The translations under genes and the position numbers were made by a program. 40,052 nucleotides of DNA from a virus: the IMG/VR virus record IMGVR_UViG_3300017637_000005, positions 1-40,052 of that record. One strand, 5' to 3'. Below are positions 1 to 40,052 of this stretch, one piece after another; within the stretch, counting starts at the first letter, position 1, and each line of letters begins with the position of its first letter. The notes beneath the pieces are model-generated. The model did not search any database, was not told where the DNA came from, and was given only the letters and a program-made list of their open reading frames with translations.

Positions 1-747
1 TCAGGATTTCGGCGCGACCCTTACCACTGCCATCGGCGCATCCTTGCTGAGCGGCGTCGCCTTCCAGGTGATGGTGCGGCGATTGCCCTCGGTCCTTGCG
101 CCGTCCTCGTTATTCTGGCTGACCAGCTCACCGTCGGTGATGAGGGTGAAGGTGCCGTCGAGGCGGCTCTTGGCGTCGTCCGCGCCGCCCTTGGCCGTTC
201 CTGCATCGTTTTCGCCAAAGCCCGGTGCCTTGACCCGCACCGTGTCTGCACCGCGCAGCTCGAGGATGACGAAGGGGAAGATGACCTCTGCGTCGAGATT
301 GTAGGGCCACAGGAAATTATGGGTCAGCCGCCCGCTGATCTGATAATCGACCACGAAGACGCCATCGCCCTTGTAGACGACGGAGCGATAGCCGGCCTCC
401 TTGGTCAGCGCCTCGGCAATCGCCTTGAACTTCGCTTCCTTCTTCGCAGCTTCCTCGGCGTCATCGGCCCCGTCCGCTTCCTGAGCGTTGATCGCGCGCA
501 GCAGGCTGGTCGAGGTCGGCTTGGCCTCATCCGCGTCCTCGTCCATCTCCTTGAACGCGTCGCCCATGCCCTTTGCCATCTCGCCGGCAATGTCGACTGC
601 GATCACCTCGCCCTGATAGCTGTAGGTGAAGCTGCGATCGGCGAGGATAGTGAGGGTCGAGGTGAACTTGCCTGGGCTGAACGCGCATCCGACCAGCAGC
701 ACCGGGGCCAGGATCGCCAGCGCAATCCCCTTTAACCGGTCGAACAT
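1..747 (-). CDS. Predicted lipoprotein of unknown function
   Basis: The product has 248 residues. It starts with a short basic stretch and a hydrophobic segment that ends in a lipobox, LLVGC, with Cys21 as the likely lipidation site, so it should be a membrane-anchored periplasmic lipoprotein. The first ATG with a good ribosome site (GGGGAG, about 8 bases upstream) is at 747; the frame stays open further upstream but there it overlaps the RlmB gene. An acidic, Ala/Glu/Lys-rich stretch near residues 75-110 may be helical. I recognise no catalytic motif and assign no function. It lies just downstream of rlmB on the same strand and is chromosomal in character. Confidence 0.8.
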   Translation of the reverse strand: MFDRLKGIALAILAPVLLVGCAFSPGKFTSTLTILADRSFTYSYQGEVIAVDIAGEMAKGMGDAFKEMDEDADEAKPTSTSLLRAINAQEADGADDAEEAAKKEAKFKAIAEALTKEAGYRSVVYKGDGVFVVDYQISGRLTHNFLWPYNLDAEVIFPFVILELRGADTVRVKAPGFGENDAGTAKGGADDAKSRLDGTFTLITDGELVSQNNEDGARTEGNRRTITWKATPLSKDAPMAVVRVAPKS

Positions 748-779
748 CGTGTCACTCCCCGTTGGCGCGGCCCCGTCGG

Positions 780-1535
780 TCAGCGCGAGATGGCGGCGTA
801 CAGCGCGATCGCCGCTGCATTGGATACGTTGAGGCTTTCTACGCGCGGCGAAATCGGCAGGCGCGCCAGTTCGTCGCAATGCGCCGCGGTATTGTGGCGC
901 ATCCCTTCGCCCTCGGCGCCCAGCACCAGCGCGGGACGGGTATCGCCCATCACTTCGCCCAGCGTGCCCTTCGCCTCGCCCGCCAGACCGATTCGCCAGA
1001 AGCCGGCTTCGCCGATCTCGTCCAGCGAACGCGCCAGGTTCACCACCCGCACCCACGGCACCAGTTCCAGCGCGCCCGACGCAGCGCGGGCCAGCGATCC
1101 CGATTCGGGCGGAGCGTGCCGGTCCTGCGTCACGATGCCGAGCGCATCGAACGCGGCGGCCGAGCGCAGGATCGCGCCGACATTGTGTGGATCGGTGACA
1201 TGATCGAGCACCAGCAGCGGGCGGCGATCATTCGCGCCCTGCTCCAGCAGGTCACTCAGCCAGATTTCCTCGAGCGGATCGACTTCGATGACGATTCCCT
1301 GATGCGGCGCGTCCGACGGGACCATGCGCGCGAGATCGGCGACATCGGCATAAGTGATCGGCAGAATCGGGGGCAGGTCGAGCGCGGCAAGCGCCTCCCG
1401 TGTGCCCCACACCTTGCGCACGCGGCGCTCGGGATTGGCCAGCGCCGCAGTCACGGCGTGGCGGCCCCAGAAACGGGGGCGGTTGCTGTTCGATCCGGAT
1501 TGGGGGCGGTGCCCGCGTCTTGGCCTCTGGCTCAC
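780..1535 (-). CDS. rlmB: 23S rRNA (guanosine-2'-O-)-methyltransferase RlmB, TrmH/SPOUT family
   Basis: The 251-residue protein matches the RlmB/TrmH family in length and order of parts. A substrate-binding domain spans about residues 20-95. A SPOUT methyltransferase domain follows at about 105-250, with the three family motifs: HNVGAILRSA (motif 1, Asn118 and Arg124), LVLGAEGEGM (motif 2, near 203-212) and LNVSNAAAIALY (motif 3, near 235-246), which form the knotted S-adenosylmethionine pocket. The known role of the family is 2'-O-methylation of G2251 in 23S rRNA (E. coli numbering). The first 20 residues are basic and low in complexity. The neighbouring tRNA-Tyr is divergent. Other TrmH-family rRNA or tRNA methyltransferases are the only real alternative. 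Confidence 0.93.
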   Translation of the reverse strand: MSQRPRRGHRPQSGSNSNRPRFWGRHAVTAALANPERRVRKVWGTREALAALDLPPILPITYADVADLARMVPSDAPHQGIVIEVDPLEEIWLSDLLEQGANDRRPLLVLDHVTDPHNVGAILRSAAAFDALGIVTQDRHAPPESGSLARAASGALELVPWVRVVNLARSLDEIGEAGFWRIGLAGEAKGTLGEVMGDTRPALVLGAEGEGMRHNTAAHCDELARLPISPRVESLNVSNAAAIALYAAISR

Positions 1536-1574
1536 GAAATTACGCTAGGCTCCACAACCCCCGCGCGCAAGGCG

Positions 1575-1603
1575 TTGACAGCGCCGCGTCGCTTCGGCAT
1601 TGG
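1575..1603 (+). promoter_or_regulatory. Possible tRNA-Tyr promoter
   Basis: A perfect TTGACA at 1575-1580 lies 50 bp upstream of the tRNA. The matching -10 region (about 1598-1603) is poor and GC-rich, as is common in alphaproteobacterial tRNA promoters. The call rests on the -35 hexamer and its position only. Confidence 0.35.
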
Positions 1604-1629
1604 CGCGCACTCGCTTCGGCGTGCCGCAT

Positions 1630-1716
1630 GGAAGGGTGGCCGAGTGGTTAAAGGCAGCAGACTGTAAATCTGCCCGGGTTTCCCGTACACTGGTTCGAAT
1701 CCAGTCCCTTCCACCA
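1630..1716 (+). tRNA. tRNA-Tyr (anticodon GUA)
   Basis: The acceptor stem GGAAGGG (1630-1636) pairs with CCCTTCC (1706-1712), followed by discriminator A1713 and an encoded CCA (1714-1716). The anticodon loop reads CTGTAAA, which places GTA at 1664-1666. The T arm contains GGTTCGAATCC. The long variable arm expected of a class II tRNA-Tyr accounts for the 87-base length. No copy of its 3' end is present elsewhere in the window, so there is no sign that it serves as the attachment site of the neighbouring prophage. Confidence 0.96.
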
Positions 1717-1775
1717 CCTCCCCCGCAAGGCGGGGCTAGCCGTGACGGCGCGGCTTCAACGCAATCGGAATCGCG

Positions 1776-1997
1776 TCAGGCCCGGTCCTCGTCGGGCCGA
1801 TAGGTCAGTCGGCGCACATTCTGACGCATCATCAGCCAGTCCCACGCACGCTGTCGCGCCAGCCTGCGCACGCGCTGCCGGTCGCGCCGCTGCTGGCGCG
1901 AACGATTGCGCCAGACAAGCAGCCCCAGCACGAGAATCGCCGCGATCACTGCAAGCGTCCAGCCGTAGGACGGCCAGAAGTCCCCGGAATTAGTCAT
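1776..1997 (-). CDS. Small single-pass membrane protein
   Basis: The 73-residue product has one strong hydrophobic segment at about residues 13-29, followed by a very basic, Arg/Gln-rich tail of about 40 residues, so the tail should lie in the cytoplasm. The ATG at 1997 is preceded by GGGGGAA at suitable spacing. It is convergent with tRNA-Tyr. I do not recognise a family. It is probably the last chromosomal gene before the prophage. Confidence 0.65.
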   Translation of the reverse strand: MTNSGDFWPSYGWTLAVIAAILVLGLLVWRNRSRQQRRDRQRVRRLARQRAWDWLMMRQNVRRLTYRPDEDRA

Positions 1998-2163
1998 GTG
2001 TACGATTCCCCCGAATCCGAGGCGCTAGCTATCGCACCGCAGCAAAGTGGTAAATCGGCAGAACTACTGAATCGGTTGGGCGGCTGGAGCGGGTAGAGCC
2101 GGTCAGGCGCTAACACATGTGTGATTTGGGAATCGAATTGCGCGCGTTCGACGCCGGGAAAAG
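1998..2163. other. Probable left junction region of the prophage
   Basis: This 166-bp stretch has no convincing gene and separates chromosome-like genes from the recombinase end of the prophage. It holds a perfect 10-bp palindrome ACACATGTGT near 2112-2121. The integrase is a serine recombinase, whose core site can be only a few base pairs long, and the right junction is outside the window. The exact attL therefore cannot be fixed here. Confidence 0.35.
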
Positions 2164-2469
2164 CTAGGGGCGGGAGCGGTTTACGGGGAGGAGAGGGACG
2201 CCGAAACGGCCCAAGTTCGAGATGCCGAACGGGGTCTGATCGCCGTCGATCAGGATGCGCGAAAGGCGGGTGCGGTGTTCGGCGAAGTGGCCGAGCACCC
2301 GCTGTTCAAGCGCGTCGGTTGCCGCATCGATGTCGTCGCAGGGCAGCGCGTCTGGTTCGCGCGGGGGATGGTAAAGCAGCTCGATCGCGAGACCGTCGCC
2401 AGCGTCGATCACATGCGCTTCGACGCGATCGGCGTATTCGGTCAGGAAGTAGAGGCGCTGGCGCGGCAT
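2164..2469 (-). CDS. Hypothetical protein downstream of the recombinase
   Basis: A 101-residue frame begins 31 bp after the recombinase stop and reads the same way. Its composition is protein-like: mixed acidic and aliphatic residues, with a likely helix at about residues 46-66. There is no signal peptide, membrane segment or known motif. It could be a prophage accessory gene or a remnant at the junction. I do not recognise it. No strong ribosome site precedes the ATG, which lowers confidence. Confidence 0.45.
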   Translation of the reverse strand: MPRQRLYFLTEYADRVEAHVIDAGDGLAIELLYHPPREPDALPCDDIDAATDALEQRVLGHFAEHRTRLSRILIDGDQTPFGISNLGRFGVPLLPVNRSRP

Positions 2470-2500
2470 CCGGTCAAGATCGTGCGCCGGCGGGCGCTGG

Positions 2501-4069
2501 TCAACCGGCGTGGCGGCGCAGCTGGGCGTCGGCGCCAGCGAGGTCGAGCAGCTGGTCCATGCGGGTTTCGACGCGCAGATCGACGCCGCGCTCCGCTGGC
2601 GTAATGACGATGCGGGCGATCAGGCGGCGGAAACCGGGGACGGCTTCGGGCTGTGCCTCGGGGGTCGCGAGCAGGCGTTCAAGGTCTTCGATTTCGCGGC
2701 GATACTGGTCGGCGAGGTTCGGGAGCAGGCCGATGACGTTGGGCTTTGCCAGCACCGACAGACGCTGTTCGATGTCATCGCGGTCGCGGCGTGCATCGCC
2801 CAGGGCGGTGCGGATTTCGGCGAACGCGCCGTCCTCTGCAATCGCGGTCACGAGCCGATCGATCTTGCGGTTGAGGCGGGCGAGCTTGCCTTCAAGATCG
2901 TCGCGGTCGCGCGATGCCTCGGCCACGCGGCGGGCGTGTTGTTCGCGATAGGCGCGGAGATAGGCGACGAGCAGTTCGGGGTCGATCAGCTGGGCCTTGA
3001 GCTCGGCCAGCACGCGGCGTTCATATTTGCGGTGCGAGATGGTCGCGCCATTGGTGCAGGCCCCGGCGCGGTGGCGGCCGCAGCCCCACGATGTCGGTCG
3101 CGACTTGATCCACCCGCCGCCGCAGACGCCGCACACGCCCAGATCGGACAGCAGATATTTGGCGCGGCGCTGGGTTTCAGGGAGGGCGTGCGTCGCCTCG
3201 GCGAGCAGTTGTTGCACGCGGGCGAACAGGTCGGCATCGACGATGCGCAGATGCTCGGCGGGCTCGACCGTCCAGCTGTCGGTGGCGTGAGCGCGGATGA
3301 CATAGCGGCGCGATGCCGGGTTTTGAACCTTGCTGGTTCGCCCCACCACCAGCTCGCCATTGTAAAGGCGGTTGCGCAGGATCCCGTTGGCGCGGGTCGG
3401 ATCGCCCCAGATGCTGTTGCCGCGCCATTTGCCGCGCGGGCCGGGGATGCCGTCGGCGTTGAGGCCGATCGCGACGGCGCGGGCGCTCTTGCCCGCTGCA
3501 ATCTCTTCGAAGATGCGGCGCACGATCGCGGCCTCACGGTCATCGATGCGGCGCAAGCCCCGGATCACGTTGCCGCGATCATCGAGCCGGTTGTCCTGTC
3601 GATAGCCATAGGCGATGCCGGCGGGCGCGCGCCCTTCGCGCACCACTTCGCGCTGACCCCGGCGGATGTTGTGGGCCAAATCCTTGCGCTGTTGCTGATC
3701 GACAAAGCCGGTGATCAGGCCGCGAATGTCGTCGATTTCGCCGACCGACAGGGTGAACAGGCGCGCTCCGGCGAACTGGATGCGGCGGCGAATGTTGATC
3801 GCATCGACTTCATCGCGGGCGATGCGGCTTGTGGAATCGGCGAGCACCTGGTCGATCCCGCCGGCTTCGACGCGGGTGAGCATGGCGGCGATGCCGGGGC
3901 GCTGTTCCTCGCTGATGCCAGCGCCGCCGCTGGTTTCGTAGTCGGTGAAGACGGCCTCGACCGGCCAGCCTTCACGCTCGGCCCGCGCGCGACAATCGGC
4001 GATCTGCGCGTCGATGGATCGCGCATTCTGTCGGTCCGAGCTGTAGCGGGCGTAGATTACCGTCTTCAT
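2501..4069 (-). CDS. Large serine recombinase (probable prophage integrase)
   Basis: The protein has 522 residues and the architecture of large serine recombinases. A resolvase catalytic domain (about 1-145) opens with YARYSSDRQ, whose Ser10 is the expected nucleophile that attacks DNA. A recombinase domain covers about 150-290. A zinc ribbon has Cys313, Cys316, Cys330 and Cys338, and an Arg/Glu-rich coiled-coil region follows at about 360-480. These enzymes join attP to attB and need a separate directionality factor for excision; none is recognised here. It lies at the prophage edge, which supports an integrase role. P2 itself uses a tyrosine integrase, so this module has been exchanged. The ATG at 4069 fits the normal family N terminus. 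Confidence 0.9.
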   Translation of the reverse strand: MKTVIYARYSSDRQNARSIDAQIADCRARAEREGWPVEAVFTDYETSGGAGISEEQRPGIAAMLTRVEAGGIDQVLADSTSRIARDEVDAINIRRRIQFAGARLFTLSVGEIDDIRGLITGFVDQQQRKDLAHNIRRGQREVVREGRAPAGIAYGYRQDNRLDDRGNVIRGLRRIDDREAAIVRRIFEEIAAGKSARAVAIGLNADGIPGPRGKWRGNSIWGDPTRANGILRNRLYNGELVVGRTSKVQNPASRRYVIRAHATDSWTVEPAEHLRIVDADLFARVQQLLAEATHALPETQRRAKYLLSDLGVCGVCGGGWIKSRPTSWGCGRHRAGACTNGATISHRKYERRVLAELKAQLIDPELLVAYLRAYREQHARRVAEASRDRDDLEGKLARLNRKIDRLVTAIAEDGAFAEIRTALGDARRDRDDIEQRLSVLAKPNVIGLLPNLADQYRREIEDLERLLATPEAQPEAVPGFRRLIARIVITPAERGVDLRVETRMDQLLDLAGADAQLRRHAG

Positions 4070-4187
4070 GGGATTTGGCCTCAGCCGCGCGGGCGCGACT
4101 CATCTGTTCGTCATAGTCACGATTCGCGGCGGCGCGCGCAAGGGCCTCGACAAAAGCCACCAGGTCAGGGCGCGCGGCGGGGGTCAT
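3972..4187 (-). CDS. Small protein overlapping the methyltransferase stop and recombinase start
   Basis: This 71-residue frame starts with an ATGA overlap on the stop of the upstream methyltransferase (4184-4187), so translation is probably coupled. Its first 40 residues (containing LVAFVEALARAAANRDYDE) look like a genuine amphipathic helix. The remaining 30 residues come from a different frame over the recombinase start and look less natural. Short proteins with this kind of LVxFVEALARA helix are familiar to me next to serine recombinases in alphaproteobacterial prophages, but I cannot verify that here. No function is assigned. The 98-bp overlap with the recombinase is unusual. Confidence 0.5.
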   Translation of the reverse strand: MTPAARPDLVAFVEALARAAANRDYDEQMSRARAAEAKSHEDGNLRPLQLGPTECAIHRRADRRLSRAGRA

Positions 4188-4882
4188 GCGGCGGCGGCGC
4201 GCCCCAGCTCGGCGACTGCAGCGGTGATACGGGCGACGGCGGTTTCGAAATGGGCGGGGTTGTGCTCGATCCCGGTGAACCGCTTGCCCGCGCGGATCGT
4301 GGCGACGCCGGTGCTGCCCGTGCCCATGAAGGGGTCGCAGACGGTTTCGCCGCGCACGTTGGCGAGGATCTTCGACATCAGGGCGTCGGGCTTGGTGGTG
4401 GCGTGGCCGAAGCGGGCGGGGCCGCGCGGCGCGCCGATGCGGCTGACCCGGAGCAGCTCGGCCAGATTGCCCGCCGGGTGATAACCGCGGTTCCACGCAT
4501 GGACGTAGAATTCCACGTCGGGGCGGTAGTGCTTGTTCGCGACGGGCTGCGGGTTGGTCTTTTGCCAGATGCACAGGGCGTGGCGGTGGAAGTGGCCGTT
4601 GAGGCGGGAGAGCAGCGCGGGAAGCTGTTCATTATGGGCGAAGACGATCGCGGCGCCGCACAGCATCGGATCGATGACGGCCATGTCGAAGCCCTTGTCG
4701 AGCTGTTCCGCGACGATCTGATCCATCAGCTTGCGCCGGGCCTTGCGATAGCGCCCGCCGCCGCTGGCGCGGAAGGCGTAGGGCGGGTCGGTCACGTCGG
4801 CGTCGTGGAAGCCGAGCGTGGGGCGCAGGGTGTAGGCGTCGCCCAGGTGGAGGGTCGCGGGGCCGATGATGACGGGGGTCAT
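4184..4882 (-). CDS. DNA methyltransferase of the DPPY (adenine-N6 type) class
   Basis: The 232-residue enzyme has the catalytic motif DPPY at about residues 32-35 and the S-adenosylmethionine motif DPFMGTGSTG at about 185-194, near the C terminus. This motif order is that of beta-class amino-methyltransferases. The DPPY form suggests N6-adenine rather than N4-cytosine methylation. There is no linked restriction enzyme, so it is an orphan phage methyltransferase that likely protects phage DNA or regulates it. The ATG at 4882 is chosen because GGAGAGG precedes it and because it forms an ATGA overlap with the upstream gene; a start 30 bp further upstream is possible but has no such support. Confidence 0.88.
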   Translation of the reverse strand: MTPVIIGPATLHLGDAYTLRPTLGFHDADVTDPPYAFRASGGGRYRKARRKLMDQIVAEQLDKGFDMAVIDPMLCGAAIVFAHNEQLPALLSRLNGHFHRHALCIWQKTNPQPVANKHYRPDVEFYVHAWNRGYHPAGNLAELLRVSRIGAPRGPARFGHATTKPDALMSKILANVRGETVCDPFMGTGSTGVATIRAGKRFTGIEHNPAHFETAVARITAAVAELGRAAAA

Positions 4883-5760
4883 GCGGCCTCTCCGGCGCAC
4901 CAGAGGCCGCATTCTGCATCGTGATCTTCATCGCTTGGAGGTTCAAAGTCTAACAGCGGAGACGCCAGGACGGCATTACGCAGCATCTCGACGCTCTCAT
5001 CGGCGTCGAAGCGTGCGTTCGCCTCGCCCTTGATCTTAACCGAGCATTTGGCGAGCCGCTCCTGTTCGATCCACCAATCAGCCGATGCCGGGTCGCGACG
5101 GATTTCGCGCATCCGCGATTGCCTCTGCTTAAGGAAGCACAGGTCGCAGTTACCGTCGGCGCTATGGATGCCTAGGTCGAAGGGCTGCTCGCGCCAGAAC
5201 GCTTGCACGTCAGCTTGTCGGACCATGCCCCCCGCCTGGGTCGCCATTGGCATGACAACCGTCCAGCGCTCTTTCTTCTTTTCGTTGAGCGCGATCTGGC
5301 GAAAGACCCGGCCCATTTCGTCGCCGCGCAGGCCGATCGCATTGACCCAACGCTGATATCCCTGAGCGATCATGAAAAGCTTCATGACCCGCACCTTCAA
5401 CTCGGCGGTGCAGTAGCGCATCGTTGGATTCGGCAGATATTGTTTCCGGCGGATCAGGGCTGCAAACGGCTCACCGTTCCGGGAAGCTGAATTGTAGCCG
5501 ACCTCCTCAAAGGTGACTTTGCCGCCCGGCCAGCGCCCCTCAAGCCAGCGGATCGGGACGCCCCATTTGGTCGCGCACTCATGGACGAAGCGCAGCGTCT
5601 CTTCGCGTTCCTTGCCGGTGTTGGCGAAACAGACATGCACGTCGTCGGGGAGCTTCCCGTCATGCGCGTCGAGAATGTGCCAGAGCATGTAGCCGCTGGT
5701 GCGCCCGCCACTAAACGAAATCAGAGCGGGGCCGTCGATGCGGTAGGGGTTCGTCGTCAT
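4879..5760 (-). CDS. PAPS-reductase-like PP-loop protein
   Basis: The 293-residue protein carries the PP-loop SFSGGRTS (residues 15-22) that binds ATP or adenylyl-sulfate. It also has the motif YCTAELK (Cys117) and a CDLC pair (Cys205, Cys208) typical of the phage branch of the phosphoadenosine phosphosulfate reductase family. Phage members often sit beside DNA methyltransferases and their substrate is mostly unknown. By analogy with DndC, a role in sulfur chemistry on nucleic acid is possible, but this is inference. ATGA overlaps at both ends place it in the modification operon. The ATG at 5760 follows GGGGGAAG at good spacing. Confidence 0.85.
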   Translation of the reverse strand: MTTNPYRIDGPALISFSGGRTSGYMLWHILDAHDGKLPDDVHVCFANTGKEREETLRFVHECATKWGVPIRWLEGRWPGGKVTFEEVGYNSASRNGEPFAALIRRKQYLPNPTMRYCTAELKVRVMKLFMIAQGYQRWVNAIGLRGDEMGRVFRQIALNEKKKERWTVVMPMATQAGGMVRQADVQAFWREQPFDLGIHSADGNCDLCFLKQRQSRMREIRRDPASADWWIEQERLAKCSVKIKGEANARFDADESVEMLRNAVLASPLLDFEPPSDEDHDAECGLWCAGEAA

Positions 5761-5990
5761 CGCTTCCCCCGGCGGAAGGTGATCGCCATTGCGCCGCGAT
5801 CGTCGCGGGTGAGGGCGACCGTCACCCCGTGCTTCGGGTCGAAGTCGGCGAGGTTGATGGGGCCGGTGTTTCCGGCGTCGCGGGCGGCGCGCAGCAAATC
5901 CTCGATCGCCATTTGCAGCGAGGGGAGGGTTGCGACCTGATGCGAGCGCAGGGTTTGCGGCGGGATTTCGAGGGCGAGGGTGTCGGTCAT
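5757..5990 (-). CDS. Small hypothetical protein of the early operon
   Basis: A 77-residue protein with no membrane segment. Residues 17-42 look like an amphipathic helix (region around LPSLQMAIEDLLRAARDAG) and the C-terminal half alternates in a beta-like pattern. Start and stop both overlap neighbours by ATGA, so it should be translated by coupling with the ASCH-like gene upstream and the PP-loop gene downstream. No family is recognised. Confidence 0.65.
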   Translation of the reverse strand: MTDTLALEIPPQTLRSHQVATLPSLQMAIEDLLRAARDAGNTGPINLADFDPKHGVTVALTRDDRGAMAITFRRGKR

Positions 5991-6544
5991 GCGGCCCCCC
6001 GGTCGATGTTGCCGCGCTGGACGCGGAAGGTGAGGACCAGCACTTCGGGATTGTCTTCCCAGCGCTGGCCGTCCTTGTCGTGGAGCGATTGCCAGAGGTC
6101 GCGGTAGTGGCGCTGTGGCCAGCCCCAATCGCCGCGATCGGGGAACTGCAGGCGGTCGATCCCTTCGGCCAAAGCATCGGCCTCGCTGATCAACTGCAGC
6201 GGTTCGGTGCGGACGCCTTCGACGATCAGGGTGAGACGGGAGGCCCAGCGCGGCATGTGGATCGCGGGGCGGTAGGCCGGCCACGTCACCTTTGCCGCGC
6301 CGATCAGATCGACCGGCACCTGTTCGACGAACTCGGTATAGCTGGCGCGCTCGCTCGCACGGTAGCGGACTTCCGCGACATCGGTGAAGATCGCGGGGAT
6401 CGACCAGGCTTCGCGCACCCAGAGGCGGTCGCCGACTTCGGCTCGCGCCAGCGGCGATGTTGCGAGGCGGCGGGTCTGGGACTTAGTGCCTGCGATCAGG
6501 GCGCGGACCATCGGCGCGGAGAACATGATGGGGCGGTCGGTCAT
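5987..6544 (-). CDS. ASCH/PUA-like phage protein
   Basis: The 185-residue protein opens with MFSAPMVRALIAGTKSQTRR after a short lead. The pattern 'move or copy when M-x-AL-x-G-x-K-x-QTRR' is typical of phage ASCH-like proteins, which have a PUA-type fold and probably bind RNA or modified nucleotides. The stretch GDRLWVREAW (about residues 38-47) is the second family hallmark. Several members sit beside DNA modification genes, as here, between a cytosine methyltransferase and a PP-loop protein. The start at 6544 overlaps the upstream stop by ATGA. The biochemical role is not known. Confidence 0.75.
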   Translation of the reverse strand: MTDRPIMFSAPMVRALIAGTKSQTRRLATSPLARAEVGDRLWVREAWSIPAIFTDVAEVRYRASERASYTEFVEQVPVDLIGAAKVTWPAYRPAIHMPRWASRLTLIVEGVRTEPLQLISEADALAEGIDRLQFPDRGDWGWPQRHYRDLWQSLHDKDGQRWEDNPEVLVLTFRVQRGNIDRGAA

Positions 6545-8568
6545 GCTGCCATCCTTTCCGCGACTTCGCCTGACCAGTTCGCCGCGACCAGCGCGCGGGC
6601 GACGGGCGGGCAGACGCTGTTGCCGATCGCGCTGATCTGTTCGGCGATGGTGAGGGGGCGTTCGGTCCATTTGCCGCGCAGCTGCACCGGCACGATGGGG
6701 TCGAGCTTGTAATCGGGCGGGAAGCCCTGGGCGTTTGCCAGCTCGCGGGGCTTGAGCATCCGCAGGCCGATATCGACGATGACATAGGTCACCGCGTCGA
6801 TCCTCACCGTCACGACGGCGAAGCGCGCGCGGGTGGTGATCGTGTCGAGCGGGCGATCGACCGGCTGAATTTGCGCGGCCTCACCATCGCCGTCGGTGCC
6901 GTAATATTTGACCAGGAAGGCGGCGGTGCGGACGGCGCGGTCCATCAGTTCGGGCGGGAGTGCACCTTCCTCGATCAGCGTCGTTTCGACGATGCGTTGT
7001 TGCGAGCCGCTGGTGGTCGCGGTCGAGAGCGGGCGATCGGCGGCGCGGCCGGCGCTGTTGGTGTTGCGCGGCCCGCCGTTCGCCTGTTCGATATGGGCGG
7101 CGACGATCGCGTGCTTCGCGCCATCCGCCATAGCGGTAGGCATGGGATGCCCAAGATCGCGAGCGCGTTCCCCCGAATAGAAGCTGGACAGGAAGGCGGT
7201 GACCGCCGCCGCCTGCGATCCCTTGGCCGTGACGGTGCCGAGGGGCTTGGCGGGATCGAGGGCGCGGGGTGCCTGGCCGTCGCGCTCGCCATTGCCCATC
7301 TTGATCAGGGTCGCGGCGGCGAGGCCGTTGGTGTCTTTCTTCGACGCGGCAACGGTGTGGTGCGGTTCATCGACCGCGCGGCTTGCCCCGCCGTGTTGGC
7401 CATAGGTGATAATCGGAGCGAGACTTGCTGTGCCCAAGGCCTCGTCTCGCGATGATGTGACGGTCGGCGCGGGGTCGCGCAGATCGTGATGGCCCTTGCC
7501 CCGGCGCTTGCCGCTTTTGTCCTGCTCGCCGTGCCCGGTGCGGACCAGTGTCGCGCCGACCATGCCGAGCGGGGTTGCTCCGGCGGGGCGCGCGGGCTGG
7601 CCGTTAGCGGTGACCGTAGGCATGGGATCGGCCATGTCGGAGCCGCAGCCGGTGCCGTGATATTTGGTGACGTGCGGGGCCAGGGCGATATCCGCCGCAG
7701 CCAGCTCGCCGCGATGCGCGCCTGTGATGGTGCGGAACGGCTCGGCGATATCGTGGACGCGGACGCTGCCCTGATGGGTCAGCGGGACGATGAAGGGGCG
7801 GGCGGCGTTGACGACGTAGCGCATGACGCCGTGGGCGATGCGGCGCTTGGTCGCTTCGGCCAGCTCGCGCGGGCGGTCGAAGATCGAGGGGCAGGGGATC
7901 GACCAGTCGATGCACTCGGCGGCGGTGCGGTAGGGCAGGAGCTTACCCGCCTTGACCGCCGGGCTGTCGAGTGCGCCATGGGTCGGTTTCGGCCAAACGA
8001 TCGGCAGGCCGTCGCGGCGCATGATCATGTAGAGGCGTTTGCGGCTGGTCGGTGCGCCATAGTGGCTGGCGATCAGCACCCGCCATTCGACGCGATAGCC
8101 GAGGCGGCGGATCGCGGTGACGAACCGCTTGAACTCGCGCCCCTTCTGGCCGGGGATCGGCACGCCGTCGGCGTCGAGCGGGGCGGCGTATTCGAATTCC
8201 TCGACGTTTTCGAGGAAGCCGACGACGGGCCGCGTCTGTTCGAGCCAGTGGATCACTTCCCAGCACAGCGCGCGGATCGAGCGATCCTTGACCGGTCCGC
8301 CCTTCGCCTTGCTGAATTCCTTGCAATCCGGGCTGAACCACGCCCCCGCGACGGGGCGACCGCGCGTTGCCTGGCGCGGAAGGAAGGGCATCCGAATATC
8401 GGTGCAGTGATGATCGGCGGTCGGGTGGTTCGCCTTGTGAATCGCGATGGCGGTCGGGCTGTGGTTGATCGCGATGTCAACGTCGCGACCGATGGCCTGG
8501 GCGATGCCGGTGCTGGCACCGCCGCCGCCGGCGAACCCGTCGATGAACAGGGGGTGTGGGCGCATCAT
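6541..8568 (-). CDS. DNA cytosine-5 methyltransferase with repetitive target region
   Basis: The 675-residue protein has the cytosine-5 methyltransferase motifs in order: motif I FIDGFAGGGGASTG (8-21, binds S-adenosylmethionine), motif IV with the catalytic cysteine in SPDCKEFSKAKGG (Cys82), motif VI ENV (120-122) and motif VIII in SRKRLYMI. The catalytic motif reads PDC instead of the common PCQ, a variant seen in phage enzymes. It is about 250 residues longer than a typical bacterial enzyme because of a repetitive region between motif VIII and the C-terminal conserved block around MLKPRELANAQGFP. The double ATG at 8563-8568 follows AAAGGAG. Its likely role is protection of phage DNA from host restriction. 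No cognate nuclease is present. Confidence 0.92.
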   Translation of the reverse strand: MMRPHPLFIDGFAGGGGASTGIAQAIGRDVDIAINHSPTAIAIHKANHPTADHHCTDIRMPFLPRQATRGRPVAGAWFSPDCKEFSKAKGGPVKDRSIRALCWEVIHWLEQTRPVVGFLENVEEFEYAAPLDADGVPIPGQKGREFKRFVTAIRRLGYRVEWRVLIASHYGAPTSRKRLYMIMRRDGLPIVWPKPTHGALDSPAVKAGKLLPYRTAAECIDWSIPCPSIFDRPRELAEATKRRIAHGVMRYVVNAARPFIVPLTHQGSVRVHDIAEPFRTITGAHRGELAAADIALAPHVTKYHGTGCGSDMADPMPTVTANGQPARPAGATPLGMVGATLVRTGHGEQDKSGKRRGKGHHDLRDPAPTVTSSRDEALGTASLAPIITYGQHGGASRAVDEPHHTVAASKKDTNGLAAATLIKMGNGERDGQAPRALDPAKPLGTVTAKGSQAAAVTAFLSSFYSGERARDLGHPMPTAMADGAKHAIVAAHIEQANGGPRNTNSAGRAADRPLSTATTSGSQQRIVETTLIEEGALPPELMDRAVRTAAFLVKYYGTDGDGEAAQIQPVDRPLDTITTRARFAVVTVRIDAVTYVIVDIGLRMLKPRELANAQGFPPDYKLDPIVPVQLRGKWTERPLTIAEQISAIGNSVCPPVARALVAANWSGEVAERMAA
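6800..7752 (-). repeat. Degenerate protein repeats in the methyltransferase target region
   Basis: At least six diverged units share a core of the form P-x-PTVTA or RPLxTxT, followed 10-25 residues later by a hydrophobic strand such as LAPHVTKYHG, LAPIITYGQHGG or AFLSSFYSGE. Examples of the core are FRTITGAH, MPTVTANGQ, APTVTSSR, LGTVTAKGS, LSTATTSGS and LDTITTRA. Unit length is roughly 40-50 residues. The repeats are visible in protein; the DNA copies have diverged. They fill the place of the target recognition domain. Confidence 0.75.
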
Positions 8569-8738
8569 GCGGCTCCTTTGATCTTGCAGAAGGGCGAGCG
8601 GCATTGGCGTGCCGCGCTGTCCTCGACCCGCGCGTCGCATTGCTCGCACCACAAGAAGGTGCGGCTATCGCGCCATTGCGCGACGGTCCGATGTTTGCGG
8701 TAGGGGAAGCTACCGATAGCTGCGGTGGGGCGGCTCAT
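8565..8738 (-). CDS. Small putative zinc-binding protein
   Basis: A 57-residue basic protein with four cysteines arranged as CEQC ... CRSPFC near its C-terminal half, a spacing that suggests one zinc ribbon or knuckle. It is linked by ATGA overlaps to the small membrane protein upstream and the cytosine methyltransferase downstream. Length and charge fit a small nucleic-acid-binding factor, but no family is recognised. Confidence 0.6.
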   Translation of the reverse strand: MSRPTAAIGSFPYRKHRTVAQWRDSRTFLWCEQCDARVEDSAARQCRSPFCKIKGAA

Positions 8739-8869
8739 TGCAGCCACCGTGCAAACGCGATCAGCGCGCCGATCGCGATGACGAAGACAATCGCGGCACC
8801 GCAGCCGATGCCGAGGCCGCGCGTGAACTGGTCGCCGATGTGCTCATAGTCTTCGGGCTTGATCTTCAT
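8735..8869 (-). CDS. Small single-pass membrane protein
   Basis: A 44-residue frame with a charged start (MKIKPEDYEHIGDQ) and one transmembrane segment near residues 20-40 (GLGIGCGAAIVFVIAIGALI). ATGA overlaps on both sides argue that it is translated as part of the early operon. Function unknown. The size is that of a phage membrane microprotein. Confidence 0.6.
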   Translation of the reverse strand: MKIKPEDYEHIGDQFTRGLGIGCGAAIVFVIAIGALIAFARWLQ

Positions 8870-9093
8870 GCTTCGTCTCCTTCTCCGGTGAGGCGCGCCG
8901 CGTTGCGGTAGGCCTGTTGGGGAGTGGTCTTTCGATGCGGCTCGGGGGCCGGGGCGATGGGGAGCGGGGGAAGGGCGCGACCGGCGCGGCGGGCGGCGAG
9001 GCGTGCGATGGCGGCGGCGTGAAAGGCTTTTGCCGCCGCGAGCCGTTCGGGGCTGTTGTCGCCCTTCCCCGTGCCGCGCCGCCGGGCCATCAT
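8866..9093 (-). CDS. Small basic hypothetical protein
   Basis: A 75-residue protein with an N-terminal basic stretch (MMARRRGTGKG) and a helical Ala/Arg-rich segment at about 15-40, then a proline-rich part. It starts at a double ATG that overlaps the stop of the Myb-like gene upstream, and its own stop overlaps the next start. No family or motif is recognised. Confidence 0.55.
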   Translation of the reverse strand: MMARRRGTGKGDNSPERLAAAKAFHAAAIARLAARRAGRALPPLPIAPAPEPHRKTTPQQAYRNAARLTGEGDEA

Positions 9094-9419
9094 CCCGCCC
9101 CGGTCAGGCTACCCGGGCAGGGCAGGCCCATGCGCTGAGCCTTGCTATGCACCGCCTTTGTCGTGCGGCCGGGCAAGAGTCTGGCGGTGCCGCACCCGCC
9201 CAGCTTGGGATAGGCGCGGCACAGCACCGCCAGTTCGTCCCGCGTCCAGCGGGCTTCGCGCCGAAGCCCGAGCTGTGCCGCACGATCGTAGATCGCGTTC
9301 AGGGTCCGGTTGGTGAGCAGTCGCGCCACCCGGCTTGCCCCGCCCTTCGGGTATTCGCGGCGCAGCGTTTCTTCTTCCGACCGCCGCCAGAAGTGGGAGT
9401 GGATGGTGTCAGTGGTCAT
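9090..9419 (-). CDS. Two-repeat SANT/Myb-like helix-turn-helix protein
   Basis: The 109-residue protein contains two similar helical units. The first runs from about FWRRSEEETLRREYP to IYDRAAQLGL, the second from RWTRDELAVLCRAYP to VHSKAQRMGL. Each has the pattern W/F-x3-E-x2-LxxxYP ... ARLLxxRTxxAxxxxAxxxGL, which is the layout of small SANT/Myb-like DNA-binding repeats found in phage and alphaproteobacterial regulators. It probably binds DNA within the early operon. The ATGA overlaps at both ends show coupling. The target is unknown. Confidence 0.68.
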   Translation of the reverse strand: MTTDTIHSHFWRRSEEETLRREYPKGGASRVARLLTNRTLNAIYDRAAQLGLRREARWTRDELAVLCRAYPKLGGCGTARLLPGRTTKAVHSKAQRMGLPCPGSLTGAG

Positions 9420-9619
9420 GGCGCACCCCCGATCAGGACGCACAGCGACGGTCCGCCGGCGGCGGCGATGGCGAGGACGATCAGGACGCCGGTGGTGCAG
9501 CCGAGCAGCCAAGCCGTTGCCCAGGTCGAGCGGCGGGGGGCGAGGCCGAGGCGGATCGCCGAGCCGGTGGTGCAGCGACTGCAGGTGCAGCCCTGACGGT
9601 GGATGCGGGCGGGGGCCAT
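9416..9619 (-). CDS. Small membrane protein with N-terminal Cys motif
   Basis: A 67-residue frame with a CTCSRC cluster at about residues 11-16 and one hydrophobic segment at about 34-52, ending in a short tail. Its stop overlaps the Myb-like gene start by ATGA. No clear ribosome site precedes the ATG, which lies one base past the upstream stop, so coupling is likely. Function unknown. Confidence 0.55.
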   Translation of the reverse strand: MAPARIHRQGCTCSRCTTGSAIRLGLAPRRSTWATAWLLGCTTGVLIVLAIAAAGGPSLCVLIGGAP

Positions 9620-9620
9620 G

Positions 9621-9797
9621 TCAGGCCACCGCGCATTTGCGGGGGCGGACGCCGTGCGCCGGGGCGATGGCGCAGTCGCCGCAGACGGGGGTGCCGCGAC
9701 GGATGGCCCAGCCATCGGGGAGGGTCTGGCCCACGCTGTTGCTCTTGGTGCCGCAGCTGCATTCGAAGGTGACGGGATCGGCAAGTTTCGCGTTCAT
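9621..9797 (-). CDS. Small zinc-ribbon-like protein
   Basis: A 58-residue protein with a CSC pair near residues 13-15 and CGDC near 40-43, the arrangement of a minimal zinc ribbon. A ribosome site GGAG lies 8 bases upstream of the ATG at 9797. It is downstream of the replication protein gene in the same operon. It may bind nucleic acid or be structural; nothing more can be said. Confidence 0.6.
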   Translation of the reverse strand: MNAKLADPVTFECSCGTKSNSVGQTLPDGWAIRRGTPVCGDCAIAPAHGVRPRKCAVA

Positions 9798-9874
9798 GGA
9801 TTGTCTCCGGTTCGATTGAGGGGAGGGGCTGGGGCGCGGGGCGGGGCGCGCTGGCGGGTCGCGCGCGGGGTCAT
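9794..9874 (-). CDS. Possible 26-residue coupling peptide
   Basis: A 26-codon frame is joined by ATGA overlaps to the replication gene upstream and to the zinc-ribbon gene downstream. The peptide is Pro/Arg/Ala-rich. It may be a real microprotein or only a reinitiation bridge between the two larger genes. The next gene has its own ribosome site, so the bridge is not required. Confidence 0.3.
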   Translation of the reverse strand: MTPRATRQRAPPRAPAPPLNRTGDNP

Positions 9875-12531
9875 CGGTCGGCGTCCTTTGCGCCGCCGCC
9901 CTTGCCGAGCTGATGGAAGACCCAGCACCGCACCGACTGTCCGGCTGGGTTGTTCACCGCCTTGCTGGCGGCGATGAACTTGCGGCTCTTGCTGTTGCGG
10001 AGCAGCTTTTTGAGGAGCCCCATGTCGGGCACCGACAGGCCGAAGCTGCGGCAGCGCGATTCAAACTCGACCAGGTTGACCGCGATGATGTTTTCGGCGT
10101 CGCGCGAGTGGTTGAGGGACTTGCCCTCATAGGCGGCGTCGCGCGTCTCGCGATCGAGGAGCCATGTGTAGCGTTCCCAGAATTCGGCGACCTTTTCGTG
10201 ATCGCCGCCGGTCGCTTCCTGCGCGGCCAGCGCCATCGCATCGATGAAGGTCAGGGTGTCATCGATCCATTCGCGGCGACAGTTCGGGAACAGGCGGGGC
10301 AGGGTTTCGATCGCCGCCGCCAGCTGGGCATGGTTCTTGATGATGCGGTCGTTGTGCAGACCGACGGCGCGGCGGGGCAGATCGCGGTCGTGATGGGCCG
10401 AGCGGTCGAAATAGAGCTCGAGCCATTTCGCTTCGCTGCGCACGACATGCACGATGGTCGCGGACGCCGTGTCGGCGGGCCATTGCTCAAGCCGCCGGGC
10501 CGCTTCCTTGGTCGCCGGGGTGCGGCCATCCTTGTCGATGCGCAGCGTGATCAGGCGTTCAAGCACCGCCGGGATCGCGTCGATCGGGTCGTTCTGGACG
10601 AGGTAGATAGTGCCGAGAAAGGGCGGCTCGCTGGTCTCGTAGCCGTTCGATTTCTGGCCGGTGCCGCGCGGCGAGCGCCCGTTGAACAGCACGAGCAGGT
10701 CGTTGTAATCATACTGGCGGTAGCCGCCGCGCTTGTCGTCGTCGCGCTTGCCCTCGACCAGGCCGACGGGCAGGTTCGACACCTTGATCAGGCTGCGGGC
10801 GATGAAGGCCGGGGTGGCCTTGTTCGGGTCGAACCCTTCATAGCCGTAGCGACCGAGCAGCTTCCAAAGAAACTCGATGATCGTCGATTTGCCGGATCCC
10901 GGTTCGCCGATGACCTGAAGGAAGCCGAGCGACTTTTCGCGCAGGCGGATTTGCACCGCGAACAGCGACATGATGAAGAAGCCGAGCGCGACCAGGCCGC
11001 GCGGCCCCCATGCCGTCCACACATCGGGCAACCAGCTGAAATCGACCCGATCGGGATCGTAGCTGATGTCGAGCATCCGTTCGGTCGAGCGGGGCTTCAC
11101 CGCCGCCTTGCCGAAATCGAAATAGCTTTCGCGGTTGATTCCGATCACGCGGCCTTCGCGCACCGCGATATCGCCGAGCATCCATGCCCGGTGCGGGTGC
11201 GAATAGCCGGTGAAGTAGATGGGTTCGACCACCTTGAGCTGGCGCGTCTGGTTGCGCATCAGGCGGTCGAGCTGTTCGCCCGTCCCGGCCCACATGCCCG
11301 CGAACGCCATCAGCCGCTTCTTGAACTCCCCGCTGTTCGCGCAGGCAGCCGCCGAAAAGCGCGCCTTGACCGTCGGCTGGCCGAACGGGAAATCGATCTG
11401 AAGGAAGTAATTGGTTTCGTCGGAGATTTCGTCGCGCTCGCGGTAGAGCAAGCGGAAGGCGCAATTGGCGATCTCATCGACTTCGATCGTGCGGTTCTTG
11501 TCCTCATCATATTTGATCCGCGCCCACCACAGGCGGTTGCCGTGGCGGAAGTCGAAGGATGAGATGGGCAGGCGATCGGCGATCAGCTTCGCCTTTTCGC
11601 GCGGCGTCTTCGCGATCGTGACCGCGCCGTTCCACAGATATTGTTCGAAGCTTTCGTCGGAGAGCGGGGCCTTGGCCGGGTCGCCCTTCCACGCCTTGTG
11701 CCGCAGCCAGAGGTCGTTCCAGTCGAGCTTGTCGCCCTCGCCATCGGGGCGGACCTGCATCGCGGTCGCTTCCCACCCCTGCTCGATCGCCTTGTCGACG
11801 AACTTACGGGTCCATTCGGTGCCGGCGCGGCCCACGTCGAAGGCGAAGACGAGGCGGGGGCGGGTGACTTTCTTGATCCGCTCGAGCTCGGCGCGGAGCG
11901 CGGAGAGGAAGTGTTCGGGCCAGACGTTGACCGACATTGCCGACACGGCGAGCTTGCCCGCCATGGTCAGGGCCGTGGCGTCGAAGATGCCCTCTGCGAT
12001 CAGGATATCGTCGGCCTGGGCGAGCATTTCCAGCGTGGTGCTGGGCGGCATCCACACATGGCCCTTCCAGCTTCCGCCCCACGCGAAATGCGCCTTTTTC
12101 TCAAAGCGTCCGACGCGATCGATCAGGCGTTCCCACCAGGTGTCGCCGACGCGGAAGCGCACCGTGGCGCTGGTCGCGCCGGTCTTTTGGCAGCGGAACA
12201 GCTCCTGAGTGTAGGTGCCCGCGAGCAGCTTCAGATCGAGGCCGCGTTCGAATTCGAGATAGGCGTCGGCGGTGGCGTTGGGCCGTTCCTCGCTGACCTT
12301 GAACCGCTTCGACCAGTCTTCGAACAGATCGGGGAGGATGTTGCGGACGCTGTCTTCCCAGCCGCAGTTTTCCTGTCGGCTGCACCGCACGATCTTGGGG
12401 TCTTCGGCGGCGCAAAACGCCTCCCACTTGCCGCACGCGGGGCATTGCCCTTCCTGCAACCAGCTGCCCCGGTCCTTCTTAAACCGGAACTGGGCTTTGA
12501 GCCCTTTCAGGATGTCGTCGGCGAAACTCAC
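9871..12531 (-). CDS. Phage replication protein with zinc finger, Toprim and P-loop ATPase (primase-helicase-like)
   Basis: The 886-residue protein combines a zinc-binding N terminus (Cys30, Cys33, Cys50, Cys56), a Toprim-like domain with the catalytic-type glutamate in ILIAEGIFDA (Glu180) and the FAFDVGRAG strand near 229-237, and a C-terminal ATPase with Walker A GEPGSGKST (542-550). This is the layout of a primase joined to a helicase-like motor, so it should prime and unwind DNA at the phage origin. It replaces the rolling-circle protein A of P2, which implies a different replication mode. The start is GTG at 12531, with GGAG about 10 bases upstream. It is the first large gene of the leftward early operon. 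Confidence 0.82.
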   Translation of the reverse strand: MSFADDILKGLKAQFRFKKDRGSWLQEGQCPACGKWEAFCAAEDPKIVRCSRQENCGWEDSVRNILPDLFEDWSKRFKVSEERPNATADAYLEFERGLDLKLLAGTYTQELFRCQKTGATSATVRFRVGDTWWERLIDRVGRFEKKAHFAWGGSWKGHVWMPPSTTLEMLAQADDILIAEGIFDATALTMAGKLAVSAMSVNVWPEHFLSALRAELERIKKVTRPRLVFAFDVGRAGTEWTRKFVDKAIEQGWEATAMQVRPDGEGDKLDWNDLWLRHKAWKGDPAKAPLSDESFEQYLWNGAVTIAKTPREKAKLIADRLPISSFDFRHGNRLWWARIKYDEDKNRTIEVDEIANCAFRLLYRERDEISDETNYFLQIDFPFGQPTVKARFSAAACANSGEFKKRLMAFAGMWAGTGEQLDRLMRNQTRQLKVVEPIYFTGYSHPHRAWMLGDIAVREGRVIGINRESYFDFGKAAVKPRSTERMLDISYDPDRVDFSWLPDVWTAWGPRGLVALGFFIMSLFAVQIRLREKSLGFLQVIGEPGSGKSTIIEFLWKLLGRYGYEGFDPNKATPAFIARSLIKVSNLPVGLVEGKRDDDKRGGYRQYDYNDLLVLFNGRSPRGTGQKSNGYETSEPPFLGTIYLVQNDPIDAIPAVLERLITLRIDKDGRTPATKEAARRLEQWPADTASATIVHVVRSEAKWLELYFDRSAHHDRDLPRRAVGLHNDRIIKNHAQLAAAIETLPRLFPNCRREWIDDTLTFIDAMALAAQEATGGDHEKVAEFWERYTWLLDRETRDAAYEGKSLNHSRDAENIIAVNLVEFESRCRSFGLSVPDMGLLKKLLRNSKSRKFIAASKAVNNPAGQSVRCWVFHQLGKGGGAKDADR

Positions 12532-12630
12532 GCGGCAAAGTCTCCGGGCAAAGCGAGGCCCTTCCCGGCGCGCGGTGCGCCGGGTTGCTGGTCGGTCGAG
12601 GATGGATCGGTCGGTTGAAGCGCGCCGGCG
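12532..12630. other. Short intergenic gap with no recognised feature
   Basis: These 99 bases separate the ogr-like gene from the replication gene. I see a ribosome site for the latter (GGAG) and no convincing promoter or terminator. Confidence 0.4.
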
Positions 12631-13002
12631 TCAGCCGGTGAACATGCTGATCTGGTCGCTGTCGCCGTCACCCGTGCGGGGCGGCAGGACATGCGGCACC
12701 TTGTCGCGCGGGCAGACCGGCAGATCGAGGTCGGGCCGCTCCACCAGCCCCGGGTTGAAGCTGTGCACGAAGCTGATTTCGGCCATGAAGGTATGGCCGC
12801 AACCGGTGTTGGTGCAGTGGGCGTGGAGGTGCTTCACCTTTTCGGTGATCCGTTCCGACCGCCGAATGAAGCACGGTGCCTCACATTTCGGGCAGGTGAT
12901 CAGCGCGGAATCGCGCGCGGGCGCACCGCCCGAACGGACGCGGAATTCCAGCGGCGCCTGAATAAGCGGCTGACCCTGCGGTTTCCCCCCCTGGGCGCTC
13001 AT
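12631..13002 (-). CDS. ogr: Ogr/Delta-like zinc-finger activator of late transcription
   Basis: The 123-residue protein has the Ogr/Delta signature: CPKC (Cys37, Cys40), an RRSERITEKVKHLHAHC stretch, and CTNTGCGHTF with Cys63 and Cys68, so the zinc ligands are spaced CX2C ... CX4C. The family is known to switch on late operons of P2-like phages by binding a dyad centred near -55 and contacting RNA polymerase. It is longer than P2 Ogr (72 residues), with an added N-terminal arm and a C-terminal tail. It sits in the leftward early transcript instead of next to gene D as in P2. The dyads upstream of the holin, J and O/P are its best candidate targets. Confidence 0.85.
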   Translation of the reverse strand: MSAQGGKPQGQPLIQAPLEFRVRSGGAPARDSALITCPKCEAPCFIRRSERITEKVKHLHAHCTNTGCGHTFMAEISFVHSFNPGLVERPDLDLPVCPRDKVPHVLPPRTGDGDSDQISMFTG

Positions 13003-13469
13003 CCGTCGGTTCCTCCCTGCCCTTCTCCGCCGCGCAGGCTGATCAGCAAAGCTTGGAAGGCCTGCATCCCTTCCTCCACTTCATTAATTGCGCGGAGGCG
13101 TGTCGCTGGGTCTTGCGCCTCTGTGGCCGCTGCGAGCGCGGCCGCGATGGCTTCGCCCGTCTCTTTGACTGCGACGCTCGAAGCGGCGACCAGTTCGGCG
13201 CGGCGCTGATCTGCGCCTGCGCCGCCAAGTTCCAGGGCAGCGGCATAGGCTTCGAATAGCGGCGCACCCACGCCCCCGGCGCGGCGGTAGGCGCGATCGA
13301 GCCGAATGGCGTCCTGCAAGCTGATGTCGCGACCGGTGTCCGGGTCGCTAAGCTTACGCACGGTCCATTCGGATTTTTCGACCACATCGGCGCAACCATC
13401 CCAACCGAGCACGTCGGCAATCCGCGAGAGGGCGCGATAGGGCGTCATGGGGCGGCGTAGCTTGGTCAT
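12999..13469 (-). CDS. CII-like phage regulatory protein (putative)
   Basis: A 156-residue protein whose first 60 residues hold a likely helix-turn-helix (ADVLGWDGCADVVEKSEWTV, then RKLSDPDTGRDISLQDAIRL), similar to small regulators in alphaproteobacterial prophages. The rest is a long Ala-rich helical region ending in a Gly-rich tail. ATGA overlaps connect it to the Cro-like gene upstream and to ogr downstream, so all three are made from one leftward transcript. A role in the lysis-lysogeny choice is inferred from position. A start at 13448 (MTPYRA) is possible but breaks the overlap. Confidence 0.6.
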   Translation of the reverse strand: MTKLRRPMTPYRALSRIADVLGWDGCADVVEKSEWTVRKLSDPDTGRDISLQDAIRLDRAYRRAGGVGAPLFEAYAAALELGGAGADQRRAELVAASSVAVKETGEAIAAALAAATEAQDPATRLRAINEVEEGMQAFQALLISLRGGEGQGGTDG

Positions 13470-13792
13470 GCGCGCACCGCGCGGGCGAGGGTGACCGGGC
13501 CGTCCAAATTCGGATGGATATTGCCGTAGAAGCGCGCGCTCGCCCCATCTACCCCGAGGAAGCGCGTGTCGAAGCGCGCGCGAGGATAAAGGTCGGGGCG
13601 AAGGAAATAGCATGGGATGCCGTAGAGCCGCTCGGCTTCGAGAACGAATTCACCCGCCATCTGCTTGGACTGGTTGATCCAGCGCCACACCTTCGGCTGC
13701 GACGTTTTCAGATCGCGCGCGAGCTGGCTGTCGCTGCCTGCTTTGTCACGGCAGGCGAGGAGGGCTTCGTAACGGGTCATCTCTTCATCCAT
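13466..13792 (-). CDS. Cro/YdaS-like HTH regulator
   Basis: The 108-residue protein has a compact N-terminal helix-turn-helix (SQLARDLKTSQPKVWRWINQ, about residues 22-41) followed by FVLEAERLYGIPCYFLRPDLYP, which resembles YdaS/Cro-type repressors. It is divergent from the S24 repressor across an 84-bp operator region, the standard cro/cI arrangement, so it probably represses the lysogenic promoter during lytic growth. The start at 13792 lies 9 bases after a -10 like TATAGC and would be leaderless. ATG 13780 (MTRYEALL) is an alternative start with a weak GAAGAG upstream. Confidence 0.75.
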   Translation of the reverse strand: MDEEMTRYEALLACRDKAGSDSQLARDLKTSQPKVWRWINQSKQMAGEFVLEAERLYGIPCYFLRPDLYPRARFDTRFLGVDGASARFYGNIHPNLDGPVTLARAVRA

Positions 13793-13876
13793 GAAGAGTG
13801 GCTATACAGATATGAATAGGCCGGTCAACAGATTTGTTGAGTGCGGCCCTATTCAGTTTCGTATAGGGCTAACGCT
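13793..13876. promoter_or_regulatory. cI/cro operator and divergent promoters with nested dyads
   Basis: Three inverted repeats share almost one centre (13833-13834): CTATAC (13802-13807) with GTATAG (13861-13866), TGAATAGG (13813-13820) with CCTATTCA (13848-13855), and CAACA (13826-13830) with TGTTG (13835-13839). A leftward promoter fits TTGACC (complement of 13823-13828) and TATAGC (complement of 13801-13806), 16 bp apart. A rightward -10, TATAGG, lies at 13862-13867. Both -10 elements fall on the outer dyad, so one bound repressor complex could block both. Confidence 0.72.
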
Positions 13877-14542
13877 ATGGCCGAGATTGACGGGGCACGG
13901 TTGGATCGGCTCATCGCCGCGCGGGGAACCTCACAGTCAGAGGTCGCCCGCGCGATCGGCGTTTCGCAGCCGACGATCGGGCGCCTGATCAGCGGCGAAA
14001 CCCGCGAAACCGGGAAGATCATCGAGCTTGCGCGGTTCCTCAAGACGACGCCCGAGTATCTGATCGGGGAAGTCGAATCGCCAGACCTCGCGGCCCCGGC
14101 CTTTGCGGCCCCGGAAGACGCGGCCGCGCAGCTCGACCTGGTGCCGATCGACGAAATCAGCCTTGAGTTCGGCATGGGCGCAACGCTGATGGATGACGAT
14201 CACGAGGTCGTGCGCCGCTATGTGCCCGCCGACTGGATCGCACATTTCACCAAATCGCACCCCTCGCTGCTCCGCTTTGCGCGCGGGCGCGGCGATTCGA
14301 TGTATCCGACGATCCTCGACGGCGACCTGGTGCTGATCGACATGGGCGAAACGCGGCTGACCCGACAGGATGAAATCTGGGCGGTCGGCTATGGCGATCT
14401 GGGCGGGCTCAAGCGGCTGCGGTCGGTCGGCAGGGGCACGATCAAGGTGATGTCGGACAATGCGTCGGTCAGCGACGAAGTGTTCGACATGGACGAAATC
14501 CGCCTGTTCGGGCGGGTGTGTGGCAACCTAAGGAAGATGTGA
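13877..14542 (+). CDS. CI-like repressor, XRE HTH plus S24 peptidase domain
   Basis: The 221-residue protein has an N-terminal helix-turn-helix (TSQSEVARAIGVSQPTIGRL, about 18-37) and a C-terminal S24/LexA-like domain with the nucleophile in GRGDSMYP (Ser141) and the general base in GGLKRL (Lys179). It should hold the prophage silent by binding the nested dyads just upstream. Both catalytic residues are present, yet no Ala-Gly or Cys-Gly dipeptide lies in the linker where RecA-stimulated self-cleavage normally occurs. Control by the antirepressor further right is therefore plausible. The ATG at 13877 has AGGG 8 bases upstream. Frame extension upstream of it overlaps the operator and is rejected. 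Confidence 0.88.
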   Translation: MAEIDGARLDRLIAARGTSQSEVARAIGVSQPTIGRLISGETRETGKIIELARFLKTTPEYLIGEVESPDLAAPAFAAPEDAAAQLDLVPIDEISLEFGMGATLMDDDHEVVRRYVPADWIAHFTKSHPSLLRFARGRGDSMYPTILDGDLVLIDMGETRLTRQDEIWAVGYGDLGGLKRLRSVGRGTIKVMSDNASVSDEVFDMDEIRLFGRVCGNLRKM

Positions 14543-14553
14543 GGGGGAGTTCG

Positions 14554-15009
14554 ATGCGGAAGTTCGGAACGATGATCGCGGCGGCAGGGCTGACCATGTT
14601 GGGCGGGTGCGGCGCGCCCGATGGAAGCGGCGGCGGCGCAGACGCGGCGAAAAGCGAGGCACCTATCGTGGAGGTCACTGCTCTGGAGCTTTCGTCCGCT
14701 TTCCAGAAGAATGAGGCGAAGGCCCAGCTAACCTATGAAGGCAAGCGCGTGCAGGTGAGCGGTCGCGTCAAGGACGTGGATCTGGACATGCTCGATCAGC
14801 CGGTCATCAAGCTCGCCGGCGGCGGCGATGTCGGCGGCATGGGCATCAGCCAAGACGGCAAGATCACAGATGTCAGTGTGAACGGGCTGCCAAAGGCGAC
14901 CGCTGCGGAGATCGACAAGGGGCAGGAGCTGACCGTTCTGTGCACCGAAGTGAGCGAGATCATGGGCGGCCCCATGGTCGGTGGCTGCTCCGTCGTTGCG
15001 GCAAAGTAA
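14554..15009 (+). CDS. Small lipoprotein with tRNA_anti-like OB-fold character
   Basis: The 151-residue product has a lipoprotein signal ending in MLGGC (Cys19), so it should be membrane-anchored. The mature part (VEVTALELSSAFQKNEAKAQ, then YEGKRVQVSGRVKDVDLD, and later QELTVLCTEV) resembles the tRNA_anti-like OB-fold family of exported proteins, although I cannot run a profile to confirm it. It lies 11 bp after the repressor on the same strand with a strong GAGGGGGAG ribosome site, so it is likely expressed in the lysogen as a passenger gene affecting the host envelope. The function is unknown. Confidence 0.72.
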   Translation: MRKFGTMIAAAGLTMLGGCGAPDGSGGGADAAKSEAPIVEVTALELSSAFQKNEAKAQLTYEGKRVQVSGRVKDVDLDMLDQPVIKLAGGGDVGGMGISQDGKITDVSVNGLPKATAAEIDKGQELTVLCTEVSEIMGGPMVGGCSVVAAK

Positions 15010-15022
15010 GACCGGTATCATG

Positions 15023-15059
15023 GCGCCTAGCGTTGGCCGCTCGGCGGCGCGCTAGGCGC
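15023..15059. terminator. Bidirectional hairpin between convergent genes
   Basis: GCGCCTAGCG (15023-15032) pairs with CGCTAGGCGC (15050-15059) around a 17-base GC-rich loop. It lies between the convergent lipoprotein and antirepressor genes and overlaps the antirepressor stop. A short T run follows on the + strand. This fits a shared terminator. Confidence 0.6.
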
Positions 15060-15876
15060 TTTCCAGTTCGGGCAACTTCGACCGGTCGAAAATCCAACAA
15101 CGCCGAATCCGGGTGTCGCGGCCATTGACCGCCGCAGCCTCAACAAATGCGGGGTGCTGGCGCAGCGCGCGGCGTAGCGGTGTGCCGCGTGGTGCGTCGA
15201 TCGCCGCCGCCGCGAAGAGCCTCTCGATCTGGGGGAGCGATATCGCCAGCAAATCGGTGCGGCGGTGGTAGTCAAACTCAACCCCGCTTCGTTTCAGGTC
15301 GATCAGCCCGGCAAAGAACCCGTCGGCGATTTCCAGATCGTCGGGCGCGGGCTGGCCGAAAGCCTCGATCCGGGGGAGGGGCAGGTTCATCCGATCGCAC
15401 ATCTGGCCGAGCAGTGTGTGGAGCATCGCCTTAATTTCGGGATGCCATTCGTGCTTTAGCCGGTCGGTCAGTTTGAGCAGTTCGGTTGTCGCGCCGGACG
15501 CAAGCGCAGCCGGTGTGCCCCGCCGCCCGCCAAAGAAATGCACGAAGAGCGCATGGAAGGCCTCTTCCTGAAAGAGCGTCACCCGTTCGCGGACGATGGG
15601 GTCCTTGATGCGTTCAGATTGTATCGTCGTGAGGAACCCCGGAAGCATTTCGAGGCTCAAAGCGACCGTTTCCTGCATGCCACCCTGTGAAGGTATACGT
15701 GTTACACGTATACCTTTGGACAGCACCGGGTGCCGCTTAATCCGCTCCAGTTGTGGGTGCCACGCAAGCCCCAGCTGATCGACCAGAGCTTTGAGGGGCA
15801 CTTCTACCTCGTCCCCCTGATGCGCGGTGAGAATCTGATATTGGTGGAAAGGGACGATCTGAAACATCTTCGTCAT
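15052..15876 (-). CDS. ant: P22-type phage antirepressor
   Basis: The 274-residue protein opens with a P22_AR_N-like domain: an N-terminal strand, then LKALVDQLGLAWHPQLERIK, RHPVLS and VALSLEMLPGFLTTIQ. This is the pattern of antirepressor N-terminal domains that bind and inactivate CI-type repressors. The middle is helical and a conserved C-terminal block ends in CWIFDRSKLPELES. Residues 54-62 (KGIRVTRIP) are encoded by a perfect 27-bp palindrome that recurs in a downstream array. In relatives I know this position is a variable hairpin of about the same length, so the palindrome seems to be part of the gene, not an added insert. The gene is coupled to the S24-like gene by ATGA. Confidence 0.82.
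   Translation of the reverse strand: MTKMFQIVPFHQYQILTAHQGDEVEVPLKALVDQLGLAWHPQLERIKRHPVLSKGIRVTRIPSQGGMQETVALSLEMLPGFLTTIQSERIKDPIVRERVTLFQEEAFHALFVHFFGGRRGTPAALASGATTELLKLTDRLKHEWHPEIKAMLHTLLGQMCDRMNLPLPRIEAFGQPAPDDLEIADGFFAGLIDLKRSGVEFDYHRRTDLLAISLPQIERLFAAAAIDAPRGTPLRRALRQHPAFVEAAAVNGRDTRIRRCWIFDRSKLPELESA
15690..15716. repeat. Palindrome E0 inside the antirepressor gene
   Basis: The arms AAGGTATACGTGT and ACACGTATACCTT flank a single T at 15703, so the 27 bases form a perfect odd palindrome. Read on either strand in the gene's codon phase, it gives the same core GIRVTRIP. It differs from array element E2 at one position of the 27. Confidence 0.95.
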
Positions 15877-16361
15877 GGGCGAAGCTCCGATTCGGGCTGC
15901 CCGATGCGTAGCATCGGGCGGAAGTCCATTTCGAGGATGCCGATCACCTTGCCGATGATCTTTTGCCGCAGATGCGATTCGGGCGGGGCGTCGGCGGCGT
16001 AGGGGCCATCGGGCAGCGCGTGAGCCCGGCCCTGTTCCAACCACGCGCAGGTTTCATCGGCGCTGCGCGGGCGGTTGTGGCTCCACACATACCAGTTCGA
16101 CCGGCCCCGGTTCTCGCGAAGCACCGGTTCGATCACTTCCTGACGACCGCCGAACCATTGGATCAGAAACAATTCACCTTCAGCCGGTTCGCGGTCGCGC
16201 ACGTCGATGACCAGACATTCGCCCCGGTGCATCAACGGTTCGCAGGAATCGTCGGACAGTTCGAAGGGCAGGCACCCATCGGGAAGCTGACGATAGATGA
16301 TGTAGGGCCGCAGCCCTTCTTGCATGGGCGCAGGCGTGGGCAGTAGGAAGTATGCAGCCAT
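15873..16361 (-). CDS. S24/LexA-like protein without HTH domain
   Basis: The 162-residue protein has an S24-like fold pattern: SDDSCEPLMHRGECLVIDV (about 36-54) matches the nucleophile loop with Ser39, followed by EGELFLIQWFGG. Where S24 peptidases carry the general-base lysine, I see Arg73 (GGRQEVI), so the enzyme may be inactive. There is no N-terminal DNA-binding domain. A C-terminal segment contains KIIGKVIGILEMDF. It is the first gene of a two-gene operon with the antirepressor and is divergent from the Arc-like gene. It could act as a regulatory partner, perhaps as a decoy for dimerisation of the S24 repressor; that is inference. Confidence 0.7.
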   Translation of the reverse strand: MAAYFLLPTPAPMQEGLRPYIIYRQLPDGCLPFELSDDSCEPLMHRGECLVIDVRDREPAEGELFLIQWFGGRQEVIEPVLRENRGRSNWYVWSHNRPRSADETCAWLEQGRAHALPDGPYAADAPPESHLRQKIIGKVIGILEMDFRPMLRIGQPESELRP

Positions 16362-16390
16362 GATCGTCTCCTTGGGACGGTTACGGTTAG

Positions 16391-16422
16391 GCCCGGCGTG
16401 AGGTTGCCCCCTCGCGCCGGGT
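16391..16422. other. GC-rich inverted repeat upstream of the S24-like gene
   Basis: CCCGGCGTGAGG and CCCTCGCGCCGGG form an imperfect stem in the leader of the leftward S24-like/antirepressor transcript. There is no T run. It could be an attenuator or a binding site. Confidence 0.4.
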
Positions 16423-16428
16423 CGCTGC

Positions 16429-16476
16429 TGTAGCTACGGTAGCTATTGACGAACTGTCAAGAGTGTAGCTACAGAT
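16429..16476. promoter_or_regulatory. Divergent promoters with TAGCTA operators
   Basis: The palindrome TTGAC-N5-GTCAA (16446-16460) supplies a -35 box to each direction. TAGCTA occurs at 16431-16436, 16440-16445 and 16466-16471; the outer two are extended to TGTAGCTAC. The leftward -10 fits TAGCTA at 16431-16436 (18-bp spacer) and the rightward -10 fits TACAGA near 16470. Half-site spacing of 9 bp suits ribbon-helix-helix repressors, so autoregulation by the Arc-like protein and control of the antirepressor are likely. Confidence 0.7.
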
Positions 16477-16481
16477 TTTTC

Positions 16482-16643
16482 ATGGCCGAGAAATCAAACC
16501 ACACATTTCAGATGCGGGTCCACACGTCATGGCTCGCCATGATTGATGAATGGCGCCGCAAGCAACCCGACCTTCCGACACGCGCAGAGGCGATCCGCCG
16601 CCTTGTCGATAAAGGTATCAGCGCCGACGCCGAAAGCGCCTGA
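16482..16643 (+). CDS. Arc/Mnt-like ribbon-helix-helix protein
   Basis: The 53-residue protein matches the ribbon-helix-helix layout: strand NHTFQMRVHTS, helix A WLAMIDEWRRKQ, turn, and helix B RAEAIRRLVDKGI. Such proteins dimerise through the strand, which enters the DNA major groove. It is divergent from the S24-like/antirepressor operon, as Arc and Mnt are linked to ant in phage P22. The ATG at 16482 has no Shine-Dalgarno and lies about 7 bases after the proposed -10, so the transcript is probably leaderless. Its likely operator is the set of TAGCTA sites just upstream. Confidence 0.82.
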   Translation: MAEKSNHTFQMRVHTSWLAMIDEWRRKQPDLPTRAEAIRRLVDKGISADAESA

Positions 16644-16649
16644 CCTTCA

Positions 16650-16994
16650 ATGTCGCTGACCTTCCTGTGCCTCGCCGCTGTCGCGGTCGATGGCGACACG
16701 CTGCGGTGTCAGGGCATCGGGCGGGTCCGCATTGCGCGGATCGATTCTCCCGAGCTGCACCGCTGTCCCCCACGCCGGCGCTGTGCGCCGGGTGACCCGC
16801 GCGCGGCGCACGACAATCTGACCCAGCTGATCGCGGGGAAGACCGTGCGGTGTCGGGAGGTCGATGCCAATCCGATGCGGCGGGGGTATCAGGCGCGGGA
16901 TCGCTATGGCCGTCCCGTCGCGGAATGCGAGGCGGGTGGGCGCGATCTGGGCAAAGCGCAGCTGCGCGGCGGGTTCGCGATCCGATGGCCGTAG
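16650..16994 (+). CDS. Small SNase-like (thermonuclease family) protein
   Basis: The 114-residue protein has the nuclease motifs DGDTL (14-18, calcium site), VRIARIDSPE (Arg27 and Glu35, matching Arg35 and Glu43 of staphylococcal nuclease) and DRYGR (Arg88, matching Arg87). The catalytic set is therefore complete. Compared with secreted members, it has no clear signal peptide and a short C terminus, so it may act inside the cell. It begins 6 bp after the Arc-like gene and shares its transcript. No ribosome site is obvious. Next comes the palindrome array, so the array probably forms the 3' end of this transcript. Confidence 0.78.
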   Translation: MSLTFLCLAAVAVDGDTLRCQGIGRVRIARIDSPELHRCPPRRRCAPGDPRAAHDNLTQLIAGKTVRCREVDANPMRRGYQARDRYGRPVAECEAGGRDLGKAQLRGGFAIRWP

Positions 16995-17005
16995 GGGCCG
17001 GACCA

Positions 17006-17032
17006 AAGGTATAAGTGTAACACTTACACCCT
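17006..17032. repeat. Array element E1
   Basis: The left arm is AAGGTATAAGTGT and the centre A17019. The inner arms GGTATAAGTGT and ACACTTACACC have one mismatch. The minus strand reads QGVSVTLIP in the antirepressor codon phase. A small hairpin CACCC-TGA-GGGTG begins within its right arm. Confidence 0.8.
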
Positions 17033-17046
17033 GAGGGTGAAGGTCG

Positions 17047-17083
17047 CCCCAAAGGTATACGTGTTACACGAATACCTTTGGGG
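17047..17083. repeat. Array element E2, near-copy of the antirepressor palindrome
   Basis: The 18-base arms around T17065 have one mismatch. The core 27 bases differ from E0 at a single position, and flanking CCCCA/TGGGG extends the stem. The minus strand reads KGIRVTRIPL, identical to antirepressor residues 54-62. Confidence 0.9.
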
Positions 17084-17129
17084 CAACGCAAAAGGGGTGG
17101 TGCTTAGCACCACCCCTTTTGCGTTGCCC
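17081..17129. repeat. Array element E3, perfect 49-bp palindrome
   Basis: Twenty-four-base arms, beginning GGGCAACGCAAAAGGGG, flank T17105 with no mismatch. The core reads KGVVLSTTP on both strands in the shared codon phase. The stem is strong enough to act as a factor-independent terminator, but no U run follows. Confidence 0.93.
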
Positions 17130-17158
17130 GGAGCACCATCATGGCGCGGCTTTTCACT

Positions 17159-17185
17159 AAGCCGTGGTGAAAATCACCACGGCTT
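17159..17185. repeat. Array element E4
   Basis: The arms AAGCCGTGGTGA and TCACCACGGCTT pair perfectly around AAA (centre 17172). The minus strand reads EAVVIFTTA in the shared phase. Confidence 0.85.
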
Positions 17186-17201
17186 CAGACGGCGCAAGGG
17201 C

Positions 17202-17228
17202 GAGGTATTACCCTTAGGGTAACGGCTT
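17202..17228. repeat. Array element E5
   Basis: The core TTACCCT-T-AGGGTAA is centred on 17215. The outer arms pair only partly. The minus strand reads KAVTLRVIP in the shared phase. It is followed by CGAAC, as in E8. Confidence 0.82.
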
Positions 17229-17254
17229 TCGAACCTGATCGAGCGAATTGAGCC

Positions 17255-17281
17255 AAGCCGTCATCATTTTGATGATGGCTT
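17255..17281. repeat. Array element E6
   Basis: The arms AAGCCGTCATCA and TGATGATGGCTT lie around TTT (centre 17268). The only mismatch would be a G-U pair in RNA. The minus strand reads KAIIKMMTA. Confidence 0.82.
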
Positions 17282-17296
17282 TGGACGGGGAGCGCA

Positions 17297-17323
17297 GAGG
17301 TATTACGCTAAGCGTAACACCTT
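17297..17323. repeat. Array element E7
   Basis: The core TTACGCT-A-AGCGTAA is centred on 17310. Compared with E5, a C-to-G change in one arm is matched by G-to-C in the other. The minus strand reads EGVTLSVIP. Confidence 0.85.
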
Positions 17324-17324
17324 C

Positions 17325-17351
17325 GAGGCATTGCCCTTAGGGCAACACCTT
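17325..17351. repeat. Array element E8
   Basis: The core TTGCCCT-T-AGGGCAA is centred on 17338. Compared with E5, an A-to-G change in one arm is matched by T-to-C in the other. The minus strand reads KGVALRAMP. Confidence 0.85.
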
Positions 17352-17367
17352 TCGAACATCCCGAGGG

Positions 17368-18363
17368 TTAGACGCTTTCGAGCGCGATCCGCTGTTTCAG
17401 GCCGTCGCCGTCGAAGCTGGTTTCAACGCTCTCCACCACCCATTTGAGGGAATCGATGCGGCTGTTCCACCCGAGCAGCGCGACGCGCCCGTTCGGCTGA
17501 AGATCGGGCAGCGCGCGCGCCAGTTCATAGGTGAAGGTGCGTGCGCCGCGCTTCCCCTTTGACACCGCGGCATCCGCCGCCTGCGTCGCTTCCGCCTCAC
17601 TGGCATAGACGCGCTTGAGGCGGCGGCGCTTGTCGCCCCCGCGCTTGACGGTGCGGCGCCGGCCGGTGGCGGCATCGTGATATTGCGCCTCGGCCCCGTC
17701 CTGTTCCTCGCGCTCGGCAAAGGCCGATTCCCATGTCCAGCCATCGACCTTGCGGATCGTGGTGGAGGCGATCGTCGCCCCGCTGGCGGTGGTGGTGCTG
17801 CCCACGGGCATGAAGATCAGGCGGCGATCCTTCCACGTTGAGAGCGCGTCGTAGCGGCTGCCCAAATCCTTGACGAAGGCCATGTCGGATTTGTTGTACT
17901 GCTCGATCACGCTGACCGGCTTGCCCGCCAGATCGGGATGCACCTGGGCAGACAGGCCGTTGCGGGTCGCGATGGTGGTGAGGATTTCGCCGACGGTGGT
18001 GTCACGCCAGCTTTGCGTGCGGCGGCGGCGATAGTCGCCGGTGAAATCGGCAGAGCGGGCGCGGATCGTCACCTTGTCGGGAGGCCCGCCTTCGCGGACC
18101 TCATCGACGCGGAACCGGCCCTTGCTGACCAGGCCCAAGGGGACATCGACACCGGAGACCCAGCCAAGGGCCAGCGCCAGCACTGTGCCCTTGTCCGGGG
18201 CGATCAGCAGGCCGTCGTGATTGTGAAGGGTGACCGACAGTTCATCGGCTTCCTCGCCGCGCTTTTCGGTCAGCGACAGCTCAAGCAAGCGGGGCGAGAA
18301 CCGGTCGGTGAGGTCGGTCCCATCCTCAAGGGTCAGGCGGATTCCGGCGATCGTCGCGACCAT
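17368..18363 (-). CDS. D: P2 gpD-like tail hub / late control protein
   Basis: The 331-residue protein fits P2 gpD in length, in position (last gene of the tail operon) and in layout: an N-terminal barrel (about 1-110, with LTEKRGEEADELSVTLHNHD), a middle domain with YNKSDMAFVKDLGSRYDA, and a C-terminal part ending QRIALES. gpD forms the hub that joins the tail tube to the spike. The start overlaps the U stop. Downstream on this strand lies the palindrome array, so late transcripts should run into it. Confidence 0.85.
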   Translation of the reverse strand: MVATIAGIRLTLEDGTDLTDRFSPRLLELSLTEKRGEEADELSVTLHNHDGLLIAPDKGTVLALALGWVSGVDVPLGLVSKGRFRVDEVREGGPPDKVTIRARSADFTGDYRRRRTQSWRDTTVGEILTTIATRNGLSAQVHPDLAGKPVSVIEQYNKSDMAFVKDLGSRYDALSTWKDRRLIFMPVGSTTTASGATIASTTIRKVDGWTWESAFAEREEQDGAEAQYHDAATGRRRTVKRGGDKRRRLKRVYASEAEATQAADAAVSKGKRGARTFTYELARALPDLQPNGRVALLGWNSRIDSLKWVVESVETSFDGDGLKQRIALESV

Positions 18364-18755
18364 CAGTCCACCCGCTCAAGCTCGATCGAGATTGCCTTTT
18401 GGCGAGGAACGCCGCCCGCCATGATGTTGCGGTGCGTCTCCTCAAAGCGGACAAGCCGGTAGTAGCCGAGCACGCGCCCCTGTCCGTCGAGCAGGGGATA
18501 GTCGCCGCCGGCGTTGCCCATATCCTCAAGGGTGTCCATCGTGCTGAAGCTGCCCGCGATTTCGGGGACCAGAAGCCCGCTGATGGTGACGGTTTCGTCG
18601 CCGGGGCCAGCATATTGGGCGACAGGGCGCGCGCCGAACCGGTCGCTGATCGGGTGGCGCCACGACACGCGGCGCTGAAGATCGTCATAAGCGAGGGTGT
18701 CCATGCCGAAGACGAACATGCCGAGCGACAGAAGGTGGGCGGGGGACATGTCCAT
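18363..18755 (-). CDS. U: P2 gpU-like tail protein
   Basis: The 130-residue protein has the gpU features LGMFVFGMDTLAYDDLQRR near the start and WRHPISDRFGARPVAQYAGPG, followed by a beta-rich body. In P2-like phages gpU is a tail completion protein at the end of the tube. It lies between T and D as in P2, with one-base and ATGA overlaps. An internal ATG at 18749 is a possible alternative start. Confidence 0.85.
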   Translation of the reverse strand: MDMSPAHLLSLGMFVFGMDTLAYDDLQRRVSWRHPISDRFGARPVAQYAGPGDETVTISGLLVPEIAGSFSTMDTLEDMGNAGGDYPLLDGQGRVLGYYRLVRFEETHRNIMAGGVPRQKAISIELERVD

Positions 18756-20998
18756 CAGCGGTCGCCTTCATAGGTTCGGCGCGATTTGGTGCCATTGGCA
18801 TCCTCAATCTTGCGCATCACGATTCGGGCGAGTTCCTCAACATCCTGCCCCTTCGCCCCATAGACGTGGATGATGGTGTCGCCCGCCGGAGCCGCCACAG
18901 CGGCGAAGCCAGCGCCACCGCGCGCGCCACCGCCGGGGAAGGACCGGATGGCGGGGGCGGCGAGCTTTGGCGGGTCGGTTGCGAGGCCAGTCATCATCCG
19001 GTTCATCGATCGCTGCGGGCCGCGTGCGCCGGCATCGATGCCCATCTCAAGGCCCTTGGTCATGAAGCCGCCCATTTCCATGAACAGGCCCGACGGCGAG
19101 TTAATGTCGAAAAACTTCATGAACGCGGACATTCCGCTCTTCGCGATCGACAGCAGCTTGTTGGCGAGCAGGACAGGGTTGAGGGCGAGCAGCAGCCCGT
19201 CCATCATCGCTTTTCCAACCCCTTTCATCCAATCGCCAAACGCGGTGAGCTTATTGCTGACCCACGTGATGCCGGCGGCGAAGGCGTTCTTGATCGTGCC
19301 CCAATGGGTATAGATCAGATACCCAGCCCCGGCGACCGCCGCGACGATCAGCATGATCGCCAGAACGATCGGGTTGGCCATCATCATCAACCCGGCTTGC
19401 ATGACGCCGCGCCCGAGCGCGAGGAAGGCGATGCGCAGGATGCTGACCATTCGGGCCGCGCGCGGGAACATCGCCGCCACCGACCCGAGTTCCTTGTATT
19501 GCTTCCAAAGGCGGAAGCCGCTGGCGAGCGGGCCGAGCAGACCGCCAAACGCAAACTGAAGCGCGCCCACGCCGATGCGGAGCACAGATAGGCCCGCCCC
19601 CGCGACGACTATCATGTTGATCGTGCTGGCAACGCCGGGGTTTTCCTGCGCCCAGGCGCGCATCCCGGATGTCACCTCGACGATCCATTTCGATGCTGCC
19701 GTGACGGTCGGGAGAAGGTTCTTCCCCATCTCGATATTCAGCGCCTTCAGGGCGTTGAGCGCCAAGCCCGTCGCGCCTTCCGTCGTCGCGATCCGGGCCT
19801 GATATTCCGCCTCCATGGATCCGGCGTAGCTGGAGCTATCACCGACCAATGCGAGGTTCTTCCGGAGTTGATCGAGATTGGTCAGCAGCGGCGCGATGGC
19901 GGCGATGGATTCGGAGCCGAACAGTTCGGTCAGCGTCCCGGCCTGCACGGCCTTTGGCAGTTTTCCGAGGCGGGAGAGCAGGTCGGTGATCGCCCCGCTG
20001 GCGTCGGTCTGCATACGCTTCGCCAGATCGGTGGCATCGAGGCCGAGGCTCTTGAGCGCCGCCTTCTGGCCCTTCGTCGCGGCCTGTCCCTTGGTCATGC
20101 CGAGCATCAGGTTCTTGATGCCGGTGGCAGCGACCTCCTCCTCCACGCCGACCTTGTTGAGCAGCTGCCCCATTGCGGCAAGCTGCGGCGCGGTCACACC
20201 CGCTACTTTACCAAGCGCGCCGATCCGGGTGACGATCCCCGCCACCGCGTCCGCTTTTCCGCCCGAGGTGTTGGTGAGGGCGTTGATCTGATCGGAGAGC
20301 GCGACGACGCCCTTTTGGCTCAACCCGAAGGCGGTGCGCCACTTCGCCATCATTTCACCGGCCTGGTCCGCGTTGATGTCGAAGGCGATGCCGAGCTTGG
20401 CCGAGTCCTGGGCGAATGCGAGCAGCTCGCTCCGAGCGATGCCGGCGCGGCCAGCTGCGGCGACGATCGAAGCGATCCCCTCCGCCGCCATCGGGATTTT
20501 GGTCGAGAGGGTGAGGATGTCCCGGCCCATCTGATCGAACTGGCGCGGGGTTTCGAAGTCGACGACTTTGCGGACATCGGCCATCGCCGATTCGAAGGTC
20601 ATCGCCTGTTTCGTCGCGAAGATGAAGGGCGTTGCCATCATCGCGCCGCCAACCACGTTATCCCGGCCGCGCGTCTGAAGCTCTTCACCGCGGCGCGTAA
20701 TCAGCGCCGTTTTTGCACTGATTTCGTCCATCCGCTTTTGCCGGTCGATCTGGCGGTTCACGTCGGCAAGGGCGCGGGCGAGCTCGCGTTCCTTGGCGAT
20801 CAGGCCAGTCACATTGCCGGTCGCGTTCTTGAGCTCCTTGCCAGCATCGCGCATTTCGCGCTGCAATCGCCGCGCTTCCCCGTTGAGGGCGCGCAGCGAT
20901 TGCGAGCCGTTCCGGCCCAGACCGACGATGTTGCGGAGCGCCCCCGACATCTTGTCGATGCCGATGAAGTTCACCATCAGGGCCAGCTTGTTGCTCAT
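18755..20998 (-). CDS. T: Tail tape measure protein (P2 gpT-like)
   Basis: The 747-residue protein has a coiled N terminus (about 30-100), a conserved tape-measure block with MTFESAMADVRKVVDF and GIASIVAAAGRAGIA, several hydrophobic segments at about 460-580 and a C-terminal FDINSPSGLFMEMG motif. The tape measure sets tail length and is thought to enter the cell envelope during DNA injection. Its position after E/E' and before U matches P2. It starts with an ATGA overlap on the E' stop. The hydrophobic segments could span the inner membrane at infection. Confidence 0.92.
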   Translation of the reverse strand: MSNKLALMVNFIGIDKMSGALRNIVGLGRNGSQSLRALNGEARRLQREMRDAGKELKNATGNVTGLIAKERELARALADVNRQIDRQKRMDEISAKTALITRRGEELQTRGRDNVVGGAMMATPFIFATKQAMTFESAMADVRKVVDFETPRQFDQMGRDILTLSTKIPMAAEGIASIVAAAGRAGIARSELLAFAQDSAKLGIAFDINADQAGEMMAKWRTAFGLSQKGVVALSDQINALTNTSGGKADAVAGIVTRIGALGKVAGVTAPQLAAMGQLLNKVGVEEEVAATGIKNLMLGMTKGQAATKGQKAALKSLGLDATDLAKRMQTDASGAITDLLSRLGKLPKAVQAGTLTELFGSESIAAIAPLLTNLDQLRKNLALVGDSSSYAGSMEAEYQARIATTEGATGLALNALKALNIEMGKNLLPTVTAASKWIVEVTSGMRAWAQENPGVASTINMIVVAGAGLSVLRIGVGALQFAFGGLLGPLASGFRLWKQYKELGSVAAMFPRAARMVSILRIAFLALGRGVMQAGLMMMANPIVLAIMLIVAAVAGAGYLIYTHWGTIKNAFAAGITWVSNKLTAFGDWMKGVGKAMMDGLLLALNPVLLANKLLSIAKSGMSAFMKFFDINSPSGLFMEMGGFMTKGLEMGIDAGARGPQRSMNRMMTGLATDPPKLAAPAIRSFPGGGARGGAGFAAVAAPAGDTIIHVYGAKGQDVEELARIVMRKIEDANGTKSRRTYEGDR

Positions 20999-21126
20999 TC
21001 GGACTTGTCTCCGTTCATCCGGTTCCAGCGATCGACGGCGCGGTCGCGCCAGGCGATCAGGTCAGCGGCGTCCAGATTGACCAGTTCCGACAGCGGCCAG
21101 TGAAAGATGGCAGCGATATCGGCCAT
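20995..21126 (-). CDS. E': GpE-like tail chaperone part (E' equivalent)
   Basis: The 43-residue frame MADIAAIFHWPLSELVNLDA... carries the FHWP motif of the GpE family. In P2 the corresponding frame is mainly made as a C-terminal extension of E by a minus-one frameshift, giving a tail assembly chaperone that binds the tape measure. The ATG at 21126 shares one base with the stop of E. The same reading frame stays open upstream through the overlap with E, back to the slippery site at 21189-21195, so a 165-residue fusion can be made. Confidence 0.85.
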   Translation of the reverse strand: MADIAAIFHWPLSELVNLDAADLIAWRDRAVDRWNRMNGDKSE

Positions 21127-21491
21127 CAGGTCTTCGGCTGATGCTCCGCGATCATCGCCTCGATCAGCTTCTTTTCCGCCGAGGTCATAAAAAAACCACG
21201 GATAGTGCCCCCGATTTCGGTCAGGTCTTCGGCCTCAAGATTGTCGGTTTCCTCTTGCGTAAGCACCGGCGAGGAAATGCGCGGGATGATCTTGAGCAGG
21301 GCAGTGACATCGGTGCCGACCAAATCCTGAAGCGTCAGGCCGCGCAGCTCGCCCGCCTTCGGCTTGCGGATGGTCAGGGTGTCGATCGTCGTCGTTCCGC
21401 GCGCGATCGGGCTGGACAGGGTGACGCTGGCGAAGCGCGTCGGGTCGAGCGCGGGGGCCGGGGCGGGGGCGGGTTCGGGCTGGTCGGTCAT
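21126..21491 (-). CDS. E: Tail assembly protein (P2 gpE-like chaperone)
   Basis: The 121-residue protein has an Ala/Pro-rich start and then the tail-assembly pattern IDTLTIRKPKAGELRGLTLQ and LLKIIPRISSPVLTQEE. It lies between FII and T as in P2, where E and the E+E' fusion chaperone the tape measure before tail polymerisation. The codons TTT TTT near residues 100-101 form a slippery run. The ATG at 21491 is the natural family start. Confidence 0.85.
   Translation of the reverse strand: MTDQPEPAPAPAPALDPTRFASVTLSSPIARGTTTIDTLTIRKPKAGELRGLTLQDLVGTDVTALLKIIPRISSPVLTQEETDNLEAEDLTEIGGTIRGFFMTSAEKKLIEAMIAEHQPKT
21189..21195 (-). other. Candidate minus-one frameshift site in E
   Basis: Seven T residues on the minus strand are read as (GG)T TTT TTT in the E frame, a canonical X-XXY-YYZ heptamer. 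After a minus-one slip the frame reads YDLGGKEADR... without a stop for 21 codons and enters the E' frame at its ATG. The product would be 101 residues of E, 21 overlap residues and 43 of E' (165 in all). Confidence 0.85.
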
Positions 21492-21529
21492 TGCTGGGCA
21501 CCTTGTGATCTGGGCGGGGCTGGGGAGAG

Positions 21530-21561
21530 CCGGGGGTGTCGGGTGACGGCGACACCCCCGG
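21530..21561 (-). terminator. Strong hairpin between FII and E
   Basis: CCGGGGGTGTCG (21530-21541) pairs perfectly with CGACACCCCCGG (21550-21561) around an 8-base loop. It lies in the 116-bp gap between FII and E. With no T run, it may act as an attenuator or RNA processing point that keeps E levels below those of the tube protein. Confidence 0.6.
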
Positions 21562-21607
21562 TCCCCGCGCGACGGCGCCCCGCGAAAGGACCGCCGCGCG
21601 GAGCGGG

Positions 21608-22117
21608 TCAGCTGGTCAGGATGTCCATGATTTCGGCGTAGCGATCGATGCCATCGACGCGGAAGACGCCCGCGATCAGGTCGATTTCGATTTCCTCGAT
21701 CCCGTCCACCACGCGCCGATAATAGACCAGCGGCACGGTGTATTTGTGTTCGGTGTTGTCGCCGGGCTTGCTCTTGCCCAGGTCGATTTCGCTGAACCGA
21801 CCGCCGATGTAGCATTCGACCGCCTGCGCAGCCGATCCGTCATCGGCCTGATAGGCCCCGACCAGGCGAACGCGGACGCCCTCTGCCGAGGTGGTGCCGA
21901 ACTTGCGGAGCAGGGTCACTTCGTGCCCGCCCATTGAGAGGGTCGCCTGCATCCCTTCAAGGCCGTTGTCGATCTTGATCGGGCCGAGCATCCCGCCGCC
22001 GCGCCAGTCGTCGGTGGCGAGCGCCAGCTTGGGTTCTTCGAATTCGCCGATGACGCCGAGATAGTTTTCGCCATCGACATGGCTGGTCATGTTCTTGAGC
22101 TTACGGGGGTAACCCAT
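21608..22117 (-). CDS. FII: Major tail tube protein (P2 FII-like)
   Basis: The 169-residue protein has the tube-protein features MGYPRKLKNMTSHVDGENYL, a central LALATDDWRGGGMLGPIKID and a C-terminal IEEIEIDLIAGVFRVDG. FII hexamers stack to form the tail tube inside the sheath. It follows the sheath gene directly, as in P2. The ribosome site AAAGGA lies about 8 bases upstream. Confidence 0.9.
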   Translation of the reverse strand: MGYPRKLKNMTSHVDGENYLGVIGEFEEPKLALATDDWRGGGMLGPIKIDNGLEGMQATLSMGGHEVTLLRKFGTTSAEGVRVRLVGAYQADDGSAAQAVECYIGGRFSEIDLGKSKPGDNTEHKYTVPLVYYRRVVDGIEEIEIDLIAGVFRVDGIDRYAEIMDILTS

Positions 22118-22148
22118 GACGTTTTCCTTTCAGACGCGGGGGCGAGCG

Positions 22149-23288
22149 TCAGCCGATCTGATCGGCGAAGCCCGAATAGTAGAAGTCGGTGATGATCAGC
22201 CGGACCGTCGGGTTTTCCATCGGGGCGACCGGGGTGTATTGGATGCGGAAATCGGGCATCCCCGCCGCCAGCTGTTCGGGCGTGTTGGTGTCGGCGTCGA
22301 AGAACGCCTTGGCCCCCATGATCCGCCCCTGCACCGCCAGATTGCGGAAGGCCGCGTTGACGGTTTCCAGCAAATCCTTGATCCGCCCGACGGTCATCGG
22401 GCGACCCATGAAGGGCCGGAAGGTCTGGGCGATGATGTCCTGCAGCGCGTGGCTGGTCCGCACCGCCGTTTCGAAGGCGAATTCCGCCTGATCTTCGCCC
22501 GCCGTGGTGCGTGCGCCCCAGAAGCGGAAGCCGGTGTCGCGAATAATGGTGGTGATCGGGGCGGCGTTGAGCACCCCGGCCTCGGTCGATGGATCGAGCA
22601 GATCGAAGGCAACGGGGCGGGTTACGCTGGTCACGCCGTCGATCGGCACGTTCATCAGCGATTCGTGCCAACCGCGCTGTTCGTCGATCTGCGAGCGCAG
22701 GCCGAGCGCGCGGGCAACGGCGTCCCCGGCGAAATCCGGCGACGTGTTCGGCCAGATCAGCATCAGCTCGCGCGCGCTGAAGCCGTCGCGATAGGTGACC
22801 GCTTCGTCAACGTCGTCGCCGATCGCGGCGGCATAGGCCATGGCGCGCAGCCGCTTGGCAATGATGACCATTTCGGTGGTCACTTCCAGCGTATCGAGGC
22901 CAGGCGCGCCGATGATGCGCGGGGCGACGCCGACGGCGGTGCGCGCGGTCAGCAGCTGATTGAGCCCGGCGATGACGTTGGCGTCGGTTTCCGCCGCCGC
23001 GCCCTCACCCTCGCCGGGGGCGACGCGGGCGACGACGATGATCGGGGTGACCTGATCGCGGATTGCCTCAAGCGCGGGGCGCAGCGTTCCGCCCGTGCCC
23101 GCCGCAGTGATGGCGGCGTCAATGTTCGACACCAGGGTCAGCTGGCCGAGCGGGAAGGCAGCGTCCAGCGCGGTGGTTGGCGCGCCGACAGCAGCGGTCG
23201 CGGTGGCAACCAGGCCGATGATCGCGAGCGCCGGCGGCTTGATGGTGCGGGGGCCGGAAGCGGATTCGGTGATGGTGAGGGTCGGCAT
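22149..23288 (-). CDS. FI: Tail sheath protein (P2 FI-like)
   Basis: The 379-residue protein fits contractile sheath proteins of the P2 class. It has a variable early region at about 1-100, a conserved GAPGLDT near 127, and C-terminal blocks RDTGFRFWGARTT and RLIITDFYYSGFADQI. Sheath contraction drives the tube into the cell. The ATG at 23288 follows AAGGAAC. It lies directly upstream of the tube gene. Confidence 0.92.
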   Translation of the reverse strand: MPTLTITESASGPRTIKPPALAIIGLVATATAAVGAPTTALDAAFPLGQLTLVSNIDAAITAAGTGGTLRPALEAIRDQVTPIIVVARVAPGEGEGAAAETDANVIAGLNQLLTARTAVGVAPRIIGAPGLDTLEVTTEMVIIAKRLRAMAYAAAIGDDVDEAVTYRDGFSARELMLIWPNTSPDFAGDAVARALGLRSQIDEQRGWHESLMNVPIDGVTSVTRPVAFDLLDPSTEAGVLNAAPITTIIRDTGFRFWGARTTAGEDQAEFAFETAVRTSHALQDIIAQTFRPFMGRPMTVGRIKDLLETVNAAFRNLAVQGRIMGAKAFFDADTNTPEQLAAGMPDFRIQYTPVAPMENPTVRLIITDFYYSGFADQIG

Positions 23289-23298
23289 GGCGGTTCCT

Positions 23299-23643
23299 TC
23301 AGAGCGAAATCGACAGAGAGAGCGGGGCGGCGGCGGGGGGAACGTCGGTGCGGACGCCCTCGATCTGAATGACCGGCCGTCCGGCGGCGAAGTCACCGCC
23401 GAAGACGACGCGGGTCAGGCGGATGCGCGGTTCCCAGCGGCGCAACGCCCCGGCGGTGGCAGCGCGGAGCAGCATCATGGTCGCGGCGTTGGCCGGTCGT
23501 CCCATCAGCTCGAAAATCTGCGACCCGTAGTCGCGCAGCATCAGCCGCGTCCCGAGCGGGGTGGCGAGAATATCCCGAACCGACTGCGCCAGGTGCGCAG
23601 CGCCGGAGAGGGGTTTCCCCGTAAAGGCATCCATGCCGTTCAT
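23299..23643 (-). CDS. W: Baseplate wedge protein (P2 gpW / T4 gp25-like)
   Basis: The 114-residue protein shows the gp25-like pattern: GMDAFTGKPLSGAAHLAQSV, then DILATPLGTRLMLRDYGSQI and C-terminal beta strands. gp25-type proteins begin sheath assembly at the baseplate and carry a conserved glutamate. The ATG at 23643 fits the usual start; a GTG at 23652 with GGGG just upstream is also possible. In P2, W is next to J; here it is next to FI. Confidence 0.85.
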   Translation of the reverse strand: MNGMDAFTGKPLSGAAHLAQSVRDILATPLGTRLMLRDYGSQIFELMGRPANAATMMLLRAATAGALRRWEPRIRLTRVVFGGDFAAGRPVIQIEGVRTDVPPAAAPLSLSISL

Positions 23644-23715
23644 CACCGCCACAAAGCCCCGGACGCGCGCGCAAGGCGAGGGGGCTGGCCGGTGAACGGG
23701 GGCGTCACCCGTCCG

Positions 23716-24291
23716 CTATTCAGCGGCCCCGGTCTTCGCGCCGCCAGCCTGGACGTTGCCGTGACGGTGCGATTTGAGGCTGATGCCGGCGGCGGTGACA
23801 TCGGTGGTGGCGGACAGGCCACCGGTGATCGACACGTCACCCTCGATCGCCACCGGCCCCTTGATCGACACCCCGCCCGCCGCCTCGATCGCGACGGTTC
23901 CGCCGGCGGGCAGGATCGCGGTGAGCGCGTGGGCCGCAGCATCGTAGGAGATGATCGCGCCATCGTCGAAGCGGATCAGTTCGACATCCTCCCCGCTGGG
24001 CGGCGGGTTGCCGTCATTGGACAGGCCGGTGAGGGCGACGGCGTTGCCGATCTGGCCATCGGGGGCAAGCAGCAGCACTTCCTCGCCCACGCTGGGCGGC
24101 GACCAACGGCGCGTTTTACCGGCGCGTCCGGCCAGCCAGCGGATCGGCGGGGTTTCGCCATCGTCGCCGCCATCGTCGGGATCGCCGAAGCGCACGCGGC
24201 ACCGGGGCGGCGACAGGGTAACCTCGATCACCGTGCCGAACCGGATCAGGGCGGACAGGTCGGCGGGGATGTCTTCTTCGTTGCTGCTCAA
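23716..24291 (-). CDS. V: Baseplate spike protein (P2 gpV-like)
   Basis: The 191-residue protein has an N-terminal OB-like domain (about 10-95) and a C-terminal beta-helix stretch that repeats short V-x-I-x-G strands. It ends with SHRHG (His175, His177), the HxH motif that in P2 gpV holds iron at the spike tip. The trimer forms the membrane-piercing tip. The start is probably TTG at 24291, which overlaps the Rz1 stop as TTGA; no ATG lies near. Its place after the lysis genes is different from P2, where V follows S. Confidence 0.85.
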   Translation of the reverse strand: MSSNEEDIPADLSALIRFGTVIEVTLSPPRCRVRFGDPDDGGDDGETPPIRWLAGRAGKTRRWSPPSVGEEVLLLAPDGQIGNAVALTGLSNDGNPPPSGEDVELIRFDDGAIISYDAAAHALTAILPAGGTVAIEAAGGVSIKGPVAIEGDVSITGGLSATTDVTAAGISLKSHRHGNVQAGGAKTGAAE

Positions 24292-24617
24292 GGCGCGGAC
24301 TCTGGCTGCTTACGATTCGCCGCGGTTCCCCAATCCTCGACATACTCGACGGTGCTGACACAGCGCCGGAAGCCATCGCGCAGGGTGACGATATAGTCGG
24401 CGGTGGCCTTGCTGCGCTCGCGCACGACAGAAAGCAGCACGACGACGCGGCCATCGGGCAGGGTGATGATGTTGTTGGCCAGCGGCGACATCACCGGATC
24501 GGCGGGCAGGGTGCGCGGGCATTCCTTCAGGCGCGCAGGATCCGGCGTAGCGAGCTCGATATCACGGGCACAGGCCGAACAGGCCATCAAGAGCATCACA
24601 GCCAGCAGCTTGCGCAT
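24288..24617 (-). CDS. Putative outer-membrane spanin lipoprotein (Rz1-like)
   Basis: The 109-residue product has a lipoprotein signal (LLMAC, Cys13, with a second candidate at Cys16). Its mature part contains CPRTLPADP and two further cysteines in the whole. It overlaps the upstream coiled-coil membrane protein by 56 bp in another reading frame, the typical Rz/Rz1 arrangement. The pair would fuse the inner and outer membranes at the end of lysis. AAAGGATC precedes the ATG. Rz1 proteins are usually proline-rich; this one is only mildly so. Confidence 0.65.
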   Translation of the reverse strand: MRKLLAVMLLMACSACARDIELATPDPARLKECPRTLPADPVMSPLANNIITLPDGRVVVLLSVVRERSKATADYIVTLRDGFRRCVSTVEYVEDWGTAANRKQPESAP

Positions 24618-24915
24618 CGTCGATCCTTTCGCGTTCCGCGTCGGTCAGGTTGGCATTGGCAGCGTCGCGCTCACCCTTCGCGGCCCCGGCTTCGCGATCG
24701 GCGACGATCACGCGGCCCCTGGTCTGGGCATCCCGCTTATCGAGCGCGCGGTTTGCCGCCTGTCGGTCGTTGAACCAATCGAACACCTTCCACGCGCCCG
24801 CCAGCGCGCCGCACAGGGCAACGGCGGCGGCGATGGCGATGATGACCGCGACGACGCCCTGCGCGCGTCCTGCGGCCCCTGTCCGCGCCGCGAGTGCCAT
24901 GAATAGCGCGATCAT
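24562..24915 (-). CDS. Putative inner-membrane spanin (Rz-like)
   Basis: The 117-residue protein has an N-terminal hydrophobic region (about 18-45) and a charged helical C-terminal half (DREAGAAKGERDAANANLTD, then AERERIDDAQA), as in Rz-type spanins with a periplasmic coiled coil. It starts with an ATGA overlap on the upstream membrane protein and overlaps the lipoprotein gene at its 3' end. With that gene it probably forms the spanin complex. Confidence 0.68.
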   Translation of the reverse strand: MIALFMALAARTGAAGRAQGVVAVIIAIAAAVALCGALAGAWKVFDWFNDRQAANRALDKRDAQTRGRVIVADREAGAAKGERDAANANLTDAERERIDDAQAAGCDALDGLFGLCP

Positions 24916-25256
24916 CGGTTCGGCCTTGGCGGGGTTGCAGGGGCGGCGCGCTGTTCCTGTTCCTCGCCGCCTTCAAACTCGACCGACTTGTCGCCCCAGC
25001 GCCCTTTGAGGCTGCGGCGGTTGATGGCCATGCCGAGCGAGAGCAGGACCAGGCCGATCGCGCCGATCGCGATCCACAGCGTCCAGCGCAGGGTGGTGGC
25101 GCGGTTGGCTTCGGTCGCGGCGCTCCAACCGGCGGCGGGCAGGAGCTGGGCATAGGCCCACCACACGAACAGGCTGAGCACCACCGCGCCCAGCACCGAA
25201 AAGATCAGGGCGAGCAGCGAGCGCCAATCGCGCGGGGGCCAGTCGGGCAGGATCAT
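24912..25256 (-). CDS. Small membrane protein of the lysis cassette (possible holin or regulator)
   Basis: The 114-residue protein has two transmembrane segments (about 13-36 and 60-80), a basic loop and an acidic/Gln-rich tail. It is coupled by ATGA to the endolysin upstream and to the Rz-like gene downstream. Two segments would suit a class II holin or an antiholin, but the family is not recognised and the 69-residue membrane protein at the other side of the endolysin is an equal candidate. Confidence 0.6.
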   Translation of the reverse strand: MILPDWPPRDWRSLLALIFSVLGAVVLSLFVWWAYAQLLPAAGWSAATEANRATTLRWTLWIAIGAIGLVLLSLGMAINRRSLKGRWGDKSVEFEGGEEQEQRAAPATPPRPNR

Positions 25257-25951
25257 GCCGCCAGCGCCCGAGCCAGATCGGCCGAGATATCGACCTGTCG
25301 CGCGCCGCGCCATTCGGGCGTGTAGCTGGGCTTCGACACGGGGTAGATGGTGACGAGCGGATCGTGCGACCATTTGCCGTCGAAGAACAGGTCGCGTTCC
25401 TTTTCGCGGCGCGCGACGATTTCGGGCGGCTTGCGCCATTCCATGAAGGCGGCGCGCGCGCCGTCGATGTCCCCCGCCTTGAAGCGATCGACCCAGCCGG
25501 CGCGCAGGATTGCGCCGGTGTTGTAGTGGAACGACAGGGCGGCGGCGAACTGGGTTTCGGACAGGGTGACGCCAGCGAATGCCTTGAGCACGTCGGGAAT
25601 GTAGCGGTTGCGCAGAAGCCAGATGTAGATGGCGAGCACATGCTCCACCGTCTGCGGATTGTCGCGGTAGCGCCCGACAAGGTGCCCGGATTTGTCAGTG
25701 ACGCCGATCCCCCAGGTCCAGATGCGCTTCGAATCCTTGTATGCTTCGAGCACGATCGCTTCGTGATCGATCAGCTCAAGCGCGGCGCGATAGGTGAGGG
25801 GATCGTCGGGACGCTCGATCAGTGGCGGGGCGGGGGGTGCGAGCGCGGTGTTGATGGTGGCGACATCGCCGGGGGTGAGCGCCGCGCCCTTGACCTGGCG
25901 AACCGCGTCGAACAGCCGCTTTGCGGCATCGGGGGCGAGGGTGGCAGTCAT
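25253..25951 (-). CDS. Endolysin, T4-lysozyme-type (GH24) muramidase
   Basis: The 232-residue protein contains the lysozyme catalytic core at residues 60-82: Glu64 in IDHEAIVLEAYKD, Asp73 and Thr79 in IWTWGIG. The spacing (9 then 6 residues) equals that of Glu11, Asp20 and Thr26 in T4 lysozyme. A later FAAALSFHYNTGA block fits the family. The first 45 residues are an extra N-terminal part of unknown role. There is no signal peptide, so release depends on a holin. ATGA overlaps link it to the small membrane proteins on both sides. Confidence 0.88.
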   Translation of the reverse strand: MTATLAPDAAKRLFDAVRQVKGAALTPGDVATINTALAPPAPPLIERPDDPLTYRAALELIDHEAIVLEAYKDSKRIWTWGIGVTDKSGHLVGRYRDNPQTVEHVLAIYIWLLRNRYIPDVLKAFAGVTLSETQFAAALSFHYNTGAILRAGWVDRFKAGDIDGARAAFMEWRKPPEIVARREKERDLFFDGKWSHDPLVTIYPVSKPSYTPEWRGARQVDISADLARALAA

Positions 25952-26157
25952 GCGTCCGGCTCACGCCGCTTGCCGAAGCGGGTGACGATCCTTTGGACAA
26001 TCGGCTCCTGCCAGATGCGGAGCAGCGTCCAGATGATCGTCAGCACGGTCGCGATCTTGGGCAAGATGCTGACCAGCGCGCCTAGCAGGGAGATGATCGA
26101 AATCAGATCGATCGCGTGCTTTGCGCCGTCGGGCATGATTTCGAACATGTTTCGCAT
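25948..26157 (-). CDS. Putative holin
   Basis: The 69-residue protein has one long hydrophobic stretch (about 15-48) that could form one or two membrane passes, with a charged C terminus (VTRFGKRREPD). It is the first gene of the lysis cassette and is coupled to the endolysin. The ATG at 26157 has no Shine-Dalgarno and lies 56 bp from the centre of a late-promoter-like dyad, so it may be translated from a leaderless transcript. Confidence 0.65.
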   Translation of the reverse strand: MRNMFEIMPDGAKHAIDLISIISLLGALVSILPKIATVLTIIWTLLRIWQEPIVQRIVTRFGKRREPDA

Positions 26158-26222
26158 GGCCCGGGCGTGCCGCGCGCGCGCGAGGCTTTGAAGGGGGTGC
26201 GGCGGTAAAGCGGGGCTTTACC
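26158..26222 (-). promoter_or_regulatory. Candidate Ogr-dependent late promoter for the lysis genes
   Basis: The dyad GGTAAAGC-GGG-GCTTTACC (26204-26222) is perfect over 8-bp arms and fits GGTAA-N9-TTACC. Its centre is 56 bp from the holin start. CACGCCCG lies 5-12 bases before that ATG, at exactly the same place as in the J promoter. There is no ribosome site between dyad and ATG. Confidence 0.7.
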
Positions 26223-26233
26223 GCCGAGGTCGT

Positions 26234-26734
26234 TCATTCGGAGGGATCGGGAGGGGGAGCATCGTCAGATGGCGCGAGTGATGCGTTGAGTGCCGATATC
26301 TCCGCGCGCAATGCTTCAAGCTCGGCTTCGCGCTCCTGTAGCGTGGCGTGGGCAGTCGCGACCGCCGCATCGGCGGCGTGGGCGCGTGCATTGGCTGCGG
26401 CAAGCGCCACCGCCCGTGCCGACATCTCCGCGCGCAATTCCGCCAGCTCGGCATCCCGTTCCTGCAGTGTGGCGTGGGCAGTGGCGGCCGCCGCATCGGC
26501 GGCGTCGGCGCGGGCGTTCGCTGCGGCAAGCGCCACCGCCATCTCGGCCTCTGGGCCCGTCAGGATTGCGAGCAGATCGTCGCGCGTCGCCGGGCGGCTT
26601 CGGGTGGTGATGAACCCTCCGTTGCCGTCCGATCGCTCGGGGCGGATTTCAAAGCCGATGTTCTGTCCGTCGTCATTCTGGATGGCGACGATGAAGCGCG
26701 GAATTTCAGTGGTGATCATGTCAGGATTTCCCAT
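26234..26734 (-). CDS. Coiled-coil protein after the tail fibre
   Basis: The 166-residue protein has a beta-like N terminus of about 60 residues (ITTEIPRFIVAIQNDDGQNI) and then two copies of a 42-residue Ala/Glu-rich unit that should form a coiled coil (AHATLQERDAELAELRAEMS and AHATLQEREAELEALRAEIS), ending in a Pro/Asp-rich tail. It begins 5 bp after the fibre stop. It may be a fibre assembly or attachment protein by position, but there is no match to gpG. ATG 26719 is an alternative start. Confidence 0.65.
   Translation of the reverse strand: MGNPDMITTEIPRFIVAIQNDDGQNIGFEIRPERSDGNGGFITTRSRPATRDDLLAILTGPEAEMAVALAAANARADAADAAAATAHATLQERDAELAELRAEMSARAVALAAANARAHAADAAVATAHATLQEREAELEALRAEISALNASLAPSDDAPPPDPSE
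26295..26540. repeat. Tandem 126-bp duplication in the coiled-coil gene
   Basis: Copy A (26295-26420) and copy B (26421-26540) align with a 126-bp period and share most bases, including CATCGGCGGCG and GGCAAGCGCCACCGCC. The period is 42 codons (six heptads), so duplication keeps frame and coiled-coil register. Confidence 0.85.
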
Positions 26735-26739
26735 GAAGG

Positions 26740-28254
26740 TTACCAGGCGGCGAGAATGCGCCAAGCGGAGCCGTCGCTGACCACCACCCCGTCATATTCA
26801 CCGCCGCCGGCGGCGATCGTGCCAGGCGCGGTCGAATTAAGGTCGGTGACATAGTGCTGGGCACCGATACCGGCGGCGGATGCCGAGCCAGCGCCCGCAA
26901 CCGTGGCGTTGGGGAGGCGCGGAGCCTTGATGAAAGACACCTGCATCGTGGTGTAGTTGATGCGCATGGCATCGCCCGCGCCCCAAGCGACACCGTTCTC
27001 CTGTTGGCCGATGCAAAAGTCGCCGTTGGGCTTCAGCCGCATTCCCCAGTTGAGGTAATTGGTCTCGTTGAAGAAATCGATCGAGGTCGCGGCGTTGCCG
27101 TGCAGCTTGATCACGCTCGCGCCGGTCGGGTGCGTATTGCGAACCCGCAACCCGGCGAGATAGTTCGACGCGGACTGTTCGATCTCATAGCCGGTGGCAA
27201 AACCGGTGATGCCGTTGGTATTCATGTAAGCCAACCGAGCGCCGCTGGTGAACCCGGCGGTGCCGACCATCGTGAGCAGCGATTGGATGCCAAGCGCGTT
27301 CGGCCCCGGGAGGTCGCACGTCATGTAGATCGGTTGGCCGACCTGGAGGTAGTTACCGTCGTTGATGTGGGGCAGGGGCAACTGGGCGTTCCCGGCCGCG
27401 TTCGCCTGCGTGACGATCGCCTTATTGTTCGAGAGGAAGTTGAGCCGGACCTTGTTCGACAGCAACACGCCGCGCTCCGAGCTTTCGGTGCCGGACCAGT
27501 CGAAGCTGACATGCACGTTGCGGTAGCCGTCCGCGAACGCATAGACCGCAGCCTGAAAGCTGGCGTCCGAGTCATAGCCCCAGTCTGCGGCATCGTCCGG
27601 CTGCCACAGCGAGATCGAGCGATACTCGCTGCCACCCGCCCCCTTTGTGTGCATCGCGTGGTGCTGCTCGGCACCGGTAATGAAGGCTTTGGCCGGGTTA
27701 CGGCTCGACTTCGCGAATTTGGACTCGATGCGATAATTCGGCGCGCCCTCGTTCGTGTCTAACGGGGTGAAGGCGTTGGTGATGTTCCAACCCCCGCCCC
27801 AGACGCGGTTGGTCAGTTTCGGTGAGCCGGGAATGATACCGTTCGCGTTATAGGGGCTGTAGGTGAAAACCTCCCGCCACTTAATCGTGATCGGGTTTCC
27901 GGTCGGGCGGCTCGGCGAGTCGAATTCGCGCGAAATCTGCGACCAGCCGGTGTCGGGAGCAGGCGGCGGGGCGGCGAGCGTCGTAAAGGTCTCGGCCAAG
28001 GCGTCACCCGGTTCGGGCAGCGGGACGAGCTCAAGGCCGGTGCCGTCGGCGCTGACCACAACCGCCTTGCCGCCCTGACCTTCAAGCGTGTCCGGGGCGT
28101 CGAGCAGGTTGGTGAAGCGGAAGGGGCCGCCGCCGGGGCCGCCCTGGGGGATCGTGTCGAGGCGCGCGATCTGAGCGACGCCATCCTTGAGGATCAAGAC
28201 ATATTCGAGCCCGTCAGGTGAGAGCACGAAGGGAAGTTCGGAGATCTTCGCCAT
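26740..28254 (-). CDS. Tail fibre / receptor-binding protein candidate
   Basis: The 504-residue protein has an N terminus (MAKISELPFVLSPDGLEYVL) of the type that connects phage tail fibres, a Gly/Pro-rich linker near 45-110 and a large aromatic-rich C-terminal domain (for example SISLWQPDDAADWGYDSD and YNANGIIPGSPKLTNRVWGG). The last 60 residues are rich in small residues and may form a tip or chaperone-like end. The base composition of the distal part is slightly less GC-rich than its neighbours, suggesting recent exchange. It probably decides host range. It shares one base with the upstream stop. Confidence 0.7.
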   Translation of the reverse strand: MAKISELPFVLSPDGLEYVLILKDGVAQIARLDTIPQGGPGGGPFRFTNLLDAPDTLEGQGGKAVVVSADGTGLELVPLPEPGDALAETFTTLAAPPPAPDTGWSQISREFDSPSRPTGNPITIKWREVFTYSPYNANGIIPGSPKLTNRVWGGGWNITNAFTPLDTNEGAPNYRIESKFAKSSRNPAKAFITGAEQHHAMHTKGAGGSEYRSISLWQPDDAADWGYDSDASFQAAVYAFADGYRNVHVSFDWSGTESSERGVLLSNKVRLNFLSNNKAIVTQANAAGNAQLPLPHINDGNYLQVGQPIYMTCDLPGPNALGIQSLLTMVGTAGFTSGARLAYMNTNGITGFATGYEIEQSASNYLAGLRVRNTHPTGASVIKLHGNAATSIDFFNETNYLNWGMRLKPNGDFCIGQQENGVAWGAGDAMRINYTTMQVSFIKAPRLPNATVAGAGSASAAGIGAQHYVTDLNSTAPGTIAAGGGEYDGVVVSDGSAWRILAAW

Positions 28255-28721
28255 CAGGAGTTTTCCGGCCAAAGGGTGTGCGTGGAGGGATCGAAGGCGG
28301 TGAGGTTCGCGGCGGGCATCCGCTCGATCTGCGCCTCGATCGCGTTGGATGCGGCGCGGATCGCATCGATGCGATAGCGGCGGTCGAGCGCGCCTTCGAG
28401 GTCGGTCCCGGCCCCGGCATATGCCTCGATCGCAATGTCGGCGGCATCGTTCGCCTGTCGCTCAAGGCTGGCCACCGCGAGAATGCGGCGGCGGGCCTCG
28501 GCCTTTACCGACGCGACGGCGCGGGCGCGGAGCTGGTCGGCACCGATCCGCGGTTCGCGGATCATCGGACGCCCGTTGCGATCGGCGACGATGACCTTGC
28601 CTTCGGCGCGCGCCGCGATCAGCTCGCCATGGCGTTCGCGCGAAATCTGCACCGCGTCGGCGGGGATGTCGCGGTTGATGGCGGGATCGTAGAAGCCGCC
28701 GGACGATGGACTGAAGAACAT
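28254..28721 (-). CDS. Tail-fibre-associated protein (tail assembly-like)
   Basis: The 155-residue protein begins MFFSPSSGGFYDPAINRDIP, a start known from tail fibre assembly-type proteins of many phages, and continues with an ISRERHGELIAARAEGKVI helix. The second half is helical and Ala-rich. It lies between the gpH-like fibre and the second fibre gene. GAGGGGGCG provides the ribosome site. It may connect or help fold the fibres. Confidence 0.65.
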   Translation of the reverse strand: MFFSPSSGGFYDPAINRDIPADAVQISRERHGELIAARAEGKVIVADRNGRPMIREPRIGADQLRARAVASVKAEARRRILAVASLERQANDAADIAIEAYAGAGTDLEGALDRRYRIDAIRAASNAIEAQIERMPAANLTAFDPSTHTLWPENS

Positions 28722-28732
28722 CGTGCGCCCCC

Positions 28733-30232
28733 TCAATAGCCGAGCATGAAGACATCGAATCCGTCGATGCGGATGTCGTTCGGATCGTCGCGTTGCAGCT
28801 GAACCCATGTGCCCGCCGTCGTCGGCGCGGCGAGCTGGGGCCACAGGTCGCGAAAGTTGTTTGGTGCCTGAAGCCATGCCGTCGCACCGCCGAACAGGAT
28901 CGCGTTCGGGAAGACGACCGGCCAGTTCACCCACACTGCGCCTTCGGAAAGGATCGGCGTGCGATAGGTCACCCATTGGAGGATTGGGAGCCGCCCTTCT
29001 TCGTCGGGGAAGGGCAGTGTCAGGTAGCCGTTGGGGGTCAGGCTCTTGGGCAGGTTGGCCAGCGTGACCGGCGACACCGCGCGATCCGCCGCGCGCGCCG
29101 CCAGTTCGGCCAAGGTGGCGGCGGCGACCGACAGGACCGGGTTCGTCGAGAGCGGGCCACCACCGGTAACCAGCCCACCGCCGGTGACCGTCGCGCCGCC
29201 CGATGCCTTGCCAGCCAGCACAGCGGCCATGGCGAAGGGGGTAAGGGCCTTGGTGTCGTCTTCGCCCACCGCAGCCTCGGCCTGTGATGCCTTGGCCACG
29301 GTCAGCGTGCGGTTCGCGCCGAGGGTGCCGCCGCCGGTTACCAGCCCACCGCCCTGGACACTGCGCGTGGTCGGGACGGCCCCGACATCGGCGGCGGTGA
29401 GCACCACTGCGCCGACCTTCGTGTTGATGCTCGACACCGGGGCCGGGGTGGAAATTTCGACCCAGTTGGCCAGTGTTGCGGCGGGCAGCGCCTGCAGCAC
29501 ATAGACCAGGCCGCTATCCTCGCGCACCGCGAAGTTGCCGGGGGCAGCGCCAGCGAGCGCCAGCATCGCGGCTTCGTCCGCGACGACGAAGACCTGAAAG
29601 GTGTCGGCGGGCGGGCGCTGCGCCTCGGCCAGCTTGCCATCCGGCCCGAGGGTGGCGACGCCATCGACGACGCCGAGCAAAGCGGTCGAGACGTAGTTTT
29701 CGAGCACCGCCGCCAGCGCCGCCGGGGTGATGATCTTGTCAGCCACGGCGCCAGCGAGCGCTTCGGCGATCGAGGCGAGGAACGCGACGCCCTTTTCGGT
29801 TTCGGTCGCGGGCGGATTGAGGAAGTTGGTGTCGCCGAACGCGATCAGCGCTGCTTCCCCGGCGGCGAACTTCAGATCGATCGCGGTGAGGAAGTGCGAC
29901 GCCGAATATTTGCCGAGGAAGGGATCAGCCTGCCCATAGACGGCAAACAGTGTGCCGTCGGCGAGATACAGGGCGAACCCGCGCGCGACATAGGTGTCGT
30001 CGCTGGAATCGCGCACCATCAGGTGCAGCGTGTCGGCATCCGCCGCCGCCCCCGCAATCGTGTCGATCCGCTTGAATTCGCCAGGCAGGGCAGTGAGCGT
30101 CGGCGCAGCGACGAAAACCCCGGCGGTCAAGCCGACTTCGGCGATGACGACGGCAGCTGTGCCCCCGCCGCCCGCGTCGATCAGGGCCGCGCGGCCCGCA
30201 TTGGTGATGACCAGATCAAGCGGCGTCGTCAT
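28733..30232 (-). CDS. H: Tail collar fibre protein (P2 gpH-like)
   Basis: The 499-residue protein has an N-terminal collar-fibre domain (about 1-150, MTTPLDLVITNAGRAALIDA) that attaches fibres to the baseplate. The middle has Gly/Val repeats such as GGGLVTGGGTLGANRTLTV and GGGLVTGGGPLSTNPVLSV. The last 120 residues are a separate domain with many Trp and Asn residues. It follows gpI directly, as H does in P2. It overlaps the I stop by ATGA. Confidence 0.82.
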   Translation of the reverse strand: MTTPLDLVITNAGRAALIDAGGGGTAAVVIAEVGLTAGVFVAAPTLTALPGEFKRIDTIAGAAADADTLHLMVRDSSDDTYVARGFALYLADGTLFAVYGQADPFLGKYSASHFLTAIDLKFAAGEAALIAFGDTNFLNPPATETEKGVAFLASIAEALAGAVADKIITPAALAAVLENYVSTALLGVVDGVATLGPDGKLAEAQRPPADTFQVFVVADEAAMLALAGAAPGNFAVREDSGLVYVLQALPAATLANWVEISTPAPVSSINTKVGAVVLTAADVGAVPTTRSVQGGGLVTGGGTLGANRTLTVAKASQAEAAVGEDDTKALTPFAMAAVLAGKASGGATVTGGGLVTGGGPLSTNPVLSVAAATLAELAARAADRAVSPVTLANLPKSLTPNGYLTLPFPDEEGRLPILQWVTYRTPILSEGAVWVNWPVVFPNAILFGGATAWLQAPNNFRDLWPQLAAPTTAGTWVQLQRDDPNDIRIDGFDVFMLGY

Positions 30233-30879
30233 GCGGCACTCCCGTCGATGAAGCCGCCGGCATCATCCTGCAGCGGCTCGCCATTTTCGTCCTGGATCAG
30301 ATCGGCCCATGGCGTGCCCGGCGCGTCGGTGGCGGCGAGGTCGAGGCGGCGATAGTTGGCGGCATTGCCAGCGGCGACCGGCACGGCGATCCCCGCAAGC
30401 TCAAGTTGCTGGACCAGCGCGAAATGGGCGCGAACCGGCTTCGCGCGGGTGACATCGATAATGATCTGGCGCGCGAAGGCAGCCGACACCCGATCGCCGC
30501 CGGCGACGCCATCGGCACCGATCAGCGGCAAGCGGATTTCGAAGGTGTAGGGATCGAGCTGGGGGGAGGCTTCGAACCATTCGACCAGCTGCAGCAGATC
30601 GTCGAGCGACTGCAGCGCCTGTTCGACGGCAAGGCGGGTTCCCTTGATCCGCTGGGCGGCGATGGCCCCGGCGACCGCTTCCCGCTTCTGTTCGTCCGAC
30701 CAGTCGGCATTCCACCGGTCGATCGACAGCGACCAGGCTAGCCAGGGGAGGAACGACATCGGACAGGTCGCCGGGTTCCAAAGCGTCGTGACATCGACGG
30801 GGATGTCGGCGATCCGCGCGCTGGCGTCGGCGAAGGCGCGCTCGAGCGGTGTGCTGGCGGGGGGCAACAGGTCAGTCAT
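30229..30879 (-). CDS. I: Baseplate protein (P2 gpI-like)
   Basis: The 216-residue protein has the gpI pattern: LLPPASTPLERAFADASARI, then PVDVTTLWNPATCPMSFLPW and LAWSLSIDRWNADW. gpI is a baseplate wedge component that joins J to the fibres. The ATG at 30879 overlaps the J stop by 8 bp; a TTG at 30885 is also in frame but less likely. Confidence 0.87.
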   Translation of the reverse strand: MTDLLPPASTPLERAFADASARIADIPVDVTTLWNPATCPMSFLPWLAWSLSIDRWNADWSDEQKREAVAGAIAAQRIKGTRLAVEQALQSLDDLLQLVEWFEASPQLDPYTFEIRLPLIGADGVAGGDRVSAAFARQIIIDVTRAKPVRAHFALVQQLELAGIAVPVAAGNAANYRRLDLAATDAPGTPWADLIQDENGEPLQDDAGGFIDGSAA

Positions 30880-31762
30880 CGGCAACCGTCACGATCGTCC
30901 CGGTGCAGTTCGCGATCTGACTGCTATCGGGCAGGATGTCGGCGGCGGGCTGCGCGAGGATCACGTTCATCACGCCCTCGACGTGGAGCGCGGCGATGAT
31001 GCCGGACCGGGTGACCGCGCGCCCGATCTGGCGGGCATCGGCAAGGTAGGCGGCGAGCCGGGCTTCGGCGGCGGCGCGCACCACCACCGAATCGGGACCG
31101 GGGAAGATGGCCAGCGTGGCCTGGACGTTGAAAGCGACCAGCTCGACCGAAGCGACGGTGACCTGATCGGTGAGCGGGCGGGTGGTGGCGACCGCCGCTT
31201 CGACCGCCGCGATCTGGCTGGGGCTGGCGACGCCGCTGCCATAGCGGGACATGATGGTGACCAGCACTTCGCCGGGTGCCGGGCTGCTCGCCAGCGCATC
31301 AGCGATGGTCGGGTCAGCGCCGAGGGCGTGGAAGCGGTAGGCGGTTGCGGGCCCGGCGACGCTGAAGCTTTCAGGCGCGAGCTGAATACGGCGGCGCAGA
31401 TCGGCGTCGCTTTCATAGACCGCGGGCGTCGCGCCGTCGGCGGGCTCGATCAGCAGCCGTTCGACATTCACTAGCGCCCCGAGCTGGTCGAGATTGGCCC
31501 CGGTGGCATAGGCGAGCATGATCTGAAGCGCCTGATCATTGAACTCCTGTCGGATGACCAGTTCGCGCCAGGCGACGACTTCCAGCAGCTTGACCGCAGG
31601 GTCCGATGCGACGGTGGCGTCAAATTCAGGCAGCACCGATGGCGACTGCAGATAGGAGACCAGCTCCGCGCGGACGGTCGCGAAGGACAGCGGCGCGGCA
31701 AACGTCGGCGCGGGCAGGCGCGACAGGTCGATCGCGGTCGAGGGGGTCGAGAAATCGGCCAT
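30872..31762 (-). CDS. J: Baseplate protein (P2 gpJ-like)
   Basis: The 296-residue protein fits gpJ/T4 gp6-type wedge proteins: SYLQSPSVLPEFDATVASDP, then WRELVIRQEFNDQALQIMLA and GANLDQLGALVNVERL. It forms the baseplate wedge ring with W and I. The ATG at 31762 lacks a ribosome site and lies 56 bp from the centre of a late-promoter-like dyad. The I gene follows with a short overlap. Confidence 0.88.
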   Translation of the reverse strand: MADFSTPSTAIDLSRLPAPTFAAPLSFATVRAELVSYLQSPSVLPEFDATVASDPAVKLLEVVAWRELVIRQEFNDQALQIMLAYATGANLDQLGALVNVERLLIEPADGATPAVYESDADLRRRIQLAPESFSVAGPATAYRFHALGADPTIADALASSPAPGEVLVTIMSRYGSGVASPSQIAAVEAAVATTRPLTDQVTVASVELVAFNVQATLAIFPGPDSVVVRAAAEARLAAYLADARQIGRAVTRSGIIAALHVEGVMNVILAQPAADILPDSSQIANCTGTIVTVADD

Positions 31763-31827
31763 GCGTCGGGCGTGGCAGCGGTTCGCGCGCGCGGGGAGTG
31801 GGCGGCGCGGTAACGGGAGGCTTTACC
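31763..31827 (-). promoter_or_regulatory. Candidate Ogr-dependent late promoter for J
   Basis: GGTAA (31809-31813) and TTACC (31823-31827) are separated by 9 bases; on the gene strand it reads GGTAAAGCC then CGTTACC. Its centre is 56 bp from the J start, exactly as at the holin. CACGCCCG again lies 5-12 bases before the ATG. The site begins in the stop codon of S. Confidence 0.7.
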
Positions 31828-32308
31828 GCTTCGCGTCTTCGATCAGACCGGCCGCAAGATCGAGGATTAGCGCTTCATCCTCCGGCCCGAAGCCGAGCAG
31901 GCGGCGTTCGCGGTAGCGGTGGCGGATGCGGCGACCGTCGCGCAGCCGCCCGATCGTCACCTGCTCGCCGAAGTGGTTGATTTCGGCGACGCGGGCGACC
32001 ACGCCGTTGATCGGCGCGATTTTAACGCCATCGGCATCCGCATCGACCTTCCAATTTCGTAGGGCGCGCAGGCCCCGGAACATCTTGCGACCGGAAATGG
32101 CGCGCACCTTGTTCTTGCGATCGAAGCGGGGGCGGCGGCGTCCCATGGGATCGCCGGACGGTTCGACATTGGCGGCGATGCGAGCGAGGTTGGCGCGGCG
32201 GAGCATCTGGCCAAGCCGAACCGCCGCCCGCTGTCGCTCCGCCGGGGCAAGGCCAGCGACGATCGCGCCCAGCCAGTCGTCAAGCCGCGACAGGTCATCA
32301 TCGGCCAT
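31823..32308 (-). CDS. S: Tail completion protein (P2 gpS-like)
   Basis: The 161-residue protein has the virion morphogenesis pattern: LDDWLGAIVAGLAPAERQRA, then a basic RRRPRFDRKN stretch, MFRGLRALRNWKV and ARVAEINHFGEQVTIGRL. In P2, S and R complete the tail end that joins the head. It shares one base with the R stop. Its TAA stop is part of the dyad in front of J. Confidence 0.83.
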   Translation of the reverse strand: MADDDLSRLDDWLGAIVAGLAPAERQRAAVRLGQMLRRANLARIAANVEPSGDPMGRRRPRFDRKNKVRAISGRKMFRGLRALRNWKVDADADGVKIAPINGVVARVAEINHFGEQVTIGRLRDGRRIRHRYRERRLLGFGPEDEALILDLAAGLIEDAKR

Positions 32309-32790
32309 CAGAGGTCGAAGTCCTGCCCGCCCAGCTGGATCCCGGAAAGCGGCGGGACCGGAGCCGCTCCGCCCAAGCCAAGATGATCGCCGAACAGCGG
32401 ATTGGGTTCGTCGATGTCGGTCAGGGTGAAGCCGCCGCCCTCCTTTGGCGCGACCTGGACGCATTGGGTAAGCTCGACCTCGATCAGCAGATCGACGGTG
32501 CTGTTGTCGAGAATGTCGACATCGAAGGTAAAGGCGGTGTTGCCGGGGGCGAGCCGCTCCGGCTGATTGACGCGCAGCCAGCGGATGATGGCGTCGGAAA
32601 TGACCGAAACGTCGGTCGCCAGTTCCATGACCAAGACATTGAGACGGAAGGCGTAGGCGAAGGAACCGCTGTCGGTCTGGCGCGCCTCGACCGTCCCGCG
32701 ATCGACCCACATGCGCAGGCGGGTCGGTTGCTGGGCCAGCTCCAGCGTTGCGGCGACAATTGCGGCGCGCAGGGTGTCGATCTTCTTCAT
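32308..32790 (-). CDS. R: Tail completion protein (P2 gpR-like)
   Basis: The 160-residue protein has the gpR-type region LRMWVDRGTVEARQTDSGSF, followed by YAFRLNVLVMELATDVSV and a Trp-containing IIRWLRVNQPE. It precedes S, as in P2. The C terminus is Gly/Pro-rich. The ATG lies 4 bp after the X stop. Confidence 0.8.
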   Translation of the reverse strand: MKKIDTLRAAIVAATLELAQQPTRLRMWVDRGTVEARQTDSGSFAYAFRLNVLVMELATDVSVISDAIIRWLRVNQPERLAPGNTAFTFDVDILDNSTVDLLIEVELTQCVQVAPKEGGGFTLTDIDEPNPLFGDHLGLGGAAPVPPLSGIQLGGQDFDL

Positions 32791-32794
32791 GCGA

Positions 32795-33004
32795 TCAATC
32801 CCACAGCCTCACGGTTTCGCGGATCGCGGGGGCCGCTTGGGCCAGGTCGGGCAGGGTGACGGGGGTGCCGGCGGGCAGGGTCGGGCCAAGCGCGGCGAGG
32901 CCGGGGTTGAGGGTGAAGACCTGTTCGGTGATCCGGTCGGTGCGTCCGAAAACCCGCCAGCAGATCAGATCGACCGTATCGCCTTCCCGGGCGGTGACGA
33001 TCAC
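32795..33004 (-). CDS. X: Tail protein X (LysM-like)
   Basis: The 69-residue protein contains AREGDTVDLICWRVFGR and VFTLNPGLAALGPTLPAGTP, the pattern of phage tail protein X, a short LysM-like domain. It starts with GTG at 33004, overlapping the L stop as GTGA. In P2 the lysis genes follow X; here R follows directly. Confidence 0.85.
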   Translation of the reverse strand: MIVTAREGDTVDLICWRVFGRTDRITEQVFTLNPGLAALGPTLPAGTPVTLPDLAQAAPAIRETVRLWD

Positions 33005-33495
33005 AGCAGCGACACCCGGTTGCGCGGCACCGGGGTCGCGGCACCGATCGAGCGCAGATCAGCGACCGCCGCCAGCGCGTTGCGGCGGTATTCGTCGGAC
33101 GTGCTTTCCTTTTCGGCGGCGCGGTCGAGGCCCTGATCGGTCGCGCTGATGTCGCGATTCTCCGCGAACAAATCCGCCGCGGCGAAGTAGCGCACGACGC
33201 GCTCCCACAGCACGACGGCACGGTTCTGCCCATTGATCGTCAGGTCGGTGACATCGGCGAGCGACGCCGCTCCCTCACTGGCGCGGTCGGAGCGCCACGA
33301 CGCCAGCTCGCGAAAGGCGTGGAGCATCGCGCCTTCGATCGCTTCGGTCAGCAGCGGGGTCGGGATGGCCCCAGCGCCGAGCCGCAGCCGATCGCGGACC
33401 GTCGCCAGCGCGACCGGCGGAAACCAGCCATCCGCCACCACCGATGCGCCAGGCGGATCGGGCAGGGCGGCGGGCGAAGCAATCAGGCCGGTCAT
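33001..33495 (-). CDS. L: Head completion protein (P2 gpL-like)
   Basis: The 164-residue protein shows VADGWFPPVALATVRDRLRL and the helical EAIEGAMLHAFRELASWR and VVLWERVVRYFAAADLFAEN, typical of gpL. It seals the portal vertex after DNA packaging. It follows M across a large hairpin. The order M, L, X is the P2 order. Confidence 0.83.
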   Translation of the reverse strand: MTGLIASPAALPDPPGASVVADGWFPPVALATVRDRLRLGAGAIPTPLLTEAIEGAMLHAFRELASWRSDRASEGAASLADVTDLTINGQNRAVVLWERVVRYFAAADLFAENRDISATDQGLDRAAEKESTSDEYRRNALAAVADLRSIGAATPVPRNRVSLL

Positions 33496-33514
33496 GGGTT
33501 CCTCGCGAAATTTT

Positions 33515-33578
33515 CGGGGGGTGAGGATGGGGTGGACCGGAGCCGCGTTGCGGTTCGGTCGCTCCCATCCGCCCCCCG
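33515..33578 (-). terminator. Large interrupted hairpin between M and L
   Basis: CGGGGGG (33515-33521) and CCCCCCG (33572-33578) close a stem that continues with GATGGG/CCCATC and ends near CCGC-GTT-GCGG. Some bulges interrupt it. It probably acts as an attenuator or as protection of the mRNA 3' end of the head genes. Confidence 0.55.
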
Positions 33579-33597
33579 AGCGCCGTGGGGCGGGCCG

Positions 33598-34353
33598 TTA
33601 TCCCCCGCTGTCCGGGGAGAGTTCCTTGAGCTGGCGGGTGAGCCGCTCGATATCCTTTTTGACGCCGACGTTGCGATCGAGCGCGAAGGCTCGGTTGACC
33701 GCTTCCAGCGCAGCTTCGACGAACGATGCCTTGCCGCCCGCCGGGGCGTTGTCGGCGGCGGGATCGAACGCATCGGCTCGGCGCGACCAGCTGCGCCCGA
33801 GCGCCTTGTAGAGCTTGGCGCGTGCCGGGTCGGGCATGTCGTGGGAATCAGCGACCGGTACCAGCTCGACCAGCGTTTCGTGCGGGACCAGTTCGTGATG
33901 ATCGAGCGAGATGGTGGCGATTTCTTCGACCAGGAAGCACGCGACGGTGCGGTTGAACCGCTCCGGCATGACCAGATTGTGCTGCAGCGCGTGGCGGCCC
34001 AGCGTCATCGCATAGTCGAAGTCGCGATAATCGATCGCCCAGATCATGTTGTGGATCAGGATTTCGTCTTGGGCGGCGTGGCCGTCTTCGCCAGCAGTGA
34101 GCACGCCTTCGATCCATGCGGCGAACGCCTTGGCGAACTCGACCTTTTTCGGGTTGCGGGCCTCGATCGAAGCAATCTCGGACAGGTCGCGGAGATTGTC
34201 GTAGAGCAGCACGCGCAGGGCCGCATATTCGTTGCCCTCGGGCGTGCCGGGTGCCGGCGGAGCAGGAATAGCGCTGTCGGCGATCACAGCCGTGGCAGCG
34301 CCCGAGGCGATGGCGCGGATGCGTTGCTGATGGCGACGGAACGGGGAAACCAT
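33598..34353 (-). CDS. M: Small terminase subunit (P2 gpM-like)
   Basis: The 251-residue protein begins MVSPFRRHQQRIRA and contains LLYDNLRDLSEIASIEARNP, AAWIEGVL and DYDFDYA-like blocks (IDYRDFDYAMTLGRHALQHN) that are typical of gpM, followed by a C-terminal tetratricopeptide-like helical part. gpM recognises and nicks the packaging site together with P. The start at 34353 follows AAGGACAAGG. The open frame upstream is not supported. Confidence 0.86.
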   Translation of the reverse strand: MVSPFRRHQQRIRAIASGAATAVIADSAIPAPPAPGTPEGNEYAALRVLLYDNLRDLSEIASIEARNPKKVEFAKAFAAWIEGVLTAGEDGHAAQDEILIHNMIWAIDYRDFDYAMTLGRHALQHNLVMPERFNRTVACFLVEEIATISLDHHELVPHETLVELVPVADSHDMPDPARAKLYKALGRSWSRRADAFDPAADNAPAGGKASFVEAALEAVNRAFALDRNVGVKKDIERLTRQLKELSPDSGG

Positions 34354-34467
34354 GGCGGGGCCTTGTCCTTTCTGGCTGGTCGCGGGGCGCGTGCCCTCCC
34401 CGCGTGTAGATGGCTCCCCGGCGCCGTCGGGCACGACAGCAACCAGCTCTAAGCCCTCCCCCGGGTA

Positions 34468-35592
34468 TTACGGACGGTCACCGAAGGTGATGTTCTCCGC
34501 CATCACGGCAAAGTCGGTGTCTTCGATGACGTAGCCTTCGTTGACCGAGTTGTAATCGACCAGCGACGCCATGTTTTCCGGCTCATCCTTGATGTAGCGG
34601 CGGCGGCTGCCTTCCTGCCAATAGATCGACAGGTTGGAGCTGTCCGTCGCCCCGGCGCGGCCGAGCGGGGTGATCATCATCGTGCCTTCGGGGAAGTAGG
34701 GCGCGATGGCGGCGGGACGGCCACCGATCTGCTTGTCGGACATGATGATGTCGCGCACCGTTTCGTCACTGGTCGAGCGTCCGCTGTCGATCGTCGAAGC
34801 CAGCGGGCGGTTGACCATCGGGAAATACTTCTCATCAACCAGGTCCTGGCTGACGATCACGACGTGTTCGGTCGAGGCGCGCGCCCAGCTGGGCATCCCG
34901 GCGATCAGATCATAGGCGAGCGCGTCGATGTTCTTGTAATCGCCGTCGGCATGATCCGAGTTCGCGCCGATGTAGATCGGCTGCGCCGCACCGGTCGCGG
35001 TGGTGACGCCGCCGGCAGTGACCGTGGCGCGGCCCATGACGTGATCCGGCTTTTCCAGCCGCAGCTTCTGCAGCCAGCCGATGTTCACGTCTTCGCCGAG
35101 CGGATTGTCTACGGGATCGGTGTCGGCGGCGGCTTCGATGCCGTTGAAGCCGACCATGATCCGGCTAAGCGCGACCGACACGGCGACATGGCGGGCATAA
35201 CGCTGTGCGAAGTCGGGAAACTTCGACCAGCTGTCGATCAGCTCCCACGGCAGCCAGGTGTCGAAGGTGGTGTCCTTCAGCAGATAGTCGCGATCCTGCA
35301 TCCGCCCGACGTAGCGGGGCTTGCGAGGCAGGTTTGCACGGCTCATGCGGCCCGCGATCATGTTGTGGGTGCCGATCCCGATGACCTGACCGGTCAGCTG
35401 GGGCACCGATGGCATGTTGACGCGATTGAGGAAGCCGACCTGTTCGCGCTGCAAATCCTCAAGCCGCTGTTCGGCGGTCGGGTCCAGCGTGAACTGATGG
35501 GCAACGCCTCGCGACGCGCCGTTGATCTGGGCGATGGCGGTGAAAAGACCGTCCAGCGCGCGGCGCCCCCGGTCGGAAAGATTGTAGGCCAT
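34468..35592 (-). CDS. N: Major capsid protein (P2 gpN-like)
   Basis: The 374-residue protein has the gpN pattern: LFTAIAQINGASRGVAHQFT, then FLNRVNMPSVPQLTGQVIGI, a Trp-rich TWLPWELIDSWSKFPDF and a C-terminal NSVNEGYVIEDTDFAVMAEN. It forms the icosahedral head and in P2 is cleaved at its N terminus by the O protease. GGAACGAAC lies upstream of the ATG. Of all genes here, it is one of the safest assignments. Confidence 0.93.
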   Translation of the reverse strand: MAYNLSDRGRRALDGLFTAIAQINGASRGVAHQFTLDPTAEQRLEDLQREQVGFLNRVNMPSVPQLTGQVIGIGTHNMIAGRMSRANLPRKPRYVGRMQDRDYLLKDTTFDTWLPWELIDSWSKFPDFAQRYARHVAVSVALSRIMVGFNGIEAAADTDPVDNPLGEDVNIGWLQKLRLEKPDHVMGRATVTAGGVTTATGAAQPIYIGANSDHADGDYKNIDALAYDLIAGMPSWARASTEHVVIVSQDLVDEKYFPMVNRPLASTIDSGRSTSDETVRDIIMSDKQIGGRPAAIAPYFPEGTMMITPLGRAGATDSSNLSIYWQEGSRRRYIKDEPENMASLVDYNSVNEGYVIEDTDFAVMAENITFGDRP

Positions 35593-35633
35593 GTTCGTTC
35601 GTTCCTTGGATCAGGCGGGGCGGGGCTGGGGGG

Positions 35634-36470
35634 TTAGAAGATGTTGGAATAGTCGCCGGCACCGCCGTTGCCCTGCGGGCGCTGGCGAAAGTTCGGGGCG
35701 GGGGTCGCTTCCTGTTCGTCGAGCTGCTTGTGAAGCTTGACCGCCAGCTGATCGACTTCGGTGCGCAATTCGGTGCGGATCGCATCCAGCCCGGTCGAAA
35801 ATTCCTTGGCCATGTCTTCGAGCAGCGGGCGCAGCTCGTTGAAGTCGGTCGCCGCAGCCGGGGCGGGGGTGCCGGTCTTTTCTTCAGGCTTCGCGGGCTC
35901 CTGCGCGCCGAACTTGGCAGCGAACTTGTCGAACAGGCCGGTGAGCGAGGTGAGCAGGCCGGTTGCGGCGGCGTCGCCGCTGCCCTCGGGGAACTCGATC
36001 GCGGCGGATTCGTCGCGCGACAGCTTGATCGTGCCAGGCAGCGAGCGGTTGAACTGCAGGCGTTCGGTCGCGATGGCGGCGGGGCTGTCGGTGAGGGCGC
36101 AGCCCATCAGATAGGCGAAGCCCTTGCCGCCGAAGTTCGGCTCGATTTCGATCGAGGGATAGACCTTCTGGCTGGCACCGTTGAGCGCCTTGGCATCGTC
36201 GGTCACGTCGAACACGCCGTAGAGGCCGAGCCGCTTTTCGACCTTGCCGTTGAAATCGACATCCACCTGGGCGGTCGAAAGCTCGACAACATCGCCATAG
36301 GCGCGGAACGGCTTTTCGCCGCTGATGCCGCGAATATGTTCGATGTTCAGCCGCGCGCCATAGGTCTGCGGGTTGTAGCTCGACGCCATCTCTTCGATCA
36401 TCTTGTCGTCGATGACGCGGCCATCGACGGTCGAACCGGCGGTGGCGAGCAAGAACGGCTTGGTCTTCAT
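35634..36470 (-). CDS. O: Capsid scaffold and protease (P2 gpO-like)
   Basis: The 278-residue protein has the protease residues Asp16 (STVDGRVI), His45 (NIEHIRG) and Ser106 (VYPSIEIEP), which match the P2 gpO triad Asp19, His48, Ser107 in order and spacing. The C-terminal part (about 175-265) is helical, with a FSTGLDAIRTELRTEVDQLA coil, and should be the scaffold. It assembles with N and then cleaves itself. The ribosome site GGGAGC lies 6 bases upstream of the ATG. Confidence 0.9.
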   Translation of the reverse strand: MKTKPFLLATAGSTVDGRVIDDKMIEEMASSYNPQTYGARLNIEHIRGISGEKPFRAYGDVVELSTAQVDVDFNGKVEKRLGLYGVFDVTDDAKALNGASQKVYPSIEIEPNFGGKGFAYLMGCALTDSPAAIATERLQFNRSLPGTIKLSRDESAAIEFPEGSGDAAATGLLTSLTGLFDKFAAKFGAQEPAKPEEKTGTPAPAAATDFNELRPLLEDMAKEFSTGLDAIRTELRTEVDQLAVKLHKQLDEQEATPAPNFRQRPQGNGGAGDYSNIF

Positions 36471-36629
36471 GGGTCAGCTCCCGTTGGTCGATCGGGAGGG
36501 CGGCTCCCGCATTGCTGCCCCTAGAGGCAGCGGAACCGGGCAACAGGCAACGCGCGGCGCGGGTGACGGCGGGCTTTACCGGGACAGCGTGGCGCAGAAG
36601 GGGCCGCGCACGGTGCATGGCGGTACGCC
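36471..36629. promoter_or_regulatory. Divergent late promoter region O / PQ
   Basis: A GGTAA-N9-TTACC-type dyad lies here as GGTGA (36562-36566) and TTACC (36576-36580), with the same AGCC-side bases as at J and the holin. Its centre is 59 bp from the P start and 101 bp from the O start; 46 bp before O, CTCTAG could be a -10. GCTGCC-N6-GGCAGC (36514-36531) is a further inverted repeat. Confidence 0.62.
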
Positions 36630-36635
36630 ATGCAC
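36613..36635. repeat. Palindrome over the terminase start codon
   Basis: GTGCATGGCG (36613-36622) and CGCCATGCAC (36626-36635) pair perfectly around GTA. The ATG of P (36630-36632) is inside the right arm. If present in the mRNA, the hairpin would hide the start codon. Confidence 0.88.
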
Positions 36636-38537
36636 ACCGCCCCGCCAGAACCCGAAGAACGGGCCATCATCCGCCAGGTTGCGCGCGCCCAGCGACGTGA
36701 GGCGCGCTCGCTGTACTGGCGGGGGTGGCGGCTGACCCAGATCGCCGAGGAACTGGGGCTGGCTTACGGGACGGTCGCGGCATGGAAAAGCCGCGATGGA
36801 TGGGACAATGACGCGCCCGTCGCGATCATCGATGACCGGATCGAGGCGAAGATCGCCACCCTGCTCGACAAGGAACCATTCACCGAAGGCGACATGAAGC
36901 GGGTGGATTTCCTGACCCGCCAGCTTGAGCGCACCGCGCGCATCCGCAAATACAACGCGACCGGCAAGGAAGGCGATCTGAACCCGAAGATCGCGGCGCG
37001 GAACGATGACAAGGCCAAGGCCAAGCGGGCCGATGCGCGCAAGAATTTCCTGTCGCCCGAGCAATGGCAGGCGTTGCTCGACGACTTCCACGCCAAGAAT
37101 TTCGACTATCAGGAGACGTGGTGGGAGCAGCGCGATCAGCGCACCCGCAAAATCCGCAAGAGCCGCCAGGTCGGCGCGACCTGGTATTTCGCCCGGGAAG
37201 CCGTCGCCAAGATCGGTGAGATGGTGCTGGCGGGCGAGCAGCCGCGTAACCAGATTTTCCTGTCGGCGTCACAGCGCCAGGCGAACAAATTCCGCCGCGA
37301 AATCGTCGGTTGGGTGCGGAAGGTCGCCGGGGTCGAGCTGAAGGGCAACCCCATCATCCTCGACCTGAATTTCCCGGCGGTGACCGATGCGCAGGGGGAG
37401 GAAACCGAACCGGCGTGGGCGCTTGATGCGGTCGGGCTTTACCCGCTCTCGACGAACAGCGCGACTGCACAGGGCGAGAGCGGCGACTTCTATTTCGACG
37501 AATATGCGTGGGTTCACGGCTTTGCCGAGCTGAAGAAGGTGGCGAGCGCGATGGCGACGCACACCATCTACAAGCGCACCTATTTCTCGACGCCATCGAC
37601 GAAGACCCACGCCTCCTATGCCTTTTGGTCCGGTGAGGAATGGAATTCTGGCAAGGCCAAGGCCGCGCAGCGCCCGTTCGACATTTCCCTCCGCAATCTG
37701 CGCGACGGGGCGATTATGCCCGACGGATCGTGGCAGCAAATCCTGACCATCCACGATGCGGTGGCGCGCGGGCTCGGCTCACTGGTCGATGTCGACGAAC
37801 TGCGACGCGAATACTCCGAAGACGAATTCCGCAACCTGTTCGAATGCGAAGACATCGACGATGCGGAGAGCAGCTTCCCCTATGTCCGGCTTGCCCCGGC
37901 GCGGGTCGATAGCTTCTACAAATGGCGCGATTTCAAGCCCGCCCTGATCGACATGCCCGGCGGTCGCCCCTTTGGCGACAAGCCGGTGTGGCTTGGCTAC
38001 GATCCGAACAAACAGGGCCGCGACGACGCCGCATTGGTGGTGCTCGCGCCGCCGGAGACCCCGGGCAAGGGCAAGTTCCGGGTGCTCGACAAGTATCGGC
38101 TCAACGGCCTCGATTTCGCCGGGCAGGCCGCGTTCATCCGCAAGGTCAGCGAACGCTACAATGTCGTCGATATCGCGATCGACACGACGGGCCATGGCCT
38201 GGCGGTGTGGGAACTGGTGTCGAACTGGTTCCCCAATGCGCGCAAGATCGAATATTCGGTGGCGACGAAGACCGCGCTGGTGATCAAGGGGCAGAACGTC
38301 TTCCGCGAGCAGCGGATCGAGTTCGACGCCGGTTGGACCGACGTGATGCAGGCCTTCATGGCCATCCGCCCCAGCCTTACCGCCAGCCAGAAGGGCGTAA
38401 CCTATGTTGCCCGGCGAGGCGGCACGATCGGGCACGCCGACATAGCCTGGGCAATTCTTCACGCGCTGTCGAACGAACCGCTCGACATTGCCACTGCCGA
38501 TGACGCGCCGCGTGGGCGCGTGTCCTTTTCCGATTGA
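36630..38537 (+). CDS. P: Large terminase subunit (P2 gpP-like)
   Basis: The 635-residue protein has an N-terminal helix-turn-helix (LTQIAEELGLAYGTVAAWKS, about 35-54), an ATPase with Walker A-like KSRQVGATW (177-185) and Walker B DFYFDE (286-291), and a C-terminal nuclease with Asp458 in WLGYDPNKQGRDD and Asp518 in VDIAIDTTGHG. It drives DNA into the head and cuts it at cos. It is divergent from O and followed 11 bp later by Q, as in P2. There is no clear ribosome site; the ATG lies in a perfect palindrome. Confidence 0.93.
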   Translation: MHTAPPEPEERAIIRQVARAQRREARSLYWRGWRLTQIAEELGLAYGTVAAWKSRDGWDNDAPVAIIDDRIEAKIATLLDKEPFTEGDMKRVDFLTRQLERTARIRKYNATGKEGDLNPKIAARNDDKAKAKRADARKNFLSPEQWQALLDDFHAKNFDYQETWWEQRDQRTRKIRKSRQVGATWYFAREAVAKIGEMVLAGEQPRNQIFLSASQRQANKFRREIVGWVRKVAGVELKGNPIILDLNFPAVTDAQGEETEPAWALDAVGLYPLSTNSATAQGESGDFYFDEYAWVHGFAELKKVASAMATHTIYKRTYFSTPSTKTHASYAFWSGEEWNSGKAKAAQRPFDISLRNLRDGAIMPDGSWQQILTIHDAVARGLGSLVDVDELRREYSEDEFRNLFECEDIDDAESSFPYVRLAPARVDSFYKWRDFKPALIDMPGGRPFGDKPVWLGYDPNKQGRDDAALVVLAPPETPGKGKFRVLDKYRLNGLDFAGQAAFIRKVSERYNVVDIAIDTTGHGLAVWELVSNWFPNARKIEYSVATKTALVIKGQNVFREQRIEFDAGWTDVMQAFMAIRPSLTASQKGVTYVARRGGTIGHADIAWAILHALSNEPLDIATADDAPRGRVSFSD

Positions 38538-38548
38538 GGAGCGATTTG

Positions 38549-39619
38549 ATGACCGACGAACCCAGCACCGCGATCGTCGAAGGCGATCCCAAAGCGCCGC
38601 CTGCCGCCGGCGCGATGTTCGGCTTCGGGGATCCCGAAAGCGTCATCGATCGGCGCGAACTCGCCCAGTTTTTCGAGATTTGGCACAATGGCCGCTGGTA
38701 TGAGCCGCCGATTCCGCTGGGCAAGCTGGCGCAGGCGTTCAACATGTCGCCCTATCATCGGTCCGCAATCGCCCTGAAGGTCAACATGCTGGTCGCCCAG
38801 CACGCGCCATCGCGATGGCTGGATTCGGACAATTTCGAACGGTTCGCGCTCGATTTCTGCCAGATGGGCAACGCCTATTTTGAATGGGTGCCGAACCTTG
38901 CCGGGCGGCTCGCGCGGGTCGAATTCAGCCCGGCGATCCACACGCGCGTCGGCATCACGCCGGGCGTCTATTGGTTCGTCAACGGGCCGCTGGGGCAGGC
39001 CCATGCCTTCGACGCGGGGCGGATTTTCCACCTGATGCAGCCCGACGTTGCGCAGGAGCTCTACGGCGTGCCCGAGTGGATGGCCGCGCTGCAGAGCGGG
39101 CTGTTGAGCGAGAATGCCACGCTGTTCCGCCGCCGCTACTATCTCAACGGCGCGCACGCCGGATTCGTGTTCTATGTCAGCGAGCCGCTGGCTGATACTG
39201 AGACCGTCGAGGCGATCGAGCAAAAGCTGCTCTCGGCCAAGGGGGTCGGCAATTTCAAGAACATGTTCGTCTATATCCCCAGAGGGAAGAAGGACGGCAT
39301 TCAGATCATGCCGATCGCCGATGTCACCGCGAAGGATGAATTTTCGGCCGTCAAGAACATCAGCCGCGACGATCTGCTTGCCGGGCACCGCACACCGCCC
39401 CAGCTGATCGGCGTGATCCCGACGAACAATGGCGGCTTTGGCGACGTGGGGCTGACCCGCGACAATTACTACCGCACCGAAATCGTGCCGATCATGCGGC
39501 GGATGCTGCGGGTGAACGCCGCCTTCGGGATCGAATTGCTCGCGTTCCGCCCCTTCTACACGAGCAAGGGCACCGTGATTTATCAGGATGGGGTTGAGGA
39601 AGACGCTCCGCGCCGTTGA
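38549..39619 (+). CDS. Q: Portal protein (P2 gpQ-like)
   Basis: The 356-residue protein has the P2-type portal pattern: WYEPPIPLGKLAQAFNMSPY, HRSAIALKVNMLV, FALDFCQMGNAYFEW, FHLMQPDVAQELYGVPEW and DDLLAGHRTPPQLIGVIP. It forms the dodecameric ring at one vertex for DNA entry. GAGGAG lies 8 bases before the ATG at 38549. In P2 the cos site lies just beyond Q, so the following gap and the HIRAN gene are near the expected cos. Confidence 0.94.
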   Translation: MTDEPSTAIVEGDPKAPPAAGAMFGFGDPESVIDRRELAQFFEIWHNGRWYEPPIPLGKLAQAFNMSPYHRSAIALKVNMLVAQHAPSRWLDSDNFERFALDFCQMGNAYFEWVPNLAGRLARVEFSPAIHTRVGITPGVYWFVNGPLGQAHAFDAGRIFHLMQPDVAQELYGVPEWMAALQSGLLSENATLFRRRYYLNGAHAGFVFYVSEPLADTETVEAIEQKLLSAKGVGNFKNMFVYIPRGKKDGIQIMPIADVTAKDEFSAVKNISRDDLLAGHRTPPQLIGVIPTNNGGFGDVGLTRDNYYRTEIVPIMRRMLRVNAAFGIELLAFRPFYTSKGTVIYQDGVEEDAPRR

Positions 39620-39626
39620 GCCGGGC

Positions 39627-40034
39627 CTATGCCCCCCACATTGGCCCCTCGGGATCGGCATAAAAGTCGCTGTCTTCGGGCGGGGCGTCGGGGGCCGGCA
39701 CCGGCGGAAGCGTCGGCTCGCCACCATCGAAGCGAACCCGGATGATCGCTGCAGTCGATATCTCGCGCTGAAAGACAGCCCGGATCGGCATCCCTGCGCG
39801 GATCTTCGCACCGATCGCCGGGGCGCGCTCCGCACTCAAATAGCCGATCTGGACGCCGCGCACGCTGAACACGGCGATAGCGTGCCGATCATGCTTGTTC
39901 TTCGGCTCGGGCCGCAGCTCCACGGGCTCACCCGGCGCGCATAGACGCACTTCGAAGCGGCGGCTGCTTTTGGTCGCGTCGGCGTTCGCATAGTCGATGC
40001 CGACGACGGCAAGGCTCACTTCCAGATCGTTCAT
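39627..40034 (-). CDS. HIRAN-domain protein
   Basis: The 135-residue protein contains PKNKHDRHAIAVFS followed by GVQIGYLSAERAPAIGAKIR, the HIRAN pattern (N/K-x-D-xxA-I-AV ... G-x-x-GYL). HIRAN domains bind DNA ends or damaged DNA. The C terminus is Pro/Asp-rich. It is convergent with Q, 7 bp away. The ATG at 40034 has GGGG too close to serve well; an in-frame GTG at 40052 lies at the edge of the window, so the true start may be outside. Confidence 0.78.
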   Translation of the reverse strand: MNDLEVSLAVVGIDYANADATKSSRRFEVRLCAPGEPVELRPEPKNKHDRHAIAVFSVRGVQIGYLSAERAPAIGAKIRAGMPIRAVFQREISTAAIIRVRFDGGEPTLPPVPAPDAPPEDSDFYADPEGPMWGA

Positions 40035-40052
40035 CCCCGGAACATAGGGCAC

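Follow-up and report, generated by a model that had tools for sequence, protein, structure and literature searches.

A palindrome within the domain-coding sequence of a prophage antirepressor gene and of other phage regulators as a putative intragenic operator

Results

The antirepressor locus

The window, by which we mean the whole stretch of 40,052 bases analysed here, is an IMG/VR record that we judge to be a P2-like prophage of a sphingomonad, on the basis of its tail genes and of the relatives of its gene D in other genomes (Novosphingobium, Sphingopyxis, Sphingomonas, Sphingobium and Asticcacaulis). The features around its predicted antirepressor gene, ant, are collected in Table 1. The profile score of Ant exceeds the curated cut-off of PF10547, and a 162-aa gene whose end overlaps the start of ant probably belongs to the same operon. 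Between this operon and the divergent gene for a small repressor-like protein lie repeats of TGTAGCTAC that, read from the sequence, are likely to mark where the operon has its operator and promoter. The layout, with a 53-aa gene beside the ant operon, appears Arc/Mnt-like, somewhat as in P22 immI. The C-terminal ~70 aa of Ant (15052-15280, minus strand) resemble the C-terminus of Toprim-type phage primases (tblastn matches in contigs L124 and L136), and the window's own primase (9871-10100, minus strand) ends like Ant, in a small domain common to both.

Table 1. Features of the ant locus and the neighbouring array, in window coordinates
Feature	Position	Strand	Remarks
Predicted antirepressor gene ant, 274 aa	15052..15876	-	ATG at 15876; P22_AR_N at residues 8-117; PF10547 76.5 bits against a cut-off of 30.7; PHROG 524 'anti-repressor Ant'
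Perfect 27-bp palindrome in ant	15690..15716		Codons 54-62 (KGIRVTRIP); palindromic in relatives too
162-aa gene	15873..16361	-	Just upstream of ant, overlaps its start; no Pfam or PHROG match
Repeats between ant operon and small repressor gene	16429..16472		Two copies (16429-16437, 16464-16472) and a partial third; read from sequence
53-aa small repressor-like protein	16482..16643	+	PHROG 4738 'transcriptional repressor', E 8e-4
SNase-like protein	16650..16994	+	PF00565, 21.3 bits, barely above the cut-off of 21
E1	17006..17032		11/13 pairs; 23/27 to ant palindrome
E2	17052..17078		12/13 pairs; 26/27 to ant palindrome; extends to 39-bp palindrome 17046-17084
E3	17092..17118		13/13 pairs; core of perfect 49-bp palindrome 17081-17129
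E4	17159..17185		12/13 pairs
E5	17202..17228		9/13 pairs
E6	17255..17281		11/13 pairs
E7	17297..17323		11/13 pairs
E8	17325..17351		10/13 pairs
Gene D-like tail protein	17368..18363	-	PF05954; borders the array

The palindrome inside ant, AAGGTATACGTGTTACACGTATACCTT, is perfect and of odd length, with 13/13 pairs; given the base composition, we calculate that perfect 13-bp arms would arise by chance in 40 kb with a probability of ~1e-3. In the ant frame its outermost bases are the second of codon 54 and the first of codon 63, and it therefore encodes residues 54-62. An earlier reading of the sequence alone had reported both this palindrome and its single difference from array element E2, and both observations hold, the one differing base lying at 17071. 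When the arms were shuffled, the resulting palindromes matched the window at a mean of 15.9/27, and none of 100 reached 26. Relatives of Ant align through the segment without a gap (SKGIRVTRIPSQGG / SQGILIIRIPTNGG), with the outer residues G..P recurring, which speaks against an inserted repeat and bears out the earlier view that the segment is no plain insertion.

An array of related palindromic elements

The array between the SNase-like gene and gene D consists of eight elements of exactly 27 nt, each with 9-13 of 13 possible pairs, and together with the ant palindrome these fall into three sequence groups: ant, E1 and E2; E3, E4 and E6; and E5, E7 and E8. The differences of E1 from ant and E2 include a paired change of C-G to A-T. 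All eight are open in the ant frame within the element, partly because the T-W-A centre places stops in the other frames. As RNA, the array folds far better than its shuffles (z -12.5), as any set of palindromes would. The 49-bp palindrome around E3 (GGGCAACGCAAAAGGGGTGGTGCT, T and the reverse complement) lies between convergent genes and may be a two-way terminator besides being an array element.

No match to the array-type pattern (one pattern, up to 2 mismatches) was found in 298 sphingomonad genomes, and palindromes of the array or ant kind were likewise missing from the 71 gene-D loci examined in related phages. Searches of the window with Rfam found neither C4 nor sRNA-Xcc1, only a tRNA reaching threshold. 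Matches in viral contigs to AAAGGTRTW-N11-WAYACCTTT proved mostly unrelated, being freshwater phage palindromes with promoter-like flanks or terminator-like hairpins with T runs (for example L012 and L071). Some 40 freshwater phage contigs (L010, L035, L036, L118 and ~36 more) share the palindrome AAAGGTATAGTNNNNNNNACTATACCTTT, which has promoter-like flanks, lies upstream of a DnaJ-like reading frame and is unrelated to that of ant.

A mobile palindromic repeat, similar to the Rickettsia palindromic elements, that was inserted in ant and spread within the prophage would account for orphan copies in intergenic DNA. This explanation is largely refuted, however, by the gap-free alignment, which shows ant unchanged in length relative to its relatives. 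The absence of the one pattern searched from the sphingomonad genomes and palindrome sequences that differ in every family also speak against it.

Copies elsewhere in ant-bearing phages

The form AAGGTRT...AYACCTT (up to 2 mismatches) occurs in 26 of 30 other ant-bearing phage records, mostly once and inside ant, and none of the 30 has an array of it. The sequence-only reading had suggested from the near-copy in the array that array RNA or DNA acts on ant. The segment is indeed related to the array, but the results do not support the near-copy as the point of the palindrome in the gene: palindromes without an array are the rule. No homologue with an array but without the palindrome was seen.

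Where extra dyads are present they sit in ant leaders or in other intergenic DNA of ant phages, including orphan dyads in G793 and G795. Leader dyads occur directly after the sRNA-Xcc1 RNA in several Pasteurellaceae-type prophages, in the viral contig L198 and in a Sphingobium ant (L438), whose dyad AAAGGTATGCGTGTAACACGCATACCTTT resembles E2. In their cores these leader dyads depart from the dyad inside the gene that they precede, and they resemble ant segments of other phages. A leader dyad as a general feature of ant is ruled out, as a leader palindrome score of at least 9 was reached in only 2 of 97 clusters, one of these being of another type. A role of the dyad as operator for a CI-type repressor of the phage is also disfavoured: the loci seldom contain a near-copy at another position (5/66 at p<=0.05), and none was noticed by a repressor gene.

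The sRNA-Xcc1 matches lie directly upstream of ant in the Pasteurellaceae-type prophages (L229:2831-2912, L224:2830-2913, L260:2843-2927 and L221:2853-2937), where this RNA may control ant, and contig L202 has C4 and c4-a1b1 upstream of ant. On a Sphingobium MAG contig (L284, L438, L443), an intact ant with 37% identity to that of the window and a leader palindrome close to E2 lies ~10 kb from a broken ant remnant (L284, 10150-10300) that retains the palindrome.

The same place in other regulators

A search with the Ant protein as single query found no relatives in the viral or genome contigs, so profiles were needed to find homologues. Across ~80 ant homologues, mostly of 25-40% identity, the corresponding 27 nt pair at 7-11 of 12 positions, while the encoded peptides differ (GILIIRIP, GMIVMIIP, GVVMMTTP, GITEIVIP and others). 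The palindrome persists where the protein motif differs (L202, CAACCATCACGATAATCGTGATGGTTG; L301, AACCGTGGTCATAATGACCACGGTT), and the ant gene of phage P22 carries one as well (CAACTATGTCGATATCGACATGGTTG). One viral contig (L198) has three tandem P22_AR_N genes, each with its own in-gene palindrome and one also preceded by a leader palindrome.

Palindromes of other lengths and registers are found in Bro-N genes (L414, CTGACCCGCCAATTCGGCGGGTCAG; L410, CTGCTCCAAGAAATCTTTGGAGCAG), and the phages with such genes include some that infect Anoxybacillus, Staphylococcus and Gordonia. In ORF6N, KilA-N and Rha-type genes (L454, CCAACTTGAAGTCGCAATTTGCGACTTCAAGTTGG; L505, TTTAATTCCATCGAATTCGATGGAATTAAA; L532, GCCCACTCGCGTTTGAAACGCGAGTGGGC) they usually stand immediately in front of the wing turn, which is conserved. 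Over the five families (P22_AR_N, Bro-N, ORF6N, KilA-N and Rha-type), many genes have a palindrome at the same place of the domain, between the recognition-helix region and the wing turn, with other sequences, lengths and codon registers, and the hosts of the phages concerned are Proteobacteria, Firmicutes and Actinobacteria. The expectation that codons 54-62 would be palindromic and variable in relatives therefore holds well beyond the P22_AR_N family. We found no account of in-gene palindromes in these domains in the open-access literature that we searched.

The palindrome is kept at the level of nucleic acid

Palindrome scores were compared with a synonymous null in which each protein was recoded with its own codon usage, as estimated from short genes (Table 2). 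The units are clusters at 80% identity, and deeper phylogenetic dependence remains in these figures. Scores are far above the null in each set for which both values are given, and the rates of significance of single clusters indicate that the palindrome is common, not universal. Other windows of the same genes score 4.25 in P22_AR_N and 4.2 in Bro-N, close to the null, and only 5-8% of other windows of ORF6N, Bro-N and KilA-N loci reach a score of 9.

Table 2. Palindrome scores at the domain site and under the synonymous null
Set	Score	Null	Clusters individually significant
P22_AR_N (57 clusters)	8.5	4.8	63% at p<0.05
Bro-N (41 clusters)	6.9	4.3	54% at p<0.05
ORF6N	11.2	5.9	83% of 12 at p<=0.025
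KilA-N	10.1	6.0	62% of 21 at p<=0.025
Rha	8.7	5.9	44% of 18 at p<=0.025
Bro-N, genome			20% of 20 at p<=0.025
ORF6N, viral	9.5	5.7	69% of 13 at p<=0.025
KilA-N, viral	8.8	5.9	48% of 46 at p<=0.025

In P22_AR_N genes, facing third codon bases are Watson-Crick pairs at 121 of 156 positions, compared with 99.7 +- 3.9 under permutation of third bases inside each amino-acid class. This covariation of synonymous bases across the two arms means that the palindrome is maintained as nucleic acid and not through the protein; dyad symmetry held at this level is what would be looked for in an intragenic operator. Compared with the window, the Sphingobium remnant carries a paired change that is synonymous (ATA...CGT to ATT...CGA), and it retains 12/13 pairs despite its broken reading frame.

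The possibility that the palindrome is a coincidence driven by the protein, in that strand residues such as G-I/V-...-T/I-P have mirror-image codons, has some basis in the P22_AR_N register, where G and P, V and T, and I and I mirror each other; arms swapped between different genes still pair at 6.85/12 positions, against 9.33/12 for a gene's own arms. As a full explanation it is refuted by the synonymous null, by the third-base covariation and by the other registers and unrelated peptides of the other families.

Divergence of the segment relative to the rest of the domain is 0.13-0.15 in pairs that are at most 5% diverged and 1.6-3.0 at 5-40% divergence. Taken with the paired changes, the latter values would be explained by a purely mutational upkeep, in which template switching at the quasi-palindrome copies arm onto arm while the protein segment diversifies and the palindrome is read by no factor. 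We regard this as unlikely: the segment is almost unchanged in the closest pairs, which argues against a fast mutational engine, and since the rest of these loci is not palindromic, a general mutational process fails to explain one fixed place in five families.

The stability of the segment between close relatives argues equally against switching cassettes, and the suggestion made from the sequence alone that the array stores alternative segments, or forms a fast switch, fits poorly. That all eight elements measure 27 nt exactly and are open in the ant frame, and that leader dyads resemble segments of other phages rather than their own, could be seen as pointing to in-frame cassettes for codons 54-62. 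Such a store is nevertheless very improbable, given also that most ant phages lack an array or leader copy, that there is no shared flanking DNA to serve recombination, and that the open frame is partly due to the T-W-A centre.

DNA dyad or RNA hairpin

Over all sets, in which a few genes occur twice, mismatches between the arms comprise 39 A-C and 20 G-T. Among third-base mismatches G-T (16, with 17.6 expected) and A-C (14, with 13.7 expected) occur about as expected, and all other types are depleted (26, with 58.8 expected). A hairpin in the sense mRNA should tolerate G-U better than A-C; the arms have no such preference, so a sense-RNA hairpin is not favoured. The pattern fits a DNA dyad and is compatible with an antisense RNA too, since A-C over G-T on the sense strand corresponds to G-U over A-C in the antisense RNA.

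Control through RNA would involve a hairpin in the ant mRNA or in an antisense RNA, as a nuclease site, a protein site or a means of pairing. In the window, a putative array RNA, the 3' part of the transcript of the small repressor and SNase-like genes, would pair with ant mRNA and silence it. Palindromes yield hairpins in either RNA strand, the array folds well, E2 would pair with the ant segment at 26/27 positions, pairing falls at the central bases as in a loop, and C4 or sRNA-Xcc1 RNAs adjoin ant in other phages. Against this stand the sense strand without a G-U preference and the absence of the array from most palindrome-bearing phages, and we consider RNA control possible but rather improbable.

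The protein domain

A sequence-based search found no solved structure of the domain. An AlphaFold2 model (pLDDT 90) has helices at residues 28-35 and 39-48 and strands at 56-63 and 66-74. The nearest solved structures are those of DNA-binding proteins, namely DdrC (best Z 7.6), Dachshund, Ski, Mbp1 and PCG2-DNA, with Z mostly 4.8-7.6, where values below 8 are no proof of a fold; Foldseek E values were not below 0.15. The domain is tentatively predicted to have a winged-helix-like DNA-binding fold of the KilA-N/Bro-N/APSES type. The sequence-only reading had placed the palindrome at a variable beta hairpin. The segment is indeed a variable part of the domain, in register with relatives, but in the predicted structure the dyad encodes the one strand (56-63) that precedes the wing turn and not a whole hairpin.

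How far the segment has diverged among homologues, once background is allowed for, is best predicted by the first residues of the second helix (AWHPQ; partial r 0.38). Contacts inside the protein, or linkage, may underlie this covariation. A third-position Mantel test was set aside, as linkage confounds it.

Discussion

We have described a perfect palindrome within the antirepressor gene of a prophage, and palindromes at the same place of the domain in other families of phage regulators. The reading that we prefer, with a probability of about 0.4, is that the palindrome is a putative intragenic operator inside the gene's own DNA-binding domain, used for autoregulation; of the roles suggested from the sequence alone, binding sites fit best. 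The palindrome in the coding DNA would act as a double-stranded dyad, a control site within the gene. A dimer would bind it, the likeliest candidate being the winged-helix domain of the regulator itself, and binding would limit expression of the gene by roadblock or autoregulation. In this prophage, E1 and E2 would be additional sites for its Ant, and E3-E8 diverged relatives.

In favour of an operator we count the palindrome scores, the third-base covariation, the varied registers in Bro-N, the Sphingobium remnant, the lack of a G-U preference, the winged-helix-like prediction, the covariation with the second helix and the extra dyads in leaders and intergenic DNA. Against it we count that leader dyads and most array elements do not have the core of the same phage's in-gene dyad, which is odd for sites of one protein, that most phages have no second copy, and that only 20% of the genome Bro-N clusters are significant.

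A site inside the coding sequence of the domain would move with it when phage domains are shuffled, so that site and specificity would stay linked and diversify together. A broader and more doubtful proposal, which we put forward tentatively, is that in KilA-N, Bro-N, ORF6N, P22_AR_N and Rha genes the codons lying between those of the recognition helix and those of the wing contain the very dyad that the encoded domain recognizes, site and specificity travelling and diversifying together under mosaicism. Domains of these families are among the regulators often met in temperate phages, and little is known of how antirepressors are silenced and how their specificity is chosen. A control element within the coding DNA of the domain would, if real, provide a predicted binding site for many genes by sequence alone, make testable DNA-binding pairs out of orphan antirepressors and reveal how the regulators of phages retain their sites as they are shuffled from genome to genome. 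Part of the conservation of protein motifs such as GxxxxxxP in P22_AR_N, SxxGIPxS in KilA-N and LKSQFATSS in ORF6N may be due to the DNA that encodes them.

The proposed site can be set beside several known systems. Rickettsia palindromic elements belong to a single sequence family, whose repeats have been inserted throughout the genome. They too place palindromic DNA in protein-coding genes, whereas the ant palindromes show no insertion (the alignment is gap-free), no common sequence and no genome-wide spread (0/298 sphingomonad genomes). The C4 antisense RNA and sRNA-Xcc1 (RF01695, RF02221) adjoin ant in some relatives, but the window has neither of them, and they are distinct in sequence from the palindromes. 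The ant/immI region of P22, with Arc, Mnt and sar RNA, resembles the window in having a protein of the same family, ant beside a small repressor gene and an in-gene palindrome in ant; its annotated control elements (the Arc and Mnt operators and sar RNA) fall outside the palindrome segment. To our knowledge, the palindrome of P22 ant is not among the described P22 sites, and we know of no P22 counterpart of the array. Lastly, the internal operators of lac and gal are examples of intragenic operators in autoregulated or catabolic genes. They share with the phage genes a dyad in coding sequence, bound there by a regulator and here a putative site. What sets the phage dyad apart is that its place within the gene for the DNA-binding domain itself is fixed, that several families have it and that its sequence changes.

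Follow-up and report, generated by a model that had tools for sequence, protein, structure and literature searches.

Temperate phages such as the cluster A mycobacteriophages have clusters of operators and stoperators, in which each genome contains several palindromic or nearly palindromic regulator sites and the specificity of the sites depends on the phage. The array described here differs from these clusters in lying beside an antirepressor gene, ant, in apparently consisting mostly of the types of other phages, and in having its putative parent site within the coding sequence of the regulator itself, next to the codons of the predicted recognition helix. The C4, sar, and isrK control systems of P1/P7, P22, and Gifsy-1 act on the same kind of gene from a similar position next to ant, and they likely share an aim with the array, that of keeping ant in check; the array elements, in contrast, are symmetric, show no preference for G-U pairs, and follow changes in a protein helix. 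For genes of this kind, the closest idea in print is the predicted site of 24B_1, an RNA of phage phi24B that, by its description, is likewise hairpin-borne with a predicted site in the antirepressor gene (PMC4426718). It is unlike the array in being a single element and an RNA, and the pairing tested in vitro in a later paper was that with sdhB (PMC10732415).

The antirepressors of one prophage can act on another phage in the same cell, through protein-protein contact with its repressors (Lemire et al. 2011, PMC3121763), whereas the action proposed here would go through DNA sites. CRISPR arrays share with the present one a row of short elements, unrelated spacers, and sequence of other phages, but here there is no identical repeat unit, no cas genes were seen, and the elements are operator-like palindromes of one gene family. 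The nearest solved fold to the N-terminal domain of Ant, as judged by Foldseek, is that of TcpK of pCW3 (5vfx, PMC6137059), a winged helix on DNA; TcpK, however, is a conjugation protein with about 10% identity to Ant, and its tandem 9-nt sites are read through the wing. The open-access full texts searched, a scope outside which most subscription papers lie, mention neither a palindrome in P22_AR_N genes nor arrays of this type, nor do they describe the domain as a reader of DNA. The stretch analyzed, referred to below as the window, is the whole 40,052-nt viral record IMGVR_UViG_3300017637_000005 of IMG/VR.

Results

Between positions 17006 and 17351, the window contains eight odd palindromes that fit a common 27-bp register (Table 1), with 46, 40, 67, 43, 53, 42, and 28 bp between successive centers. 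A sequence-only reading of this DNA had described such a series, with spacings of 28 to 67 bp, and both the register and the spacings are borne out: the interval 16996-17360 has 10 odd centers with at least 9 of 13 pairs, whereas 2,000 first-order Markov shuffles scored at the same threshold averaged 0.4 and never exceeded 3. All eight palindromes are present, several of them in imperfect form (9 to 13 of 13 pairs). E3 is indeed perfect across 49 bp (17081-17129, 24-nt arms), and the symmetry of E2 reaches 17046-17084, 39 bp with one mismatch. The paired changes that had been pointed out are real: CCCT..AGGG becomes CGCT..AGCG between E5 and E7, and in E8 a change of A to G is accompanied by one of T to C. 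The interval also seems, as described, to be free of genes, with only chance ORFs overlapping the array.

The array was also correctly described as neither CRISPR nor a simple terminator cluster: it contains no identical direct repeats, its direct-repeat families being 63 to 85% identical, and no terminator was called within it. The search for terminators in 16300-17500 gave one candidate, at 16499-16517, where 1.1 were expected, and a scan of the window found no promoter at the array. When viral contigs were scanned for exact copies of E5/E7 or of the core of the window's own ant palindrome, there were no matches; the corresponding scan for E3/E4 matched four contigs, all without a recognizable ant, which are probably unrelated hairpins.

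Table 1. Positions of ant, the array elements, and neighboring features in the window
Feature	Position	Strand	Details
ant, antirepressor	15055-15876	-	274 aa from ATG; Pfam P22_AR_N; PHROG anti-repressor Ant
Intragenic palindrome AAGGTATACGTGTTACACGTATACCTT	15690-15716		Perfect 13+1+13; encodes Ant residues 55-62 (GIRVTRIP)
Codons of Ant residues 37-48 (LAWHPQLERIKR), predicted recognition helix	15733-15768	-	AlphaFold helix 39-48; covariation with the palindrome core
Inverted repeat CTGTAGCTAC (16428-16437) / GTAGCTACAG (16465-16474)	16428-16474		Between the ant operon and the divergent small ORF
Small ORF	16485-16643	+	Ribbon-helix-helix repressor-like by eye, no Pfam match; putative role
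Nuclease-like gene (SNase domain)	16650-16994	+	Pfam E 3.9e-4; array follows its 3' end
E1	17006-17032		Center 17019; 11/13 pairs; near self type, 23/27 to own ant
E2	17052-17078		Center 17065; 12/13 pairs; 26/27 identity to own ant palindrome
E3	17092-17118		Center 17105; 13/13 pairs; core GTGGTG also in other ant genes
E4	17159-17185		Center 17172; 12/13 pairs; core GTGGTG
E5	17202-17228		Center 17215; 9/13 pairs; right-arm core GTTACC (ant of L209)
E6	17255-17281		Center 17268; 11/13 pairs; right-arm core ATCATC (ants of L081, L003)
E7	17297-17323		Center 17310; 11/13 pairs; core ATTACG (second ant of L090)
E8	17325-17351		Center 17338; 10/13 pairs; right-arm core GTTGCC (ant of L029)

The series has a ninth member, itself perfect, which the sequence-only reading overlooked; it sits in the coding sequence of ant, 1.3 kb from the array. 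The open frame of this gene runs up to 16044, and its product matches Pfam PF10547 (P22_AR_N; E 2.4e-21, 76.5 bits, cut-off 30.7) and the PHROG family of anti-repressor Ant (E 4.7e-32). The intragenic palindrome differs from E2 by one base. In a comparison with REP and other dispersed palindromic repeats that covered the whole 40-kb record, its core is found only in ant, E2, and E1; we propose that it is a self operator of Ant. E3, for its part, matches the ant palindrome of locus L010 at 23 of 27 positions. When translated on the ant strand, the array elements give variants of the Ant strand GIRVTRIP (GVVLSTTP for E3, AIIKMMTA for E6), and several retain ant-like coding bases upstream (TCC or TCG followed by AAA, Ser-Lys), so that they resemble small ant-gene fragments. 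The earlier view of the elements as something other than copies of a single sequence should be revised: they are versions of one ant-gene site, and E2 is nearly identical to the window's own.

Of the neighboring features, the inverted repeat in front of the small ORF is likely the operator of a different regulator, in what resembles an Arc/Mnt-like control region. A gene similar to the superinfection exclusion (Sie-like) family lies at 14518-15009 (PHROG 8545, E 1.7e-14), and a tRNA gene was identified at 1630-1713 (Rfam). Locus L124, which has the closest Ant, carries near-identical 27-bp odd palindromes (CATCGGGYGAGA..TCTCRCCCGATG) at 215, 8764, and 13324; these are not ant-like and may be operators of another regulator.

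The palindrome appears to be a general feature of P22_AR_N genes. The ant genes compared, an uneven sample, came from viral contigs, phage records, and proteobacterial genomes. In nearly all of them the domain has its best palindrome at the same codons; the sequences differ, and the symmetry is conserved. Among ant genes unfiltered for symmetry, the mean at that center is 9.20 of 13 pairs, compared with 2.4 to 4.2 at centers shifted by 1 to 6 bases. The sequence-only reading had held that the symmetry was kept by selection or by the copying mechanism and had proposed a test by covariance; in the ant palindromes, symmetric pairs of third codon positions, on which the protein places hardly any constraint, do covary strongly (z, 5.0 to 10.7), which supports selection for symmetry at the nucleotide level. 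The two innermost pairs are kept little or not at all.

Some relatives depart from this arrangement. The ants of L101 and L136-L143 have, at about the same place, a seemingly even-centered palindrome (center GATATC or similar), which suggests that the half-site spacing is not fixed and changed in one lineage. Some antirepressors with a Bro-N domain (L222, L225, L226/L234, and L228) have an odd palindrome in what seems to be the corresponding place, and in L205 and L234 there are noncoding elements upstream as well. The Ant protein of P22 has a different strand at this place, VDIDMVAG, and no palindrome was noted there. Two protein scans for ant relatives, run separately on viral and on genome contigs, gave none because the patterns used were too narrow.

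Ant-like elements also occur outside coding sequence at other loci. Taking as ant-like those noncoding palindromes that match an ant palindrome at 20 or more of 27 positions, we counted 29 at distances of up to 1.5 kb from an ant gene and 0 farther away, in a zone with about twice as much sequence. These elements are thus confined to ant neighborhoods, and the suggestion that the array elements belong together is upheld and extended by this tie to antirepressor genes. Counting against the operator reading given below, arrays are lacking near the majority of the ant genes compared. About four or five elements lie on the two sides of ant in each of the Pseudomonas-type phages L019/L179, L181, and L177, with one directly before the ant start, and in L205 a Bro-N gene is preceded by four and followed by one. 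The copies elsewhere occur in both orientations. The third downstream element in L179, L181, and L177 has a shared left flank, with the core altered in both arms in L181; the L181 sequence beyond it is unrelated, so that a mosaic breakpoint falls in the element.

The cores of these elements mostly match the ant of some other locus. An exact six-base core of another locus's ant is present in one arm of 20 of the 24 noncoding elements, and the core of their own ant in 2, in a set that includes many elements selected for their likeness to ants, as well as elements common to L019, L181, and L177. With the left arm alone, there are 19 core matches, against 6.9 +- 2.0 expected from shuffled columns. 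The elements of the window were unselected, and seven of the eight (all except E1) match a non-self ant core exactly in one arm, which, with two arms tried for each, gives modest support. L028 and L047 are reciprocal, an element of each having the core type of the other's ant. When a self-matching element was sought in every ant locus, the window alone stood out clearly (26/27), the rest being at or near chance.

P22_AR_N is rare in the order of G136 (2 of 399 genomes), and the search accordingly did not find the actual target phages of E3 to E8. We take G136 as an anchor for Sphingomonadales on the basis of a 16S stretch with a 98% match over 81 bases, and host assignments are therefore tentative.

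An AlphaFold prediction of Ant (22 sequences; mean pLDDT, 88.6; pTM, 0.45), confident for the domains, has helices at residues 28-35 and 39-48 of the N-terminal domain, followed by strands at 57-63 and 66-74, which suggests a winged-helix-like fold. The high-probability matches in a Foldseek search of the PDB were DNA-binding folds, namely TcpK on oriT DNA and the Ski/Dachshund fold, with probabilities of about 0.8 to 0.98 and weak E values of 0.1 to 0.6. TcpK binds DNA through its wing and has its canonical helix buried (PMC6137059), so that the fold alone does not prove reading by the helix of Ant.

Covariation among the ant genes bears on this point. With overall divergence removed, residues 37-48 of 71 ants covary with the palindrome core (r, 0.35; maximum of 1,000 permutations, 0.12), and other parts of the domain give values mostly of about 0. 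The core is tracked most strongly by residues 44, 38, 40, and 43; residue 44 follows inner pairs 4-3, and residues 38 and 40 follow outer pairs 7-5. For pairs of ants less than 45% identical elsewhere, the fraction of these residues shared is 0.46 when the core is the same, compared with 0.13, and control regions show little or no difference. Examples are GGTT with Gln-Arg-Gln-Arg, TGTCC with Glu-Ala-Gln-x-Lys, and CGT with Glu44. The pattern is repeated (0.71 versus 0.21; across sets, 0.57 versus 0.14) in 42 held-out ants, which had been excluded from the first analysis for alignment gaps, as in the combinations of TTTCG with WAAQ, TTGTG with WASQ, and TGGTG with WKSQ. Among ants with the same left-arm amino acids, agreement in the silent bases goes with a helix identity of 0.77, and disagreement with one of 0.23. 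Packing of the helix against the strand does not account for this effect, which indicates a link of the helix with the nucleotides and not with packing alone; a small amino acid effect persists beside it (partial r, 0.14).

Pairing in the stem cores distinguishes a DNA site from an RNA hairpin. In the ant genes, read on the ant strand, there are 14 G-U against 12 A-C pairs, and in the noncoding elements there are about 12 against 14. This lack of a G-U preference, together with the occurrence of both orientations, points to a double-stranded DNA site, and the small-RNA reading that had been implied for the array finds no support, G-U pairs being no commoner than A-C mismatches. RNA families (C4, isrK, sar, and c4-a1b1) adjoin ant genes of this set; in the window, covariance models gave no C4 (RF01695) or other antisense RNA family above the gathering score. 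C4 was found in L010, L090, L094, L130, and others, and it lies directly upstream of ant in L010 (4595-4684), L090 (7767-7851), L094 (7746-7836), L130 (5791-5885), and L144-L165; isrK stands just before it in several genomes, and the two seem to form a recurring pair here. A pairing of C4 with the palindrome was considered and rejected, as the C4 loops match the ribosome-binding site instead.

Discussion

Our results suggest that the array is a cluster of double-stranded DNA operators for P22_AR_N antirepressors, E1 and E2 being of the self type and E3 to E8 of the types of other phages, an interpretation drawn from sequence comparison that we hold to be probable. A DNA operator is preferred to an RNA hairpin on the strength of the missing G-U preference, the predicted winged-helix-like fold, and the covariation of helix and core. 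The predicted winged-helix domain of Ant, acting as a symmetric pair, would read the 27-bp palindrome inside its own gene, which sits where the gene encodes the beta strand that directly follows the putative recognition helix; the binding itself, its dimeric mode, and its effect are steps that we infer. Binding within the gene would most likely limit the transcription of ant. Non-self sites might soak up or respond to the Ants of other phages in the same cell, and a rival's antirepressor would thereby be weakened in effect or sensed; the array would probably serve as a decoy or in cross-regulation. Its location 1.1 to 1.6 kb from ant, between convergent genes and with no promoter found, favors a decoy or looping over control of a local promoter, while the element just before the ant start in Pseudomonas-type phages favors control.

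Because ant loci are rich in C4, isrK, sar, and c4-a1b1, we at first favored an array of trans-acting RNAs, in which hairpin or antisense RNAs would pair with ant mRNAs and silence the phage's own (E2) and those of others (E3 to E8). Genes of this kind, with such RNAs adjacent, are classical antisense targets; 24B_1, a 20-nt RNA cut from a hairpin, has its predicted site within an antirepressor gene (PMC4426718, PMC10732415); the stems of E2 and E3 are extended; and E2 and E4 to E8 read antisense to ant on the plus strand, downstream of a plus-strand operon. The idea lost ground when no G-U preference appeared in either the ant palindromes or the array elements and the elements at other loci proved to be of mixed orientation. 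It also leaves unexplained why the recognition helix should track the palindrome, silent bases included, and C4 pairs with the ribosome-binding site rather than the palindrome, and we now consider it unlikely. The covariation would also fit a protein reading an RNA stem, the symmetry being that of the stem: Ant might bind a hairpin in its own mRNA as a form of translational self-control, with RNA from the array as a sponge. A single strand should tolerate G-U, however, and G-U is as rare as A-C, and the predicted fold of Ant resembles those of DNA binders, which makes this version very improbable.

The elements could also be diversification cassettes, donors that recombine into ant and alter its specificity. 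Most elements are open in the ant frame, and one differs in both arms between otherwise similar phages, beside a mosaic breakpoint. The elements nevertheless lack ant flanks long enough for recombination as well as the helix codons, which must change with the palindrome, and the Bro-N-linked element at 7747 in L205 has an in-frame stop on one strand; we give this explanation hardly any credence. The palindromes might, finally, be debris with no regulatory function, either quasi-palindromes kept symmetric by replication errors (template switching) or a terminator cluster between convergent genes. The symmetric extension into the flanks at E2 and E3, the position between convergent genes, and TTTT after E3 would agree with such an origin, but it is highly unlikely in view of the single codon position across distant phages, the covariation with the helix, the linkage to ant, and the absence of any terminator called in the array.

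If the array is a set of DNA operators, as we favor, a wider and more tentative reading is that P22_AR_N Ants in general are sequence-specific DNA binders with an operator placed inside the gene that encodes them, next to the helix codons, and that the operators of rivals collected in arrays form a DNA-based memory that detects or neutralizes coresident phages; the same might perhaps extend to Bro-N. We regard this as possible though rather doubtful. Lying next to the codons for its reading helix, the operator would travel together with the reader as one unit.

A collection of non-self operators, if that is what the array is, would be a form of phage-phage competition undescribed in the open-access papers searched. 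The table of helix residues and cores (L009-L212, Ant residues 38-44) could serve as a draft recognition code for the domain, and such a code from helix to site, if true, would allow the type of Ant recognized to be guessed from the sequence of an element. Antirepressors are known as proteins that bind repressors, and a DNA-reading role, if true, would alter the view of their regulation and specificity.
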